Source: a virus. Taken from it: a DNA stretch of 55,237 bases. Of this stretch, positions 1-55,237 are shown one piece after another. Below the pieces are notes generated by a model, which was not told the DNA's origin, ran no database searches, and saw nothing but the letters and a program-made list of their open reading frames with translations. The translations under genes were made by a program, and so were the position numbers. Each line of letters starts with the position of its first letter. Positions within the stretch are counted from its first letter, which is position 1. Location: positions 1 through 55,237 of IMG/VR virus record IMGVR_UViG_3300020201_000024, one strand, 5' to 3'.

Positions 1-191
1 GCAAGGCCCACGTGTCCGACAACGCCCAAGTGTCATCCACCGCCCGTGTGTACGGCAACGCCCGCGTGTACGGCATCGCCCAAGTGTCCGGCGACGCCAT
101 TGTGTCCGGCTACGCCCGTGTGTACGGCGACGCCGAAGTGTCCGGCTACGCCTGCGTGTACGGCGATATCTCAGGCAAGGAGCAGGAGTGA
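1..191 (+). CDS. Hexapeptide-repeat (left-handed beta-helix) protein, C-terminal part
   Basis: No start codon is present in the window. The open frame (first full codon at base 3) encodes about ten hexapeptides of the V-[YS]-G-[ND]-A-X type and ends in GDISGKEQE. Such repeats form a left-handed beta-helix in known proteins. Bases 20-145 are identical to 55112-55237, so this is most likely the end of the gene that begins at 54624; joining the two gives an uninterrupted frame of about 219 residues. The last codons contain AAGGAGCAGGAG, which also serves as ribosome-binding site for the next gene at 195. Function unknown. Confidence 0.85.
   Translation, partial: KAHVSDNAQVSSTARVYGNARVYGIAQVSGDAIVSGYARVYGDAEVSGYACVYGDISGKEQE
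20..145 (+). repeat. Direct terminal repeat, left copy (pairs with 55112-55237)
   Basis: These 126 bases are identical to the last 126 bases of the window. The first 19 bases differ from the corresponding bases upstream of the other copy at several positions. Most likely this is the closure overlap of a circular or terminally redundant genome that was broken inside a repetitive gene. A true 126-bp duplication between two paralogous genes is the alternative. Confidence 0.75.
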
Positions 192-194
192 AAT

Positions 195-671
195 ATGAAA
201 TTCAAATTTACAGACGAGACTAGGATTACCCCCTCCGGGGAAACTATTTACCGCATTGAAGCTATTGAGGATATCCCTAGCCGAGGGGTTAAAGTTGGAG
301 ACAAAGGGGGATTTGTTGGTAAATCTGCTCAGGTAACTGGTGATGCATGGGTGTATGACAACGCCCGTGTGACCGACAACACCCAAGTGTACGGCAACGC
401 CCAAGTGTACGGCAACGCATGGGTGTCCGGCAACGCCCGAGTGTACGGCAAGGCCCACGTGTCCGACAACGCCCAAGTGTACGGCGACGCACACGTGTCC
501 GGCAAAGCCAAAGTGTACGGCTACGCCCTTGTGTACGGCTACGCCCGTGTGTACGGCAACGCCCAAGTGTACGGCTACGCATGGGTGTCCAGCAAAGCCC
601 GTGTGTACGGCAACGCCCAAGTGTCCGACAACGCCCAAGTGTCCGGCGATATCTCAGGCGCGGCACCATGA
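195..671 (+). CDS. Hexapeptide-repeat (left-handed beta-helix) protein
   Basis: 158 aa. Residues 1-47 form the constant N-terminal domain of this family (starts MKFKFTDET, contains VKVGDKGGFVGKSAQVTGD). Then come about 17 hexapeptides such as VYGNAQ and VSDNAQ, and a short tail GDISGAAP that replaces the usual GDISGKEQE. The ATG follows AAGGAGCAGGAG encoded by the end of the preceding copy, so the genes are coupled. Proteins with this N-domain plus hexapeptides (YdcK-like, often labelled polymer-forming or acetyltransferase-like) occur in phages and bacteria without a settled role. I see no catalytic histidine insertion loop, so an acetyltransferase activity is not supported. Confidence 0.9.
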   Translation: MKFKFTDETRITPSGETIYRIEAIEDIPSRGVKVGDKGGFVGKSAQVTGDAWVYDNARVTDNTQVYGNAQVYGNAWVSGNARVYGKAHVSDNAQVYGDAHVSGKAKVYGYALVYGYARVYGNAQVYGYAWVSSKARVYGNAQVSDNAQVSGDISGAAP

Positions 672-696
672 AATTAGTAAAAAGGAGCGCATAATA

Positions 697-900
697 ATGA
701 CTATGCCCGACGAGCGCCGCAGAGCAGTGCACAACACAAGGGAGTTTCTTAGGTCTCTTTTAGACCCAAAAGTAACCCCTAAAGTACCTAAAACAATCCG
801 CAAGCAAGCGTACTGGGTTTTAAAGCACTTCCCTAGCGATAATGAAATTGAAAAAGCACGCCTTAACTATGCCGAAGTTTTTGGGGATAAAAATGACTGA
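697..900 (+). CDS. Small hypothetical protein
   Basis: 67 aa, starting MTMPDERRRAV, rich in charged residues and predicted mostly helical. The ATG is preceded by AAAGGAG at 681-687 with good spacing, which decides against the much longer frame opening upstream in the repeat region. Its last 8 bases overlap the next gene, so the two are probably co-translated. It may be a DNA-binding or regulatory small protein, but no family is recognised. Confidence 0.75.
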   Translation: MTMPDERRRAVHNTREFLRSLLDPKVTPKVPKTIRKQAYWVLKHFPSDNEIEKARLNYAEVFGDKND

Positions 901-1096
901 ACAAGAAAAGATTGATTATGTAGCCCGGTTTGGACACCAAAGCAATGTTATCCGCCTAGTCTTTAACCTCAAAGACCGCCTAGGAATTGGAACGGAGTAT
1001 TTAACAATAAACGGCGCCTTAGCTGTAAAGTACGTGGACAACAAACAAGTAGGCCCGGTACGCGATTTTCCTGTAATGCCCAAGAAAAACAAGTAG
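893..1096 (+). CDS. Small hypothetical protein
   Basis: 67 aa, starting MTEQEKIDYVARFG. The ATG at 893 lies inside the end of the preceding gene, after a GGGGAT ribosome-binding site; an in-frame ATG at 842 lacks one. The sequence has a helical N-terminus and a short beta region (GIGTEYLTINGALAVKYVD). No family is recognised. It is the last gene before the terminator at 1159. Confidence 0.75.
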   Translation: MTEQEKIDYVARFGHQSNVIRLVFNLKDRLGIGTEYLTINGALAVKYVDNKQVGPVRDFPVMPKKNK

Positions 1097-1158
1097 TTAG
1101 TGGCAAGGGCGGAAACATGCCTTTAGGCCGATAACAGAGTCCCCGCCACTACTCAGGA

Positions 1159-1196
1159 CCCCTAGATGCTTAAACCGCATTTAGGGGTTTTTGTTT
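1159..1196 (+). terminator. Rho-independent terminator
   Basis: A stem pairs CCCCTA plus ATGC with GCAT plus TAGGGG around a short A-rich loop, followed by TTTTTGTTT. It closes the small-gene block and insulates it from the promoter-like element that begins three bases later. Confidence 0.85.
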
Positions 1197-1198
1197 GC

Positions 1199-1223
1199 GG
1201 GCACTATATCCATTATAGAGAGG
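1199..1223 (+). promoter_or_regulatory. Recurrent late promoter-like element, copy 1
   Basis: GGGCACTATATCCAT followed by TATAGAGAGG. The same 15-base core is found exactly at 7432 and 48001, each time directly upstream of a virion gene block and on the same strand. Here it follows a terminator and precedes a structured leader. It is not a recognisable sigma-70 or sigma-54 promoter. It may be read by a phage-modified or alternative polymerase, or act as an mRNA leader element. Confidence 0.6.
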
Positions 1224-1227
1224 TTTA

Positions 1228-1313
1228 AGATATCCTTGGACCCTTGCCCGACTAGGCTACTCCTGCATGCCTAGCGGTTGACCCCAGAGCAGGAATAACC
1301 AAGGATCTATAAA
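1228..1313 (+). promoter_or_regulatory. Structured 5' leader: pseudoknot closed by a stem that holds the ribosome-binding site
   Basis: Three helices can be drawn by eye. CTAGGC (1252-1257) pairs with GCCTAG (1269-1274). The loop bases TCCTGC (1261-1266) pair with GCAGGA (1289-1294), making an H-type pseudoknot. An outer stem pairs ATCCTTGG (1232-1239) with CCAAGGAT (1299-1306), extended by AG with CT. The outer stem contains AAGGA, the ribosome-binding site of the gene at 1314. The fold would therefore hide the site, consistent with a riboswitch-like or assembly-timed translational control. The fold is inferred from complementarity only. Confidence 0.55.
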
Positions 1314-1922
1314 ATGGCAAATCGTAACTGGCCCAACTCTCGTCTTTACTCGCAGCATGTAATGCCCGTCTCTCTTGACTGTCAAATCGCTATCGGCGCT
1401 GCCGGTGCCCCTTCTATTGCCCCAGGCAACGGATATGGTATTTCTAGCATTGCTCGCCTTGCGGCAGGCCAGTACCGTTTGCAATTGCAAGATAACTTTT
1501 CAAAACTGTTGCAGTTTAAAGCTACGATGCAGGCCCCCCTTTCGGGCTCTCCTGTAGCCGCCACTGCCCTCGCTCCCGGTTCGGTTTACCAGATTGTGTC
1601 TATGGGTACCTCCTCGCAAGCCAACTGGGTCACCGCAGGTCTCCCCAGCGGCATTGTTGCTGCCCCTGGAGTGTCTTTTAAAGCTGCGGCGGTTTCAGTT
1701 GGTACGGGCACTGCGTCCCTTATCGGCTCAAGCGATGTTCACGCGGTCGAGCTTATTAGCTCGTCCGTAAACATGCTCATGAACCAGCCTCCGGGCACTA
1801 CCTCCGCTCAACTCGGTGCGTTCGTAGACTTTCAGTGCTTGCTTTCTAGCGCAATTGGAGACCCGGCTAATGGGTCCCAAATGTTCCTGGAAGTCGTTCT
1901 TAGCAACTCCAGCCTCCAGTAG
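1314..1922 (+). CDS. Putative virion structural protein (head or decoration type)
   Basis: 202 aa, starting MANRNWPNSRLYSQHV. It is Ala/Gly/Ser-rich with alternating hydrophobic stretches typical of beta-sandwich virion proteins (VELISSSVNMLMNQ, AFVDFQCLLSS). In the closed genome it lies after the capsid genes and directly before the tail adaptor, so a head-decoration or minor head protein is the best guess. The ATG follows AAGGATCT, which is sequestered in the leader structure. A 12-bp perfect hairpin follows the stop. No catalytic motif is visible and the family is not recognised. Confidence 0.7.
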   Translation: MANRNWPNSRLYSQHVMPVSLDCQIAIGAAGAPSIAPGNGYGISSIARLAAGQYRLQLQDNFSKLLQFKATMQAPLSGSPVAATALAPGSVYQIVSMGTSSQANWVTAGLPSGIVAAPGVSFKAAAVSVGTGTASLIGSSDVHAVELISSSVNMLMNQPPGTTSAQLGAFVDFQCLLSSAIGDPANGSQMFLEVVLSNSSLQ

Positions 1923-1944
1923 TCCTTAACAGCGTAACCACAAG

Positions 1945-1984
1945 AGGCTAGAGGGTGCGTTCAAACAGTAGAACCCTCTAGCCT
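1945..1984 (+). terminator. Perfect 12-bp hairpin between structural genes
   Basis: AGGCTAGAGGGT (1945-1956) pairs perfectly with ACCCTCTAGCCT (1973-1984) across a 16-base loop. The tract after it (AGTGTTT) is a poor U-run, so it may be a partial terminator, an mRNA-stabilising hairpin or an RNase III-type processing site rather than a full stop. It would let expression of the upstream gene differ from the tail genes that follow. Confidence 0.6.
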
Positions 1985-1999
1985 AGTGTTTAGGAGCAT

Positions 2000-3019
2000 A
2001 TGGCTATCCCGGCTACCCCCAGCAATATGATCATACAGCAAGCTAACCATCAAGTGTTGGTAAGTTACAATCTTGCCTTGAGTGCTACCTCCTATAACAT
2101 TAACCGCAGCATTGACCAGATCAATTATACCGTAGTTGCCGTTATTTCCGCTAAACAGTACCTAGACACCACGGTAGTCATTGGTACCCAATATTTTTAC
2201 AAGGTCTCAGCTACGAACGTAGACGGCACTAGCCCGTTTACGCTCCCTCAGTCGGTCATCCCCTCCCCCAACGGTGAAATGGCCCTAGCGCAGATTAGAC
2301 TTCAGGCCCAGCAACGTGCGGACAGGGTCAACAGCCCGTTTGTGTCCACCGCCGAATGGAATACCTACATTAACCAAAGCCTCTTTGAACTATATGACCT
2401 ACTGGTCACCGCGTATGGGGAGGAGTACTTTGCAGCCCCCGTACTAACCTTTACCACGGTAGGTAACACACAGTTCTACCCCCTTCCCAACGGGATTAAC
2501 TACAGTGCCGCTCCCGCCTTCTATAAGCTTCTAGGCGTAGACCTAGGGCTTAACCAAAGTGCGCAGCCTAACAACGGATGGGTAACGGTAAAACGGTTCA
2601 ACTTCATTGACCGTAACAAATACTTTTATCCTAATACGCAGTCCACCATCTACGGCGTATTTAACATGCAATATCGCTTAGTTGGCAATCAAATCGAGTT
2701 TATCCCTGCCCCAAGTGCTAATCAACCTATCCGCATCTGGTATATTCCTCGCATGGAAATGCTCCTGCAAGACACCGATATCACTACTTCTGGCATCTCG
2801 GGCTGGATTGAGTACATCATTACAGACGCGGCAATCAAGGCAATGCAAAAAGAAGAGTCCGATGTATCTGTGCTTATGCTGCAAAAGGGCGTTTTGATCA
2901 AACGTATTGAGGCGTCGTCTATGAACAGAGACGCAGGTCAAGCCGATACTATCTCGGATACCCGCAATCGAAACGGCGGGAATTCGGGCGCGGGTAGTGG
3001 GTTTGGGGCAGGTTGGTAA
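2000..3019 (+). CDS. Tail adaptor (head-tail connector) with N-terminal fibronectin III-like domain
   Basis: 339 aa. Residues 1-90 read as a fibronectin type III-like domain (SYNLALSATSYNINRS, then YFYKVSATNVDGTSP). Residues about 95-310 are a mainly helical phage adaptor region of the T7 gp11 tail-tube type (VSTAEWNTYINQSLFELYDLL, then YRLVGNQIEFIPAP and RIWYIPRM). The C-terminus is a Gly/Asn-rich tail. Adaptors form a ring between portal and nozzle. The domain pair is unusual. The gene overlaps the next by one base (TAATG) and starts at an ATG after TAGGAG. Confidence 0.8.
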   Translation: MAIPATPSNMIIQQANHQVLVSYNLALSATSYNINRSIDQINYTVVAVISAKQYLDTTVVIGTQYFYKVSATNVDGTSPFTLPQSVIPSPNGEMALAQIRLQAQQRADRVNSPFVSTAEWNTYINQSLFELYDLLVTAYGEEYFAAPVLTFTTVGNTQFYPLPNGINYSAAPAFYKLLGVDLGLNQSAQPNNGWVTVKRFNFIDRNKYFYPNTQSTIYGVFNMQYRLVGNQIEFIPAPSANQPIRIWYIPRMEMLLQDTDITTSGISGWIEYIITDAAIKAMQKEESDVSVLMLQKGVLIKRIEASSMNRDAGQADTISDTRNRNGGNSGAGSGFGAGW

Positions 3020-3330
3020 TGGCTAAACAACTCCCTACCATTCAAAACGTAGACCGCACGTTATCGATGCTCCAGAGTCAATGGAAGGCTATCCTAGATA
3101 ACCTTTTGGCTGCCCCCATGTCCGATTACGTTATGTTGTCAGACTTAAAGCTTGTGTCTGGAAGCAACGTAATTAACCACAAACTAGGCCGCAAGCTAGT
3201 GGGTTATGTGGTCACCCTAAAAAGCGCCGCTTCGGACATACATGACAATCAAACGGTCAATACTATGCCCGACAAGACCCTAATCCTAGTAGCCTCTGCG
3301 CCGGTTACTTTATCCCTAATGGTGTTTTAA
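3019..3330 (+). CDS. Small tail-associated beta-sandwich protein
   Basis: 103 aa, starting MAKQLPTIQNVDRTL. The C-terminal half (NVINHKLGRKLVGYVV, then PDKTLILVASAPVTLSLMVF) is a small beta domain often encoded between adaptor and tail-fibre genes in podoviruses and presumed to be part of the tail. The start at 3019 overlaps the stop of the adaptor (TAATG), so translation is probably coupled. Precise role unknown. Confidence 0.75.
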   Translation: MAKQLPTIQNVDRTLSMLQSQWKAILDNLLAAPMSDYVMLSDLKLVSGSNVINHKLGRKLVGYVVTLKSAASDIHDNQTVNTMPDKTLILVASAPVTLSLMVF

Positions 3331-4449
3331 ATGGCAGACTTTAGCCTTAGCCCTAATATGCAGCTTCCGGTCCCTGTAACCGGCGTAGCCCCTGGTCCGG
3401 AGTGGGCGGACTTGCTCAATGCCTGCATGGCTAAGATTGATGGTCATGACCACACGCCGGGCTCAGGGGTAAAAATTACTCCGTCGGGCCTTAACATTTC
3501 CGCCGATCTGCCTTTAAACGCCAATAACCTCACGCTAACTAGGTCGGTGCAGTTTTTGTCCCAGGGCGCGCCTATTCCAGACCTGGCTTCTATTTACGTT
3601 AACGGAGTTGACCTTTATTTTAACGATCTGTCCGGTAACCCGGTGCGCATTACCCAATTCGGCGGCGTAGTGGGTACTCCAGGGTCCATCTCTGGCCTAA
3701 TAGCTCCAGCGTCCGCCTCTTACGTAGCCCTTTCCGCGGCTTATGTGTGGCAATCTGCGGCTAACATCTCTGCCAATATGGACATTGGTAGCCTTATTCT
3801 AAGGAATAACACCATAGGTTCCTTTGGCCTAACGCTTGCCCCCCCGGTAGGAATGGCGGCAGACTCTACTATTACGTTGCCTGTTATCCCTGGAGTAACT
3901 AGCACGCTGCTTATGGATAACACGGGGGCGATGACTACCCAAGACGCTCTCCAAAGCTACCTCCCTCCTGGCGTAGTTATGGACTATATGGGCGCTACTG
4001 TTCCTGCCGGTTGGTTGTCAACAGACGGCACCGCCGTGTCCCGCACGGTGTACGCTGCCCTTTTTGCGGCTATCAGCACCATTTATGGTCCCGGCGACGG
4101 GGTCACCACCTTCAATTTGCCCAACTTAAACGGGCTGGTTACCGCAGGAGCGCCGGGCGCTTTGGGGGGACTAGCCACTACAGGCGGAGCATATGCCCAC
4201 ACGTTAACTATTGCAGAAATGCCCTCGCACATCCATACCGATGTTACGGGACACGCCCACACTATTAATCTTACACAAAATAACGCTAATAATCTTCCGC
4301 TGATTAGCGCCATTGGTTCCCAAAATGGCGGCAATAACTCGCCAAATACTACCTCTGTTGCACACATTACTATTGATGCAAATGGCGGCGGCGGCGCGCA
4401 TAACAACATTCAGCCTTATATGGCTGTTAATAAAATCATCAAAATCTAA
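3331..4449 (+). CDS. Tail fibre protein with phage tail collar domain
   Basis: 372 aa. The N-terminal 200 residues are a repetitive beta-rich shaft. From about residue 210 there is a Phage Tail Collar domain (MDYMGATVPAGWLSTDGT, then YGPGDGVTTFNLPNLNG), and the C-terminus has the histidine-rich segment (MPSHIHTDVTGHAHT) ending AHNNIQPYMAVNKIIKI, all typical of this family. The histidines coordinate metal in related fibre tips. It abuts the gene before it and overlaps the nozzle gene by one base. Confidence 0.9.
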   Translation: MADFSLSPNMQLPVPVTGVAPGPEWADLLNACMAKIDGHDHTPGSGVKITPSGLNISADLPLNANNLTLTRSVQFLSQGAPIPDLASIYVNGVDLYFNDLSGNPVRITQFGGVVGTPGSISGLIAPASASYVALSAAYVWQSAANISANMDIGSLILRNNTIGSFGLTLAPPVGMAADSTITLPVIPGVTSTLLMDNTGAMTTQDALQSYLPPGVVMDYMGATVPAGWLSTDGTAVSRTVYAALFAAISTIYGPGDGVTTFNLPNLNGLVTAGAPGALGGLATTGGAYAHTLTIAEMPSHIHTDVTGHAHTINLTQNNANNLPLISAIGSQNGGNNSPNTTSVAHITIDANGGGGAHNNIQPYMAVNKIIKI

Positions 4450-7430
4450 TGGCCATTACTAAAAGCAACCTCAGCCTTAACTTTACTCAAGGGGTAAACA
4501 CCAAGACCGACCCTTGGCAAATAACCCCCGGTGAGATGCTTGAACTATCTAATTGTCTATTTAACACAAGCAAGCTGTTGGCTAAACGTAACGGCTTTGT
4601 TGAGCTTGCGCCCATTCCAGACCTCTTAATCAATACTGTCACAACGTTTAAAACCTCGTTAACAGCGATTGGGGCCTCTCTATACGCTTATGTACCTGAG
4701 ATCAAGACTTGGTACAATAAGGGCCTGCTTACCTCTGTAAACCTTTCTGTACAGCCTGTAGGACGTAGCGGTGCGTCTCTAACTAACCAAGATAGCGCCA
4801 CTACGCTTGGGGGCCTCTCTTGTGTTGCTTGGGAGTCATCTTTTGGCGGTTCCGCGTACCAGATAGTAGACAGTATCAACTCACAAATTGTAGTGGCTGC
4901 CATAGATTTGCCCGCCACCGCCGTGCAGCCTAAAGTATCGATATTAAACAGGTATTTTGTAATAACTTTCGTGGTTACCGTTTCTGGTAGCCCCCGCCTT
5001 CAATATATTGCGGTACCTATTAGTAACCCTACAAGTCCAACACTACCCGTAACCATGGCCACACAAATAACCGGCCTAACGGCCCCCTATGATGTTGTGG
5101 TAGCCAATAACACCCTCTACGTTGCTTATAAAGCAAGTAGCAGCACTATTCGCTTGGTTTACCTCTCCAGCACACTGGGGTTGTCCAACACGGTAATCCT
5201 AGCTGGTCAAGTCCCTACTGTCATCTCGTTAGCCGCAGACAGTACAGGGTCAACTCCCGACATTTGGCTCGCCTTTGCCAAAGCTGGCCCAACGGTATAC
5301 GCCGCAATGTACTCGGCAACGCTTATTTCCCAACTCGCTCCTACGCTATTAGACTCCCCAGCCAACGCCGTACCCTCTATGACCGGACAAGCGGCTAACG
5401 GGGTACTGACTCTAGCTTACGGGCAACGCATTCAGTCGCTCCCTGCCCCTCCCACTTTGGATCATATTTTAACTAACACCATAACGTCTTTGGGGGTTAT
5501 TGGTACCCCTGTAATTGTAGCTCGGGGGCTAGGGCTTGCTTCCGAAATGTTCGTTGTGTCAGAAACCCCTTACGTCCTTACCCAGTACAACAACACCTAT
5601 CAGCCCACTTACTTCCTTTTGGACCTCTCAACAGGTAAAGTAGTGGCTAAACTGGCATATCAAAACGCGGGCATTGAGCCTGCACGCACCCTGCCCACAG
5701 TGTCCATCTATGGCTCTAAAGCTTATGTTTCCTATCTATACAAAGACTTAACTACCGCAGCTAACAAAAGCCAAGGCACCTCTACCCCGGGCATTTACTC
5801 CCAAACCGGCGTAAATGTTGTACAATTTGATGTCAATACGGTGCCTTTGGCCTCCTCTGAGATAGCAAATAACCTTCATCTATCGGGGGGTTACCTTACT
5901 ATGTACGACGGCGGCGCCCCTGTTGAGCACGGGTTTTTACTGTACCCCGAAGGCATCACACTTACCCCAGGCGGCGGGGGCAGTATGTCTGCCCAACAGT
6001 ACTATTACCAAGTCACATACGAATGGACAGACGCGCAGGGTAATTTGCACCGCTCTGCCCCTAGCATCCCCCAGGAGGCAACTCTAGGAGGTTCTTCGGT
6101 CACCCTAATCATTCCGACACTCCGAGTCACGCAAAAAAAAGAAGTGCGCATTGTGGTCTACCGCTGGAGCGTTGCCCAACAGGCTTACTATCAAGTTACG
6201 TCTATTACCGCGCCCCTAATGAACGACCCTACGGTAGACTCAATTACCTACCTAGACACACAGGCAGACTCAAGTATCTTGGGTAACCAGTTAATCTACA
6301 CTACTGGGGGGGTTATTGAAAACGTAGCGGCCCCTGCCTGCACCCACATGTGTCTGTTTAAAAGCCGCCTGTTTCTTATCGATGCAGAGGACGAAAATGT
6401 TATCTGGTTTTCTAAGCAGGTAATTGAGGCTGTACCCGTAGAGACTTCGGATTTGTTCACTATTTTCGCCGCTCCTAGTCAAGGAAGCCAAGCTAACACT
6501 GGAGGGGCTAAAGTGCTCGCGGCTTTGGATGACAAGCTAATTGTATTCAAGTCTCAAGCCGCTTATTACGTTACCGGCAGCGGGCCAGATAACACTGGGG
6601 CGCAGAATGACTTTTCTGATCCTGTTATCATATCGGCCACCGTAGGCTGCGCTAACCCTCAAAGCTTGGTTTTAATCCCCAACGGCCTCATGTTTCAGTC
6701 TGACAAAGGAATTTGGCTACTAGGGCGAGACTTGTCTACAACCTATATTGGCTCAAACGTAGAAAAGTACAACAATATTAAGATCATATCAGCGGTTAAC
6801 GTATCTAAAGACAATCAAGTACGCTTCTCCCTTGCAGATGGTACCATGTTAATGTACGACTACTTTTATGGGCTCTGGGGCACCTTTACTAACCTGCCTG
6901 CCGAGTCTGGCACGATGTTTCAAAACCTTCACACGTATGTGGATCAATTTTCCCGTGTGTTTCAGGAGAGCCCCGGTAAATACCTGGACGGCTCTAAACC
7001 TGTCCTATTGTCGTTTAAAACCGGATGGTTCTCTTTGGCAGGCTTACAGGGCCTAGAGCGGGCATATTTCTTCCAACTCCTAGGCCGGTACATCACTCCC
7101 CACACGCTTACCGTGGGTATCGCGATTAATTATATTAACAGTGTATTGCAGACGGTTGTAATCCACCCCGACAACTTCACCCCCAACTATGGCGACGCGC
7201 CTGGCCCTTATGGCGCAGAAGACACTTACGGGGGTATCCCGGACCCTGAGCAATGGCGTATCTTTTTTGAAACCCAAAAGGTCGAAAGCTTCCAACTCAC
7301 AGTATCAGAAAACTACGACGCCTCTTTTGGTGTCCAGCCGGGCGCAGGGCTTACCCTTTCTGGCATAAATCTTGTAGTGGGAGCTAAGAAAAGCTACACA
7401 ACTACTAGCAGTTCTAGGTCAACCGGTTAA
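4449..7430 (+). CDS. Tail nozzle protein (T7 gp12 / tail tubular B-like)
   Basis: 993 aa. The opening segment (NFTQGVNTKTDPWQITPGEM, then LAKRNGFVELAPIPD) is characteristic of large podovirus tail-tubular/nozzle proteins. These form a hexameric beta-propeller nozzle below the adaptor ring. The middle is beta-rich, and a late segment (YYVTGSGPDNTGAQNDFSDP, FQSDKGIWLLGRDLS) matches the propeller core seen in the group. It is the largest tail gene and is followed directly by a promoter-like element. Fold assignment is from sequence character, not a search. Confidence 0.8.
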   Translation: MAITKSNLSLNFTQGVNTKTDPWQITPGEMLELSNCLFNTSKLLAKRNGFVELAPIPDLLINTVTTFKTSLTAIGASLYAYVPEIKTWYNKGLLTSVNLSVQPVGRSGASLTNQDSATTLGGLSCVAWESSFGGSAYQIVDSINSQIVVAAIDLPATAVQPKVSILNRYFVITFVVTVSGSPRLQYIAVPISNPTSPTLPVTMATQITGLTAPYDVVVANNTLYVAYKASSSTIRLVYLSSTLGLSNTVILAGQVPTVISLAADSTGSTPDIWLAFAKAGPTVYAAMYSATLISQLAPTLLDSPANAVPSMTGQAANGVLTLAYGQRIQSLPAPPTLDHILTNTITSLGVIGTPVIVARGLGLASEMFVVSETPYVLTQYNNTYQPTYFLLDLSTGKVVAKLAYQNAGIEPARTLPTVSIYGSKAYVSYLYKDLTTAANKSQGTSTPGIYSQTGVNVVQFDVNTVPLASSEIANNLHLSGGYLTMYDGGAPVEHGFLLYPEGITLTPGGGGSMSAQQYYYQVTYEWTDAQGNLHRSAPSIPQEATLGGSSVTLIIPTLRVTQKKEVRIVVYRWSVAQQAYYQVTSITAPLMNDPTVDSITYLDTQADSSILGNQLIYTTGGVIENVAAPACTHMCLFKSRLFLIDAEDENVIWFSKQVIEAVPVETSDLFTIFAAPSQGSQANTGGAKVLAALDDKLIVFKSQAAYYVTGSGPDNTGAQNDFSDPVIISATVGCANPQSLVLIPNGLMFQSDKGIWLLGRDLSTTYIGSNVEKYNNIKIISAVNVSKDNQVRFSLADGTMLMYDYFYGLWGTFTNLPAESGTMFQNLHTYVDQFSRVFQESPGKYLDGSKPVLLSFKTGWFSLAGLQGLERAYFFQLLGRYITPHTLTVGIAINYINSVLQTVVIHPDNFTPNYGDAPGPYGAEDTYGGIPDPEQWRIFFETQKVESFQLTVSENYDASFGVQPGAGLTLSGINLVVGAKKSYTTTSSSRSTG

Positions 7431-7431
7431 T

Positions 7432-7454
7432 GGGCACTATATCCATATTTGAGG
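7432..7454 (+). promoter_or_regulatory. Recurrent late promoter-like element, copy 2
   Basis: GGGCACTATATCCAT then ATTTGAGG, starting two bases after the nozzle stop codon. The first 22 bases are identical to copy 3 at 48001. The terminal GAGG is also the ribosome-binding site for the TTG start at 7461, so if transcription starts in or just upstream of the element the mRNA leader would be very short. Confidence 0.6.
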
Positions 7455-7460
7455 TGTATT

Positions 7461-8732
7461 TTGGGTAAAGGTAAATCCGCGGGCATGGGAGCGTTAACCG
7501 GGGCGGCCTCTGGTGCCGCCATAGGCACCGCCGCGATGCCTGTCATCGGAACCGCCATTGGCACCGTAGGCGGCGCCCTTGCTGGCGGCCTAATGGGGTG
7601 GTTTGGCGGGAAAGATGATGAAACTGATCCTACAATGCCGGATATTACTAGCCCCGTTACGCAGGGGCAGCTTAACCAAGCCCACGGCGCCACGCAAAGC
7701 GGTTTGGAGCAACAACAAGCGTTTGTTAACGCACTTAACGCACAAAACGGCATTGGTAACCAAAGTCAGGTCTATAACCAGCTACAAGGCATAGCAAGCG
7801 GCACTGGACCTAATCCCGCGCAAGCCATGCTTAACCAAGCAACCGGCGCCAATGTGGCCAACCAGGCCGCTCTAATGGCCTCTCAGCGCGGCTCTAGCGC
7901 CAATTCAGGCATGCTTGCCCGTCAAGCTGCCATGCAGGGCGCCAACATTCAACAGAATGCGGCAGGCCAAGGGGCAACTCTTCAGGCAAATCAATCACTT
8001 AACGCTATTGGCGCTGCCGGTAACATTGCTAATCAACAGGTTGGGCAGCAAGCCAACGCCGTAGGTAATTTTAATCAATTTGCCCAAAACAACCAGGGGC
8101 AGCTATTAGGGGCGCAGAGTAACTATAACAACGCGATTACCGGGGCGAAGGGCAATGTTAACTCCAACAACCAGCTAGCGGCAGATCGAGACGCTAAGCA
8201 AACGGGCGGATTGTTAAATGGCGTGGGCGCTGCGGCGGGGGCTTTCGCCAAGGGCGTGGGAGGGGGCGGATCGTCTGATACAGGGTCTACCGACGCTATG
8301 TTCAAGATGCCTCAACTAGGCGCAAACGTGGTTAAAACTACGCCTTCTGGCCCTAGCCTTGGCGCCAATTTGAACTTCGCAGGGGGCGGACCCGTCGGCG
8401 CTGCCTCCTTTGTAGGCCGCCATCTCTCAGGTAAGCCTCAGCTTGCGCACGGCGGCACCGTGGACGCCCTTGTCTCCCCCGGTGAACGCTACCTCCCCCC
8501 CGCGGAAGTCAAAAAAGTAGCTTCGGGTAAAAAAGCCCCCCTTAGCGCAGGACAAAAGATTGCGGGTACGCCAAAGCACCCCGGTAACGACTACCGCAAC
8601 GACACCGTGCCAAAGAAGCTCCAAGAGGGGGGGATTGTTATTCCCAACTCTGTCCTGCAGTCTAAAAACCCCCATGCCGCCGCCGCCACCTTTGTAGCTG
8701 CAGTGCTCGCTAAGCAGGGACTTAAAAAGTGA
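7461..8732 (+). CDS. Ejection-type internal virion protein with GG motifs
   Basis: 423 aa from a TTG start placed six bases after GAGG. An upstream in-frame TTG at 7449 overlaps that ribosome-binding site and is less likely. Residues 5-50 are a Gly/Ala-rich membrane-active stretch (GALTGAASGAAIGTAAMPVI), residues 60-230 are a Gln/Asn/Ala-rich helical region, and the C-terminal third has repeated GG-X-V motifs (NFAGGGPVG, LAHGGTVDAL, LQEGGIVIPN) with SPGERYLPPAEVKK. This is the make-up of podovirus proteins that leave the virion with the DNA. It overlaps the next gene by four bases. Confidence 0.75.
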   Translation: MGKGKSAGMGALTGAASGAAIGTAAMPVIGTAIGTVGGALAGGLMGWFGGKDDETDPTMPDITSPVTQGQLNQAHGATQSGLEQQQAFVNALNAQNGIGNQSQVYNQLQGIASGTGPNPAQAMLNQATGANVANQAALMASQRGSSANSGMLARQAAMQGANIQQNAAGQGATLQANQSLNAIGAAGNIANQQVGQQANAVGNFNQFAQNNQGQLLGAQSNYNNAITGAKGNVNSNNQLAADRDAKQTGGLLNGVGAAAGAFAKGVGGGGSSDTGSTDAMFKMPQLGANVVKTTPSGPSLGANLNFAGGGPVGAASFVGRHLSGKPQLAHGGTVDALVSPGERYLPPAEVKKVASGKKAPLSAGQKIAGTPKHPGNDYRNDTVPKKLQEGGIVIPNSVLQSKNPHAAAATFVAAVLAKQGLKK

Positions 8733-10441
8733 AAATAAACCTCAAGCGCATCAAGAAAATTGCTTCCGATGACCACACCACCACGTTGCGCACCCATGAC
8801 GGACATGAGGTTGTGGTTAGCCACAAGTCTTTGCATCCCGCCACACGCGGCGCTCTAGCCGCCATGCCCATGATTGGCGATGGTAAACTTAAAGCTATGG
8901 CTCAGGGCGGCGCAGTACAACAGGGCGGCCCGGAAGTTGCACGTAAAGAGATGTACGAGTCAGGCGGCGGCGTAGAGGAGTCTCCAGACCCCTCTGATAT
9001 GGACCCACAGTCCGCGCCGGCAAATAAAGCTGCGCCTAAGAAGTTTGCAGAAGGTACGCCCGACGGCCCTATTAAAGCCCCCCTTATCCCGGATGATATG
9101 ATTAACCCTAACGCCGGGGCTATGTCCCAAGCTAGGGCCGCCGCAGCACCGCAGGAGATGACCCAGGGCCAGCAAGTAGCAGTTGACCCCGGCGCCCTCC
9201 CCTACGGTATCTCTCCTGAGCAAGCCCTTAGCGGTGACCAGGCCCCTCCAGCCGCTACCCCCATGCAAATGGAAGGTAATGCGCAGCCGCCAGCGCAAGC
9301 CCCGGGCAGCCCTCCAGCACAACCAGACCCTTACGGATTTAATGCGCATGAGGCGGCGTATAATCAAGGGCTAGAGAGCGAAAAGAAGGGTTTGCAGCAA
9401 GCGTCTAGTGCGGAGGCCGCCGTAGGGCAGGCTCAGGCTCGGCTACTGGGTACACAACAGGCAATACAAGCTACGCAAGCTACTGAGTTTCAGACTTATA
9501 TAAAGGTTCTGAATACCGAGCGTGAGTCTCTAATGGCAGACATTAAAAACCAGCATATCGATCCCAATCGGTTTGTTAATAACATGAGCACCTCCTCTAA
9601 GATTTCTACGGCTCTTGGTCTTATTGCTTCTGGCATGGGGTCTGCAATGGCGCATCAAGAAAACCTTGCGGCTAAATTCTTGACTCAACAGATTGACAAT
9701 GACATTAATGCTCAAAAATCGGAGTTAGGAAAGAAAGAAAACCTTCTATCCGCTAACTTTAGACAGTTCGGTAACATGCGAGACGCCATGGACATGACGA
9801 GGGTTATGCAATCCGACATCTTGGGCAACCAGCTTAAGCAGGCGGCGGCCCAGCAACAGTCTCCTATGGCTAAAGCTAACCTATTGAAAGCTTTGGGACA
9901 ACTAGAAATTCAATCTGCCCCTATCGTCTCCCAAATGGCGATGCGCAAGACTTTACTCTCTGGCGCGTCTAAGGGGCAAATTGCCCCCGAGTCAGTTATC
10001 CGCATGGTTGTTCCGGAGCATGAGCAAGCGGGAGCTACCAAAGAACTGAAAGAAGCTCAAACCTCTTATAAAGCGCGCGACAACGTACTAAGTGCTTTTG
10101 ACAAGATTGCCGAGATTAATACGCTGAGTAACCGAGCACTTAGCCCTTTTCAATCAACCCGGCAAATTGCCGCACTTAGAGACCCCGTGGTAGCCTCCCT
10201 CTCTAAAGAGACGGCGGGGCGCTTTACTGAGCAGGACGCGCATATGCTTGCCACCCTCTTCCCCCAGGCCGGTGATACCCCTGAAACCCTCATCATGAAG
10301 AGGGGGCAGACTAACAAGCTTATTAACGAAAAGCTTAACTTCCCCGCATTAAAAAAATGGGGTATTGACTTATCGAGTACGGGCAGGTATGATAGTGTTG
10401 GCAATCTTAAGATTGTAAAATCCGCTCCAAAGCAAAAGTAA
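8729..10441 (+). CDS. Internal virion (ejection-type) protein
   Basis: 570 aa from GTG in a GTGA overlap with the gene before. The N-terminus (RTHDGHEVVVSHKSLHP) is a short domain recurrent in phage structural loci, followed by GG motifs (KAMAQGGAVQQGG, YESGGGVEES) and a long Pro/Ala/Gln-rich linker to residue about 210. Residues 215-550 are predicted helical and coiled-coil (SSAEAAVGQAQARLLGTQQA, KKENLLSANFRQFG). I read it as the second of three ejection proteins. No enzymatic motif is seen. Confidence 0.7.
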   Translation: MKINLKRIKKIASDDHTTTLRTHDGHEVVVSHKSLHPATRGALAAMPMIGDGKLKAMAQGGAVQQGGPEVARKEMYESGGGVEESPDPSDMDPQSAPANKAAPKKFAEGTPDGPIKAPLIPDDMINPNAGAMSQARAAAAPQEMTQGQQVAVDPGALPYGISPEQALSGDQAPPAATPMQMEGNAQPPAQAPGSPPAQPDPYGFNAHEAAYNQGLESEKKGLQQASSAEAAVGQAQARLLGTQQAIQATQATEFQTYIKVLNTERESLMADIKNQHIDPNRFVNNMSTSSKISTALGLIASGMGSAMAHQENLAAKFLTQQIDNDINAQKSELGKKENLLSANFRQFGNMRDAMDMTRVMQSDILGNQLKQAAAQQQSPMAKANLLKALGQLEIQSAPIVSQMAMRKTLLSGASKGQIAPESVIRMVVPEHEQAGATKELKEAQTSYKARDNVLSAFDKIAEINTLSNRALSPFQSTRQIAALRDPVVASLSKETAGRFTEQDAHMLATLFPQAGDTPETLIMKRGQTNKLINEKLNFPALKKWGIDLSSTGRYDSVGNLKIVKSAPKQK

Positions 10442-10451
10442 AGGTATTACC

Positions 10452-13400
10452 ATGAAGGTAACTAAGAAAAAGTTCGCAGATGGAGGCGCTACGTATGGAG
10501 CTAAGCCTACTACGATTGAAGAAAGCTCTGTGGATGGAGCTAAGCATATTACGATTAAAGGGGGCCCTACGTATGAAGCTAAGCCTACTACGATTGAAGG
10601 GGGCTCTGTGTATGGAGCTAAGCCTATTACGATTGAAGAGGCCCTTCTCTCTATGCAAAAGCGAGATATTGCCAATACGATAGGCCACCAAGTCTATCCC
10701 GCCCCTAACCCCGCTTACTTTGAACCTAAATATGGAGCTAAGCCTATTACGATTGAAGAGGCCCTTCTCTCTATGCAAAAGCGAAATATGGCCAATACGA
10801 TAGGCCAAGCCTATCCCGCCCGTAACCCCGCTTACTTTGACCCTAAAGATGAGGCGTTAGAGAATCCTCTGTTTAGCCCAGAGGACTTGGTAGCACTGCC
10901 TGCGGACCTCGCGGCTAAGGGTGTTATGCGTGTTGGAGAAGCTGCGGCGCCCTATGTGAAGGCCGGGGCTAAGGCTATAGGTAGAGGCGCTGCGGCGCTT
11001 ATGGAAGACGAGTCAGGTAACCTAGGCCGTAAAGGTGTTCAAGCCCTTATGCCAGAGCTTCCCCCTGAAGTCCCTATGTACTCTAAACTGGAGGAAACGG
11101 TTAATTCTAAAATCCGTCAATCCATGCCCAGTGAGTATGTTAAAGCTACCCTCAAAAATGCAGGCGTCACTGCGGACGAGCTAGAAGTTTATGGGGTGGA
11201 CGGATTTTTAAAAGGTAAAAAAACCGTAACCCCCGAAGAACTAAAAGAGTTTGTTAAAAATAATCGCCCCAATATTGAAAAACACTCTTATGGCGATAAA
11301 ATTGAGAAGTTTGACGATGCAGGCATTCCGGAGGATTTTGAAATATCCGACAGGGACATAGCTAGATCGTGGGATAACTTAGAAGATAAAGATGACTTTG
11401 ATGAGGCGTGGATGGAGTACCGAGACACCCTCAGGTCCGAACACTCCGACAATCCGATAAACAGGTTTAAAGTTGAGCCCGTAGAAACGCGCGGAGGCTC
11501 TACTAAATACGTTTTAGATTTAGGGGATGAAGAGTTTACTACGGGGTACGGGCAACGCCGTAAATCACACACCGGCAGCTTAGAGTTTGGTACTGAAGAC
11601 GAAGCGCAAAGCGTTTTAAATGATATTATAGATAACTGGGAAGAGGGCTTTGAGCTTTCTGATCAAGACACCGCCAACGTAGCGGCGCCCTTTATTGAAG
11701 CTCACGGCGTGCAAGTGCGCCGGGAGGCTTGGGAACGGGCTTTAGAGGAAAACCCCGACTTAGCCCCTCCCGCCAAAAGTCTCCCCGATGGGGCGCTCAA
11801 AAGGGCAGAGGCGCCCCTTAGCGGGAAAACTAAATATAAAAATTACACGTTAGAGGGGGGAGAAAATTACCGTGAGGACCTCTTTACCGGCCCAAGCAAG
11901 ACTTCATTTACGGCGGAGCGAGCAGAGAAGGACTTCCGCAGCGTAGTAGCTAAGACTGAAGACTCTCTTACCCTAAAAGGGGTCGATACGCACAGTCCGG
12001 AAATGGCAGAGTACGTCGATACCTTACGCGACTCCGCAAAAGTAGAGGATAAAGAGGTTGTAAAAGCCTATGATGCGGTTGTCCCCCCTTGGAAGCGCAC
12101 TGCTAAGTTAACTATTTCTCAAAAAGAAGCCCAACTTGAGGAACTTGAGGGCGAACTCGACGGTATAAACAGCGGGTATGAGGCAAAAAAAGATGAAATC
12201 CTACGCGACGCGGTTGAGGCGTCGCAGGAGTCGTCGGTTGCTCAATTAGAAACACTTGATGCTCAAAGAGATCTTGCGGCGGAGCTTAATCGGGACAAAC
12301 GCGTCAAATTACGCAAGGATACTGCAGATTTAAGACTATCTCTTGAAAACACTTCGGGTGAATACAAGGGTTCCCATTTTGGCGACCGCCAGCCCAATAT
12401 CTTTGTGCACGCACGCACTACCGAGCGCGACCTTCCGGGCGTTGGTAAATCTTTGCACGTAGAAGAGATCCAGTCAGACGGGCATCAAGAGGCGCGGAAG
12501 GTCGGCTATGTGGGTGAAGCCGCCAAGCCTTACACAGGTATTGTATTTGGGCAGGAAGTACAAGATGCGCACTTAGCTAAGATGCAAGGTCAACTTGACG
12601 AATACATGCGTAAGCACAACCTCACAGACCGCACTTCGGCCTTGTCGCAAGCGGAGCAAGCGGGAGTATTTAACCCCCAGGACATGCAAAAGCTGGCAGA
12701 TATCCAATCCTATAAACTTCACCAAGAAAACCCTTCCGGTATTCCTGAAATGATTATGGCTAAAGGTTGGGAAGACCATGGCTTTAAGCGGTCTTTGCAG
12801 AAAGCTGTTGATCAAGACAAGGATTACCTGACCTGGAATACGGGCGAAATTTCCGCCAGGATTAACAGTACTCCCAAAGAAGGACATGAGGGGCAAAAAT
12901 TTGCGTATGATAAAAAATACCCTGGAATTATTAAACGGTTAATTAATCAATTTGACTCTAGCATTACAGTAGAGAAGGTACGAGTAGGAACTGGAGAAGG
13001 CAAGACGGCGGAAGTTTGGGGCATCAAGCTCACCCCTAAGCTTAAAAATGCTCTACGCAAAAAAGGATTTGCTAACTTTGCATCAGGCGGTATGGTTGGC
13101 TACGCGAATGGCGGCGGGGTTGTAGGCAGTCAACCAGGAGACAATGGAACCTTAATTCCTTATGATGCCGCTCCTACCGATGCTGCTCCTACCGATGTTA
13201 TTGACCCCTATACTCCCGATCCAATTGATCAACAATCTTCAGATGTTAACGTAATTACCCCCGAAGGAGACCTCGTCTCTATCCCCCAGGAGAGTCTGGC
13301 GCAAGCGTTACAGCTTGGATACTCTCACGCGCCACAGCAACAGGTTGAAAATCACTTTCAACAGAAGAAATATGGCGCTGCGGGGCAGCAAGCTATTGCC

Positions 13401-15956
13401 GGACTTGAGGGCGTCGCTTCGGGCGTTGTGGGCAGCACTTTGGCTACCGCCGCTGAGCGGGGCTTTGGGGTTAACCCTGCCGATATCCGCGCGCGAGAAG
13501 CTGCTAACCCCGGCACCCACTTAGCCGGTGAGGTTGTAGGCTTTGCTGGTAGCGCATTAGCGGGCACAGGCGAAGCTGCTTTACTAGGTAAGGCAGGGGA
13601 AGCTGCCGCCAGTGCTGTAAAGCTTACTGGGGGCTGGCAGAAGCAGGTAGCGCAGGATGTGGTAAGGGCGGCCTTTGAGGGTGTCCTTTACCAGGCTGAT
13701 CAGGAGCTTGGGCGAGTAGTTAAACAAGACCCAGAAGTGGGCGCAGGGTACGCGATTGTCAATATTGGCTTAGCGGGCGTCATGGGCGGTGTATTTGGAG
13801 GAGCAACGGGCGCAGCTTTGAGGAAACTCGGAGTGCACCCCGAATTACCTTCTGCTCAAGTTGACGAAGGCCCCTTTGTGTCCGGCATGGACATGGCGGC
13901 CTATGAAGCGGGCGACCTTAAGACCCACGTAGCCGTTAGCACCGATATTGCCCCCGCTAAAAAGGAAGGGCTGCTCTCTGCATTTAAGCTTAACAAACAA
14001 AAACATAACGCCAAAGAGATTAAAGAAGCAGCTAAGACCATAGGAGCGCCTGAAACTCCTGGCATGACTCTTGAATCTCCTTTGATTCAAATGCAGCTTG
14101 ACTCCCTTGCTCATAGCCCATACACCTACTCGGGTAACAAGATTAGGGGTCAACTCGACGCTGCCTATAGCACCGCTGAGGGGGCTTTGGAGGGGGCTAC
14201 TAAATCCGCTAGTGGTTTGTCTAAGGAAGAGTTAGGGCTTTCTGTTCAAAAATCTCTTACTGACCAGATCAAGACTGCCTACGCTCCCGTCAAAACCGCT
14301 TTTGAGGAAGTGTCCGCGTTGCATCCTAACGTACCTGTTGAGTTGAAGTCTATTGGAGCGTTTAAAGAGGGGCTTAAGGACATCAAAGAGATCGCTTTGG
14401 GACCTAGTACCGACGAGGGCAAGCTTGCCCGTCAAGTTATTAGCGCACTTCAAAACGCTAAGACTGCGGAAGACATTGGAATTGTTCGCAATATGGCGGC
14501 TTTGAAGAAGTCGGGCCTTGGCGCAGACCCTATGGGACGCATTAAAGGCGTCTTGCGCGACCGCTTAGCTGAGATGCAAGACGACGCCGTAGCACGGTAC
14601 GCTAAAAGTTTTCCTCGTAACGACGAAGCGGGCGCTTTGATGGGCAGCTTGATTGACCAAAACGCCGCCGCTAAGGAGGCGTATAAGCCTTATATCCGCA
14701 AGGTAGGCGAATTGAGCGAATGGCTAGGTAAGGGTAAAATCCACGGTACCGCAGACGCTTTGAATTTTATGAACGAGCGGCTAACGGCTACCGACATCTC
14801 TAAGCGTATGTTTAGCGCCGCTAAAGACCCTGCGTTTATTAAGTTCTTCTCTAAGGAGTTTCCTGAACAGTTTCAGTTAGTTAGAGACCATCAACGTATG
14901 GCTTTGCGGGACGCTGCAACTACCGGCGAGTCGTTCAGCCCTAAAGTATTCTTTAACAAATACAATAAGTTAGAGCCTGAGATTCAGCGGGCGCTGTATA
15001 CTGTGGAAGAAATGAGAAAAATTGCCGCTTCGGAAACCTATATCCGCGACGCCTTTCCTAAGAATTTCAACCCGTCCGGCACCGCGCATGCCCTTGCCCT
15101 AAAATCCGCATATGGTAGCCCCAAAGGTCTCCTTTTGGCTAACGCCAGAGATTACGCCATGGAGAAGGTCATTAACGCTTCCAGCAACATAAAAACGCAG
15201 CAAGCGCAAGCTTTGGCAGAGGCTACTATTAAAGGAGACCGCCTCTCTACGAAAGCAGTAAAAGCTATTTTCAACCCTATGAAAGATGCCATGCCCTCAG
15301 CCGTGTACCCCCTTGCAGCGCATAGGGACAAGCTAGAGCGCATTGTAGCCGGGTACCAGGCGGACCCATCTAAAATGTTTGGGCAAAACGATAGCAACCC
15401 TGTACCGGCCTATGCTCAGGCTTTTTCTGGGACTACTGCGCGGGCGATGAGTCTATTAGTGGCGGCTAAGCCCGGTATGGTACCTCGTAACCCCCTGGAT
15501 ACCATCATCCCCGCTTCTAAGCCTCAGCAAGCTCAGTACACGCGTACCCTGGACATTGCCCAACAGCCTCTAAGCGTACTAGCTAGAATTAAAAACAACA
15601 CGTTGGTTAGCGCGGACGTAGTGCTGCTTAAGACTTTGTATCCCACTATCTATAACGGGTTATCTCAGAAATTAATGAACACTATCATTGAGATGAAGGG
15701 TAAAGGTAAGGTCATCCCTTACAATACCCGCATTCAGCTTAGCGTATTCCTTGGGCAGCCTCTGGATAGCACTATGACTCAGCCCTCTATTGCCGCCGCA
15801 CAAGCTAAACCTTTGGCGCAACAACAGCCGCAAGAGTCTGCTCAAACTCCCAAAACTGGGGTTAGAAGAAATACAGGGGCTTTGGAGAAGCTTGGAACCT
15901 CTTATCAGACAACTTCGCAGGGGCGTGTCAGAGATCGATCAGACGGTAAACTTTAA
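10452..15956 (+). CDS. Giant polyvalent ejection protein
   Basis: 1834 aa. Order: KKFADGG motif (residues 5-11); tandem repeats of YGAKPTTIEE type (residues 15-132); an acidic/helical region; a large polyvalent protein-type domain around residues 640-860, marked by HVEEIQSDGHQEARKVGY and WNTGEISARIN; GG motifs (FASGGMVGYANGGGVVG) near 875; a Gly/Ala-rich membrane-active stretch around 980-1130 (VASGVVGSTLATAAERGFGV); then a long helical region to the end. In known phages, multi-domain proteins of this size are packaged and injected to act on the cell envelope or in the new host. No complete catalytic signature is visible. It follows the previous gene by ten bases. Confidence 0.75.
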   Translation: MKVTKKKFADGGATYGAKPTTIEESSVDGAKHITIKGGPTYEAKPTTIEGGSVYGAKPITIEEALLSMQKRDIANTIGHQVYPAPNPAYFEPKYGAKPITIEEALLSMQKRNMANTIGQAYPARNPAYFDPKDEALENPLFSPEDLVALPADLAAKGVMRVGEAAAPYVKAGAKAIGRGAAALMEDESGNLGRKGVQALMPELPPEVPMYSKLEETVNSKIRQSMPSEYVKATLKNAGVTADELEVYGVDGFLKGKKTVTPEELKEFVKNNRPNIEKHSYGDKIEKFDDAGIPEDFEISDRDIARSWDNLEDKDDFDEAWMEYRDTLRSEHSDNPINRFKVEPVETRGGSTKYVLDLGDEEFTTGYGQRRKSHTGSLEFGTEDEAQSVLNDIIDNWEEGFELSDQDTANVAAPFIEAHGVQVRREAWERALEENPDLAPPAKSLPDGALKRAEAPLSGKTKYKNYTLEGGENYREDLFTGPSKTSFTAERAEKDFRSVVAKTEDSLTLKGVDTHSPEMAEYVDTLRDSAKVEDKEVVKAYDAVVPPWKRTAKLTISQKEAQLEELEGELDGINSGYEAKKDEILRDAVEASQESSVAQLETLDAQRDLAAELNRDKRVKLRKDTADLRLSLENTSGEYKGSHFGDRQPNIFVHARTTERDLPGVGKSLHVEEIQSDGHQEARKVGYVGEAAKPYTGIVFGQEVQDAHLAKMQGQLDEYMRKHNLTDRTSALSQAEQAGVFNPQDMQKLADIQSYKLHQENPSGIPEMIMAKGWEDHGFKRSLQKAVDQDKDYLTWNTGEISARINSTPKEGHEGQKFAYDKKYPGIIKRLINQFDSSITVEKVRVGTGEGKTAEVWGIKLTPKLKNALRKKGFANFASGGMVGYANGGGVVGSQPGDNGTLIPYDAAPTDAAPTDVIDPYTPDPIDQQSSDVNVITPEGDLVSIPQESLAQALQLGYSHAPQQQVENHFQQKKYGAAGQQAIAGLEGVASGVVGSTLATAAERGFGVNPADIRAREAANPGTHLAGEVVGFAGSALAGTGEAALLGKAGEAAASAVKLTGGWQKQVAQDVVRAAFEGVLYQADQELGRVVKQDPEVGAGYAIVNIGLAGVMGGVFGGATGAALRKLGVHPELPSAQVDEGPFVSGMDMAAYEAGDLKTHVAVSTDIAPAKKEGLLSAFKLNKQKHNAKEIKEAAKTIGAPETPGMTLESPLIQMQLDSLAHSPYTYSGNKIRGQLDAAYSTAEGALEGATKSASGLSKEELGLSVQKSLTDQIKTAYAPVKTAFEEVSALHPNVPVELKSIGAFKEGLKDIKEIALGPSTDEGKLARQVISALQNAKTAEDIGIVRNMAALKKSGLGADPMGRIKGVLRDRLAEMQDDAVARYAKSFPRNDEAGALMGSLIDQNAAAKEAYKPYIRKVGELSEWLGKGKIHGTADALNFMNERLTATDISKRMFSAAKDPAFIKFFSKEFPEQFQLVRDHQRMALRDAATTGESFSPKVFFNKYNKLEPEIQRALYTVEEMRKIAASETYIRDAFPKNFNPSGTAHALALKSAYGSPKGLLLANARDYAMEKVINASSNIKTQQAQALAEATIKGDRLSTKAVKAIFNPMKDAMPSAVYPLAAHRDKLERIVAGYQADPSKMFGQNDSNPVPAYAQAFSGTTARAMSLLVAAKPGMVPRNPLDTIIPASKPQQAQYTRTLDIAQQPLSVLARIKNNTLVSADVVLLKTLYPTIYNGLSQKLMNTIIEMKGKGKVIPYNTRIQLSVFLGQPLDSTMTQPSIAAAQAKPLAQQQPQESAQTPKTGVRRNTGALEKLGTSYQTTSQGRVRDRSDGKL
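10494..10847 (+). repeat. Tandem repeats inside the giant ejection gene (39 bp and 120 bp periods)
   Basis: Three 39-bp units begin at 10494, 10533 and 10572 with TATGGAGCTAAGCCTA-like starts. They are followed by two longer units at 10611 and 10731 that share about 54 nearly identical bases and a period of 120. All are in frame, encoding YGAKPITIEE-type repeats. This suggests recent slippage or recombination and possible length variation between isolates. Confidence 0.85.
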
Positions 15957-15977
15957 GTCCCAATAGGATCATTATAA

Positions 15978-15993
15978 TTTCCTACGTAGGAAA
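15978..15993. repeat. 16-bp perfect palindrome between convergent genes
   Basis: TTTCCTACGTAGGAAA lies in the 45-bp gap between the end of the giant + strand gene and the end of the - strand island. It is a 6-bp stem with an ACGT loop and flanking A/T runs, so it may act as a bidirectional terminator or as a protein-binding site. It is too short and A/T-rich to decide. Confidence 0.5.
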
Positions 15994-16001
15994 ATAGGCC
16001 C

Positions 16002-16310
16002 TCATAGTGTACTTGGCGGAGGAGGGTAGCACCTGAAGCAGTCAGACCCATGCACGTCATGCGGACAGCGGTCCTTTTCGGATAGTTCCATAATTCGCTT
16101 CGCGCAACCAGATGCGCTCGCAGCATGTTCTGGACAATGTGGGTAGGCTAAATACCGTTCAACTTCCAGTTGACACAGCTTCGCCGCCTCCCTCATCCCC
16201 TCGGCGCGGGCTTCGCGGAGGGCTTGGGCGATAATTACGACTGAATCTGGACCTGGTTCGCCATTCTCGGAAGCACAGCACGCTTCCCATACCTTCTCTG
16301 CTTCGTTCAT
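16002..16310 (-). CDS. Small Cys-rich hypothetical protein
   Basis: 102 aa, starting MNEAEKVWEACCASE. A central helical segment (IAQALREARAEGMREAAKLC) is a pattern common in small phage proteins. The C-terminal half has Cys/His clusters (YPHCPEHAAS, DRCPHDVHGSDCFRCYPP) that could bind zinc. It is encoded opposite to all neighbours, downstream of the zinc-ribbon gene at 16333, from which it is separated by about 20 bases. Function unknown. Confidence 0.7.
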   Translation of the reverse strand: MNEAEKVWEACCASENGEPGPDSVVIIAQALREARAEGMREAAKLCQLEVERYLAYPHCPEHAASASGCAKRIMELSEKDRCPHDVHGSDCFRCYPPPPSTL

Positions 16311-16332
16311 GGCTTCGCTTCCTCTTCTGGCG

Positions 16333-16836
16333 TCATTTAGCGTCGTCCCGATGGTACCATCTACCGTCTTTGTCTAGGTAGTACTTATCAAGAGGGCGGT
16401 GCGAGTTCAGGGAAGGCGAAGCGAGGGAGGGCGCTGGGGCGTTGTTGCGATGATACCATCTACCGTCTTGGCCTAGGTAGTACTTATCGAGATGGCGCCC
16501 CAAGTCCAGGGATAGGTCGTCGACGATGTGCTGGGGCGCTGGGGCGTTGTCGGCGAAGCGGTACCATTTACCATCTTTGCCCATGTAGTGATGACGTAGG
16601 AAAGTACTGAGGGCGACGGGGTTTGGTCGTAGCGGGCCCCAATTATCCGGCACTGCGGGCTTGGAGCGGGCTGGGTCGGGTTTAATGGTACCTAAGTTGA
16701 TGGTGTGCTCATGCTCGGGGTTGCGCATAATAATCTCTGCCAATTCCTTTTTACACGCGCGGCAATACTTGTAAGTCTCCCCCAAAGAGGTCGCTTGGGC
16801 GTCTACCATTTCAGTACAACATTGTGGACAATTCAT
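16333..16836 (-). CDS. Zinc-ribbon protein with repeated DGRWYHR motifs
   Basis: 167 aa. Residues 1-30 form a zinc ribbon (NCPQCC, then YKYCRACKKE). Residues about 85-167 hold three copies of a short unit built around a GKDGKWYRF / GQDGRWYHR / DKDGRWYHR core, with YY or HYM before it and NAPAP after two of them. The repeats are visible at DNA level too. The orientation is opposite to the surrounding tail genes, a typical setting for a later-acquired accessory gene. The family is not recognised. Nucleic-acid or protein binding by the ribbon is an inference. Confidence 0.75.
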   Translation of the reverse strand: MNCPQCCTEMVDAQATSLGETYKYCRACKKELAEIIMRNPEHEHTINLGTIKPDPARSKPAVPDNWGPLRPNPVALSTFLRHHYMGKDGKWYRFADNAPAPQHIVDDLSLDLGRHLDKYYLGQDGRWYHRNNAPAPSLASPSLNSHRPLDKYYLDKDGRWYHRDDAK

Positions 16837-16908
16837 TAGATCCTCCTGCCAGCGGCAATAGTAAGAGTGTGCCTTCTAAAGAGTAATATTGCAAGATAAA
16901 CTTGGGTT

Positions 16909-16931
16909 AGGCACAATATCCTATTTATACC
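16909..16931 (+). promoter_or_regulatory. Diverged late promoter-like element
   Basis: AGGCACAATATCC then TATTTATACC resembles the GGGCACTATATCCAT element (GCAC, one base, ATATCC, T/A-rich). It sits upstream of the first gene of the fibre block after the - strand island, the position where a new late transcription unit is needed. Confidence 0.4.
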
Positions 16932-16942
16932 GGGGTCATAAG

Positions 16943-16964
16943 CCCTTAACCTATAAGGGGTATA
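16943..16964 (+). promoter_or_regulatory. Hairpin that would hide the ribosome-binding site of the gene at 16970
   Basis: CCCTTA (16943-16948) pairs with TAAGGG (16954-16959) across a five-base loop, and TATACC (16926-16931) can pair with GGTATA (16959-16964). Both involve AAGGGG at 16955-16960, the only ribosome-binding site before the ATG at 16970. Translation is thus probably weak or conditional. Confidence 0.45.
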
Positions 16965-16969
16965 GCCAC

Positions 16970-17353
16970 ATGGCACGTAAAAATGTACTGAAATTTGAAG
17001 CCTCCACCTCCCAAAGCATGGCTAGTAACTTTATCTCAGAACCTACTGTTATCAAGTACTTAGACAACTGCTCCTATCAAATCCTTATCACTACTATCGA
17101 TTCTACCGGCTCGTTTGCCGTGCAGGCTAGCAATGATTATGAGCCTAATGAACCCGGCGTTGCTGAACCTAACCCCGGTAATTGGGCCGCGCTCCCCCTG
17201 TCTGGTGCTCCTACCGCAGGCGGTGCAGACGACTCTATTGTTATTGACCTTAACCAACTGCCCTATACGGCCCTGCGCGTGGCCTATACCGTGGTTACTC
17301 CCGGAACGGGTACTTGCGACATCATCTTTAACTCAAAACAGGTAGGGGGCTAA
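16970..17353 (+). CDS. Tail-associated beta-sandwich protein, copy 1 of a duplicated pair
   Basis: 127 aa, starting MARKNVLKFEASTSQ. The C-terminal half (WAALPLSGAPTAGGADDSIV, DLNQLPYTALRVAYT) matches by eye the protein at 20846 (WVTLPLSPAVTASG, DLNQMSAQYVRLVYT), so the two are paralogues. Such small beta proteins occur in phage tail-fibre loci. ATG at 16970 follows AAGGGG; an earlier in-frame start at 16889 has no ribosome-binding site and would sit in the promoter-like element. It is two bases from the next gene. Confidence 0.75.
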   Translation: MARKNVLKFEASTSQSMASNFISEPTVIKYLDNCSYQILITTIDSTGSFAVQASNDYEPNEPGVAEPNPGNWAALPLSGAPTAGGADDSIVIDLNQLPYTALRVAYTVVTPGTGTCDIIFNSKQVGG

Positions 17354-17355
17354 CC

Positions 17356-18534
17356 ATGAGTCAAGCATACTTCTACCCCCCATCGGGCGGCTCTAACGCC
17401 TCTGTAGGCCCTAACGGCGCCCCTATTCAATCATCAAGCACCCTAGTGGCAGGAGAGAGCCCTACGGGTACCCAACTGCCTCTATCCGTTAACGCCAGCG
17501 GCGACCTAATCATTGACGTGCTTACTCCCGCCTCAGTCGTTACCGTGGTGCAGCCCAACGGTGCACTGCTACACGTTACGGTGGATGCGTCCGCCTTGCC
17601 CCTAGGCGCTGCGACGGAAGCTAAGCAGGATACAGGTAACGCCTCCCTAGCGGCTATTGACGTTTCTACGGTTTCTATTGATACCAAAACCCCTGCGCAA
17701 GGGCAGGCCCTTATGGCCGCCTCTGTGCCCGTGGTTATTGCCTCTGATCAAAGCACTTTGCCTATTTCCGCCGCTTCTCTTCCTTTACCTTCGGGCGCGG
17801 CTACAGAAACTACCCTAGCGGCTATTGATACCAAAACCCCTGCGCAAGGGCAGGCCCTTATGGCCGCCTCTGTGCCCGTGGTTATTGCTTCTAATCAGAG
17901 TGTTTTGCCCGTATCGGCTGCTTCTTTGCCCCTACCTTCGGGCGCGGCTACTGCGGCTAACCAGGCCACCGAGATAGCCTCTTTGGCCAGCTTAGATACT
18001 AAGCTGCCTGCTCAAGGGCAAGCCCTTATGGCGGCTTCGGTGCCGGTTACGCTCGCTTCTGACCAAACCACGTTGCCTGTGTCTATTGCCTCTCTTCCCT
18101 TGCCTGCCGGGGGGGCTACTGAGGCTACTTTGGCGGCTATCTCTGCTCAATTGCCTGCGGTTTTAGGTCAAACCACGGCGGCAAATAGCTTATCCGTCAC
18201 TTTGGCCTCTGACCAGGCAGCACTTCCCGTTACTGCGGCTACTCCGGTAGCTTTGACTATTACAAACGCTGCTATTACTGTGGGGGTCACCGCTGTGAGG
18301 CTCACGGTGTCTGGCGGCGCCCCTGCCGTTACCCGGGTAGCTTTGGTAGTTACTCCAGACTCCTTGTCCGGTGCTTTGTTTTACATTGGCTCTAGCTCGG
18401 TTACAAATTCAGGAGCTACTAGAGGCGTTCAAATAGCCGCAGGTCAAACTTTTATTGCTAATAACGACGCTGGCGACTATTGGATTGTTTCTAGCGTAGC
18501 CGCGCAGACCGTGGAAGTTATGGAGCAAGCATAA
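17356..18534 (+). CDS. Repeat-containing tail fibre protein
   Basis: 392 aa, starting MSQAYFYPPSGGSN. Residues about 80-290 contain three to four repeats of about 45 residues with cores such as KTPAQGQALMAASVPVVIAS followed by LPLPSGAATE. The C-terminal 100 residues form a separate beta domain (VALTITNAAITVGVTAVRLT, then SGALFYIGSSSVT). The repeats resemble phage fibre shafts. The N-terminus resembles that of the 740-aa fibre at 21216, which supports duplication of the gene pair. It overlaps the next gene by one base. Confidence 0.75.
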   Translation: MSQAYFYPPSGGSNASVGPNGAPIQSSSTLVAGESPTGTQLPLSVNASGDLIIDVLTPASVVTVVQPNGALLHVTVDASALPLGAATEAKQDTGNASLAAIDVSTVSIDTKTPAQGQALMAASVPVVIASDQSTLPISAASLPLPSGAATETTLAAIDTKTPAQGQALMAASVPVVIASNQSVLPVSAASLPLPSGAATAANQATEIASLASLDTKLPAQGQALMAASVPVTLASDQTTLPVSIASLPLPAGGATEATLAAISAQLPAVLGQTTAANSLSVTLASDQAALPVTAATPVALTITNAAITVGVTAVRLTVSGGAPAVTRVALVVTPDSLSGALFYIGSSSVTNSGATRGVQIAAGQTFIANNDAGDYWIVSSVAAQTVEVMEQA

Positions 18535-20042
18535 TGTCCATATTGATTACAAACAGAGCGGGTGGCGGCGGTGGCGGAGTCGTGGTTAAATCATTTACCA
18601 TTGCCAACAATCAGGTTGCGCCTGCCGATGTTACTGGCTTCTCAGTAGATCCCCTGTTGGCTAACGGCTTTATCTCAGAAATGTCAATAGTTAGACGCAC
18701 TGATACCGTGGTGACCGGAAGCGTTAACGCGCCTTACGTGGCTAATCTGCCCTCTTTAAATGGGGCTGTAGTTGGGTCCGCTAGTTCGGGAAGCGGAACT
18801 GTTATCGTCGGTGATTTTTCTCAAGTCAACGCTGTTGCTCGCGCCAGAATAACAAAATTAAACGCCAACGGCACAGAAGATGCAGTTTTTGCCGCTAACG
18901 TAGGTATCGGATTTAACAGTGCGGCGATTGCGGTAGCAAGCTACTCAGACGGTAGCGTTCTTGTGGGCGGGGCGTTTAGTCATCTTAACGGCGTCCTCAT
19001 TAATCCTGGCAGGATTGTCAAGCTTAGTTCAGCCGGCGTGTTAGATGCTCCTTTTAATACAAATTTAGGTGGCGGCCCTAACGGCGCTGTACAAACCTTA
19101 GCAATTCAAACGGACGGTAAAGCCCTTATCGGAGGGGATTTTACTTCTTGGAACGCTAACCCTATTAATAGACTTGTTCGCATAAACGCAGACGGTACCG
19201 AAGACACCGCTTTTACCACCAATCTGGGAACCGGGTTTAACGGTAGAGTGCGCAGCGTGGTTGTAAACTCATCAGGGTCTATCCTTGTAGCAGGTCAGTT
19301 TACCAGCTTTAACGGAAACGCCCGAGATTATTTTGTTCAATTAAACGCAGATGGTACAGAAAACGCAACCTTCTACTCTACAGCAATTGCGTCCGGCGGA
19401 TTTACTGGGGGCACCTTATATGAAGCCTTTTACCAGGCGGACGGTAAGGTCTTGCTTGGGGGAGATTTTACTGGTTTTGCGGGGGTAACCAACTACGGGG
19501 TAGTGCGGCTCTCCGCCACAGGCGTCCCCGATACGGCTTTTAACTCTAATACTGTTGCTGGGTTTGCAGCACAATATTCTATACTAGCTATTGGGCAAAG
19601 CCCGCAAGGCAAAATTGTAGTCGGAGGAGACTTTACCGTCTATGACGGTAACTCTAACTTAGTGGGCGTGGCTCAGTTAAACCTAGACGGCACTACAGAT
19701 GCTACTTTTACCGCAAACTTTGTCGCGCCAAGTCCTACTTATTTGGGTGCAAGTTTTAATTACAACGCTAACGGACTTTACATTGGTAGCTATGACGGTA
19801 CGGGCGCTGCGTTTTTCAGTCGTTTAGGGGAGGGTTTGGTTGAGCTTAGTACGCAACAAACCCTTAGAGGTGTCTACAACTCACTTTCAGGGGTTTGGAG
19901 TGTAGGGGCTATTGTTTCTATTGGAGACGCGGTAGGAGTGAGCTTCTCGATGACTCCTGCCGGTCAACTTCAGTATACGTCAACCAACATTGCGGGCACA
20001 GTTCTTGCGAGCATTATGAGGTTTGTAGTTCAAGCCCTTTAG
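18534..20042 (+). CDS. Delta-60 repeat beta-propeller tail protein (putative receptor-binding)
   Basis: 502 aa. A Gly-rich N-terminal peptide (ITNRAGGGGGGVV) is followed at residues about 70-420 by repeats of the delta-60 type: LNADGTEDTAF, then a stretch ending in ILVGGDF or VLLGGDFTGF. In bacteria these repeats build beta-propellers on surface and adhesin-like proteins. A tail gene carrying them, within the fibre block, is a strong candidate for receptor or glycan recognition. The last 80 residues form another beta domain. Starts at ATG overlapping the previous stop (ATAATG). Confidence 0.8.
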   Translation: MSILITNRAGGGGGGVVVKSFTIANNQVAPADVTGFSVDPLLANGFISEMSIVRRTDTVVTGSVNAPYVANLPSLNGAVVGSASSGSGTVIVGDFSQVNAVARARITKLNANGTEDAVFAANVGIGFNSAAIAVASYSDGSVLVGGAFSHLNGVLINPGRIVKLSSAGVLDAPFNTNLGGGPNGAVQTLAIQTDGKALIGGDFTSWNANPINRLVRINADGTEDTAFTTNLGTGFNGRVRSVVVNSSGSILVAGQFTSFNGNARDYFVQLNADGTENATFYSTAIASGGFTGGTLYEAFYQADGKVLLGGDFTGFAGVTNYGVVRLSATGVPDTAFNSNTVAGFAAQYSILAIGQSPQGKIVVGGDFTVYDGNSNLVGVAQLNLDGTTDATFTANFVAPSPTYLGASFNYNANGLYIGSYDGTGAAFFSRLGEGLVELSTQQTLRGVYNSLSGVWSVGAIVSIGDAVGVSFSMTPAGQLQYTSTNIAGTVLASIMRFVVQAL

Positions 20043-20058
20043 CTTAAATTAAAAATAT

Positions 20059-20640
20059 ATGTCAAAACCTTCTGTTCATATTAACGATTCTCTAGTCTTT
20101 AGGCCGCTTGCTTCTGCTCCCGCTAACCCGGAAGAGGGCGAAATTTACTATGATAGTACCTTAGTCGCTTTGCGTCAGTACGTAGCCGGTGTTTGGTCTA
20201 CACTTGGCCGCTCTGCGAATTCATCCTATGTTTTCAACGGCTCTACAGACCTTGGCCCAACGGTTGCAAATAATGTACGGCAAACCGTACCTTTTGGCGG
20301 AACCTCTCCGGGTACTTTTACTAATATGGGCTGGTACAACGGCACAACGGGCGTTTTAACAGCCGCGCGTGCGTGTCGTATGCTAATCAGCGCAAGCATT
20401 CTTTGGAACCCCAATTCAGCCGGATCAAGGGCGCTAGTTCTCACTAAAAACGGCACGGACATTTTTATTGATTTTAAAGGGGCCGAGCCTAGTTTAGAAA
20501 CTCAAAATAAATTTTGCCAGCTAGTTGACGCTCAAGCCGGGGACTATTTTGAGTTGCAAATCCAACAAAACAGCGGCTCGACTCTAGGATTGTACTTGGG
20601 CGCCCTCCTTAATCATCTTTCTATCTTTGAAATCCCATAA
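20059..20640 (+). CDS. C1q-like tail protein
   Basis: 193 aa. The N-terminus (PANPEEGEIYYDSTLVALRQ) is the short adaptor common to phage fibre tips. Residues 55-193 look like a C1q/TNF-type jelly roll, including ALVLTKNGTDIFI, AQAGDYFELQI and the terminal GLYLGALLNHLSIFEI, a typical ending of phage C1q-like proteins. Such trimers bind surface ligands. It lies 16 bases after the propeller gene; the stop overlaps a small possible gene. Confidence 0.8.
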   Translation: MSKPSVHINDSLVFRPLASAPANPEEGEIYYDSTLVALRQYVAGVWSTLGRSANSSYVFNGSTDLGPTVANNVRQTVPFGGTSPGTFTNMGWYNGTTGVLTAARACRMLISASILWNPNSAGSRALVLTKNGTDIFIDFKGAEPSLETQNKFCQLVDAQAGDYFELQIQQNSGSTLGLYLGALLNHLSIFEIP

Positions 20641-20708
20641 TGACGATTAACCAAGGTGGCGGCTCTAGTTTTAATTTTTGTAGAAGAATTTTACTCTTAA
20701 AAGGATAA
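20640..20708 (+). CDS. Possible 22-aa peptide between fibre genes
   Basis: A frame starting at ATG in an ATAATG overlap encodes a Gly/Ser then hydrophobic peptide (MTINQGGGSSFNFCRR, ending LLLKG). The Gly-rich start resembles that of the propeller protein (MSILITNRAGGGG), so it may be the relic of a deleted tail gene. Its end carries the ribosome-binding site for the gene at 20713. Weakly supported. Confidence 0.35.
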   Translation: MTINQGGGSSFNFCRRILLLKG

Positions 20709-20712
20709 TAAT

Positions 20713-20844
20713 ATGAATAACTTACAAGCTAGCGTTTCAAGCGGACTCAGTGTAGATACCTGGAAAGTTGGACCTTCTTCTTTGGATATTGATAACCAGC
20801 TTAACACCGTGAAAACAATCATGGTTGTACGGCAAGGGGCGTAA
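20713..20844 (+). CDS. Small hypothetical protein (43 aa)
   Basis: MNNLQASVSSGLSVDTWKVG and onward to 43 residues, after AAAAGGATAATAAT with fair ribosome-binding spacing. The stop codon lies one base before the GTG start of the next gene, and its last codons supply AAGGGG to that gene, so the two are translationally linked. The short, polar, mixed sequence is of a kind seen in fibre loci. No family recognised. Confidence 0.6.
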   Translation: MNNLQASVSSGLSVDTWKVGPSSLDIDNQLNTVKTIMVVRQGA

Positions 20845-20845
20845 C

Positions 20846-21214
20846 GTGGCTTATAACTTGCTTAGACCTGTGGCCCTCTTCTCCAGCCTCTCTATGGCCA
20901 CTAGCCAGACGAGCAGGGCGGTTGAGATTAAGAATCAGGATAATATTGGCCTTCAGGTTACGTGGGCAGGCGCCCCTACCGGGGCGTTTAGTGTCCAGAT
21001 TTCAAGTGATCACATAGAAGACATTGAAGGCAACATTCAAGTAGCAGGTCATTGGGTTACTTTGCCTCTCTCTCCCGCCGTCACTGCGTCCGGTACCCCC
21101 GATGACGCTTACATTGACCTTAATCAAATGTCGGCTCAATATGTCCGTTTAGTGTATACCGCGGCGTCTGGGGCGGGCACTATGACGGCACTGGCAGTCG
21201 GTAAGGGAGTCTAA
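20846..21214 (+). CDS. Tail-associated beta-sandwich protein, copy 2 of a duplicated pair
   Basis: 122 aa from GTG after AAGGGGCGTAAC; an ATG seven codons upstream lacks a ribosome-binding site. It is a visible paralogue of the protein at 16970 (shared WxxLPLS, then DLNQ and RLVYT / RVAYT near the C-terminus). Again the next gene follows after one base and encodes a fibre with a related N-terminus. Role probably structural in the tail. Confidence 0.75.
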   Translation: MAYNLLRPVALFSSLSMATSQTSRAVEIKNQDNIGLQVTWAGAPTGAFSVQISSDHIEDIEGNIQVAGHWVTLPLSPAVTASGTPDDAYIDLNQMSAQYVRLVYTAASGAGTMTALAVGKGV

Positions 21215-21215
21215 A

Positions 21216-23438
21216 ATGAGTCAATATAGCCTATACCCTCCAAAAACAGGCGGCGGCGGAGCGGGAACCTGGAAAACTCCCGTAGCTACGGCGGCGGCTT
21301 TGCCTGTAGTGGGCAATGTTATAGGCGACGCTCGCGCGGCGGCGGACACGGGCGTTATTTACGTTTGGACGGGGGCTAGTTGGGATACGGCGGTGGCGGG
21401 CGTAGGTACTGTTACCTCTGTAGGCTTGTCTGCTCCAGGATCAATCTTTAGCGTCTCTGGCAGCCCCGTAACGGGCGCAGGTACCCTAGCCCTTGCCTTA
21501 ACTACCCAGGCCGCAGGTACTTTCCTATCCGGCCCTGTATCGGGAGGACCTTCCGCGCCTACGTTTAGGGCATTGACTGGCGCCGACCTTGCAGTTGGGA
21601 CACCCAACACCGTTGCTGGGTTCGGAGGAGGCGGCGAGTTAGAATCTATCCCTAACTGGGGGGTAAATACGGTTAGCGGTGGATTAGATCAACAGCTTAC
21701 CGAGCAGCCTAACGATTTCAATACCGGGTATAACGTAAATAACTTACAAGTAAACTTTGACCCTCTTAAAAACTCCCCCAATGACTCTTGGACCTTAAGC
21801 AATGTTTATGCCAACTTCGATGTTAATAGTTCAGGGTTTACGCTTGGCACCAACACCAACGCCGCTATTTTAAGGAACAACTATTTACAGCACTTGGGGA
21901 CGGGCAGCGTTGGCGGGTTAATTTTTAACAGGAACAGTGCTAACCTTGGCAACGGTGTAGACCCAATTTCAGTTAGAGGTTTGTTTTACAGTGCAGGGTT
22001 TGGTAATGTCAATAGCGGCGTCACTATGACTCAGGCGCTCCAGGGCTATAATTTACAGGTACGTTTTAATCCCGGCTCGGTCATGCAGGGAAACGTCTTG
22101 GCCTATGGCGACTTTTGTAACTTTGAGGTAGCTGTTCCTGGATACCAAAGTTTTGTGGCGGCGCCTCAAATAGCGGAAATCTCTAACAATTCCAACTATT
22201 TAGGCGTTAATATTGCGCCTACTATTACCACGTTTACGGGTAATGCTGGGTTTACGGGGGTTAACATTAGCCCCCAACTGGGTACTCTTGATACTGGAAG
22301 CTTTCAAGGCATTACAGTTAACCCTACGATTGCGTTAAATAAAACTCAAGCTTTGGGGCTCAATGTTACCATGGCGGGGGTAACAAATTACGTTGGGGTT
22401 AAATCCTCTCTTGTAGTTCAGGATTTAACGTATCAATTCAACGCCTTCCAAGACAACGACTACTACACCCTTGAGTACGCCAATGACGGCGTTGCGGGAG
22501 CGGAAACATTTACAGTTGGCGGCAGCAGCATTGTGGGTCACATACAAAGCGGAGTGTCTACCGCAACGCAAATCAGGGCTGCCGCCATTCTAAACGTCAA
22601 TATATCCGGCGCGATTACTGTTACAATATCTGGTACGGGCAGCACCGCGCAAGTTACGGCTGCCCCTGTTAACTTTACAGGAGGAGAGGACCCCGGAACC
22701 GCCAAGGCGGCTCAGTTTGAAGGCGATGTTCAGATTAACGGCGCCCTCAGCTTTACTGGGGCGCTATCTATTGGTGCGCTAACCTCGTTTGCCCCCTACA
22801 CGGTAATGAGCGGTACCGGGTTCACCTCGATTGATTCGCTTATCACACAGCCAAATGTTCCAGCTAACGCCGTAATCACGGGTACGGACCTTCTGGCTAT
22901 CAACACCGCCATGTTGCTCAACATTGGAGATAATGCCTCTGTTACCTCTAACTTCCTAGGCTTTGCCGCTTTGGGAATGCCTACCGTGCTCAGTATGGGC
23001 ATAGGGTCTACCATTGACCTGGTAGCGGGCGCGATCTTTGCTGTTAGCTTAGATGGATCGGCAACGGGAGGAATTGCGGATAGACTTGAACTGTGCCGGA
23101 CGCTCGCTATCCCAAACGGGGTTACAGTTGTAAACAACCTAGTGGGATATCAGTTTGATTTACCTTTTGGAGACCCGGGAACCTTTACTTGGGGTTTCTA
23201 CTCTAGTCCCGTTACTGCCCACAACTTCCTAGCGGGGGACCTAAAGGTGGGCGGCGTGGACTTACCGTCTAACTCTAGCGTGGGGATTGAACTAGAGTCT
23301 ACGACTAAAGCAGTACGCTTTTCTAACATGACTACAACTCAAAAGCTGGCCCTTACGGCACTCCCGGGCATGCAGGTATTTGACACTACTTTGACTCAGA
23401 TGAGCTACTACAACGGAACTACTTGGATTAACTTTTAA
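21216..23438 (+). CDS. Large tail fibre/spike protein
   Basis: 740 aa, starting MSQYSLYPPKTGGGG. Residues 15-70 are the kind of N-terminal segment found on many phage fibres (GTWKTPVATAAALPVVGN, GVIYVWTGASW). Residues about 150-500 are Asn/Gly-rich beta repeats. The C-terminal 60 residues (STTKAVRFSNMTTTQKLAL, then GMQVFDTTLTQMSYYNGT) are a trimerising fibre tip motif frequent in phages. It is the last and largest gene of the fibre block and a probable host-binding protein. Confidence 0.8.
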   Translation: MSQYSLYPPKTGGGGAGTWKTPVATAAALPVVGNVIGDARAAADTGVIYVWTGASWDTAVAGVGTVTSVGLSAPGSIFSVSGSPVTGAGTLALALTTQAAGTFLSGPVSGGPSAPTFRALTGADLAVGTPNTVAGFGGGGELESIPNWGVNTVSGGLDQQLTEQPNDFNTGYNVNNLQVNFDPLKNSPNDSWTLSNVYANFDVNSSGFTLGTNTNAAILRNNYLQHLGTGSVGGLIFNRNSANLGNGVDPISVRGLFYSAGFGNVNSGVTMTQALQGYNLQVRFNPGSVMQGNVLAYGDFCNFEVAVPGYQSFVAAPQIAEISNNSNYLGVNIAPTITTFTGNAGFTGVNISPQLGTLDTGSFQGITVNPTIALNKTQALGLNVTMAGVTNYVGVKSSLVVQDLTYQFNAFQDNDYYTLEYANDGVAGAETFTVGGSSIVGHIQSGVSTATQIRAAAILNVNISGAITVTISGTGSTAQVTAAPVNFTGGEDPGTAKAAQFEGDVQINGALSFTGALSIGALTSFAPYTVMSGTGFTSIDSLITQPNVPANAVITGTDLLAINTAMLLNIGDNASVTSNFLGFAALGMPTVLSMGIGSTIDLVAGAIFAVSLDGSATGGIADRLELCRTLAIPNGVTVVNNLVGYQFDLPFGDPGTFTWGFYSSPVTAHNFLAGDLKVGGVDLPSNSSVGIELESTTKAVRFSNMTTTQKLALTALPGMQVFDTTLTQMSYYNGTTWINF

Positions 23439-23447
23439 AGAGGTTTT

Positions 23448-23573
23448 ATGACACTAGAGGAAGCGAAAGCGCATTTGGAAGCTGTGAAACTAGACCCTAA
23501 AAAGGGTGTAGAAGACAAAGATAAGACTATTAAAGCCTTACAACTTGTAAGCGGCGCATGGGCGAAAATATGA
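23448..23573 (+). CDS. Small hypothetical protein before the holin
   Basis: 41 aa, MTLEEAKAHLEAVKLDPKKG then a charged helical end (KTIKALQLVSGAWAKI). ATG follows AAAGAGG at good distance. Its stop overlaps the holin start (ATGA), making it the first gene of the lysis operon. No transmembrane segment. It could modulate the holin, but this is inferred only from position. Confidence 0.65.
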   Translation: MTLEEAKAHLEAVKLDPKKGVEDKDKTIKALQLVSGAWAKI

Positions 23574-23956
23574 GCGCTATTAAAGGCTTAGGGATTGGTA
23601 TTGTGACAATTTTTGCCCCTATCCAAGCGGCTTTGATTGTAGCTTTGTGTCTGGTTGTGGCGGACTTGATCACGGGGGTGATTGCAGCTAAAAAGCAAAA
23701 AGAAGCAATTACTTCTAGCGGAATTAAACGAACTGTGGGTAAAATAGTACTGTATGAGCTTGCTATTTGTCTTGCTTTTCTTTGCCAGCAATATCTCACG
23801 GGGGATCTATTCCCCGCTTCTAAGCTAGTGACGGCTTTGGTAGGACTTACCGAGCTTACTAGTATTTTGGAAAACCTAAACGCTATTCACGGTGCCCCCG
23901 TGTTTAAGATTATACTCGATAAGATCACTAAATCTAAGGAAAATCTAGAAAAATAA
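23570..23956 (+). CDS. Holin (phage_holin_4-type)
   Basis: 128 aa. Two to three membrane segments (GIGIVTIFAPIQAALIVALC with VVADLITGVIAA, then KIVLYELAICLAFLCQQYL, then a weaker one). The segment ADLITGVIAAKKQKEAITSS followed by GIKRTVGKI is the signature of the family of holins with a DLxTG motif. It forms the inner-membrane lesion that starts lysis. I chose the ATGA-overlap start at 23570; an in-frame ATG four codons earlier is equally possible. Followed by protease and endolysin genes. Confidence 0.85.
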   Translation: MSAIKGLGIGIVTIFAPIQAALIVALCLVVADLITGVIAAKKQKEAITSSGIKRTVGKIVLYELAICLAFLCQQYLTGDLFPASKLVTALVGLTELTSILENLNAIHGAPVFKIILDKITKSKENLEK

Positions 23957-23974
23957 GTTTGTAGGGTAAAATTA

Positions 23975-24595
23975 ATGTTAAAAATTGTGTTATTTTTGTA
24001 TGTTTTTCTCTTTTCCTTCAATTCTTTTGCGTTGCAAGTAAAAGCCAAAAAAATTAACTTAGAGCTACGAACGATTAAAATCGCGCATATTCAAGGAAAA
24101 ATAGACGACATCTCCGCTACCTTATTTGAAACAGAAGTGATTCACACTGCGAATGTTCCGGGGCCGCGCCTTGTAGTGATTAACTCCCCTGGTGGGCATG
24201 TTGATTCGGGAGAGCGTATGATTAGGGTTATGAAAGCCGAACAATCTCGCGGTGTTAAATACGTGTGTGTGATTGTAGGCGACGGCGCTAGTATGGCGTT
24301 TAACTTTTTTACTCTTTGCGATGTTAGGCTTGCAGTAAAAACCGCTCATTTTCTATTTCACAAAATAGCCCTTGCAAAAGAAGGCATCCCGTCCCATGTA
24401 AGGCTAACGGCGCAAACATTGAGGCGGGTTGCTGATATGCTGGACGCAGAGGACGAAAAATACCGGATTGGTAACGCTTTTGCCTTGAGTCTGTCTCTTA
24501 GCGTGTATGATAATCTGGCGGCGGCAGATATCGAATGGAACACTTCTGAGTTGTTAAACAACGGTTACCTGCACGGCGTAGCAACTCTTGACTAA
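23975..24595 (+). CDS. Secreted ClpP-like serine protease
   Basis: 206 aa. A signal peptide (residues 1-20, MLKIVLFLYVFLFSFNSFA) is followed by a ClpP/crotonase-type fold: NSPGGHVDSGERM (oxyanion loop), GDGASMAFNFFTLC with the likely catalytic serine in ASMA, and FLFHKIALA with the likely catalytic histidine. Length matches ClpP-like proteases of the SppA/NfeD group. The signal peptide would place it in the periplasm. It sits between holin and endolysin, where Gram-negative phages often put spanins; no spanin is recognisable here. Substrate unknown. The stop overlaps the endolysin start (TAATG). Confidence 0.8.
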   Translation: MLKIVLFLYVFLFSFNSFALQVKAKKINLELRTIKIAHIQGKIDDISATLFETEVIHTANVPGPRLVVINSPGGHVDSGERMIRVMKAEQSRGVKYVCVIVGDGASMAFNFFTLCDVRLAVKTAHFLFHKIALAKEGIPSHVRLTAQTLRRVADMLDAEDEKYRIGNAFALSLSLSVYDNLAAADIEWNTSELLNNGYLHGVATLD

Positions 24596-25029
24596 TGCGT
24601 AAAATTAACATTGCTGGAGTTGCCCTAATTAAAGAGTTTGAAGGGTGCAAGCTAGAGGCGTATAAATGCCCCGCCGGTGTGTGGACTATAGGGTATGGGC
24701 ATACGGGGGCAGAGGTTGTAAAAGGATGTAAAATTGACCTCGACACCGCTGGCGAGATTTTAGATAAAGATTTGACCAACTTTTCCGTGGGTGTAGATAA
24801 ACTAGTCACTAACAAAACTATTACTTCTAATGAATTTTCCGCTATGTGTTCGTTTGCTTTTAACGTAGGTCTAGGCAATTTTAAAGCTTCCACACTGCTT
24901 CGGTGTGTCAATAAGTTTAACACTGAGGGGGGGGCGGGGGAGTTTATGCGTTGGAATTTAGTTCGGGGTATTATCTCTCCTGGCCTGGTTAGACGCCGCG
25001 AAGCTGAACGCGCTTTATTTGTGTCTTAG
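24595..25029 (+). CDS. Endolysin (T4-type lysozyme, GH24)
   Basis: 144 aa. The opening IKEFEGCKLEAYKCPAG carries the catalytic Glu (EFEG), followed by VWTIGYGHTG and later FAFNVGLGNFKASTL and RREAERALFVS, the standard signature of phage lysozymes that cut the glycan of peptidoglycan. There is no signal peptide or SAR domain, so release should depend on the holin at 23570. Last gene of the lysis operon, ending 150 bases before the convergent - strand operon. Confidence 0.93.
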   Translation: MRKINIAGVALIKEFEGCKLEAYKCPAGVWTIGYGHTGAEVVKGCKIDLDTAGEILDKDLTNFSVGVDKLVTNKTITSNEFSAMCSFAFNVGLGNFKASTLLRCVNKFNTEGGAGEFMRWNLVRGIISPGLVRRREAERALFVS

Positions 25030-25180
25030 TGGCGGCAGCCGCATCGAGTTAATGCGCCTTCGCAGCGAGTAAGGCCGCTTAGATATACTCTTTCCAGGTA
25101 TTCGTAATGGGCGGCAACACCCCCTAACGTGTGTCCAATCCATAAAGTCTCTGATAATAGGAGTAAAAGAAGTACCAGTC

Positions 25181-25660
25181 TCACTCCTGCTCTTTGCCTG
25201 AGATATCGCCGGACACGCGGGCGTGGCCGGACACTTCGGCGATGCCGAACACGCAGGCGTTGTCGGACACGTGGGCGTTGCCGTACACCCATGCGTAGCC
25301 GTACACACGGGCGTTGCCGTACACGCAGGCGTAGCCGTACACTTGGGCGTTGTCGGACACTTGGGCGTCGCCGCACACCCATGCGTTGTCGTACACTTCG
25401 GCGTTGCCGGACACGCAGGCGTTGCCATACACTTGGGTGTTGTCGGTCACACGGGCGTTGCCGAACACGTTGGCGTTGCCGAACACGCAGGCGTTGTCGG
25501 ACACCCATGCCTCACCCGTTACCTGGGCAGATTTACCAACAAATCCACCTTTGTCTCCAACTTTAACCCCATGGATAAAGATATCCTCAATAGCTTCAAT
25601 GCGGTAAATAGTTTCTTCGTAGGGGGTAATCCTAGTCTCGTCTGTAAATTTAAATTTCAC
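25181..25660 (-). CDS. Hexapeptide-repeat (left-handed beta-helix) protein, third of tandem trio
   Basis: 159 aa from GTG in a GTGA overlap with the preceding copy. The N-domain is diverged (TPYEETIYRIEAIEDIFIHG) but keeps VKVGDKGGFVGKSAQVTG. About 17 hexapeptides follow (VSDNAC, VFGNAN, VYGNAR) and the end is GDISGKEQE. The frame opens much further upstream through the neighbouring repeats, which is a shadow; the GTG after CAAGGAGCAGGA is the supported start. Function unknown. Confidence 0.85.
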   Translation of the reverse strand: MKFKFTDETRITPYEETIYRIEAIEDIFIHGVKVGDKGGFVGKSAQVTGEAWVSDNACVFGNANVFGNARVTDNTQVYGNACVSGNAEVYDNAWVCGDAQVSDNAQVYGYACVYGNARVYGYAWVYGNAHVSDNACVFGIAEVSGHARVSGDISGKEQE

Positions 25661-26520
25661 TCCTGCTCCTTGCCTGAGATATCGCCGTACACCCGTGCGT
25701 AGCCGTACACTTGGGCTTTGCCGGTCACTTGGGCGTAGACGGACACTTCGGCGTCGCCGTACACGTGGGCGTTGTCGGTTATGAGGGCGTTGCCGAACAC
25801 ACGGGCTTTGCCGTACACTTGGGCTTTGCCGGTCACTTGGGCGTAGACGGACACTTCGGCGATGCCGTACACTCGGGCGTTGCCGCGCACTTGGGCGTCG
25901 CCGAACACTCGGGCGTTGCTGCGCACTTGGGCGTTGCCGTACACGTGGGCGTTGCCGTACACTCGGGCGTCGCCGTACACGCGGGCGTTGCCGTACACTC
26001 GGGCGTCGACGAGCACTTGGGCGTTGCCGCCCACACGTGCGTTGCCGTACACCCGTGCGTTGCCGTACACTAGGGCTTTGCCGTCCACGTGGGCGTTGCC
26101 GTACACTCGGGCGTAGTCGAGCACTCGGGCTTCGCCGTACACCCGTGCGTTGTCGGACACGATGGCGTGGCCGGACACTCGGGCGTCGCCGGACACGTGG
26201 GCGTCGCCGTGCATCCACACGTTGTCGGACACGCAGGCGTTGCCATACACTTGGGTGTTGTCGGTCACACGGGCGTAGCCAAACACAAGGGCTTCGCCGT
26301 ACACCCACACGTTGTCGGACAAGTAGGCGTTGCCGTACACCCGTGCGTTGCCGGACACCCATGCATCACCCGTTACCTGCGCAGATTTACCAACAAACCC
26401 CCCTTTGTCTCCAACTCTAACTCTAACTCCCCGGCTAAAAATATCCTCAATAGCCTCAATACGGTAAATAGTTTCACCGGAGGGGGTAATCCTAGTCTCG
26501 TCTGTAAATTTAAATTTCAT
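25657..26520 (-). CDS. Hexapeptide-repeat (left-handed beta-helix) protein, second of tandem trio
   Basis: 287 aa, the longest intact member. The N-domain has a short insertion (SRGVRVRVGDKGG); about 38 hexapeptides follow, ending GDISGKEQE. A block with AEVSVYAQVTGKAQVYGKAR is repeated nearly exactly at about 25720-25760 and 25800-25860, evidence of internal duplication. Start ATG follows AAGGAGCAGGAG from the copy before. A left-handed helix this long would be a fibre of roughly a dozen turns. Cellular or virion location is not indicated: there is no signal peptide. Confidence 0.88.
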   Translation of the reverse strand: MKFKFTDETRITPSGETIYRIEAIEDIFSRGVRVRVGDKGGFVGKSAQVTGDAWVSGNARVYGNAYLSDNVWVYGEALVFGYARVTDNTQVYGNACVSDNVWMHGDAHVSGDARVSGHAIVSDNARVYGEARVLDYARVYGNAHVDGKALVYGNARVYGNARVGGNAQVLVDARVYGNARVYGDARVYGNAHVYGNAQVRSNARVFGDAQVRGNARVYGIAEVSVYAQVTGKAQVYGKARVFGNALITDNAHVYGDAEVSVYAQVTGKAQVYGYARVYGDISGKEQE

Positions 26521-26523
26521 ATA

Positions 26524-27057
26524 TTACTCCTGCTCCTTGCCTGAGATATCGCCGTACACGTGGGCGTCGCCGGACACGCAGGCGTTGCCGTACACTCGGG
26601 CGACGCCGTACACTTGGGATTTGCCGGACACACGGGCGGTGCCGGACACTTGGGCGTTGCCGTACACTTGGGCGTTGTCGTACACGGGGGCGTTGTCGGT
26701 CACACGGGCGTTGCCGGACACCCACGCGTCGCCAAACACCCACGCGTCGCCGGACACAATGGCGTTGCCAAACACACGGGCGCTGCCGAACACACGGGCG
26801 TTGCCGGACACACGGGCGTTGCCAAACACACGGGCGCTGCCGGACACCCACGCGTCGCCGTACACTTGGGCGTTGTCGGACACTTGGGCGTCGCCGTACA
26901 CCCATGCATCACCAGTTACCTGAGCAGATTTACCAACAAATCCCCCTTTGTCTCCAACTTTAACCCCTTGGCTAGGGATATCTTCAATAGCTTCAATACG
27001 GTAAATAGTTTCACCGGAGGGGGTAATCCTAGTCTCGTCTGTAAATTTAAATTTCAT
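26524..27057 (-). CDS. Hexapeptide-repeat (left-handed beta-helix) protein, first of tandem trio
   Basis: 177 aa. The first 160 bases are almost identical to those of the gene at 195 on the other strand, then the repeats diverge (about 20 hexapeptides such as VFGNAR and VSGSAR). Ends GDISGKEQE. Its ATG overlaps the stop of the helicase gene (ATGA), so it is translated as part of the helicase operon. Function unknown. Confidence 0.88.
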   Translation of the reverse strand: MKFKFTDETRITPSGETIYRIEAIEDIPSQGVKVGDKGGFVGKSAQVTGDAWVYGDAQVSDNAQVYGDAWVSGSARVFGNARVSGNARVFGSARVFGNAIVSGDAWVFGDAWVSGNARVTDNAPVYDNAQVYGNAQVSGTARVSGKSQVYGVARVYGNACVSGDAHVYGDISGKEQE

Positions 27058-28361
27058 ATTAAAACTACCTCAATTCCAAATTCTTCTCTAAGAATTTTAC
27101 GCTGACAGTTGTAATGGTCTCTAGTCCATTTGTGGGAAGGGTCTTTAAACAAAATGACCTTGCAAGTATCCTTACCTGGATACATCCTAAACCCTCTGCC
27201 AACCCATTGCAAGAACGAATTTTTAGCTTTACCTAACCCCGCGATAATAATGTACTCCGCAGGCTTGGTATCTACCCCCTCCCCCAAAACTCCCGTAGTT
27301 CCAATCAGTACGTTTAACTTTCTGGAGGTAAATTTGGCTATAAGATCTTTAGAGTTATTGGATACCCCGTTAGCAAACGGCATGCCTGTAAGTTGAGAGA
27401 GAATGTCCCCGTGTTCAATTTCTTTTACCAGGCAAAGGGCGCTTTTACCCGCATCTTGTAACATCTTAAGTTGATTGGAGATTAACTCATTGCGGTGCTG
27501 GTTCCTAATTACCGCCTGCGTGTATACGGCCCGCCAAGTGGTGCCGGTATACGTTACCCGGGGTAACTCGTAGACATACGCCTCTACAGGGCATATGAGT
27601 CTTTTAGCGACCGCATGCGCGTGAGGTACCCGGTAGGCTACCCCCGCGATAAGGCTCTCCATTAGAATGTTTTCCTCCTCTTGGGACCTAAAAGGTGTCG
27701 CCGTAAGGCCGCAGCGGTAGTAGATAGTGCTGCCTATTGTTTTATTGATCTGGCGGTAGGTTTTGGCGGCTGCGTGATGGTACTCGTCTAGTATCATCAT
27801 GCCGTAGTTTAGCCCGGTTGTTTTGTTTTCTATAGCATCAATATTTTCAACTGCAATTAGCGCGCCCCAAGGGCCTACGTCTAAACCGGGGAAAAACTCC
27901 CGCAAGCTGCTAGTAAGCTGCTCCTTCAGGTTCAGGTTAGGCACCACAATAAGCGTCGGTACGTTTATAGCTTCGATAAGAAGCGCAATGACAACTGACT
28001 TACCCACCCCGGTAGATGCGACTAGTACCCCCTGGTGTGCGCGCTTTAGAGCCTGCACCATGGCGGTCTGCTCCTCGTAAGGGGTAAAGGGTAGGCGGAG
28101 CATGAAGGGCGTCGTGTGGGGGCTAGGAATGGCCCTATTGTCATTTAGAGAGAGGGTCCAGCCTTGATGCTCTGCTAAAACAACTAAGCGGAGAAGGAGG
28201 CCGGTAGCAAAGTGACCTTTTTTGTCAATCAAAGGCTTACGGTAGTTTACGCCATAAAAACTTTTGGGCGGCAAGTAGGACAACTCCCGACGGATGAGGG
28301 CGAACTGAGCCGCGGTGTACCCCTCAACCCTCGAAACAGAATTGTTTACCGTGACCTGCAT
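27054..28361 (-). CDS. Superfamily 2 DNA helicase (UvsW-like)
   Basis: 435 aa. Motif I is STGVGKSVV near residue 115, motif II is MILDEYHHA near 190 (DEYH rather than DEAH), motif III is GLTATPFR near 218, and motif VI is WVGRGFRM near 393. The N-terminal 90 residues are a short phage-type extension. T4 UvsW unwinds branched and R-loop structures in recombination-dependent replication, a role that fits the RecA- and SbcCD-like genes of this genome, although this copy lies in a separate - strand operon between a lipoprotein gene and the repeat proteins. Confidence 0.9.
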   Translation of the reverse strand: MQVTVNNSVSRVEGYTAAQFALIRRELSYLPPKSFYGVNYRKPLIDKKGHFATGLLLRLVVLAEHQGWTLSLNDNRAIPSPHTTPFMLRLPFTPYEEQTAMVQALKRAHQGVLVASTGVGKSVVIALLIEAINVPTLIVVPNLNLKEQLTSSLREFFPGLDVGPWGALIAVENIDAIENKTTGLNYGMMILDEYHHAAAKTYRQINKTIGSTIYYRCGLTATPFRSQEEENILMESLIAGVAYRVPHAHAVAKRLICPVEAYVYELPRVTYTGTTWRAVYTQAVIRNQHRNELISNQLKMLQDAGKSALCLVKEIEHGDILSQLTGMPFANGVSNNSKDLIAKFTSRKLNVLIGTTGVLGEGVDTKPAEYIIIAGLGKAKNSFLQWVGRGFRMYPGKDTCKVILFKDPSHKWTRDHYNCQRKILREEFGIEVVLI

Positions 28362-28364
28362 GGC

Positions 28365-28697
28365 TCAGTTAGTTACTTGGCAGTTTGCGCCGATGTGCAG
28401 GTTGCAGCCCGAAGGCGAGGTAGACGCATAGTTACCCGGGGGAAGCTCTGCCAGCCAAGCCGAAGTGCCGTTCCACATAACCCCGTAGAGCTTGCCCTCG
28501 ATGCACAAGGCCGATTCAGGGAAGCTGCTAGGGTACTGTATTACCTGCTGGGGGCACAGTTGAATAGGTACCAGGGAGGGGGCAACCCCGGCCTGACCTG
28601 CAGCCCCGGTAGGCCCCTTAGGTCCGGGGGGACCGATAAGCTCAGGTCCGCAGGCGGTAAAAGCTAGTACTACTAACAGTAAAATTAGAGTTTTCAT
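28365..28697 (-). CDS. Lipoprotein with a short collagen-like segment
   Basis: 110 aa. Signal peptide MKTLILLLVVLAFTAC with a lipobox-like FTAC, then a collagen-like G-X-Y run (GPPGPKGPTGAAGQAGVA), then a small Cys-containing beta domain to the end. It should be an outer- or inner-membrane lipoprotein of the infected cell. Phage lipoproteins often block superinfection or act as outer spanins; neither can be proved here. The sigma-70-like promoter at 28704-28732 would start transcription at or next to the ATG, and no ribosome-binding site is seen. Confidence 0.8.
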   Translation of the reverse strand: MKTLILLLVVLAFTACGPELIGPPGPKGPTGAAGQAGVAPSLVPIQLCPQQVIQYPSSFPESALCIEGKLYGVMWNGTSAWLAELPPGNYASTSPSGCNLHIGANCQVTN

Positions 28698-28703
28698 ATA
28701 TAC

Positions 28704-28732
28704 AAGCTACCCTACTCTATTATCTAAGTCAA
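28704..28732 (-). promoter_or_regulatory. Sigma-70-like promoter for the leftward operon
   Basis: On the - strand: TTGACT (28732-28727), 17-base spacer, TAGCTT (28709-28704). The predicted transcription start falls at the ATG of the lipoprotein gene, which would make the message leaderless. Same TTGACT-N17 pattern as at 36619, 37955 and 43573. Confidence 0.55.
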
Positions 28733-28739
28733 GGGGCTA

Positions 28740-29060
28740 CTCTGACCCCTAACCCCCTCCCCATAGCTCCTACTAGCCTTGATAACCAAGGCTTGCGTTG
28801 ATCTGGAGGTCAACCTGCTACTGCTAGCCTTATTCACACCCGGTTTGCTGGGGCTATTAGGTGCCCAACTACCATTAAAACCGTTATCAAGGCGCTTACG
28901 CGAATGGGTGTGATTTCTGCCTTATGCTTAGTGGCCCTTTACACCGCTTGGCCCGGAGTGAGTCCCGGTCTTGATCCAGCTTTGCATGTAAAGAACCTCT
29001 TAGACCTTGACTTCTTAGGTTTCAGGTCGGTGAGCCTAGTTTAGAGACTGTTAGGCTATC
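28740..29060 (+). other. Non-coding region with RNA-like structure between divergent operons
   Basis: No convincing gene lies between 28698 and 29210. The stretch is full of complementary segments: AGCCTTG (28775-28781) with CAAGGCT (28787-28793); GTTGATC (28797-28803) with GGTCAAC (28808-28814); TCACACCC (28833-28840) with GGGTGTGA (28906-28913); CCTTGATAAC (28777-28786) with GTTATCAAGG (28883-28892); AGCCTA with TAGGCT near 29033-29058. Some are mutually exclusive or form pseudoknots. I read it as a possible structured RNA or a complex regulatory region. Two short frames inside (28779-28913 and 28904-29044) have no ribosome-binding site. Confidence 0.45.
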
Positions 29061-29139
29061 CTTCGTCTTGTGGTATACTCTATAGTAGGATATGGTACCT
29101 GTCAAGGGTTTACTTGATTTAACAGGGTTATAATTTGAT

Positions 29140-29168
29140 TTGACATTAGCGGAGTTGTTTAGTAGCCT
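29140..29168 (+). promoter_or_regulatory. Sigma-70-like promoter for the early rightward operon
   Basis: TTGACA (29140-29145), 17-base spacer, TAGCCT (29163-29168). A TATAAT at 29129-29134 lies just upstream and may belong to an overlapping second promoter without a good -35. The gene at 29211 follows. Confidence 0.5.
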
Positions 29169-29210
29169 ATGGTCTGTAGCTGCACTTTATCAAACTTAAG
29201 AGGTAACTAA

Positions 29211-29531
29211 ATGAAAAAAATCACTGAAATTCAGTTGAAGGAGATCCTAGCTAAGCATTTGGAATGGTTGAAAAATCCCGAAGAGGGGGAACGTGCAAAC
29301 CTAAGCGGCGCGGACCTAAGCAACACGGACCTAAGCAACGCGGAGCTTAGCTATGCGGACCTTCGCGATGCGGACCTCGGTAAGGCAGACCTAAGCAACG
29401 CAAACCTTAGATGTGCAAACCTTAGATTTGCAAACCTCGCTGGTGCGGACCTCTACTGCACCGACCTTCGCGATGCGGACCTAGGATATGCGTACCTCTA
29501 CGGCGCGAACCTGCGCGGTACAAAGTTCTAA
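29211..29531 (+). CDS. Pentapeptide-repeat protein
   Basis: 106 aa. Residues 1-27 are a helical N-terminus (MKKITEIQLKEILAKHLEWL), then about 15 pentapeptides of the A-D/N-L-X-X type (GADLS, NADLR) form a right-handed quadrilateral beta-helix. Pentapeptide proteins such as MfpA and Qnr mimic DNA and bind gyrase, but many have other roles. The gene at 43754 is a longer paralogue with nearly the same first 60 bases. The 15-base DNA repeats (GCGGACCTAAGCAAC type) suggest growth by slippage. First gene of the early operon, after AAGAGG. Confidence 0.88.
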   Translation: MKKITEIQLKEILAKHLEWLKNPEEGERANLSGADLSNTDLSNAELSYADLRDADLGKADLSNANLRCANLRFANLAGADLYCTDLRDADLGYAYLYGANLRGTKF

Positions 29532-29571
29532 AATAATCAAGCGTAAATCTGCCGAAGAGGAATGGAAATAG

Positions 29572-29949
29572 ATGTCGAGTAATACAAAAGTACTTACAAC
29601 GCAAGAACTGGTTTCAAGCTTAGCTAAGACATTGGCCCTTGGAATGTCAAAGCTTATTGACGGTCAGGCAGAGCACAGAGGCGGTGATGTAGCATTTCAC
29701 TTGTCTACGCAATTACTGGCGGCGTTTGTAGCTGCCAGAGCTTGTAACTCATTGAAAGTGCCGAGTAATCTAACCCCGCCTCAACAGTTTGAAGTGGCTT
29801 GCGCCTCTTTTCAAACTTTTAAGGTCGCCTGTCAAGAGGCAGTGGCGGCAGGATTTACTGCCGCAATGAGCGAATTTAGTGGACAACATGTAGAGTATTA
29901 TTGTCAAATTAAGGTAGTCCCGGAACCCCCCAGTAAGTTAGTTAATTAA
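29572..29949 (+). CDS. Hypothetical protein
   Basis: 125 aa, mostly helical (LVSSLAKTLALGMSKLIDGQ, VACASFQTFKVACQEAVAAG), soluble, with Cys residues at three places in the second half. ATG follows GAAGAGGAATGGAAATAG, so the spacing from the ribosome-binding site is rather long. Twelve bases separate it from the lipoprotein gene that follows. No family recognised. Confidence 0.7.
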   Translation: MSSNTKVLTTQELVSSLAKTLALGMSKLIDGQAEHRGGDVAFHLSTQLLAAFVAARACNSLKVPSNLTPPQQFEVACASFQTFKVACQEAVAAGFTAAMSEFSGQHVEYYCQIKVVPEPPSKLVN

Positions 29950-29961
29950 TAAAGGAGCTTT

Positions 29962-30216
29962 ATGAATAAGATGGTTGGTTTGGTTTTTGTGTACCCTCTG
30001 GTTTTTGTGATTGCGATGGTATTGAGTATCATGTCTTGTAGCCCCCCCTCCCCGAAGGCTAAGACCTTGTGCGTTCACCCGTTTGTCAATGGCGGGCAAC
30101 CGACGGTACTCTCCGAAGACGCTATGACCATGAACAACGGTCAAATCGTATTCACCGATGGGGACCGCCTCATTCGACTTAACGGTGCCCTTTGCATCAC
30201 GGTGGGGCAGAAATAA
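29962..30216 (+). CDS. Small putative lipoprotein
   Basis: 84 aa. A hydrophobic N-terminus (GLVFVYPLVFVIAMVLSIM) ends in a lipobox-like IMSC followed by Pro/Ser residues, then a short domain with two Cys (KTLCVHPFVNGG, GALCITVGQK). This suggests a membrane-anchored small lipoprotein of the infected cell; an uncleaved membrane anchor is possible. Follows AAAGGAG with good spacing. Function unknown. Confidence 0.7.
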   Translation: MNKMVGLVFVYPLVFVIAMVLSIMSCSPPSPKAKTLCVHPFVNGGQPTVLSEDAMTMNNGQIVFTDGDRLIRLNGALCITVGQK

Positions 30217-30217
30217 T

Positions 30218-30496
30218 ATGACTAAACTTGAACGAGCGGTCAATTCTTTGGATAACGACACCCTGGCAGAGCTAGGGGCTATGAGTCAACAGGGCCTTAA
30301 GGATCGCATTGTAGGGGCCTCAGAGACGATGAGGCAGGCCTTGGAGGAGCTTGAAAACAATGCTAACTATCAGAAGGTTAAAGAGGACAAGGCGGCCCTG
30401 GAAGCCGGTAAAAAGGAAGTTAATAAACGCCAAAAAGCTATTATTGAAGTGGCCTTGAGCCATTTGACGGGGCAGGCAACAAATGAAGCTAAATAA
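30218..30496 (+). CDS. Coiled-coil hypothetical protein
   Basis: 92 aa from ATG at 30218, two bases after the previous stop; a longer frame from 30158 overlaps the lipoprotein gene and is not supported. Strongly helical and charged (ETMRQALEELENNANYQKVK, LEAGKKEVNKRQKAII), so probably a coiled coil. It overlaps the Rrf2-like gene by 14 bases. Function unknown. Confidence 0.7.
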   Translation: MTKLERAVNSLDNDTLAELGAMSQQGLKDRIVGASETMRQALEELENNANYQKVKEDKAALEAGKKEVNKRQKAIIEVALSHLTGQATNEAK

Positions 30497-30911
30497 GAAC
30501 CTACAGCTAGGATTACTTTTTGCTCTTTACTTGGCACGTAGCGGGAGGACTACTATTCATTATGCGGCGTCCGGGTTGGGAGTTTCGGAACCTTTTTTGG
30601 CGCAAGTGGCACGGTTATTGCGTAAAGGCGGAGTAATTGTATCAAGTAAAGGGCCTAATGGGGGGTATGAGCTTAAAGGTGAGCCCCTGGTGTCGGACGT
30701 ATTCAAGGCTATCGCCCCGGTAAAGCTGCTCAGCACGTACCGGCTTCCCGGCTCTAGCCATGAATACAGGGCGCTACACGCCTTTGCGGGTAACCTTACG
30801 GCTTCCATGGCCCCCCTTATGAATCGTAAGATCAAAAACCTAGTAAACGAGGTTTATGCAAACGATACGGCTAAGTTTAACCGTACTTCCCCTTCGACGA
30901 GCATCAATTGA
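30483..30911 (+). CDS. Rrf2-family transcription regulator
   Basis: 142 aa. Residues 1-75 match the Rrf2 winged-helix plan: LQLGLLFALYLARSG, then GVSEPFLAQVARLLRKGGVI (recognition region) and SSKGPNGGYELKG (wing). The three cysteines that bind an Fe-S cluster in IscR and NsrR are absent, so a cluster is unlikely. Members bind palindromic operators as dimers; two matching palindromes lie at 43683 and 43711. A member in a phage early operon is unusual and suggests control of phage or host genes. It overlaps both neighbours. Confidence 0.75.
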   Translation: MKLNKNLQLGLLFALYLARSGRTTIHYAASGLGVSEPFLAQVARLLRKGGVIVSSKGPNGGYELKGEPLVSDVFKAIAPVKLLSTYRLPGSSHEYRALHAFAGNLTASMAPLMNRKIKNLVNEVYANDTAKFNRTSPSTSIN

Positions 30912-31366
30912 CCACAAAAACTAAGGTAATTTCCGTACTGCTAATTACAGTCACCGCGTATGCGTTTGGGCGATGGAGTGCCCCGGAAAAGATTGTAGAG
31001 AAGCGCGTGGAAGTTGTTCGCGTAGACAAGAGTGTTGACACCAACAAAGACCAAAGAAAAGAGGTAGTAAAACACACGGTGACCAAGCCCGACGGCACCA
31101 CAGAGACCACAGAGACCACGGTAACCGATACTAAAAAAAAGACAGAAGTAACTGTTTCGACGGAAAAAAATGTGAGTACAGAAAAAACAGTGACTTTTAG
31201 CACTTCAAAGGTTACTATTATGGCTCTGGTAGGTTCGGAGTTGTCTTTGCCTTTGGTTCCGATTTATGGCCTTTCTATTACTAAACCTGTACTAGGCCCT
31301 GTTACCGCAGGCGCTTGGGGCTTTTCTAACCGGACCTTTGGGGTCTCTGTGGGGTTAACTTTTTAA
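30908..31366 (+). CDS. Membrane-anchored hypothetical protein
   Basis: 152 aa from TTG in a TTGA overlap. One N-terminal membrane anchor (VISVLLITVTAYAFGRWSAP), then a Thr/Lys/Glu-rich stalk of residues 30-95 with repeated TETTE/VSTEK patterns, then a hydrophobic beta C-terminus ending TFGVSVGLTF, reminiscent of an outer-membrane-type ending. An anchor, stalk and beta-tail arrangement could span the periplasm, but it is not in the lysis block. No family assigned. Confidence 0.7.
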   Translation: MTTKTKVISVLLITVTAYAFGRWSAPEKIVEKRVEVVRVDKSVDTNKDQRKEVVKHTVTKPDGTTETTETTVTDTKKKTEVTVSTEKNVSTEKTVTFSTSKVTIMALVGSELSLPLVPIYGLSITKPVLGPVTAGAWGFSNRTFGVSVGLTF

Positions 31367-31755
31367 TGGATATTTTAGCGCTTCAAGAAATTATTAAACA
31401 AGCATATGAGTCTGAAGTTACTGTGTCGGAGGCAGAAAAACACGCGGCTAGGTTCCTTGAGGCGCAGATTACTATCTCGTCTGCACTTAAGGAATGCGAT
31501 CTAGACTGCCGCATGCGCAAGACCGGCCTTAAAACTCTCAAATCTGCCATATATCTAAAAGAAGCCCGCAGCGGGGAAAAGAAGCCCTCAGATGTTATGA
31601 TTGAAGCGGTTATTAACCAGGATAAGCTGGTGGCCTCTGCTCAGGACGAGTTAGACGCGGTAGAGGTTACGCGTAACGAGTTTCAGAGTCATTACGAGAT
31701 ATGCCGAGAAGGGCACATCTTTTTTCGGGGTATTGCTAAAGGACGGTTCGAATGA
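31366..31755 (+). CDS. Hypothetical protein upstream of the recombinase
   Basis: 129 aa, helical and charged, with Cys at ECDLDCRMRK and ICREGHIFF. It overlaps the previous gene by one base and the recombinase gene by four (ATGA), so it is made together with the recombinase and may act with it, for example as a mediator; this is inferred from position. Genes of this type often precede UvsX/RecA-like genes in phages. Confidence 0.7.
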   Translation: MDILALQEIIKQAYESEVTVSEAEKHAARFLEAQITISSALKECDLDCRMRKTGLKTLKSAIYLKEARSGEKKPSDVMIEAVINQDKLVASAQDELDAVEVTRNEFQSHYEICREGHIFFRGIAKGRFE

Positions 31756-32669
31756 TTAAAATTGACGTAGCCAATATTGTAGCCAATATGCAGAAGTTGT
31801 ACGCCAAAGATAAGAAAGCGCAGAGTATCATCTGCTCTGGAGACTCTGTAAAAACTTCATATCAGGAAAACAACGGCGCCCCCTTCCCAATCTCTCACCC
31901 CCTCCGAGTACTCACGGGCCTTCCCTGCGTCCCCTTCAATAAGATCATTCAGGTAGCGGGAAAGCCCGACTGCGGTAAAAGCACGTTTGCCGCAGAGCTA
32001 ATGGCTTCAAGCCAAAAGTCCGGCATCCAAGTCATTGTGTGGGACGCGGAGGACAAATTTGACGCCAACCGCTTCACCAAGATGGGCGGCATTCCCAAGG
32101 ATCTCCTAGTTATCAAGACCAATGAGATCCTAAAGGGCGCGGAACTTGTTCGCAAGTATATCACCGCCATTAAGGAGCAAGACGAGGAAGCTAAGATCCT
32201 CCTGGTATGGGACTCCGTAGGCGGTAGCCAGTCTAGAAGTCATGCAGAACGGGAGCTAGATAGCGAACGCCACGCACAGCCCGGGCAGGACGCCAAAGAG
32301 AATGGCTCAGTCATGAAGATGCTGGTAGCCCTCATTAACAAGTACCCAGACTCTATCGCTACATACCTGGTAAACCAGACCTACGCAAAAATTGGTTTTA
32401 TGATGAAAGGGGACGCCGCTTCTGGAGGCACTAAAATTGAGTACCATTCTTCCCTCATTATCATGCTCAAGCGCATCAAGGTGCTCACTAAGACTGTCAA
32501 GGGTGTAGTTAACAAGTACGGCATCCTAACCCGCGCCACGGTGTCTAAAAACCATTTGTCCCCGTCTGCTACCTCCGTTCATCAAATGGACTTCCAAATT
32601 ACCGCTGAAGGTGCTAAGGTATCAGAAGGAGCAACGGGAGATGAAGAAAATGAAGACTCAGAAGAGTAA
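31752..32669 (+). CDS. RecA/UvsX-like recombinase
   Basis: 305 aa. Walker A GKPDCGKST at residues 70-78, a following DAED segment, Walker B ILLVWDSVGG around 149-158, and GGTKIEYHSSLIIML (L2/core region) near 230. The C-terminus is acidic as in many RecA proteins. It catalyses ATP-dependent pairing and strand exchange. Next to SbcD- and SbcC-like genes and with a UvsW-like helicase elsewhere, it completes a T4-like recombination-dependent replication set. The last 29 bases overlap the SbcD-like gene. Confidence 0.9.
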   Translation: MIKIDVANIVANMQKLYAKDKKAQSIICSGDSVKTSYQENNGAPFPISHPLRVLTGLPCVPFNKIIQVAGKPDCGKSTFAAELMASSQKSGIQVIVWDAEDKFDANRFTKMGGIPKDLLVIKTNEILKGAELVRKYITAIKEQDEEAKILLVWDSVGGSQSRSHAERELDSERHAQPGQDAKENGSVMKMLVALINKYPDSIATYLVNQTYAKIGFMMKGDAASGGTKIEYHSSLIIMLKRIKVLTKTVKGVVNKYGILTRATVSKNHLSPSATSVHQMDFQITAEGAKVSEGATGDEENEDSEE

Positions 32670-33642
32670 CCCCATCGCGGTACTAATCAGTGACATCCAT
32701 TTTACGTTGGGGACCCTAGAGCTAGCCTCCTCTGCACTCAGCACCGCTTTGCAGGATGCAAAGGCCAGAAATCTTTCTTTAGTCATTTGTGGCGATACTT
32801 TGGACGCTAAAGCTATCATTAGAGCCGAAATAGCCAACAGACTTATCAACCTGTTGTCTAATCCAGACAACCCAAAAATCTACCTTATAGTAGGTAACCA
32901 TGATATGTGTAACGAGAAGGGGAAAGAACACGCTTTAAACTTTTTACAGCCTTATTGTGACATTGTGTCCTACGCAAAAGAAGTTGTTTTAGGCAAGCAA
33001 AGTGTTTGGCTATTCCCCTACTTCTCAGATAGAGAGGAATTCGCACGATATATTCAACACCCGTACTGCTCTGACTTGGTTATCGGACACCAGGGCGTTT
33101 TAGGAGGTAACCCGGGACATTACATTCAGGACCCCGGCGCCATTGATCCAGAAATTTTGAGGGGTAAACGGTTTATTACAGGCCATTACCACGCGCATCA
33201 AGTAGAGGAAAATTATAGCTACGTGGGCACCCCCTACACTATCACATTTGGAGAGGCTAACGATCCTCCCAAAGGCTATTGCCTCCTAAATTCGGACGGC
33301 AGCCTGACACACGTTCTCCTTAATCTCCGCAAGCATATTATCGTAGAACGCACAACAGAAACACTTGCACAACCTATCATAAACTATGTCCCGGGAGACC
33401 TATTGTGGTTTAAACTCACGGGTAGTAGGATGGAGCTTGATCAAGTAGAGCGCGAAAACGTAGCCAAGGCCCTAGGCATCTCCGAAGGTTTCAAGTTTGA
33501 TAAAATATGCACAGACTCAAATGTGGTTCAGATGACTCCAAAAGTAGGTCAATCCGAGATTGAGATGCTGGATAAGATCATTGACGCTTCTAAGGTAGAT
33601 GACCCAGAAGCCGTAAAAGCTCTTTACAAAGGGATGATGTGA
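32641..33642 (+). CDS. SbcD/Mre11-like nuclease subunit
   Basis: 333 aa. Calcineurin-type phosphoesterase motifs appear in order: ISDIH (17-20), GDTLDAK, GNHDMC, GHQG and GHYHAH, which coordinate two metal ions. T4 gp47 is the phage counterpart. With the SbcC-like partner it should process DNA ends for recombination. I chose ATG 32641, nine bases after AGAAGGAG, inside the end of the recombinase gene; ATG 32650 is an alternative. Four-base overlap with the next gene. Confidence 0.9.
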   Translation: MKKMKTQKSNPIAVLISDIHFTLGTLELASSALSTALQDAKARNLSLVICGDTLDAKAIIRAEIANRLINLLSNPDNPKIYLIVGNHDMCNEKGKEHALNFLQPYCDIVSYAKEVVLGKQSVWLFPYFSDREEFARYIQHPYCSDLVIGHQGVLGGNPGHYIQDPGAIDPEILRGKRFITGHYHAHQVEENYSYVGTPYTITFGEANDPPKGYCLLNSDGSLTHVLLNLRKHIIVERTTETLAQPIINYVPGDLLWFKLTGSRMELDQVERENVAKALGISEGFKFDKICTDSNVVQMTPKVGQSEIEMLDKIIDASKVDDPEAVKALYKGMM

Positions 33643-35249
33643 AAGTTTTAACCGCTAAAGCTACAAACTTCCAAAGTTACAAGGACTTAGAGTTTAACTA
33701 CTCCGATAAAGGCCTAGTCCTTATCTCAGGAGAGACGGGCGCGGGCAAATCCACACTCTTGGACCTGGTGTCTTGGACACTCTTTGGAGTCACGTCCAAA
33801 GAGGGGAAGGCAGACGACGCGGTATCTTGGGGAGCTAAAGAGACCAGCGCCACACTAACCGTAGCCTTTACTGACTACCGCGTCAAGGTTACCCGCACCC
33901 GTGGTAAGTCTAACGATCTGTATTGGTCAGAAGAGGAAGGCGGCGCGGACCTTCGGGGTAAGGACCTCACGGAAACGCAAAAACTTCTAGAAGCGCGATT
34001 AGGCGTGACTGCCGACCTTTTTCTTACCGCGTCCTATCTTACTCAGTTTTCTAAAGCCGACGAATTTTTTATCTCAAAAGCTAAAGATCGCAGGGACGTA
34101 CTGGAAAAAATTGCAGATCAGGATTTTGCAATCAAATTAGGCGTGCGCTCCTCAGAAGCGCGCAAAGCTGCAAAAAAGGAAGCAGAGACCCTAGAGGCTA
34201 AAGCCGCACGGTTAGCCGGTCAAATGGCCAGCCTAGAGGGTACCGTTGTTGACCTGAAACTTTCCGCCTCTACTTGGAAACAAACAAACCTTAATGAAAT
34301 TGCGGGAGTTAAAAAACTAGCTGTTAGTTTTCACAAGGACAACTTGGATAAAGCAGAGGCGCTTAAGTCTAAGAAGAACCTACTGGACGGTTCCCAAGAT
34401 ACCCTGTTGTTGTCTAATATGATCCAGGGGTTGCGGGTAGAGGCGGATTTTTGCTCTAAGAAACGCTGCAATCAATGCAGCGGCCCTACGGGGCATAAAG
34501 AAAGAGAAGAAAAACTTAAAGAAATCAGCATCTTAACCTCTGCCCTAAGAGATGCGCAAGCGGTAGTGGTCAAGATAGAGACCCTTACCATGCAGATCGA
34601 CCGCCTCTATACCGCATCTAACCCCCATACGCTGCAATTAGAAGCCCTACAGAAGCAAACTAATCCTTTTGTGGGCAAGGTATCGCAGTACGAGCTAGAA
34701 GCAGCCAAAGCCTCCCTAGATCACGGCAAAACCGTTGCGGAGCTAACCAACACCCGCACCCTGGTATCCCGCCTCTCCTATCTTTATGACGCCTCCATGA
34801 CACTTAGGGGCGTCCTAATGCAACAAGCTGTAGCCTGCCTCCAAAACGAGACAAATAAGTACCTAGAACAGTTTTTTGACGCCCCTATTAGAGTAGAGTT
34901 GACGTTAGAGGACTCAGACCGCATTGAAGTTGTGATCTGTAATGGCGGGTACGAAGCCTCCTTTAAGGCCCTGTCAGGAGGAGAGCGGTGCATGCTTAAA
35001 CTGGCGTTCAGTCTCAGCCTTATGCGCTTAGCTCAGGAACGGGCAGGAGTAGCCTTCGGGCAAATATTCTTAGATGAGCCTATGAACGGACTAGATACAG
35101 GGCTTAAAGGTAATGCTTTTGGTTTACTACAGAAATTAGCCCGCACGTACCCCACGGTAATGGTTATTGAACACGACGAAGAGATTAAAAATATGTTTGA
35201 TAAAAAATATACCGTGACAAAAAGCAACGGCAATAGTACCGTTACTTAA
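33639..35249 (+). CDS. SbcC/Rad50-like ATPase subunit
   Basis: 536 aa from GTG in a GTGA overlap. Walker A GETGAGKST at 31-39; a short coiled-coil insertion with a zinc-hook-like CNQC near 277-280 plus a further Cys before it; signature motif LSGGERCMLKLAF near 445; Walker B IFLDEPMNGLD near 475. It is much shorter than bacterial SbcC and close to T4 gp46. It forms the DNA-end processing complex with the preceding SbcD-like protein. Confidence 0.9.
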   Translation: MKVLTAKATNFQSYKDLEFNYSDKGLVLISGETGAGKSTLLDLVSWTLFGVTSKEGKADDAVSWGAKETSATLTVAFTDYRVKVTRTRGKSNDLYWSEEEGGADLRGKDLTETQKLLEARLGVTADLFLTASYLTQFSKADEFFISKAKDRRDVLEKIADQDFAIKLGVRSSEARKAAKKEAETLEAKAARLAGQMASLEGTVVDLKLSASTWKQTNLNEIAGVKKLAVSFHKDNLDKAEALKSKKNLLDGSQDTLLLSNMIQGLRVEADFCSKKRCNQCSGPTGHKEREEKLKEISILTSALRDAQAVVVKIETLTMQIDRLYTASNPHTLQLEALQKQTNPFVGKVSQYELEAAKASLDHGKTVAELTNTRTLVSRLSYLYDASMTLRGVLMQQAVACLQNETNKYLEQFFDAPIRVELTLEDSDRIEVVICNGGYEASFKALSGGERCMLKLAFSLSLMRLAQERAGVAFGQIFLDEPMNGLDTGLKGNAFGLLQKLARTYPTVMVIEHDEEIKNMFDKKYTVTKSNGNSTVT

Positions 35250-35251
35250 GA

Positions 35252-35635
35252 GTGAAAAATCCAAGGATCACACATAAAGAGCGGGGGTTACTTAAAGGAG
35301 CGATTAGACGCGTATTCAGTCGCTCCGATATCCGCCGCAAGGTAGTAGAGTTGACAGTAGTAAAACATTACGACACAAGCCGCCCCCGCGTAAAGAAATG
35401 GTCAGTTTGCCCCCTATGCGAGCAGTTCACCCCTACCTACCTGTTACAGGTTGATCATAGAGACCCTATCGTCCCAACTCACACTTCTTTAGAAGAGATG
35501 TCATGGGATACAGTAATAGATCGCGTGTGGTGCGCAGAAAATAACCTCTTAGCAATCTGCAAACCTTGCCATAGAGAGAAGACACGGTTAGAAAACAAAG
35601 AACGCAGGAAAAACAAAGGAGCAAAAAGTGAGTAA
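35252..35635 (+). CDS. HNH endonuclease
   Basis: 127 aa from GTG. The ββα-metal core is clear: VCPLCEQ, then LLQVDHRDPIV with the catalytic histidine, a helix, then AICKPCHREKTRLEN with the final His. Two CxxC pairs bind structural zinc. It sits within the replication operon, overlapping the next gene by eight bases, which argues for a regular operon member (for example DNA processing) rather than a homing element. Confidence 0.88.
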   Translation: MKNPRITHKERGLLKGAIRRVFSRSDIRRKVVELTVVKHYDTSRPRVKKWSVCPLCEQFTPTYLLQVDHRDPIVPTHTSLEEMSWDTVIDRVWCAENNLLAICKPCHREKTRLENKERRKNKGAKSE

Positions 35636-35894
35636 TTCTAAGGATATCCGAAAGCAAATTCGCAACGTTATGCAGGCGGAGGCCCTCACGGTGCTTACCC
35701 AAGAAACCATGGAAGCCATTCGGAAGGAGCTTAAGGACCAAATTCGGAATGAGCTTGAGGTTTTAACTAAAGACCTCAAGGCTACCCTGGACCTGCGCAT
35801 TAAAGACATCGCTAAGCAAGTCTCAGATACCCTTGAATCTATTGCCAAACACAGCAAAGACATTCAAGCTTACGTGTTGCGCCAAAACAAGTAG
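35628..35894 (+). CDS. Coiled-coil hypothetical protein
   Basis: 88 aa from GTG, beginning MSNSKDIRKQIRNVMQAE. Almost entirely amphipathic helix (KELKDQIRNELEVLTKDLKA), likely an oligomerising coiled coil. Overlaps the HNH gene by eight bases and precedes the phosphoesterase gene by 26. No family recognised. Confidence 0.7.
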   Translation: MSNSKDIRKQIRNVMQAEALTVLTQETMEAIRKELKDQIRNELEVLTKDLKATLDLRIKDIAKQVSDTLESIAKHSKDIQAYVLRQNK

Positions 35895-35920
35895 CACTAA
35901 ATCCAATGGTAGGAGACCTA

Positions 35921-36622
35921 ATGAATAACAATCGAATTCTTATCGTGTCTGACTTGCATTGTCCCTATGAACACGGGGATACCGTTAGGTTCCTTGCTGC
36001 CATTAAAAAGAAGTATAAACCTACGCGCATCATCCTTACAGGGGACGAAGCAGACTTTGCGGGCATCTCCTTTCATGATCACGACCCAGATATGGACTCC
36101 TCTGGTAAAGAACTTGATAAAGCAATTAAAGCCCTTCAACCGATCTACAAACTCTTTCCTACTGCCCAAGTGCTAGAGTCTAATCACGGCTCGCTAGTAC
36201 TGCGCAAAGCCCTTGCCCACGGCATGTCACGTTCATACTTCAAAGGCCCCGGAGAGATCCTTAAGGCCCCCAAAACCTGGTCATGGCATTTTGACATCGT
36301 CCTAAACCTCCCGGACGGTACGCCCTGCTACTTCCATCATAGCAAGGGGGCTAATGTTAAGAAAAACTCTCAGGCAATGGGCTCTAGCTTTGTGCAGGGG
36401 CATCACCATGAAAGCTTTGAAATTTCTTACTGGGGTAACCCTCATGCCCTACTCTTTGGTATGACCGTGGGCTGCCTGGTAGACCCGCACAGCCTAGCAA
36501 TGGCATACAATAAGAACAACCTGCGACGCCCGGTAATTGGCTGCGGTATAATCATCGATAGCATTCCTCAGCTTATCCCCATGAAATTAAACAAGAAAGG
36601 CCGCTGGAACGGTAAGGTTTGA
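35921..36622 (+). CDS. Calcineurin-like metallophosphoesterase
   Basis: 233 aa from ATG 35921 after TAGGAGAC; an earlier in-frame ATG at 35906 would overlap that site. Motifs: VSDLHCPYEHGD, LTGDEADF, ESNHGS (GNH variant with Ser for Gly), FHHSKG and QGHHHES. The order fits a two-metal phosphoesterase, distinct from the SbcD-like protein. Such enzymes are widespread in phages and may act on nucleotides, DNA ends or RNA cyclic phosphates. The substrate cannot be told. Confidence 0.85.
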   Translation: MNNNRILIVSDLHCPYEHGDTVRFLAAIKKKYKPTRIILTGDEADFAGISFHDHDPDMDSSGKELDKAIKALQPIYKLFPTAQVLESNHGSLVLRKALAHGMSRSYFKGPGEILKAPKTWSWHFDIVLNLPDGTPCYFHHSKGANVKKNSQAMGSSFVQGHHHESFEISYWGNPHALLFGMTVGCLVDPHSLAMAYNKNNLRRPVIGCGIIIDSIPQLIPMKLNKKGRWNGKV

Positions 36623-36647
36623 CTTCATAGGGCCTATCTGAGATACT
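36619..36647 (+). promoter_or_regulatory. Sigma-70-like promoter, possibly giving a leaderless message
   Basis: TTGACT (36619-36624), 17-base spacer, GATACT (36642-36647). The start of transcription would fall at about 36654, against the ATG at 36655, which has no ribosome-binding site before it. Confidence 0.5.
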
Positions 36648-36654
36648 CTTATGC

Positions 36655-37050
36655 ATGAACCATCTAATACTGGTTTTTTTGACCGTAACAAAGCTCTACA
36701 GCCTCCCGCCTGGTCTCCAGTCCGCCCTTTGCTTTGTAGAGTCTTCCCACAATGTTAAAGCTGTTCATCACGACGATGGCAGCGCTAACAGCGTTGGAGT
36801 TTGTCAAGTACAGCTTCCCACGGCTCGTATATTGGGCTTTAAAGGAACAGAAACCGAGCTTTACCGTGTGGACACCAACGTTAATTTGTCTGGCGCTTAT
36901 ATATCTAAGCAGCTACGGCGTTATAATGGCGATGTGGTCAAAGCAATTAGTGCTTACAATATGGGCACTTACCGTGTAGGTAAAGACGGGTTTCCAAAAA
37001 ATAAGAAGTACGTTCTAAAAGTTTTAAAAGCTTGGGGAGAGGGCCGGTGA
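36655..37050 (+). CDS. Soluble lytic transglycosylase-like protein
   Basis: 131 aa. A hydrophobic start (MNHLILVFLTVTKLYS) is probably a signal peptide. The SLT core follows: LCFVESSHN with the catalytic Glu, SVGVCQVQLPTA, NLSGAYISKQL and ISAYNMGT. It would cut peptidoglycan from the periplasm. Its place in the early block, not in the lysis block, suggests wall remodelling during infection or packaging in the virion rather than lysis. Four-base overlap with the next gene (GTGA). Confidence 0.83.
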   Translation: MNHLILVFLTVTKLYSLPPGLQSALCFVESSHNVKAVHHDDGSANSVGVCQVQLPTARILGFKGTETELYRVDTNVNLSGAYISKQLRRYNGDVVKAISAYNMGTYRVGKDGFPKNKKYVLKVLKAWGEGR

Positions 37051-37388
37051 AACGCATTAATTTTAAGATTATGGGCAAAGATTGGGTTTTACGTCTTCTA
37101 AAACGTAAAGAGTATGATAAGCGACACGGCAGAGGTAGCGTAGGCATCACTCATATGCACAAGCGCCGAATTGACCTACAGCCTCAAGGAATGGACCTTG
37201 AGACCATTATTCATGAGCTTACCCATGCCTACATGGTAGAGATTTGCACCGGCAGCGTGGACCTGGACGACGAGCAGATTGAAGAAGTATTTGCGGAATT
37301 GTTTGCTAAGAGAGGCCGGGAGATGTTAGACTTGGCGGATAAGCTGCACAATACGGTTCGGGAGCTAACATCAGGTATTACGAGGTAA
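37047..37388 (+). CDS. Minimal HExxH zinc-protease-like protein
   Basis: 113 aa from GTG in a GTGA overlap after GGGGAGAGGG. The centre has IIHELTHAYMVEI, an HExxH zinc motif, followed by DDEQIEEVFAELFAKRG where a downstream Glu could be the third ligand. This is the helix arrangement of small SprT/ImmA-like zincins. A peptidase acting on a host or phage protein is possible. Substrate unknown; it is co-translated with the transglycosylase. Confidence 0.72.
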   Translation: MKRINFKIMGKDWVLRLLKRKEYDKRHGRGSVGITHMHKRRIDLQPQGMDLETIIHELTHAYMVEICTGSVDLDDEQIEEVFAELFAKRGREMLDLADKLHNTVRELTSGITR

Positions 37389-37390
37389 CA

Positions 37391-37954
37391 ATGAAGCACA
37401 AAGAAATTGAGACTAAATACCGCGCTGATGAGATGTCTTTTACCGAGTTTGAGCAGTTCATTACTGCCCTCAAGCCGGTAAACACTATCCGCGCGTCGGG
37501 CTACGATTACTTCTACTGCTCCCCCGCCGCCCCCGCTAGCTTTGCCCGCCACAGGGTAGGCCCTGAGTTTAACCAGCTTACTTTTAAGCGTAAACTATCT
37601 GATATTAATAACTACATTCGAGACGAACACAACATCTCACTCGACACGAAAGTTAAGATTGATCAGGTCGCTGCCCTACTCAAAGAGTTTGGCTATACAC
37701 ATAACTCTACAATTTTTAAAAATGTTTTTGTATACAACTTTGATAAGTACAACTTTGTCTACTACGTGTGCTATACCCCCGAGCTTAAAGAGTTAGGGCG
37801 ATTTGTTGAGGTAGAGATGTCCGAAGAACATCCTTGGGACAACGAAGACCAGGCTTGGGCGCTCCTACGTGAGATTGAAGGCAGCCTTCGCCCTCTAGGC
37901 ATCACCCCCCAGCATCGCATGCGCAAATCTTTGTTTGAGATGTTTAAAAAGTAA
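37391..37954 (+). CDS. CYTH-domain phosphohydrolase or cyclase-like protein
   Basis: 187 aa. The N-terminus has KEIETKYRADE, the ExExK signature of the CYTH (CyaB/thiamine triphosphatase) tunnel fold, followed by HRVGPEF, QLTFKRKLSD with Lys/Arg pairs, and FVEVEMSEEH near residue 140 with acidic metal ligands. Family members hydrolyse triphosphates or cyclise ATP. In a phage it could act on nucleotides or on a nucleotide signal of the host. The chemistry is inferred from family only. Confidence 0.8.
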   Translation: MKHKEIETKYRADEMSFTEFEQFITALKPVNTIRASGYDYFYCSPAAPASFARHRVGPEFNQLTFKRKLSDINNYIRDEHNISLDTKVKIDQVAALLKEFGYTHNSTIFKNVFVYNFDKYNFVYYVCYTPELKELGRFVEVEMSEEHPWDNEDQAWALLREIEGSLRPLGITPQHRMRKSLFEMFKK

Positions 37955-37983
37955 TTGACTTAACCCGCCCCCCGGCATAACCT
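37955..37983 (+). promoter_or_regulatory. Sigma-70-like promoter
   Basis: TTGACT (37955-37960), 17-base spacer containing CCCGCCCCCCGG, TAACCT (37978-37983), then a short leader with CAGGAG before the ATG at 38001. It lies in the only real gap of this part of the operon. Confidence 0.55.
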
Positions 37984-38000
37984 AATCACAGGAGTTACAA

Positions 38001-38561
38001 ATGATTATTGGACTAAACGGACTCATGGGAGTAGGCAAAAGCACTGCGGCTAACTTCATTACCGCCTACTCTGCCTCCCCGACTAAGCTAATCAAGTTTG
38101 CCGCCCCTCTTTACGATATCCAGGAATTTGCATACCGCAGGATTAAGTCAGTATTTAACCGCCCCGATGACTTTGTAAAAGACCGCAAGCTTCTCCAATG
38201 GCTAGGTACCGAATGGGGGCGAGGTACCATTAACGATAACATTTGGGTTGACATTTGGGAAAATGAAGTCCGGGAAGCCGTAAAGCAAGGCTTCACAGTT
38301 ATCTGTGATGATGTACGATTTGATAATGAGGCAGAGACTGTGCTCAGCTTGGGAGGTATTGTGCTTAACATCGCTTCCAGCCAATCCCTTACCCGAATCA
38401 CGACGGCCAACGGTATAGTAGCTCATGCAAGCGAAGCAGGCATTGCCTCCAACTATATCTCGCACCGGGTAGAAAACAACGGCACCGAAAAAGAGTTTGA
38501 CCACAAGCTGAGAAGCCTACTCTTTGTAGCCGGTGTAAAACTTTTGGCCCTGCCCAAATGA
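38001..38561 (+). CDS. Deoxynucleoside monophosphate kinase
   Basis: 186 aa. It begins MIIGLNGLMGVGKSTAANFI, a P-loop, followed by LIKFAAPLYDIQEFA, WLGTEWGR (substrate lid seen in phage dNMP kinases) and FTVICDDVRFDNEA. T4 gp1-like enzymes phosphorylate dNMPs to dNDPs for phage DNA synthesis. The Gly-Leu-Met-Gly-Val-Gly-Lys loop is complete. Follows CAGGAG and overlaps the next gene by four bases. Confidence 0.88.
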   Translation: MIIGLNGLMGVGKSTAANFITAYSASPTKLIKFAAPLYDIQEFAYRRIKSVFNRPDDFVKDRKLLQWLGTEWGRGTINDNIWVDIWENEVREAVKQGFTVICDDVRFDNEAETVLSLGGIVLNIASSQSLTRITTANGIVAHASEAGIASNYISHRVENNGTEKEFDHKLRSLLFVAGVKLLALPK

Positions 38562-38740
38562 ACCTGCTTATTATCAGTGCAGTTTATATTGTGTGTCTTT
38601 TGATCTTGACTCTATGGACCAAATTTGTTACTTATTGTTTAGAGCCCGCGCTAAAAGATCTTATAATCTCCCTGCTACCTATTATTTTTTTGGTCCCCGC
38701 ACTCGCAGTAGTAATCATGTATCTGTCCCCTAACAACTAA
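38558..38740 (+). CDS. Small two-helix membrane protein
   Basis: 60 aa from ATG in an ATGA overlap. Two membrane segments (LLIISAVYIVCLLILTLW and IISLLPIIFLVPALAVVIMY) with a short polar link. Its place in a replication operon, far from the lysis genes, suggests an early inner-membrane role such as superinfection immunity, but nothing in the sequence proves this. Confidence 0.75.
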   Translation: MNLLIISAVYIVCLLILTLWTKFVTYCLEPALKDLIISLLPIIFLVPALAVVIMYLSPNN

Positions 38741-38749
38741 GGAGCTAAA

Positions 38750-39280
38750 ATGGCATTTCAAGCATTGTTTGACGCAAGCAACGGTACCCCCTTTAAATTC
38801 GAAAATATTGGCGATAGCCTTGAGGCTTATTACATGGGTAGCTTTGACTATGAAGGCGATTACGGCCCGACTAAAAAGCACGTTTTTAAGACTGAGACCG
38901 ACGACGCGGTTGTGGTCTTTGGGCAACGCAGCCTTATGCAGCTTCTCCCTTCAGCCACGGTTGGGGCAATGCTTCGGGTTACCCTCACCGGCTCTAAGCC
39001 CGCGGCTAAGAAGGGGCAGCAACCTATGAAGCTCTATAAGATCGAGCAGGACATTAAAAACACTACTCACGTTGCAGGCGTTAAGACCGACGCGGACACG
39101 ACCGCCGCGGAATATGTTAATCCGTCGGACGAAGACGCGGAAAATGCAGACGGCCCGGCAGATGAGCCACAACTTCCCCCGGCGCGCGCCCCCCAAGCGG
39201 CGGCGGGTAAGCTACCCTCTCAGGCTGCTCAAGATAAGGTTCGGGAGCTTCTGAACAGAGGTAAGGTTCGTAGCGCATAA
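38750..39280 (+). CDS. Probable single-stranded DNA-binding protein
   Basis: 176 aa. Residues 1-110 form a beta-rich domain (FKFENIGDSLEAYYMGSFDY, VVVFGQRSLMQLL, LRVTLTGSKPAAKKGQQPMK) and the rest is an acidic, Pro-rich linker ending in a basic helix. This is the arrangement of phage SSB-like proteins near polymerase and primase genes, although the usual acidic C-terminal tip is absent. Follows AAGGAGC. SSB function is inferred from position and composition. Confidence 0.6.
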   Translation: MAFQALFDASNGTPFKFENIGDSLEAYYMGSFDYEGDYGPTKKHVFKTETDDAVVVFGQRSLMQLLPSATVGAMLRVTLTGSKPAAKKGQQPMKLYKIEQDIKNTTHVAGVKTDADTTAAEYVNPSDEDAENADGPADEPQLPPARAPQAAAGKLPSQAAQDKVRELLNRGKVRSA

Positions 39281-39291
39281 TACATGTACAT

Positions 39292-39367
39292 TGGGGGGTA
39301 GCTTAATTGGTAAAGCTATCCGCTGTTAACGGATAAGATATTGGTTCGAATCCAATCCCCCCAGCCA
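39292..39367 (+). tRNA. tRNA-Asn (GTT)
   Basis: Complete cloverleaf drawn by eye: acceptor TGGGGGG with CCCCCCA, D-arm GCTT-AATTGGTA-AAGC, anticodon stem ATCCG with CGGAT around loop CTGTTAA (anticodon GTT), variable loop AAGAT, T-arm ATTGG-TTCGAAT-CCAAT, discriminator G and encoded CCA. A lone phage tRNA may compensate for codon demand; Asn codons AAC/AAT are frequent in the hexapeptide and fibre genes. Confidence 0.95.
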
Positions 39368-39382
39368 CATTTTAGGAGACCT

Positions 39383-41215
39383 ATGCAGAAGCAGCTTGCT
39401 CGTCTCATCCTTGCCAAATGGGTACAAGACCCTGGTAAGCGTCCGGTTTTAGAAGCGGAGTATACCTCTGAGCAGTTAGAGGCTTATAACTCAGAAGGCT
39501 ACAACTGTTACTACCTGCCAAACTGCCCCGCAGAGTACCTCCCCGGTAAGCCCGTAGACGGCTCTATGGTAGACAAATTCAACTATGTATTTGTGGATTT
39601 TGATTTAAAATCTAATACTTACGCCACTAAAGAGGACTTCATTGCGTCCCTTTCTGTTTTTTCCTTGGAACCTAGCCGCATCACAGATAGCGGAGGCGGC
39701 GTGCACGCCTATTGGGCAGTATCCGACCTAGACGCAATGAGCTACCTCCGCCTTTCCAGGCGCCTTATGCGCCTGCTAAAGACCGACGAAGCTGTGGGCC
39801 AAATCTACCAGCTTATGCGCCTCCCCGGCACGGTAAACGTAAAGCAGGAGGACGATCCCCGACTTTGCGAAATACTTTTGGACACCGACACCCGGTATAC
39901 TTGCGAAGAAATCGACGCCGCGTTACCTCCTATCTCTCAGGCGGACGAAGCGCATTGTAAGCAGCATTATGAAAAGACTTACCGCTTAAAATCCGAGGTT
40001 AAAGTAGATACCAATATCCCTCTTAAATTTTCGCAGCTTATAGCTTCTAGCAGAGAGGCTAAGGACATTTGGTCGGGAAACGTAGAGGACAGGAGCAAAG
40101 GAGATTACCGCCTAGCTCATATTATGTTTGCCCACAGCTTTACGCGAAAAGAAGCTATCTCTGTCCTAGTCAATAGCTCTAAAGCCCTCAATAGAGCCCC
40201 GCAACATCAAGTCTCTTACGCGGAAAATATTGTAGATAAAATTTGGACTTTTGAAGTTAATACCGACAAAACCGCCCTTAACCTATCGAGCAGCGTCAGA
40301 AACATTCTTTCTAAAGGAGGGGACACCCTCAAAGGTACCCGCTTCCCCTGCTGGCGGTACCTTGATGCTACCGAAAACGGCTTTCGACTAGGTCAAGTCA
40401 TTGGCCTAGTAGCAGGCTCAGGCGTAGGAAAGACTGCCGTAGCCCTTAACATGTTTCTAGGATTTGTCCAAAACAATCCCGACTATGATCATTTTTTTGT
40501 GCCTTTAGAGCAGCCCGTGGAAGAGATTGCAGACCGTTGGCGGCTTATGTGCGGAACTAACACCGCGTTGCACGATAAGGTACACGTAATCAGTAACTAC
40601 GCCGAAGACGGTTCCTATAGAAACTTGAGTTTTGATCAAATTAGGGATTATATCTTACAATTTCAAAAGACCACAGGCAGAAAAGCCGGATGTGTTGTAA
40701 TTGACCACATCGGCGCCCTGAATAAGAAAGGCGCCAAGGGCGAAAATCAGGACCTAATGAACATCTGCCACACCATGAAAGCCTTTGCAATATCCACTAA
40801 TACCCTCCTTATCATGCAGAGTCAAGCCCCCAGAGAGAAAGCAGGTATCGGAGACCTAGAACTATCCAAGGATGCCGCGTATGGCACGGTTTTCTTTGAG
40901 TCATATTGTGATTTTTTAATGGCCATCTGGCAGCCCCTCAAGCGGTGCTATTCTGAAACCGGATGCCTCACGGTTACGGCTTTTAAACTTTGTAAAATTC
41001 GCCATAAAAATCAATTACTAGATAAGATCCAAGAGGACGTTTGCTATAAGCTCTTTTTTGATCCCACGACCGGACACTTACAAGAGATGAGCCAGGCGGA
41101 TGACGAAAGCTTTAAGTTTTGGCTTGCTAAGTCTACCAATATGCGTAAACTCGATAGGAAGACCGACCTAATCCCGTACCAGTCAACCGATTGGAGTAAG
41201 AAGGAGACCGCGTGA
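39383..41215 (+). CDS. Primase-helicase fusion (AEP-type primase plus DnaB-like helicase)
   Basis: 610 aa from ATG 39383 after TTTAGGAGAC; an earlier in-frame TTG lies inside the tRNA. Residues about 60-170 show archaeo-eukaryotic primase motifs: YVFVDFD (metal-binding D-x-D), DSGGGVHAYW (basic/His motif) and RLPGTVNVK. Residues about 330-600 are a RecA-fold helicase: GLVAGSGVGKTAVALNMF (Walker A), CVVIDHIGALNKK (Walker B) and LLIMQSQAP. One protein can thus make primers and unwind the fork. Four-base overlap with the next gene. Confidence 0.87.
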   Translation: MQKQLARLILAKWVQDPGKRPVLEAEYTSEQLEAYNSEGYNCYYLPNCPAEYLPGKPVDGSMVDKFNYVFVDFDLKSNTYATKEDFIASLSVFSLEPSRITDSGGGVHAYWAVSDLDAMSYLRLSRRLMRLLKTDEAVGQIYQLMRLPGTVNVKQEDDPRLCEILLDTDTRYTCEEIDAALPPISQADEAHCKQHYEKTYRLKSEVKVDTNIPLKFSQLIASSREAKDIWSGNVEDRSKGDYRLAHIMFAHSFTRKEAISVLVNSSKALNRAPQHQVSYAENIVDKIWTFEVNTDKTALNLSSSVRNILSKGGDTLKGTRFPCWRYLDATENGFRLGQVIGLVAGSGVGKTAVALNMFLGFVQNNPDYDHFFVPLEQPVEEIADRWRLMCGTNTALHDKVHVISNYAEDGSYRNLSFDQIRDYILQFQKTTGRKAGCVVIDHIGALNKKGAKGENQDLMNICHTMKAFAISTNTLLIMQSQAPREKAGIGDLELSKDAAYGTVFFESYCDFLMAIWQPLKRCYSETGCLTVTAFKLCKIRHKNQLLDKIQEDVCYKLFFDPTTGHLQEMSQADDESFKFWLAKSTNMRKLDRKTDLIPYQSTDWSKKETA

Positions 41216-41427
41216 CCGGCACTGTAAGATGGTTTAACGATAGTAAAGGTTATGGTTTTATTACTTTACCCGACGGGCGCGAAGCTTTTTTGCACTACAG
41301 CCACATTAAAAAAAAGGGTTATAAAACCCTCGCTAGCGGAGACAAGGTAAAGTTTGACCTTTATGAGGCAGGCACTCACAGAGGCTGTATGGAGTATGAA
41401 GCCCACAGCGTAACAAAGGCGGAATAA
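41212..41427 (+). CDS. csp: Cold-shock domain protein
   Basis: 71 aa from GTG in a GTGA overlap. Clear CspA-type five-strand barrel: TGTVRWFNDSKGYGFITLPD (RNP1 KGYGFI) then AFLHYSHIK (RNP2-like) and GDKVKFDLYEAG. These proteins bind single-stranded RNA or DNA and melt structure. It lies exactly between primase-helicase and polymerase and is co-translated with both, so it may serve as a replication ssDNA binder or an RNA chaperone. It is an uncommon member of a phage replisome operon. Confidence 0.88.
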   Translation: MTGTVRWFNDSKGYGFITLPDGREAFLHYSHIKKKGYKTLASGDKVKFDLYEAGTHRGCMEYEAHSVTKAE

Positions 41428-43571
41428 TGGCTGAACGTCTAGAAGTAATCAAGACTAAAGCGGGCGTAGAAGACCTTAAGGCTTATCTAGCCGATAAGGA
41501 GGTTATCGCCTTTGACACTGAAACCACGGGCGTAGAAAAAGACTCTGAAATCATAGGATTCAGCGTTTGCGCCGACCTCGAACTAGCTTACTACGTTGTT
41601 TTGAGTTATTGGGATATAACCGAACAAAGGCTAGTGTACCTAGAAACTCGGGAGACGGCTAAGGGCTTGCTCGATAGCCTCAAAGGTAAGCAGCTAGTCG
41701 CCCACAACGCTGTGTTTGATTGTTCCATGATCCACAACAGCTACGGCGTGGACCTCATGCCCTCCATCTACGTAGACACTATGATCCTCGCGCATCTCCT
41801 TAACGAAAACCGCCGGGTAGGTCTTAAAGACCTGGGGGTATCTATCTTTGGAGAGGATGCCGACGCCGAACAGCGATTAATGAAAGAAAGCGTCACCAAA
41901 AACGGTGGCGTAATGACTAAAGAGTGTTATGAGCTATACAAAGGCGACGCCGACCTAATCGCCCGGTACGGTGCCAAGGACACTATCCTCACCCTTAAGC
42001 TCCTCTATCACCTTCTGCCGGACCTATACGAGCAGGGCTTAGATAAATTTTTCTTTGATGACGAGTCTATGCCCCTGCTTAGAGGCCCCACATACGACTT
42101 GAACACTGCCGGTCTTAAGGTAAATGTAGAGCAATTACAGCGACTTTCAACGGACGTTGAAACCGAGTGTTTAGAGGATAAGGCTTACATCTACAAAGAA
42201 ATTGCCGGGTACGTTAAAGACAAGTACCCCGGAACCTCCAAAGCCAACACCTTTAATATAGGCGCAGGGCAGCAATTATCTTGGCTTTTGTTTATTAAGC
42301 TTAAGGAACCCTTTGGTACCCTCACAGACGGCGGTAAGGAGTTATGCCACGCCCTAGGCATCAAAATACCGTACACCAACCCCGCACGTAAAGACTTTAT
42401 ATCCCGAGTTACCGAACTAAAAGGTAAAGAATGGGCCAAAGCCGCCTACAACTCAAAAACTAAAAAAATGGGCCGACCTAAAAAAGTAGGAGACCCCTGG
42501 CAGTACATGAGTTGCGGTAAAGTCTCAATGGCGGTGGCGGCTATGAGATACAAATGGGTTGCCCGCCTTTTGAAGTATAGAAGTAACGAGAAGCTGCGCA
42601 GCACGTACATAGTGGGCATCCAGTCCCGCATGAAGTACGGCATCATTCGCCCCTCCTTTCTACAGCACGGGACAACGTCCGGCAGGTACTCTAGCCGCAA
42701 CCCTAACTTTCAAAACCTTCCAAGAGACGACAAGCGCGTCAAAGCTTGTATCATCGCTAGGCCGGGTAAGGTTTTTGTAGGCGCGGACCAATCACAACTA
42801 GAGCCCCGCGTATTTGCTAGCTTATCGGGAGACGAGACGCTCATGGGCTCATTTGCCAAAGGGGAAGATTTCTACTCCGTAGTAGGATCGCCGGTATTTG
42901 GCATCCACGACGCCACACTAGTCAAAGACGGCTCGCCTAACTCCTTCCCCGTCAAATATCAAAAGCTGCGTGACTTATCCAAGGTTATTGCCCTGGCCAC
43001 GCCCTACGGCACCTTAGCCCCGCAAATGTCTAGCGAGCTAGCCCTCAAGGCCGGTATCATCAAGTCTAAGGACGAATGTCAAGACATTATCAATACCTAC
43101 TTTGAGACCTACCCCAAAGTTTATAAGCTAATGCTAGACGCCCACGCCCAAGCCAAAGAACACGGCGTGGTCTATAACCTCTTTGGACGCCCAAGGCGCA
43201 TTCCAGAAGCTAAGTTGATAGCAGGGGCCTATGGAAAAAACACCGCGCATAGCGACCTTCCCAGGGCTGCTCGTACTCTATTAAACCTTGCCATGAATCA
43301 CCGCGTACAGTCTACGGGAGCGTCTATTATGAACAGAGCCGCCATTGCGCTACGCGCTACGATAGACCAACTAATGATTGAAGATAAGAGATGGACAGAA
43401 GTTAAGATTGTGCTGCAAGTCCACGATGAGCTTGTGTTAGAAGGGCCAGAAGCCCTTGCCCTCGATATGAGCACGATATTGGGGCACTGCATGGAGACTA
43501 CGGTGACGCTTCCGGGGGTAGCCCTCAAAGCTGAGCCTAAAATTGCCTATAATCTCGCGGACTTAAAATAA
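41427..43571 (+). CDS. Family A DNA polymerase with 3'-5' exonuclease domain
   Basis: 714 aa. The exonuclease domain has IAFDTETTG (29-33 region) and VAHNAVFDCSMIH, with a later YGAKDTILTLKL. Polymerase motif A is VGADQSQLEPRVFASLSGD near 452-465 (Glu followed by Pro where most have Leu). Motif B is RDLSKVIALATPYG at 515-528, and motif C is QVHDEL with D667. The position equal to E. coli Pol I Phe762 is Leu523. There is no 5' nuclease domain. It is the replicative polymerase; its start overlaps the cold-shock gene (TAATG). Confidence 0.95.
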   Translation: MAERLEVIKTKAGVEDLKAYLADKEVIAFDTETTGVEKDSEIIGFSVCADLELAYYVVLSYWDITEQRLVYLETRETAKGLLDSLKGKQLVAHNAVFDCSMIHNSYGVDLMPSIYVDTMILAHLLNENRRVGLKDLGVSIFGEDADAEQRLMKESVTKNGGVMTKECYELYKGDADLIARYGAKDTILTLKLLYHLLPDLYEQGLDKFFFDDESMPLLRGPTYDLNTAGLKVNVEQLQRLSTDVETECLEDKAYIYKEIAGYVKDKYPGTSKANTFNIGAGQQLSWLLFIKLKEPFGTLTDGGKELCHALGIKIPYTNPARKDFISRVTELKGKEWAKAAYNSKTKKMGRPKKVGDPWQYMSCGKVSMAVAAMRYKWVARLLKYRSNEKLRSTYIVGIQSRMKYGIIRPSFLQHGTTSGRYSSRNPNFQNLPRDDKRVKACIIARPGKVFVGADQSQLEPRVFASLSGDETLMGSFAKGEDFYSVVGSPVFGIHDATLVKDGSPNSFPVKYQKLRDLSKVIALATPYGTLAPQMSSELALKAGIIKSKDECQDIINTYFETYPKVYKLMLDAHAQAKEHGVVYNLFGRPRRIPEAKLIAGAYGKNTAHSDLPRAARTLLNLAMNHRVQSTGASIMNRAAIALRATIDQLMIEDKRWTEVKIVLQVHDELVLEGPEALALDMSTILGHCMETTVTLPGVALKAEPKIAYNLADLK

Positions 43572-43572
43572 G

Positions 43573-43651
43573 TTGACTATTTTAGTCGTTTGGAATAATC
43601 TAGCTACGTGGTGCTATCAGGTTGACCCTGATAAACACATTAGCCTAATAA
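43573..43651 (+). promoter_or_regulatory. Two tandem sigma-70-like promoters
   Basis: First: TTGACT (43573-43578), 17-base spacer, TAATCT (43596-43601). Second: TTGACC (43622-43627), 18-base spacer, TAATAA (43646-43651); its -35 lies in the small hairpin ATCAGG-TTGAC-CCTGAT. Both point at the accessory genes starting at 43754. Two palindromes lie downstream of them. Confidence 0.6.
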
Positions 43652-43682
43652 CGAAAGCTATTTACAGCACAAAAACCGCCGT

Positions 43683-43727
43683 ATACGCGGTAGCGTATTA
43701 AATGTTGCTTATACGCACTTGCGTATA
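43683..43727. promoter_or_regulatory. Pair of operator-like palindromes with identical cores
   Basis: ATACGC-GGTA-GCGTAT (43683-43698) and TATACGC-ACTT-GCGTATA (43710-43727) share the same 6-base half-sites and four-base spacers, and their centres are 28 bp apart. They lie between the tandem promoters and the gene at 43754, where a bound dimer could block or modulate transcription. The Rrf2-like protein at 30483 is a candidate binder. They could instead be RNA hairpins. Confidence 0.6.
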
Positions 43728-43753
43728 GCCTCTAAACAAATCAAGGAAACCAG

Positions 43754-44245
43754 ATGAAAAAAATCACTGAAATTGAGTTGAAGGAAATCCTAGCTAAGCA
43801 TTTGGAATGGTTTAATACTGGCAAGGGGGAACGTGCAAACCTTAGCAATACGGATCTAAGCTATGCGGACCTTAGCGGTGCGAACCTCCGTAAAGCGAAC
43901 CTCTGCGGTGCGGGGCTTTGTGGTGCAAAACTCAGCTTTGCGGACCTTTGCGGCGCAAACCTAAGCGGAGCGAACCTCTGCCAGGCGGATCTAAGCAATG
44001 CGGGCCTAGCCTTTGCGTACCTAATCGACGCAAACCTAAGCTTTGCGAACCTCAGCGGCGCAAACCTCCGCCGTGCGGACCTAAGCTTTGCGGACCTCTA
44101 CGGTGCGAACCTCCGCCGTGCGGATTTAAGCAACGCGCACATACACGACGCGGACCTCAGTAAGGCGGACCTAGGCGGTGCGGACCCCTACAGCGCATAT
44201 ATGTACGGCGCAAAGCTTCCTATCAAACTTAAGGGGACCAAATGA
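43754..44245 (+). CDS. Pentapeptide-repeat protein, longer paralogue
   Basis: 163 aa. The N-terminus is almost the same as in the protein at 29211 (MKKITEIELKEILAKHLEW), then about 25 pentapeptides (NADLS, GANLR, CGANLS). Built from 15-base DNA repeats such as GCGAACCTCCGCCGT. A right-handed quadrilateral helix of about six coils is expected; DNA mimicry is one known role of the family. It is the only gene directly under the promoter and palindrome region. Overlaps the next gene by four bases (ATGA). Confidence 0.88.
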   Translation: MKKITEIELKEILAKHLEWFNTGKGERANLSNTDLSYADLSGANLRKANLCGAGLCGAKLSFADLCGANLSGANLCQADLSNAGLAFAYLIDANLSFANLSGANLRRADLSFADLYGANLRRADLSNAHIHDADLSKADLGGADPYSAYMYGAKLPIKLKGTK

Positions 44246-44343
44246 AAACTATTTACGTTACTAAGATTACCGTAGAATCTTATAACCAATTTGTTAGTAT
44301 GGGATACACCATAATTTTTGTGAGTAGCAAATGGATGTCATAA
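44242..44343 (+). CDS. Very small protein (33 aa)
   Basis: MKTIYVTKITVESYNQFVSM and on to 33 residues, ending IIFVSSKWMS. Alternating hydrophobic residues suggest two short strands. ATG overlaps the previous stop (ATGA) and follows AAGGGGACC, so it is probably translated. It overlaps the following gene by 13 bases. No family recognised. Confidence 0.6.
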   Translation: MKTIYVTKITVESYNQFVSMGYTIIFVSSKWMS

Positions 44344-44591
44344 TTAAACTTTTTCCTATTCTAGCCGTGCTTTATTTAGCGCGCGCAATAAGAAAAATTA
44401 ACAGGCAAGTGCTTAAAACTCCAGACCAGCTAGCGGCTGATGTGCGACGGCGCGTCCTGCGGCGTCAAATAACCGCCCGCCGCACCCCCAGACTATGCGC
44501 AAAACACTCTACACGCCTCCAAACGGGAAGCATGGCCATACTGGATAGCAAAAAATGCGAAGAGTGTAATAAACCCCCTAGAACTGTATAA
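44331..44591 (+). CDS. Small basic protein with N-terminal hydrophobic segment
   Basis: 86 aa. MDVIIKLFPILAVLYLARAI could be a membrane anchor, followed by a strongly Arg/Lys-rich part (ADVRRRVLRRQITARRTPRL) and two Cys in KCEECNKPP, a possible half of a zinc site. No ribosome-binding site is strong; GTGAG at 44320 lies upstream. Function unknown. Confidence 0.6.
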   Translation: MDVIIKLFPILAVLYLARAIRKINRQVLKTPDQLAADVRRRVLRRQITARRTPRLCAKHSTRLQTGSMAILDSKKCEECNKPPRTV

Positions 44592-44717
44592 TTTTAGTAC
44601 AGCAGCCTAAACTTTTTTCTTTATTAAAATCAAATACTTATCTTTAAATAGCTTATTCTTATCTAAAAACAAAGATTAAAAAGAGACACAAAAAAACTAT
44701 TGTGTCATGCTTTGTTT

Positions 44718-45071
44718 ATGAAAAACGTCTTTAATAAAATCAAACGCTTATATAAACAACTAGCAGGACGGCTACCTAGCCCCCTACCTGTAGGTATTAA
44801 CGAATTTAACGCCTGGTGCGACGATATCAAGGCCACGTATGATTTGCCTACACAGTCGGACGATGATATTCGTTTTACTTGTGCGGCAGTTATTATGCGT
44901 TTTAACGAGATTGCAGATGCTAAGCCTAAGTATTTCTTTGTAAGGGCGATGCGCTCAGGGGCCGCTAAGCAAATTGCGGGCTACGCCTTTGGTGAGGTCA
45001 AGAACAGACAACAGGCCGCGTACAAAGCCGCCCAAGAGGCTGCAAATGTCCCTCAAACCTCTGAAGCTTAA
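44718..45071 (+). CDS. Hypothetical protein
   Basis: 117 aa from ATG 44718; a TTG at 44700 six codons upstream is possible, and neither has a clear ribosome-binding site. Basic N-terminus (MKNVFNKIKRLYKQLAGRL), Pro-rich link, then helices (EFNAWCDDIKATYDLP, RFTCAAVIMRFNEIADAK). A similar gene type precedes packaging genes in other phages, but I cannot name a function. It overlaps the next gene by 26 bases. The 125 bases before it are A/T-rich without clear signals. Confidence 0.65.
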   Translation: MKNVFNKIKRLYKQLAGRLPSPLPVGINEFNAWCDDIKATYDLPTQSDDDIRFTCAAVIMRFNEIADAKPKYFFVRAMRSGAAKQIAGYAFGEVKNRQQAAYKAAQEAANVPQTSEA

Positions 45072-45411
45072 GAAGCTGCAAGCCCTCTGGGACCGAAAAC
45101 TTAAAAAATCCGGGTTTGAAGACGCAGAGGACAATACGGGTAAGCTTAAGAGTTACCATAGCTTAGAGTTTTTTAATTCAGGTCTACGGCATCCCGATTA
45201 TCAAGAGGGTAAAGCTGAGTACTACAGAGCCGCAGGACATTTTTTACATTCTTATAAGTTTGCGGACAAAGAAGAGGAGCATCTATGGCAAATGCACTGC
45301 GAGGGGCAGAGTCTCAAACACTACAGAAGCAAGAAATATACCTGCTCAAACATAATTTACCGGGCGATTCGTCGCCTAGCCAAAGAAATGAAAGCATCGT
45401 GGAAGACGTAA
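45046..45411 (+). CDS. Hypothetical protein
   Basis: 121 aa from ATG 45046 after AAGAGGC. Helical and basic, ending in CSNIIYRAIRRLAKEMKASW, which looks like a possible DNA-binding helix. The gene before overlaps it by 26 bases and the GNAT gene after it by 127 bases, an unusually long overlap in two frames. Function unknown; a role near packaging is suggested by position. Confidence 0.65.
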   Translation: MSLKPLKLKKLQALWDRKLKKSGFEDAEDNTGKLKSYHSLEFFNSGLRHPDYQEGKAEYYRAAGHFLHSYKFADKEEEHLWQMHCEGQSLKHYRSKKYTCSNIIYRAIRRLAKEMKASWKT

Positions 45412-45818
45412 CTAACAAAAATGAGCTAGTAGAGCTAAGGCCCGAAGTAGAGGCCGATAGGCCGTTTATTTTCGCTACCTGGCTTAAAGGCCTTCGCCAC
45501 GGTAACGACTACCACGGCAGTATCGAAAGCGAACCATACTTTAGGCACCAACACAGTCGAATTGAGGGCATCCTAAACGACTTCGACACCACAGTGCGAA
45601 TCTCCTGCCTCAAAGAAGACCCCTCTGTAATCTTGGGGTACTGCGTATACAAAGACACAACCCTACATTGGGTTTTTGTTAAGAAGGCGTGGCGTAAGAT
45701 TGGCCTTGCTAAAGACATGGTCCCCAAAAATATTAAAACTGTTAGTCACGTAACAAAGGTAGGCCAGGACTTGTTACGTAAGCAATCTGGCATTAAATTT
45801 AACCCTTATCTGGAGTAA
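45285..45818 (+). CDS. GNAT-like acetyltransferase domain protein
   Basis: 177 aa from ATG 45285 after GAAGAGGAG, the strongest ribosome-binding site in the area. Residues about 55-177 resemble a small phage GNAT-type protein: ADRPFIFATWLKGLRHGND, VRISCLKEDPSVILGYCVY, then WVFVKKAWRKIGLAKDM, the acetyl-CoA-binding turn (R/Q-x-x-G-x-A). The first 45 residues overlap the previous gene and may be an extension, with an internal start also possible. The substrate is unknown. Confidence 0.68.
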   Translation: MANALRGAESQTLQKQEIYLLKHNLPGDSSPSQRNESIVEDVTNKNELVELRPEVEADRPFIFATWLKGLRHGNDYHGSIESEPYFRHQHSRIEGILNDFDTTVRISCLKEDPSVILGYCVYKDTTLHWVFVKKAWRKIGLAKDMVPKNIKTVSHVTKVGQDLLRKQSGIKFNPYLE

Positions 45819-45820
45819 GT

Positions 45821-46021
45821 ATGACCGAAAAAAAGCCCCGCACTAGCGACGAGATTCAAAAAGAGTATCAACATCTCGCATTTAAAGCAGGTAATCTTCA
45901 ATATGCCATCGTAGAAAATCAAAAGGATTTGGCCCTTATCAATAGCTCGCTGCGCGACCTTAACTTTGAGTTTACCGCCGCTAAAGCCTCCGAAGCCCCT
46001 CCCGCAGGTACTGCCGAATGA
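45821..46021 (+). CDS. Small coiled-coil protein
   Basis: 66 aa, starting MTEKKPRTSDEIQKEYQHLA. A single helical region (LQYAIVENQKDLALINSSLR) suggests a coiled coil, with a Pro/Ala-rich tail. It overlaps the next gene by four bases (ATGA) and is part of the tight series leading to terminase. No family recognised. Confidence 0.7.
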   Translation: MTEKKPRTSDEIQKEYQHLAFKAGNLQYAIVENQKDLALINSSLRDLNFEFTAAKASEAPPAGTAE

Positions 46022-46236
46022 ATCGCAAAGTAACTCAAATTTCTGTTCACCAGGTAACCCTTATCCCCAACGCCGGTAACCTCAAAAATACCATTAACCA
46101 GGGCTCTAACCCTGAGTTTAGCATGCACGCTACAGAGGTCGGCGTAGAAGTTGAATCTAAGTCTAAAAACGTATATTTCCTTGTTCCTTGGGGGAATATC
46201 ATCGCGGCTACGTTTGCCGGTCCCAAGGATGCATGA
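46018..46236 (+). CDS. Small beta-rich hypothetical protein
   Basis: 72 aa, starting MNRKVTQISVHQVTLIPNAG. Alternating hydrophobics (ATEVGVEVES, NVYFLVPWGNIIAATF) suggest a small beta barrel. ATG in an ATGA overlap with both neighbours. Its place just before the terminase genes is conserved-looking, but the function is unknown. Confidence 0.7.
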   Translation: MNRKVTQISVHQVTLIPNAGNLKNTINQGSNPEFSMHATEVGVEVESKSKNVYFLVPWGNIIAATFAGPKDA

Positions 46237-46544
46237 GTAAGAAACTCATTGTAGAGCCGCTCAAGGATGAGCTTGGGGCTTATGTAAAGCCTCCAATTGC
46301 AGAGAAGCCCTCTATTCCTTCTGACTTGTCTATTGACGAGGAGATGGATAAGGGGCTTCTCGCTATTCACCGTTTAATGAAACAGGTTAACGAGGACGTG
46401 GTTGCTCGCTCTAATCTAAAAGAAACAGTAGTAATTTTAAAGGCTTGCATGGATATGCTTCGCGACCTTAAAAAAGCTGAGACCGACTTACTGGATACGC
46501 TCAGCGAGGATCAATTACAGGCTTACCTGGACTCTAGGAAATGA
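46233..46544 (+). CDS. Probable small terminase subunit
   Basis: 103 aa from ATG 46233 (ATGA overlap); a longer frame from 46188 lies inside the previous gene. Helical: SIDEEMDKGLLAIHRLMKQV and KETVVILKACMDMLRDLKKA, without a clear N-terminal helix-turn-helix. It directly precedes the large terminase gene with a four-base overlap, the standard place of TerS, which recognises phage DNA. The assignment rests on position, size and helical nature. Confidence 0.6.
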   Translation: MSKKLIVEPLKDELGAYVKPPIAEKPSIPSDLSIDEEMDKGLLAIHRLMKQVNEDVVARSNLKETVVILKACMDMLRDLKKAETDLLDTLSEDQLQAYLDSRK

Positions 46545-47956
46545 AACCCACAACCGCCTCTATTGTTAAGCGGATTAGGCGCAAGGAAGGTTACAAACCT
46601 AAGCCTATCGAGCTAGACCCTCGCTTCCCGGAACAAAATGCCTTTGTATTAGACGACGCCCGGTACCTTGACGCCCAGTGCTCCCGCCGCTCAGGCAAAA
46701 CTAACGGGCTAGTTTTAAGGTTCCTGCGCACCATGGAAAAACACCCTAAAAGCCAGTGCGTGTACATGGCCATGACATTTGACTCTGCTAAGCAGATCAT
46801 GATGCCTGCTATCCAGGAGCAGGAGGATAAGTATAAGATTGGCCTAACCTTTACCGATTCAAAGGTAAAACACCCCAATGGTGCCGTATTGCATCTTATG
46901 GGCGCAGACCAAAAGAATTTTATCAAGCGCCTCAAAGGCCGCAAATTCCCCGGCGTGGCCATTGATGAAGCCCAGGACTTTGGAGCACACTTACAATCGC
47001 TCATTGACGATGTTCTTACCCCCTCCATTGCCGACTATGCCGACGGCTGGCTTGCACTTACAGGCACTCCAGGCCCCGTACCACAGGGGTACTTTTTTGA
47101 GGTAACTCAGCAACGCAAATACGGGTACTCTCATCACTCTTGGACGATCCTTAACAATCCCTATATGCCCAACCCTGCGAGCTTCATTGCAGACCTCATC
47201 TCTAAAAGGGAGTGGGCGCATGATCATCCAACGCTGCTTAGGGAATGGCAAAACCAATGGGTGTTAGACGTACAGGCGTTGTGGGTAAGGTATAACGAAA
47301 AACTTAATAATTACGATACGTTGCCTGAAGGTAAATACACCTACGCCTTGGGCATTGATATCGGGTTTAACGATGCCGACGCCTTAGCTGTAGTGGCGTG
47401 GTCAGAAGACAGCCCGGTAACGTATCTAATAGAAGAAATTATAACAAAGAAACAAGGACTTACCGGATTGGTAGAGCAAGTACAGGGATTACGTAAAAAA
47501 TATGACTTTGCTAAGATGGTTATAGACGAAGGTGGGCTAGGTAAAAAGCTTGCCGAAGAGATGCGCCGCAGGCACTCTATACCCGTTCACCCGGCAGATA
47601 AAATGCGTAAGCAAGAGAGTGTTGAGTTTATGAATGACGCCCTGCGCCTTTCAAAGCTCAGGGCTAAAAAAGAGTCTCAATTTGCCAAAGACTCTTACCT
47701 AATCCAGATTGATTGGGACAAGTCTACCCCTAACAGGATCGTCATTAAAAAGAAACCCCACAGCGATATTATCGACGCGGTGCTGTACATTTTTAAAGAG
47801 TCCCCAGCTTTTTCCTATGAAAAACCAGTAGTTAAGGCTAAGTACGGCACTAAAGAATGGGCCGACTCCCAGCAAGACGAAATGTGGGAAAACGCTCAGA
47901 CGCACTTCTCCGAACAGGCAGACCTAGAGCGCTACAATAACGGCCAAAACGACTAA
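46541..47956 (+). CDS. terL: Large terminase subunit
   Basis: 471 aa. ATPase: Walker A CSRRSGKT at 47-54, Walker B VAIDEAQD at 139-146, coupling motif LTGTPG at 173-178. Nuclease: GIDIGFNDAD with D273, VIDEGG with D329, and HSDIIDAVLY with D409/D412, giving the three acidic metal-binding positions of RNase H-like terminases. It packages and cuts the concatemer. Followed by a weak hairpin and the third late promoter-like element. Confidence 0.95.
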   Translation: MKPTTASIVKRIRRKEGYKPKPIELDPRFPEQNAFVLDDARYLDAQCSRRSGKTNGLVLRFLRTMEKHPKSQCVYMAMTFDSAKQIMMPAIQEQEDKYKIGLTFTDSKVKHPNGAVLHLMGADQKNFIKRLKGRKFPGVAIDEAQDFGAHLQSLIDDVLTPSIADYADGWLALTGTPGPVPQGYFFEVTQQRKYGYSHHSWTILNNPYMPNPASFIADLISKREWAHDHPTLLREWQNQWVLDVQALWVRYNEKLNNYDTLPEGKYTYALGIDIGFNDADALAVVAWSEDSPVTYLIEEIITKKQGLTGLVEQVQGLRKKYDFAKMVIDEGGLGKKLAEEMRRRHSIPVHPADKMRKQESVEFMNDALRLSKLRAKKESQFAKDSYLIQIDWDKSTPNRIVIKKKPHSDIIDAVLYIFKESPAFSYEKPVVKAKYGTKEWADSQQDEMWENAQTHFSEQADLERYNNGQND

Positions 47957-47983
47957 AAAGTCAGTTTTTTGACCTTTTTACAT
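47956..47983 (+). terminator. Weak hairpin terminator after the terminase gene
   Basis: AAAAGTCA pairs with TGACCTTTT (one bulge) around a T-rich loop, followed by TTTTT. The GC-poor stem makes it a weak terminator, but it lies exactly between the terminase stop and the next promoter-like element. Confidence 0.4.
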
Positions 47984-48000
47984 GAATTTTTACTAAAAAT

Positions 48001-48024
48001 GGGCACTATATCCATATTTGAGGT
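48001..48024 (+). promoter_or_regulatory. Recurrent late promoter-like element, copy 3
   Basis: GGGCACTATATCCAT then ATTTGAGG, as at 7432. GAGG again serves a TTG start (48031) seven bases later. It heads the portal-scaffold-capsid block. Confidence 0.6.
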
Positions 48025-48030
48025 ATACAC

Positions 48031-48315
48031 TTGCTCCCATTCATGAAAGCTAAGTCGGTCGCCGGGCTCATTATCTCTAAGCGCAAGCCGGACGACGGCT
48101 CGCCCGCAGAAGCCCCCGAAGCCTCAGAAGACTCGGGCATGGATGCCTGCTCAGAGTCCCTAATCCGCGCCATTCACTCTAAAGACGCCAAAGCAGTCTC
48201 TTCTGCCTTGCGTGACCTTTTGGAGATAATGGAACCTGCGGAGGGAGAAGAATCCTTAGAAGATTCCAACACTTACGCGTCCCAGAATATTAAAGCAGCA
48301 AAGGAACAAATTTAA
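48031..48315 (+). CDS. Small acidic protein of the head block
   Basis: 94 aa from TTG (MLPFMKAKSVAGLIIS), seven bases after GAGG; an in-frame ATG at 48043 would be 19 bases away from that site. Middle part Pro/Glu/Ser-rich (KPDDGSPAEAPEASEDSG), then a helix (ESLIRAIHSKDAKAVSSALR) and an acidic end. Such small genes ahead of the portal are common in podoviruses; no function is known. Overlaps the next start by one base. Confidence 0.7.
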   Translation: MLPFMKAKSVAGLIISKRKPDDGSPAEAPEASEDSGMDACSESLIRAIHSKDAKAVSSALRDLLEIMEPAEGEESLEDSNTYASQNIKAAKEQI

Positions 48316-48641
48316 TGGCTAATTTTTACACTACTCAAACCTCCCCAGGACTAGGAACCATCCTTACCGTTAAGGTTCCTACCCAGGACCGCTACCGCGT
48401 GTCCGGTAAGATCACTCTTCCTACCATCCCCGAAGGCGCCATGCAGTCGTCGGTTGTGGCTGTAGTCAATGTTAACGGCTCTCCCGTCTACACGGGGCAA
48501 GTAGGCGCCCGCGGCTTTGAAACCTCCCCATTCTGTAACGCTAACGACATCATCACCGTGGTGCTCAGTTCGGCTAACGTAGCAGATCAGGGTTTGAATG
48601 TAGTTAAGACTACCGTCGCTATTAGCGAAGGGGTCTCGTAA
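48315..48641 (+). CDS. Putative minor structural protein
   Basis: 108 aa, starting MANFYTTQTSPGLGTILTVK. Beta-rich throughout (RVSGKITLPTIPEGAMQSSV, VVNVNGSPVYTGQVG, ITVVLSSANVADQGLN). It belongs to a small protein type often found beside portal genes of podoviruses and presumed to be part of the head or its decoration. One-base overlaps with both neighbours (TAATG) give tight coupling. Confidence 0.7.
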   Translation: MANFYTTQTSPGLGTILTVKVPTQDRYRVSGKITLPTIPEGAMQSSVVAVVNVNGSPVYTGQVGARGFETSPFCNANDIITVVLSSANVADQGLNVVKTTVAISEGVS

Positions 48642-49399
48642 TGTTTAAGAAAAAGTCTAGAGGTATGCCTGAATCGCCTTCTGAGTTTTCCCTATCTCAA
48701 GCACTTGGCGCGCAGAAGTACGGCAAAAAGAAAAAAGCTTTGGGTTTTAAAGACGGCGGCTACGTAGAGCCCCAGTATGACCAATATGGGCGTAAGATTG
48801 AACGTAAATCTCGCATCCCAGGCGGCGACGGCTCGCCTAGCATTGACCCAGTAAAAGCTAAAGAGATGCAAGACGGCGCCGAAGAACCTTTTAGCTTTAA
48901 AAAATCACTCGCTAGGGGTAAAAAAGCTTTGGGTTTTAAAGACGGCGGCGCTGTTGCGGAAAGCGGGCACCCTTATAGCCGTAACCTAGGCACCCCGGCT
49001 AAGAAGCCGGATGACCACCGCCTCCCCGAGCATGAGTATATGGGCGAAAACTGGTCATATGGCGAACCTCCCCCCCGCAAGCCCGACGATAGTCGCCCCC
49101 CAATGGAGCGCTACATGGCGGACCATTTTGCAGAAGGCGGCCTAGTTGAGTCTATTGCTGAAGCCGTCATGCGCAAGATGGCAGAAGGCGGGCAAGTTGA
49201 CCTAGAGCACCATTCAGAAGAAGAGCCGAACCAGTACTACGATATGAACGAGGATACCGCTAACGAAGAGCAATACGACCTCTCTAAACAGCCCGAAGAC
49301 TCCAACCAGAAGGGCGACGACGAAGAGGACGAAGAATCAGATAAGCATGGCATGGTGTCGGCTATCCGCTCCAAAATGAAGGCTAAGAAAGGCCGCTAA
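48641..49399 (+). CDS. Virion-associated protein with repeated GG motifs
   Basis: 252 aa, basic at the start and acidic at the end. Four copies of a GG motif: GFKDGGYVEP, GFKDGGAVAES, HFAEGGLVES and KMAEGGQVDLE. The first two lie in a larger repeat with KKALGFKDGG. The remainder is polar and probably disordered. The same motif recurs in the ejection proteins at 7461-15956, so the protein is probably packaged in the head or is a substrate of the same process. Function unknown. Confidence 0.65.
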   Translation: MFKKKSRGMPESPSEFSLSQALGAQKYGKKKKALGFKDGGYVEPQYDQYGRKIERKSRIPGGDGSPSIDPVKAKEMQDGAEEPFSFKKSLARGKKALGFKDGGAVAESGHPYSRNLGTPAKKPDDHRLPEHEYMGENWSYGEPPPRKPDDSRPPMERYMADHFAEGGLVESIAEAVMRKMAEGGQVDLEHHSEEEPNQYYDMNEDTANEEQYDLSKQPEDSNQKGDDEEDEESDKHGMVSAIRSKMKAKKGR

Positions 49400-49400
49400 C

Positions 49401-49649
49401 TTGAGCCTCCCAAGCGCAAAAGACCTTAAGCAGCTTGCCAAAGCCTGCCGCGCGGTAGGTATTACCTCGTTTGAAGGCGACGGCATCAAGTTTACGCTAG
49501 GCCCTATTGAAGCTGCCCCATCAAAACCGCCTACTGGCACCCAGGCCCCTGATTTGGGTGCCAATGAGGTTGATTCGGACGAACTATCTCAAGACGCCTT
49601 GCTTTTCTGGAGCACTGGCGGTGAAAGCGAATCTCAGGAGAATGCGTGA
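49401..49649 (+). CDS. Small protein upstream of the portal
   Basis: 82 aa from TTG, starting MSLPSAKDLKQLAKACRAVG. The N-terminal 35 residues (KACRAVGITSFEGDGIKFTL) form a short helix-strand unit found before portal genes in several podoviruses; the rest is Pro/Ser/Glu-rich. The ribosome-binding site is weak (AAAGGCC). Overlaps the portal start by four bases (GTGA). Confidence 0.65.
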   Translation: MSLPSAKDLKQLAKACRAVGITSFEGDGIKFTLGPIEAAPSKPPTGTQAPDLGANEVDSDELSQDALLFWSTGGESESQENA

Positions 49650-51562
49650 AAGTCACAAATGTTGAAGTTAAATCCTCTGTAACGCTCAACACTTCCGGCA
49701 AAAAGGCTAAGGATCAAAAAACTTTTCAATGGTGGCTTGCTAAGAACGATCGAGACCTGTGCTCTGAGCTACTAAGCACCGCCGCCTTTCTTAAAGAATC
49801 TCAAAACTTCCGCTATAAGCAATCCGCAGTATACGCAAAGCTGTACGGTAACATGAGCTTGTTTTCGTTTCTAGGCGCCTCTGCCTCTAAGATGGATGCC
49901 CCGCAAGGGCTGCCGTCGGATCGACCCACGTTCAACATCATTCAATCCGCCGCCGACACCCTGGTATCACGCATCTCCCAGTCTCGCCCCACGCCAGTAT
50001 TTCTAACCGACAACAGCGACTACAAAGAACGTAACCTCGCGAAAAAACTCAATAATTTCATTTTAGGAGAGTTTTACCAGACTAAGTCTTATGATAAGGG
50101 CGTCATCATGCTTCGCGACGCCCTGGTAACGGGTACCGGCTGCCTAAAGGTCTTTCGTACCGAAGACGATAAGGTAGGAGTAGAGCGGGTACTTAACACC
50201 GAGCTACTTGTAGACCCTAATGAAGCTATTTACGGCGAACCTCGTCAACTACACCAGCTTAAGTTGGTTGACCGGCGCGTACTCATGGCGGCTAACCCTA
50301 AGTTTAAAAAAGAAATTGAAGCTGCTGACCGCGCCTATGTGGACAACTCCGCAGACTCTGCCCGAAGCGTTTCTGATTTAGTGCTGGTAGTAGAGGGCTG
50401 GCATCTTAAGTCAGGTTCTAAGGCTACAGACGGACGCCACACCCTCGCGTGCTCCTCTGGTATCATTTTTGATGAAGAATACACCAAAGACAAATTTCCC
50501 TTTGTTTTCCTGCACTACTCCCCTCGCCTCCTAGGCTTTTGGGCTCAAGGCTTGGCGGAGCAGCTTATGGGCACACAGCTAGAAGTCAACTCCCTCCTAT
50601 ATACTATCTCCCGCGCTATCAAGCTTGTAGGTGTCCCTCGCGTGTTTCAGGAAATGGGTTCCAAGGTTGTCCGCTCTCATCACAATAATGAGATTGGCGT
50701 CATCATCACCTACCAAGGCACCAAGCCTACCTATGAGGTCGCCCAGTGCGTCCCAGAGGAGCTATACGCCCAGCTACAGCGTCTTATCGGGTACGGGTAC
50801 CAACAGTGTGGCGTAAGCGCCCTGGAAGCCTCTGCACAAAAACCGGCAGGACTTAACTCGGGAGAAGCCATTAGGAGCTATGATGACATTTCTACAGATC
50901 GCTTTGCTTCCTTGTCTCGTCGATACGATAATGCTTTTGTTGACCTTGCATATCTTGTGGTCGACGCCGCCAAGGACATTGCAGACGATACGGGCGAGTA
51001 TCAAACCGTCTACCCCGGCAAGAACGGCGTTAAGCAAGTAGACTTGCCCAACGCGTCCCTTCTACAAGACCCTTTTGTAATTCAAGCGTTTAACATGTCC
51101 AGCCTCCCACGTGACCCCGCAGGCCGCATGCAAAAAGTCACCGAGATGATCCAGGCCGGTATGATTACCCTCAAAGAAGGCCGCCGCCTCCTAGACTTCC
51201 AAGACTTGAGTCAAATCGAGACCTTAGCTAATGCATCCGAAGAACGTATCTTTCAGATGCTTGACGCCATTATTGAAGACGGCACCTATAGCCCTCCAGA
51301 CCCCTTCCTAGACCTAGACCTAGCCTCTGAGCTTACCGTGCAGTACATCAATCTGTATGGTGCCGCTAAGCTTGAAGAGGAAAAGATGCAACAGCTACGC
51401 GACTACTTCACGCAAATACAGGAGCTAAAGCAGGCCGCTGCACCGCCTCCTATGGAGGCCCCTCCAGGAGACCCTAGCGGCGCCGCACCGGGCCAAGCTC
51501 CTATGGCCTCCCCAGAGGCTATGCCTACGTCAAGCCTAATTCCTAATGGAGCGATTCAGTAA
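49646..51562 (+). CDS. Portal protein
   Basis: 638 aa from GTG in a GTGA overlap. Features of podovirus portals: RYKQSAVYAKLYGNMSLFSF, then LPSDRPTFNIIQSAADTLVS near residue 100, MLRDALVTGTGCLKVFRTED, LLVDPNEAIYGEP, and ALEASAQKPAGLNSGEAIRS near 400. The C-terminal 40 residues are Pro/Ala-rich (APPPMEAPPGDPSG). It forms the dodecameric DNA channel and the docking ring for terminase and adaptor. Confidence 0.9.
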   Translation: MKVTNVEVKSSVTLNTSGKKAKDQKTFQWWLAKNDRDLCSELLSTAAFLKESQNFRYKQSAVYAKLYGNMSLFSFLGASASKMDAPQGLPSDRPTFNIIQSAADTLVSRISQSRPTPVFLTDNSDYKERNLAKKLNNFILGEFYQTKSYDKGVIMLRDALVTGTGCLKVFRTEDDKVGVERVLNTELLVDPNEAIYGEPRQLHQLKLVDRRVLMAANPKFKKEIEAADRAYVDNSADSARSVSDLVLVVEGWHLKSGSKATDGRHTLACSSGIIFDEEYTKDKFPFVFLHYSPRLLGFWAQGLAEQLMGTQLEVNSLLYTISRAIKLVGVPRVFQEMGSKVVRSHHNNEIGVIITYQGTKPTYEVAQCVPEELYAQLQRLIGYGYQQCGVSALEASAQKPAGLNSGEAIRSYDDISTDRFASLSRRYDNAFVDLAYLVVDAAKDIADDTGEYQTVYPGKNGVKQVDLPNASLLQDPFVIQAFNMSSLPRDPAGRMQKVTEMIQAGMITLKEGRRLLDFQDLSQIETLANASEERIFQMLDAIIEDGTYSPPDPFLDLDLASELTVQYINLYGAAKLEEEKMQQLRDYFTQIQELKQAAAPPPMEAPPGDPSGAAPGQAPMASPEAMPTSSLIPNGAIQ

Positions 51563-51565
51563 TCT

Positions 51566-51629
51566 ACTAAATCCATTTATATATGAATAGATACAGGAAG
51601 TATCCAAGGCGAGTGGGCCTTACCTACTC
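51566..51629 (+). promoter_or_regulatory. Leader of the scaffold gene with promoter-like and pseudoknot-like elements
   Basis: ACTAAATCCATTTATATA (51566-51583) resembles the core of the GGGCACTATATCCAT element. Downstream, AAGGC (51606-51610) pairs with GCCTT (51617-51621), and the loop GAGT (51611-51614) can pair with ACTC (51626-51629), a second possible H-type pseudoknot. Both readings are by eye. Confidence 0.35.
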
Positions 51630-51673
51630 AACATAGAAGCGACTTTAATAACCCAGCAAGGAAACCCCTAACC

Positions 51674-52720
51674 ATGTCTTTTTCAACCGTACCCAAAGCT
51701 GCCCCGTCCCCCGTCCCAGGCGCCCTTAACCCCGTCCCAGGCGCCCCTCAGAGCGCTAAAGAACGTGCTATCGCAGCGTTTAAAGCGGCTGCCCCCGCCG
51801 CCGTCGCCCCCCCTGAGTCCGTAGAAGCGTCCGAGTCTCCAGAAGCTGAGGCACTAAATCCTACTATTGAAGGCAAGTCTTCTGAAACCCTCCCCGAAGT
51901 ACCCGAGAAGGTTGAGGATAACAAGCTTTCATCGCAATATGCCCAGCTTGCCCGCAAAGAGAAAGCAATCCGCGCGCAAGCCATGCAAGTCAAGGCTCAG
52001 AATGATGCCCTTGCCGCTCGCGAAGCCTCTATCAAGGCTAAAGAAGCGGAACTATCGGGGGATAGCTATATCCCCAAGGCCAAACTCACGGCAGACACTA
52101 TGCGGGTTCTACAAGAGGCCGGTATCTCTTATGAGCAGATTACCCAAATGGCGCTCAATGCTCCCTCGCAAGAGGAGCAGCAATATGAGTCTAAAATCTC
52201 AGCCTTGGAAGCTAAGATCTTAGCCCTAGAAGAGGGCCAAACTAAGGTAACTAAAAACATTGAGGACAGCCAACAGAATGCCTATAAACAGGCAGTGAGT
52301 CAGATCCGCGCCGACGCTAAGCAATTGGTATATACCTCAGAAGAGTTTGAAACTATTAAGGAAACTAACTCTGTTAATGAAGTAGTGGACCTCATTACCC
52401 AAACATTCGAGAAGGGCATGGGAGACGAATACCCTAAAGGAACGCTGCTTACTGTAGAGCAAGCCGCGCAGATGGTAGAGGATCATCTGTACGAAGAAGC
52501 TTTTAAACTTACGAAACTTAAGAAAATCCAAAAGCGGATGTCTGAGAATGCTGTTGCAACAGCTTCAAAAGAAGCCGCCGCCAAGCAAGGCGACCCTGAA
52601 CAGCAAAGCGGTGCAAAGTCAGTCACCATGAAAACGCTAACTAACAAAGACGGCAGTGCTCGGAAGCTAACAGCGAGCGAACGCGCTATCCTTGCTTTTA
52701 AAGGCGAACTAAGAAAATAA
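51674..52720 (+). CDS. Capsid assembly scaffolding protein
   Basis: 348 aa. Pro/Ala-rich start with a duplicated APSPVPGALNPVPGAP segment, then a long helical coiled coil (QYAQLARKEKAIRAQAMQVK, KAQNDALAAREASIKAKEAE, KISALEAKILALEEGQTKVT), and a basic C-terminal region ending ASERAILAFKGELRK, which could contact the capsid. Charged, elongated and directly before the major capsid gene, as scaffolds are. The phrase ERAIAAFK near residue 30 recurs as ERAILAFK at the end. ATG 51674 follows CAAGGAAACCCC. Confidence 0.85.
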   Translation: MSFSTVPKAAPSPVPGALNPVPGAPQSAKERAIAAFKAAAPAAVAPPESVEASESPEAEALNPTIEGKSSETLPEVPEKVEDNKLSSQYAQLARKEKAIRAQAMQVKAQNDALAAREASIKAKEAELSGDSYIPKAKLTADTMRVLQEAGISYEQITQMALNAPSQEEQQYESKISALEAKILALEEGQTKVTKNIEDSQQNAYKQAVSQIRADAKQLVYTSEEFETIKETNSVNEVVDLITQTFEKGMGDEYPKGTLLTVEQAAQMVEDHLYEEAFKLTKLKKIQKRMSENAVATASKEAAAKQGDPEQQSGAKSVTMKTLTNKDGSARKLTASERAILAFKGELRK

Positions 52721-52768
52721 CTAAGCATATCGCATAGTTATCATTTAAAATAAGAAAGTAGACACACC

Positions 52769-54070
52769 ATGGGCGCAGTTTATGCAAATAGTTCCAATCA
52801 GATCGCGAGTTTGAAAGAACTCTATAAAGATGACTCCGATTACATGAAGGATATGGTTTATAAAGAAAACCCCTTCCTTGCCCTCGTCCCTAAGAACGAG
52901 TCTCCAGACGGGTTTGCCGGTAAGTACATCCCGGTCCCCCTCGAATACGGCACTCCTCAAGGTCGCGCGCACACTTTCGCTAATGCCCAGAATCAACAGA
53001 CGGCAACGTCTCTGGCTAGCTTCTTTGTGTATGTGATTCAGGATTATCAACTCGTTACGATTACCAATCTCTTGATGGAACAGACCAAATCCGACGCAGG
53101 CGCGTTTGTGGATGCGGCTAAGCTCCAGATGGACGGCGGTTTCCGCAACATCACTAACAACATCGCTTTCGAAATCTTCGGCAGCGGTACCGCCACGCGC
53201 GGCATCTCTGCCATTACCTCCAGCCAGGTCGGCGGTGTTGCTCCTAGCGGCGTGACCCTTCCTTTGACCAACTCGAATTCGGTTGTTGCGTTTGAAATTG
53301 GCATGTTGCTCGTGGCTTCGGCTACGGACGGCGGCGCCCCTTCGTCGGATACCGTGTTGATTACGGAAGTGAACCGCGCCAGCGGTGTGATTAAAGGTAC
53401 GGCTTCGGCGGCGGTTCTTTCCGCTAACTGGGCAATCGGTACCGCAATTGCGTATCTCTCCATCTCGGGAGATATCCCCCTCTCTGGCGCAGTGAACACC
53501 GGCAGCTTCCTGGCCCTTTCCGGCCTTGCTGCTTGGATTCCTGTAACCTCTCCTGCTCCTACTGACAACTTCTGGGGTGTTAACCGCAGCGCCGACCCGA
53601 CCCGCCTTGCCGGTCTTCGGTTCGATGCTCGCGCTTACACCATTGAAGAAGGCATGACCAACGCGCTTGCTTTCAGCAATCGTGAAGGCGCTAAGCCTGA
53701 CCTGTGCATCATGGACTTCGCGTCCTATGCCGCACTCGTTAACGCTTTGGGTGCTAAGGTTCAGTACGTTCAAGTTAACCATGACGAAGTTGAAGTAGCT
53801 TTTGAAGGTATCACCTTCCAGAGCGCCTATGGCCGCGTCACGGTGCTCGCGGATCGTAGCTGCCCTCCCCAGACTGCATACCTCCTCACTATGTCGACTT
53901 GGAAGCTCCGCTCGCTCGGTAAAGTCCCCCACATCCTCACTTACGGAATGGAAGGGCTTGAAGGCCTCCGCGTCGGCAATGCGGATGCTCTGGAAATCCG
54001 CATCGGCTACTACGGGAATTTGATTTGCTCAGCACCCGGCTTTAACTGCGTGGTCCAGCTTAGCAACTAA
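52769..54070 (+). CDS. Major capsid protein (HK97 fold)
   Basis: 433 aa, starting MGAVYANSSNQIASLKELYK. The N-terminal arm region holds KDDSDYMKDMVYKENPFLAL and VPKNESPDGFAGKYIPVPLE, and the rest has long alternating strands (RVTVLADRSCPPQTAYLLTM, LRVGNADALEIRIGYYGNLI), typical of podovirus HK97-fold capsid proteins. Codon choice is more uniform than in neighbours, consistent with high expression. Flanked by the scaffold gene and a strong terminator. Confidence 0.92.
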   Translation: MGAVYANSSNQIASLKELYKDDSDYMKDMVYKENPFLALVPKNESPDGFAGKYIPVPLEYGTPQGRAHTFANAQNQQTATSLASFFVYVIQDYQLVTITNLLMEQTKSDAGAFVDAAKLQMDGGFRNITNNIAFEIFGSGTATRGISAITSSQVGGVAPSGVTLPLTNSNSVVAFEIGMLLVASATDGGAPSSDTVLITEVNRASGVIKGTASAAVLSANWAIGTAIAYLSISGDIPLSGAVNTGSFLALSGLAAWIPVTSPAPTDNFWGVNRSADPTRLAGLRFDARAYTIEEGMTNALAFSNREGAKPDLCIMDFASYAALVNALGAKVQYVQVNHDEVEVAFEGITFQSAYGRVTVLADRSCPPQTAYLLTMSTWKLRSLGKVPHILTYGMEGLEGLRVGNADALEIRIGYYGNLICSAPGFNCVVQLSN

Positions 54071-54097
54071 GTTACTGTAATTATTAGATAAACTAAG

Positions 54098-54130
54098 GGC
54101 CCCGGGTCAATGACTCGGGGCCTTTTTTAT
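54098..54130 (+). terminator. Rho-independent terminator after the capsid gene
   Basis: GGCCCCG (54098-54104) pairs with CGGGGCC (54116-54122) around an 11-base loop, followed by TTTTTT. A strong terminator ending the capsid transcript. Confidence 0.92.
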
Positions 54131-54212
54131 TTGTAGTGACCAATATTGTCCCTCCTGCCTAAAAGTTATACAATATCGCACCTTAACAGTACAGTAATTT
54201 TAACCCTCTACT

Positions 54213-54231
54213 TTGGCACAGACCCTGCAAC
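54213..54231 (+). promoter_or_regulatory. Sigma-54-like promoter site
   Basis: TTGGCAC-AGACCC-TGCAA keeps the GG-N10-GC spacing (GG 54215-54216, GC 54227-54228) and most of the TTGGCAC/TTGCA consensus. It lies after the capsid terminator and before the genes at 54256 and 54362. A sigma-70-like TTGTCC-N17-TACAAT lies further upstream. Single site, so chance cannot be excluded. Confidence 0.35.
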
Positions 54232-54255
54232 ACTTAGTATCATATCGGAGGATTT

Positions 54256-54360
54256 ATGATTAAACTGTTGCGGTTCATGATTAAACTAGGCTACTGGGGT
54301 AAAAGACACAAAGTACGTAACGATATTATCTTAGTTTCACTTTTTGTGATGGGAGTATAA
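54256..54360 (+). CDS. Very small basic protein (34 aa)
   Basis: MIKLLRFMIKLGYWGKRHKV and a hydrophobic end (NDIILVSLFVMGV). ATG follows CGGAGGATTT, a strong ribosome-binding site, and the stop is one base before the next ATG, so it is very probably translated. Amphipathic and basic, then hydrophobic: possibly a membrane-associated peptide. No family recognised. Confidence 0.65.
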   Translation: MIKLLRFMIKLGYWGKRHKVRNDIILVSLFVMGV

Positions 54361-54361
54361 C

Positions 54362-54622
54362 ATGCTAGATAAATATAAAGAACAAGTCCTACTCGTCCAG
54401 ATGGAAAAAGCCCTCCTCGCCCTTGGCCCAGAAGCCTTTCTTGAACTGGTACATGAGACTTACGGACGAGCAAAGCTAAGCGTGTCTGAAGACTTGGACG
54501 ACGGCGCCGCAGGTAACATGGCTCGCCATGAGGCCGCAATTGAGTGTATTATTTTAAACTTGGAAGACTCTAATGACGGGGAATCCCCTGAAGACGAAGT
54601 CAATTTTTTGGATCAAGGTTAA
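54362..54622 (+). CDS. Small acidic hypothetical protein
   Basis: 86 aa, starting MLDKYKEQVLLVQMEKALLA. Helical first half, then acidic (SVSEDLDDGAAGN, NDGESPEDEVNFLDQG). Follows GGGAGTATAAC and precedes the hexapeptide-repeat gene by one base, so all three genes from 54256 form one operon. Function unknown. Confidence 0.72.
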   Translation: MLDKYKEQVLLVQMEKALLALGPEAFLELVHETYGRAKLSVSEDLDDGAAGNMARHEAAIECIILNLEDSNDGESPEDEVNFLDQG

Positions 54623-54623
54623 T

Positions 54624-55237
54624 ATGAAATTTAAATTTACAGACGAGACCAAGACTAGCCTCACCGGTGAAACTATTTACCGCATTGAAGCTATTGAGGA
54701 TATCCCTAGCCAAAGGGTTAAAGTTGGAGACAAAGGGGGATTTGTTGGTAAATCTGCTCAGGTAACGGGTGATGCATGGGTGTCCGGCAACGCCCGAGTG
54801 TACGGCAACGCCCACGTGTCCGGCAACGCCGAAGTGTCCGGCGACGCCCACGTGTACGGCGACGCCCACGTGTACGGCAACGCCCACGTGTCCGGCTACG
54901 CCTTTGTGTCCGGCAACGCCCAAGTGTCATCCACCGCCCAAGTGTCCGGCGACTCCCTTGTGTCCGGCAACGCCCAAGTGTACGGCAACGCCCTTGTGTG
55001 CGGCGACGCATGGGTGTCCGGCAACGCCTGCGTGTCCGGCGACGCCCACGTGTACGGCGACGCCCACGTGTACGGCAACGCCCGCGTGTACGGCGACGCA
55101 TGGGTGTCCGGCAACGCCCAAGTGTCATCCACCGCCCGTGTGTACGGCAACGCCCGCGTGTACGGCATCGCCCAAGTGTCCGGCGACGCCATTGTGTCCG
55201 GCTACGCCCGTGTGTACGGCGACGCCGAAGTGTCCGG
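54624..55237 (+). CDS. Hexapeptide-repeat (left-handed beta-helix) protein, cut by the window end
   Basis: 204 residues are visible. The N-domain reads MKFKFTDETKTSLTGETIYR then VKVGDKGGFVGKSAQVTGD. About 26 hexapeptides follow (VSGNAR, VYGNAH, VSSTAQ). The last 126 bases equal bases 20-145, so the protein should continue into the fragment at 1-191 and end GDISGKEQE, with about 219 residues in total. The ribosome-binding site is the AAGG of GATCAAGGTTAAT. Fourth start of this family in the window and fifth locus if the ends are not joined. Confidence 0.88.
   Translation, partial: MKFKFTDETKTSLTGETIYRIEAIEDIPSQRVKVGDKGGFVGKSAQVTGDAWVSGNARVYGNAHVSGNAEVSGDAHVYGDAHVYGNAHVSGYAFVSGNAQVSSTAQVSGDSLVSGNAQVYGNALVCGDAWVSGNACVSGDAHVYGDAHVYGNARVYGDAWVSGNAQVSSTARVYGNARVYGIAQVSGDAIVSGYARVYGDAEVS
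55112..55237 (+). repeat. Direct terminal repeat, right copy (pairs with 20-145)
   Basis: Identical over 126 bases to the left copy. Overlaying the copies gives a circle of 55092 bases. Confidence 0.75.

What the first reader, a model, noticed from the sequence alone, without database searches (positions are those of the whole stretch)
25181..27057. Family of hexapeptide-repeat proteins with a constant frame and one hypervariable position per coil step
Seen: at least five loci (54624-end plus 1-191, 195, 26524, 25657, 25181) share a nearly identical first 160 bases and a common end encoding GDISGKEQE, but the middle is a different string of 18-base units in each. Within a unit most positions have two or three states (Tyr/Ser, Gly/Asp, Asn/Asp/Tyr). 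The residue before each Val is wide open: Gln, Arg, His, Lys, Glu, Trp, Leu, Ile, Cys and Phe all occur. Known: such hexapeptides form a left-handed beta-helix where Val and Ala point inside. Inferred: the open position is on the surface, so the family presents different ladders of side chains on one scaffold, a possible diversity system for binding host, phage or immune-system targets.
Basis: partly seen in the sequence, partly recalled or inferred. Interest (0 to 1): 0.75.

Follow-up and report, generated by a model that had tools for sequence, protein, structure and literature searches.

The report
Phage solenoid proteins with shuffled surfaces
Many phages, this one included, carry genes for a rod-shaped repeat protein in which natural selection has kept the framework letter-perfect while mixing the outward-facing side chains like a synthetic binding library, which suggests a so far undescribed family of naturally diversified binding proteins.

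Summary
The window (a complete or near-complete IMG/VR phage contig) carries five paralogous genes of 18-base units, with a constant N-terminal cap and a shared tail. They belong to the known YdcK beta-solenoid repeat family (Pfam PF18836), whose function is unknown.

The title is too narrow. Each unit varies at three residues, which come down to four nucleotides: X before Val (Trp/Arg/Gln, also Glu/Lys), Tyr/Ser after Val, and Asn/Asp.

In 179 arrays of at least 10 units, from phages and bacterial genomes, these four nucleotides are near maximally diverse within an array. Fourfold synonymous sites are almost invariant within an array but differ between phages (Fst 0.86-0.92, against 0.18-0.26 at the variable sites; 150 loci). 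Neutral drift cannot give this. Simulations reproduce it with selection for unlike units plus sub-unit gene conversion; strong targeted hypermutation also could.

Cultured S. thermophilus phages differ 12-65 times more inside the array than beside it, in tracts copied from elsewhere in the same array. Near-identical relatives of the window keep unit number and order and differ by conversion-like patches.

Best reading: an accessory phage scaffold with selected, recombination-shuffled surfaces, probably a binder of variable host or rival proteins. The target is unknown.

The parts
54624..55237 (+). A0: array gene, 5' part (cap + about 27 hexapeptide units); continues at 146-191 across the contig ends
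   Evidence: Translation across the junction is one open frame ending GDISGKEQE; relative L096 matches the joined sequence without any difference
146..191 (+). A0: array gene, 3' end with the GDISGKEQE tail
1..26 (+). Chimeric assembly end inside repeat (not part of the real sequence)
   Evidence: L011/L096 reads different units here; the first 20 bases recur in A195 at 448
177..188 (+). AAGGAGCAGGAG inside the tail codons: Shine-Dalgarno of the next array gene (start at 195)
   Evidence: sequence
195..671 (+). A195: array gene, 158 aa, 18 units counted from FVGKSA; tail GDISGAAP
   Evidence: PF18836 E=8e-20
26524..27057 (-). A26524: array gene, 177 aa, 21 units; ATG overlaps the helicase stop
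   Evidence: PF18836 E=6e-26, phrog_5070 E=5e-58
25657..26520 (-). A25657: array gene, 287 aa, 39 units
   Evidence: PF18836 E=1e-31
25181..25660 (-). A25181: array gene, GTG start, 18 units
   Evidence: PF18836 E=1e-16; start codon
26527..26538 (-). AAGGAGCAGGAG in the tail of A26524: Shine-Dalgarno of A25657
25660..25671 (-). AAGGAGCAGGAG in the tail of A25657: Shine-Dalgarno of A25181
27054..28361 (-). Helicase, upstream in the same operon as the three minus-strand arrays (context)
   Evidence: phrog_16 DNA helicase E=3e-51
52769..54070 (+). Major head protein, upstream of A0 (context)
   Evidence: phrog_9953 E=3e-12; only 2 of 80 relatives carry an array within 3.5 kb of it

Best explanation
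The five genes encode accessory phage proteins of the YdcK beta-solenoid family: a constant N-terminal cap followed by a left-handed-type solenoid of A-X-V-(Y/S)-G-(N/D) units. Shown: within an array the DNA of all units is almost identical except at four nucleotides, which set X, Y/S and N/D; the non-varying codons drift between phages, but the same small residue palettes return in each. Inferred: selection at the protein level keeps the surface residues unlike each other (diversifying selection), while short-tract gene conversion within and between arrays erases all other variation and moves patches of surface from unit to unit. Inferred, not shown: the palette (Trp, Arg, Tyr plus Ser, Asn, Asp, Gln) is that of protein-binding surfaces, so the solenoid is most likely a binding scaffold, expressed by the phage in the cell, whose several paralogous copies bind different or fast-changing host, defence or rival-phage proteins. 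The shared tail GKEQE is explained separately: its codons carry the ribosome-binding site of the next gene in the tandem.
For: Within-array nucleotide diversity: X codon 1 and 2, Y/S codon 2 and N/D codon 1 about 0.45-0.51; the other 14 sites median 0 or close to it; fourfold sites mean 0.11, median of each site 0; X above fourfold in 97 of 99 arrays, p about 1e-17. Replicated in 80 arrays from 76 GTDB genome loci, three of them complete chromosomes: fourfold 0.073, X 0.44, Y/S 0.45, N/D 0.42, p about 1e-12. Fst over 150 loci: Val third 0.92, Gly third 0.87, Ala third 0.86, N/D third 0.94 against 0.26, 0.19, 0.23 and 0.18 at the four variable sites. The same degenerate unit YRG GTx TMy GGx RAy GCx recurs with phage-specific fixed codons. 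X composition R .33, W .28, Q .20 in loci of GC 28-71%. Cultured S. thermophilus phages: 10-14 differences in 312 array bases against 1-4 in 1489 neighbouring bases, p 1e-5 to 1e-9; changed tracts of 45 and 39 nt have exact donors elsewhere in the array, and a 44-nt tract in the window's relative has its donor in paralogue A0. In simulations only heterogeneity selection with sub-unit conversion, or 200-fold hypermutable sites, gives diverse variable sites together with zero synonymous diversity.
Against: No target, partner or expression data. No constant neighbour gene. No one-coil periodicity of exposed residues, as an oriented binding face might show. The window's own arrays are noisier than the family average. 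Donor matches are only moderately improbable by chance (0.002-0.13). Changes restricted to variable sites in close pairs are what conversion alone would give, so those pairs show turnover, not selection. Structure models of the solenoid are weak, so exposure is inferred from the family fold.
Confidence: 0.55

Rival explanations
1. Heterogeneity for folding or solubility: neighbouring units must differ so that a long, internally identical solenoid folds in register and does not aggregate. Diversity within one protein is selected, but no variable partner is bound.
For: Selection for unlike units alone reproduces the pattern in simulation; order of states shows no structure beyond weak memory; unit order is conserved in close relatives.
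Against: Core Val/Ala, which set the register, do not vary at all; 28% exposed Trp is costly for solubility; does not explain several paralogues per phage (window 5, L039 6).
Confidence: 0.2
2. Site-directed hypermutation: a mutator acts on four nucleotides of each unit, with little selection.
For: A 200-fold higher rate at these sites gives the observed diversity in simulation.
Against: Spectra differ by site (A/C at Y/S, A/G at N/D, T/C and A/G at X), so no single chemistry fits; X codon palettes of 47 of 175 arrays are not linked by single steps through codons present (e.g. GAG/CGG/TGG in L013), and residues in a unit are linked; changes in close pairs come in tracts; no reverse transcriptase in the window.
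Confidence: 0.08
3. Neutral tandem repeat: exposed positions are simply free to drift, starting from mutable CGN arginine codons.
For: In the window 94 of 114 X residues are Arg or one transition from it (R, Q, W, H, C).
Against: Trp stays near 28% in phages of GC 28-71% and with AGG-based palettes; fourfold sites, which should drift at least as fast, are invariant; neutral simulations homogenise variable sites too.
Confidence: 0.04
4. Hexapeptide acyltransferase or bactofilin-like polymer, as many records name it.
For: Weak cross-matches to LpxA/LpxD/GlmU models and bactofilin above cut-off in one of the four window proteins scanned.
Against: All acyltransferase models far below cut-off, Hexapep PF00132 below cut-off; no conserved His or active-site loop in units that carry any of 13 residues at X.
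Confidence: 0.08

Closest known systems
YdcK beta-solenoid family (Pfam PF18836; PDB 2F9C/2PIG; NCBIfam NF040481)
   Same: Same repeat (PF18836 above cut-off) and same N-terminal region plus solenoid (profile match 14-182 to 2F9C, E=3e-29)
   Different: Far below the NF040481 equivalog cut-off (82.7 vs 350); E. coli/Salmonella YdcK units are degenerate and single-copy as I know them (knowledge, not tested); the phage arrays are near-perfect DNA repeats with three variable residues
PHROG families phrog_5070 and phrog_7964 (phage proteins of unknown function)
   Same: Full-length matches, E down to 1e-85
   Different: No function or diversification pattern is attached to these families
Diversity-generating retroelements (Mtd of Bordetella phage)
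   Same: Phage protein scaffold with a limited set of varied, tyrosine-rich surface positions (Mtd: PMC3567102)
   Different: No reverse transcriptase; variation not adenine-templated; spread over repeat units and moved by conversion
TAL effector repeats, lamprey VLRs
   Same: Works like: near-identical repeats with few variable residues that make the binding surface (knowledge)
   Different: Different fold and no homology; no target shown here
Minimalist Tyr/Ser synthetic antibody libraries
   Same: Tyr/Ser binary position encoded by TMC/TMT; discussed as 'binary code' in PMC3567102
   Different: Man-made; here natural and combined with W/R/Q and N/D positions

Membership tests
PF18836 B_solenoid_ydck | Score above Pfam gathering cut-off (30 bits) | tested here: met
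   88.5, 106.5, 59.6 and 69.4 bits
YdcK equivalog NF040481 | Score above NCBIfam cut-off (350 bits) | tested here: not met
   82.7 and 80.5 bits
Bactofilin PF04519 | Score above 27.9 bits | tested here: inconclusive
   44.8 bits for A25657 but 25.6, 20.3 and 26.8 for the others: cross-match of repeats
Hexapeptide acyltransferases (PF00132, LpxA, LpxD, GlmU) | Model cut-offs and conserved catalytic His | tested here: not met
   all below cut-off; no conserved residue at exposed positions
Left-handed beta-helix fold | Structure with Val/Ala inside and X, Y/S outside | tested here: inconclusive
   Homology to YdcK 2F9C; AF2 gives 4-residue strands A-X-V-Y every 6 residues but low confidence or no known-fold match in the solenoid
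Diversity-generating retroelement | Reverse transcriptase and template repeat | tested here: not met
   no RVT_1 match in the window; template repeat not searched separately
Anti-phage defence proteins (PADLOC) | Model match | tested here: not met
   no match for array proteins
Binding repertoire (analogy to TALE/VLR) | Ligand bound through the variable residues | not testable with these tools
   needs pull-down or structure of a complex

The most novel reading that the evidence does not exclude
Phages maintain a natural combinatorial binding repertoire on a beta-solenoid scaffold: a four-nucleotide alphabet per 18-base unit (W/R/Q/E/K x Y/S x N/D), refreshed by sub-unit gene conversion under diversifying selection, without any reverse transcriptase, and used against variable host or competitor proteins.
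Probability: 0.4. Interest if true: 0.92.

Novelty: new variant of a known kind. Interest (0 to 1): 0.8.

Why it matters
The protein family is known by fold only and is annotated as 'hypothetical', 'transferase' or 'cytoskeletal'. The contrast found here (Fst about 0.9 at synonymous sites against 0.2 at three residues, in 150 phage and bacterial loci) is one of the cleanest signatures of protein-level diversification one can see in sequence alone. It says these proteins are selected to have unlike surfaces. If they are binders, phages hold a naturally evolved repeat-protein library spanning many bacterial phyla, useful for finding new host or defence targets and as a scaffold for designed binders. 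It also warns that short-read assemblies, and CRISPR finders, misread these loci.

Tried and rejected
Neutral decay of CGN arginine codons at X: attractive in the window alone, rejected by Trp frequency across GC contents and by invariant fourfold sites. One-coil (3-unit) periodicity of exposed residues: none in the window or in 109 arrays. DGR: no RVT_1. Whole-unit conversion with selection: simulation keeps synonymous diversity too, so rejected. Constant neighbour gene: none in 59 flanking proteins. Search for close relatives by helicase: none; polymerase gave two fragments without arrays; MCP gave 80 more distant relatives, 2 with an array near it. E. coli genomes: no DNA match. Structure search: no reliable match. 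Literature (7 searches): I saw no paper on function or diversification of phage YdcK-like solenoids; only open-access text was searched. Vibrio phage pairs 1.034.O/X and 1.139.A/B (identical over the ~3.1 kb of flank compared, different arrays) were not used as proof because the arrays include frameshifts typical of short-read misassembly.

Full report
WHAT IS THERE. The window is a 55,237-base IMG/VR virus record with a tailed-phage gene set: terminase, portal, major head protein, polymerase, UvsX-like recombinase, helicase, endolysin. Its two ends meet inside a repeat array: the last 100 bases recur at 46-145, and a 99.4%-identical relative (L011/L096) reads straight through the junction and shows that the first ~26 bases of the window are a chimeric repeat end. 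Five array genes are present: A0 (54624-end plus 146-191), A195 (195-671), and, downstream of the helicase on the minus strand, A26524, A25657 and A25181 (the last with a GTG start at 25660). The first 150 bases are 85-97% identical between them.

WHAT IT IS. Pfam PF18836 (YdcK beta-solenoid repeat) is matched well above its cut-off by all four window proteins scanned (A0, which spans the contig ends, was not scanned); phrog_5070 and phrog_7964, both of unknown function, match over the full length; a 39-protein profile finds only YdcK 2F9C/2PIG among solved structures (E=3e-29, including part of the cap). AlphaFold2 with the alignment gives a confident N-terminal cap (pLDDT 92-95) and four-residue strands A-X-V-Y every six residues, at low confidence; without alignment the solenoid is confident (about 90) but resembles no known fold. 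I therefore take the fold from homology, and exposure of X and Y/S as inference from the established left-handed beta-helix pattern. The genes are accessory: 61 of 50,697 phage records match, 2 of 80 relatives of the window's head protein carry an array near it, and most of 176 S. thermophilus phage records that share Sfi19 flanks lack it. They occur in Proteobacteria, Firmicutes, Bacteroidetes, Actinobacteria, CPR and archaeal bins.

THE MAIN RESULT. In 114 variable units of the window, X has 13 residues (2.89 bits), but the Tyr/Ser and Asn/Asp positions are also open (2.1 and 2.2 bits). Across 79 loci (phage, plus one plasmid) of GC 28-71%, X is Arg 33%, Trp 28%, Gln 20%, Glu 6%, Lys 5%; the next outward position is Tyr 52% or Ser 32%; the corner is Asp 47% or Asn 44%; Val 98% and Ala 97% do not vary. 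At the DNA level only four of 18 nucleotides vary: within-array diversity is about 0.45-0.51 at X1, X2, Y/S2 and N/D1, and the median is zero or near zero at the other 14, including the fourfold third positions of Val, Gly and Ala (99 arrays). I found this by exploration and then repeated it on an independent set, 80 arrays from 76 GTDB genome loci: fourfold mean 0.073 and exactly zero in 43 of 80, against 0.44, 0.45 and 0.42. The fixed codons differ from phage to phage (GTC/GGC/GCG, GTT/GGT/GCT, GTG/GGC/GCT and so on) while the same degenerate unit YRG GTx TMy GGx RAy GCx returns. Expressed as Fst over 150 loci: 0.86-0.94 at third positions, 0.18-0.26 at the four variable sites. The window's own arrays show the same contrast with more noise (X 0.39-0.67 per site, Val third 0.11-0.22, Gly third 0.07-0.17, Ala third 0.28-0.47).

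WHAT CAN PRODUCE THIS. A neutral exposed site cannot: third positions would vary at least as much. Simulations of a 22-unit array show that neutral conversion homogenises everything, and that selection for unlike units with whole-unit conversion keeps third positions diverse too. Selection with sub-unit conversion tracts gives 0.51 and 0.00, as observed; a 200-fold hypermutable set of sites with no selection gives similar values. Against hypermutation: each site has its own base pair (A/C, A/G, T/C), in 47 of 175 arrays the common X codons are not joined by single steps through any codon present, and residues within a unit are linked more than by chance; all this fits shuffling of a founder palette. 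Direct evidence of conversion: cultured S. thermophilus phages Sfi19, SFi18 and CHPC919 have equal array lengths; 10-14 of 312 array bases differ against 1-4 of 1489 beside it; SFi18 differs by a 45-nt tract with nine changes, one synonymous, that is an exact copy of another place in the Sfi19 array, and CHPC919 by a 39-nt tract with a donor; chance of such a match is 0.002-0.03 and 0.02-0.13 depending on the null. In the window's relatives, unit number and order are identical; A195 of L096 carries a 44-nt tract found in paralogue A0, A25181 of L095 and L180 carries a clustered patch of changes without a donor in hand. Elsewhere (L039, L064, L084, L087) a cluster of up to six tandem array genes shows a 7-unit deletion and mosaic replacement of one array between phages about 98% identical; these rest on metagenome assemblies. 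Note that conversion between units that differ only at variable sites will show changes only there; the close pairs prove turnover, and the case for selection rests on the Fst contrast.

FUNCTION. The palette is telling: by established knowledge Trp, Arg and Tyr are the residues most enriched at the energetic centre of protein interfaces, and Tyr/Ser alternation encoded by TMC/TMT is the 'binary code' of minimalist synthetic antibody libraries (discussed in PMC3567102; the codon detail is from my own knowledge). A protein selected to carry such residues in unlike combinations, in several copies per phage, in early or accessory positions (in Sfi19 a few genes after the anti-CRISPR AcrIIA6 and just before Gam- and Sak4-like recombination genes) is most simply a binding scaffold against changeable proteins. 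This step is inference. The absence of any 3-unit periodicity means there is no specialised face, and the lack of a constant neighbour gives no hint of the target. The main rival is that unlike neighbours are needed for folding or solubility.

CAVEATS. Loci share ancestry, so p-values overstate independence; the per-array contrast is nevertheless nearly universal. The simulations are illustrative: few replicates and one set of rates. Many arrays come from short-read assemblies; three loci in complete chromosomes (L192, L203, L210) and the cultured phages show the same pattern, with some third-position noise. The literature search covered open-access text only.

Noticed in passing
L005-L009 (Vibrio phages MG592418, MG592419, MG592511, MG592510, MG592579): The public records annotate stretches of the array as CRISPR spacers on the opposite strand of the coding gene; these are false CRISPR calls caused by the repeats.
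   Followed up: partly
L005 vs L006 and L007 vs L008: Sister isolates of one Vibrio phage are identical over the ~3.1 kb of flank compared but differ in array length, content and even frame; either real instability or short-read misassembly.
   Followed up: partly
window 177-188, 26527-26538, 25660-25671: The conserved protein tail GKEQE doubles as the ribosome-binding site of the next gene in the tandem, making each gene a self-contained cassette.
   Followed up: yes
window 1-26 and 55237: Contig ends lie inside an array; the first ~26 bases are chimeric, and the genome is probably circularly permuted or terminally redundant.
   Followed up: yes
L184 (Streptococcus salivarius plasmid pIKMIN-B502, 52326-57256): A run of six CDS, of which at least five carry YdcK-type arrays, on one plasmid; a possible phage-plasmid.
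   Followed up: no
L013-L083, C-terminal parts: Two recurrent C-terminal cap domains (one with IGC..H...W, one with VTRGCFSGT..EF) have no Pfam match in the seven proteins scanned and are combined with the same solenoid.
   Followed up: partly
L182 2083-2472 (Sfi19 orf129): An annotated gene lies out of frame inside the array gene; it is probably open only because the 18-base repeat has no stop in that frame.
   Followed up: no
window 10452-15956: An 1834-aa open frame with no PHROG match, as well as several other large unassigned virion-region genes.
   Followed up: no
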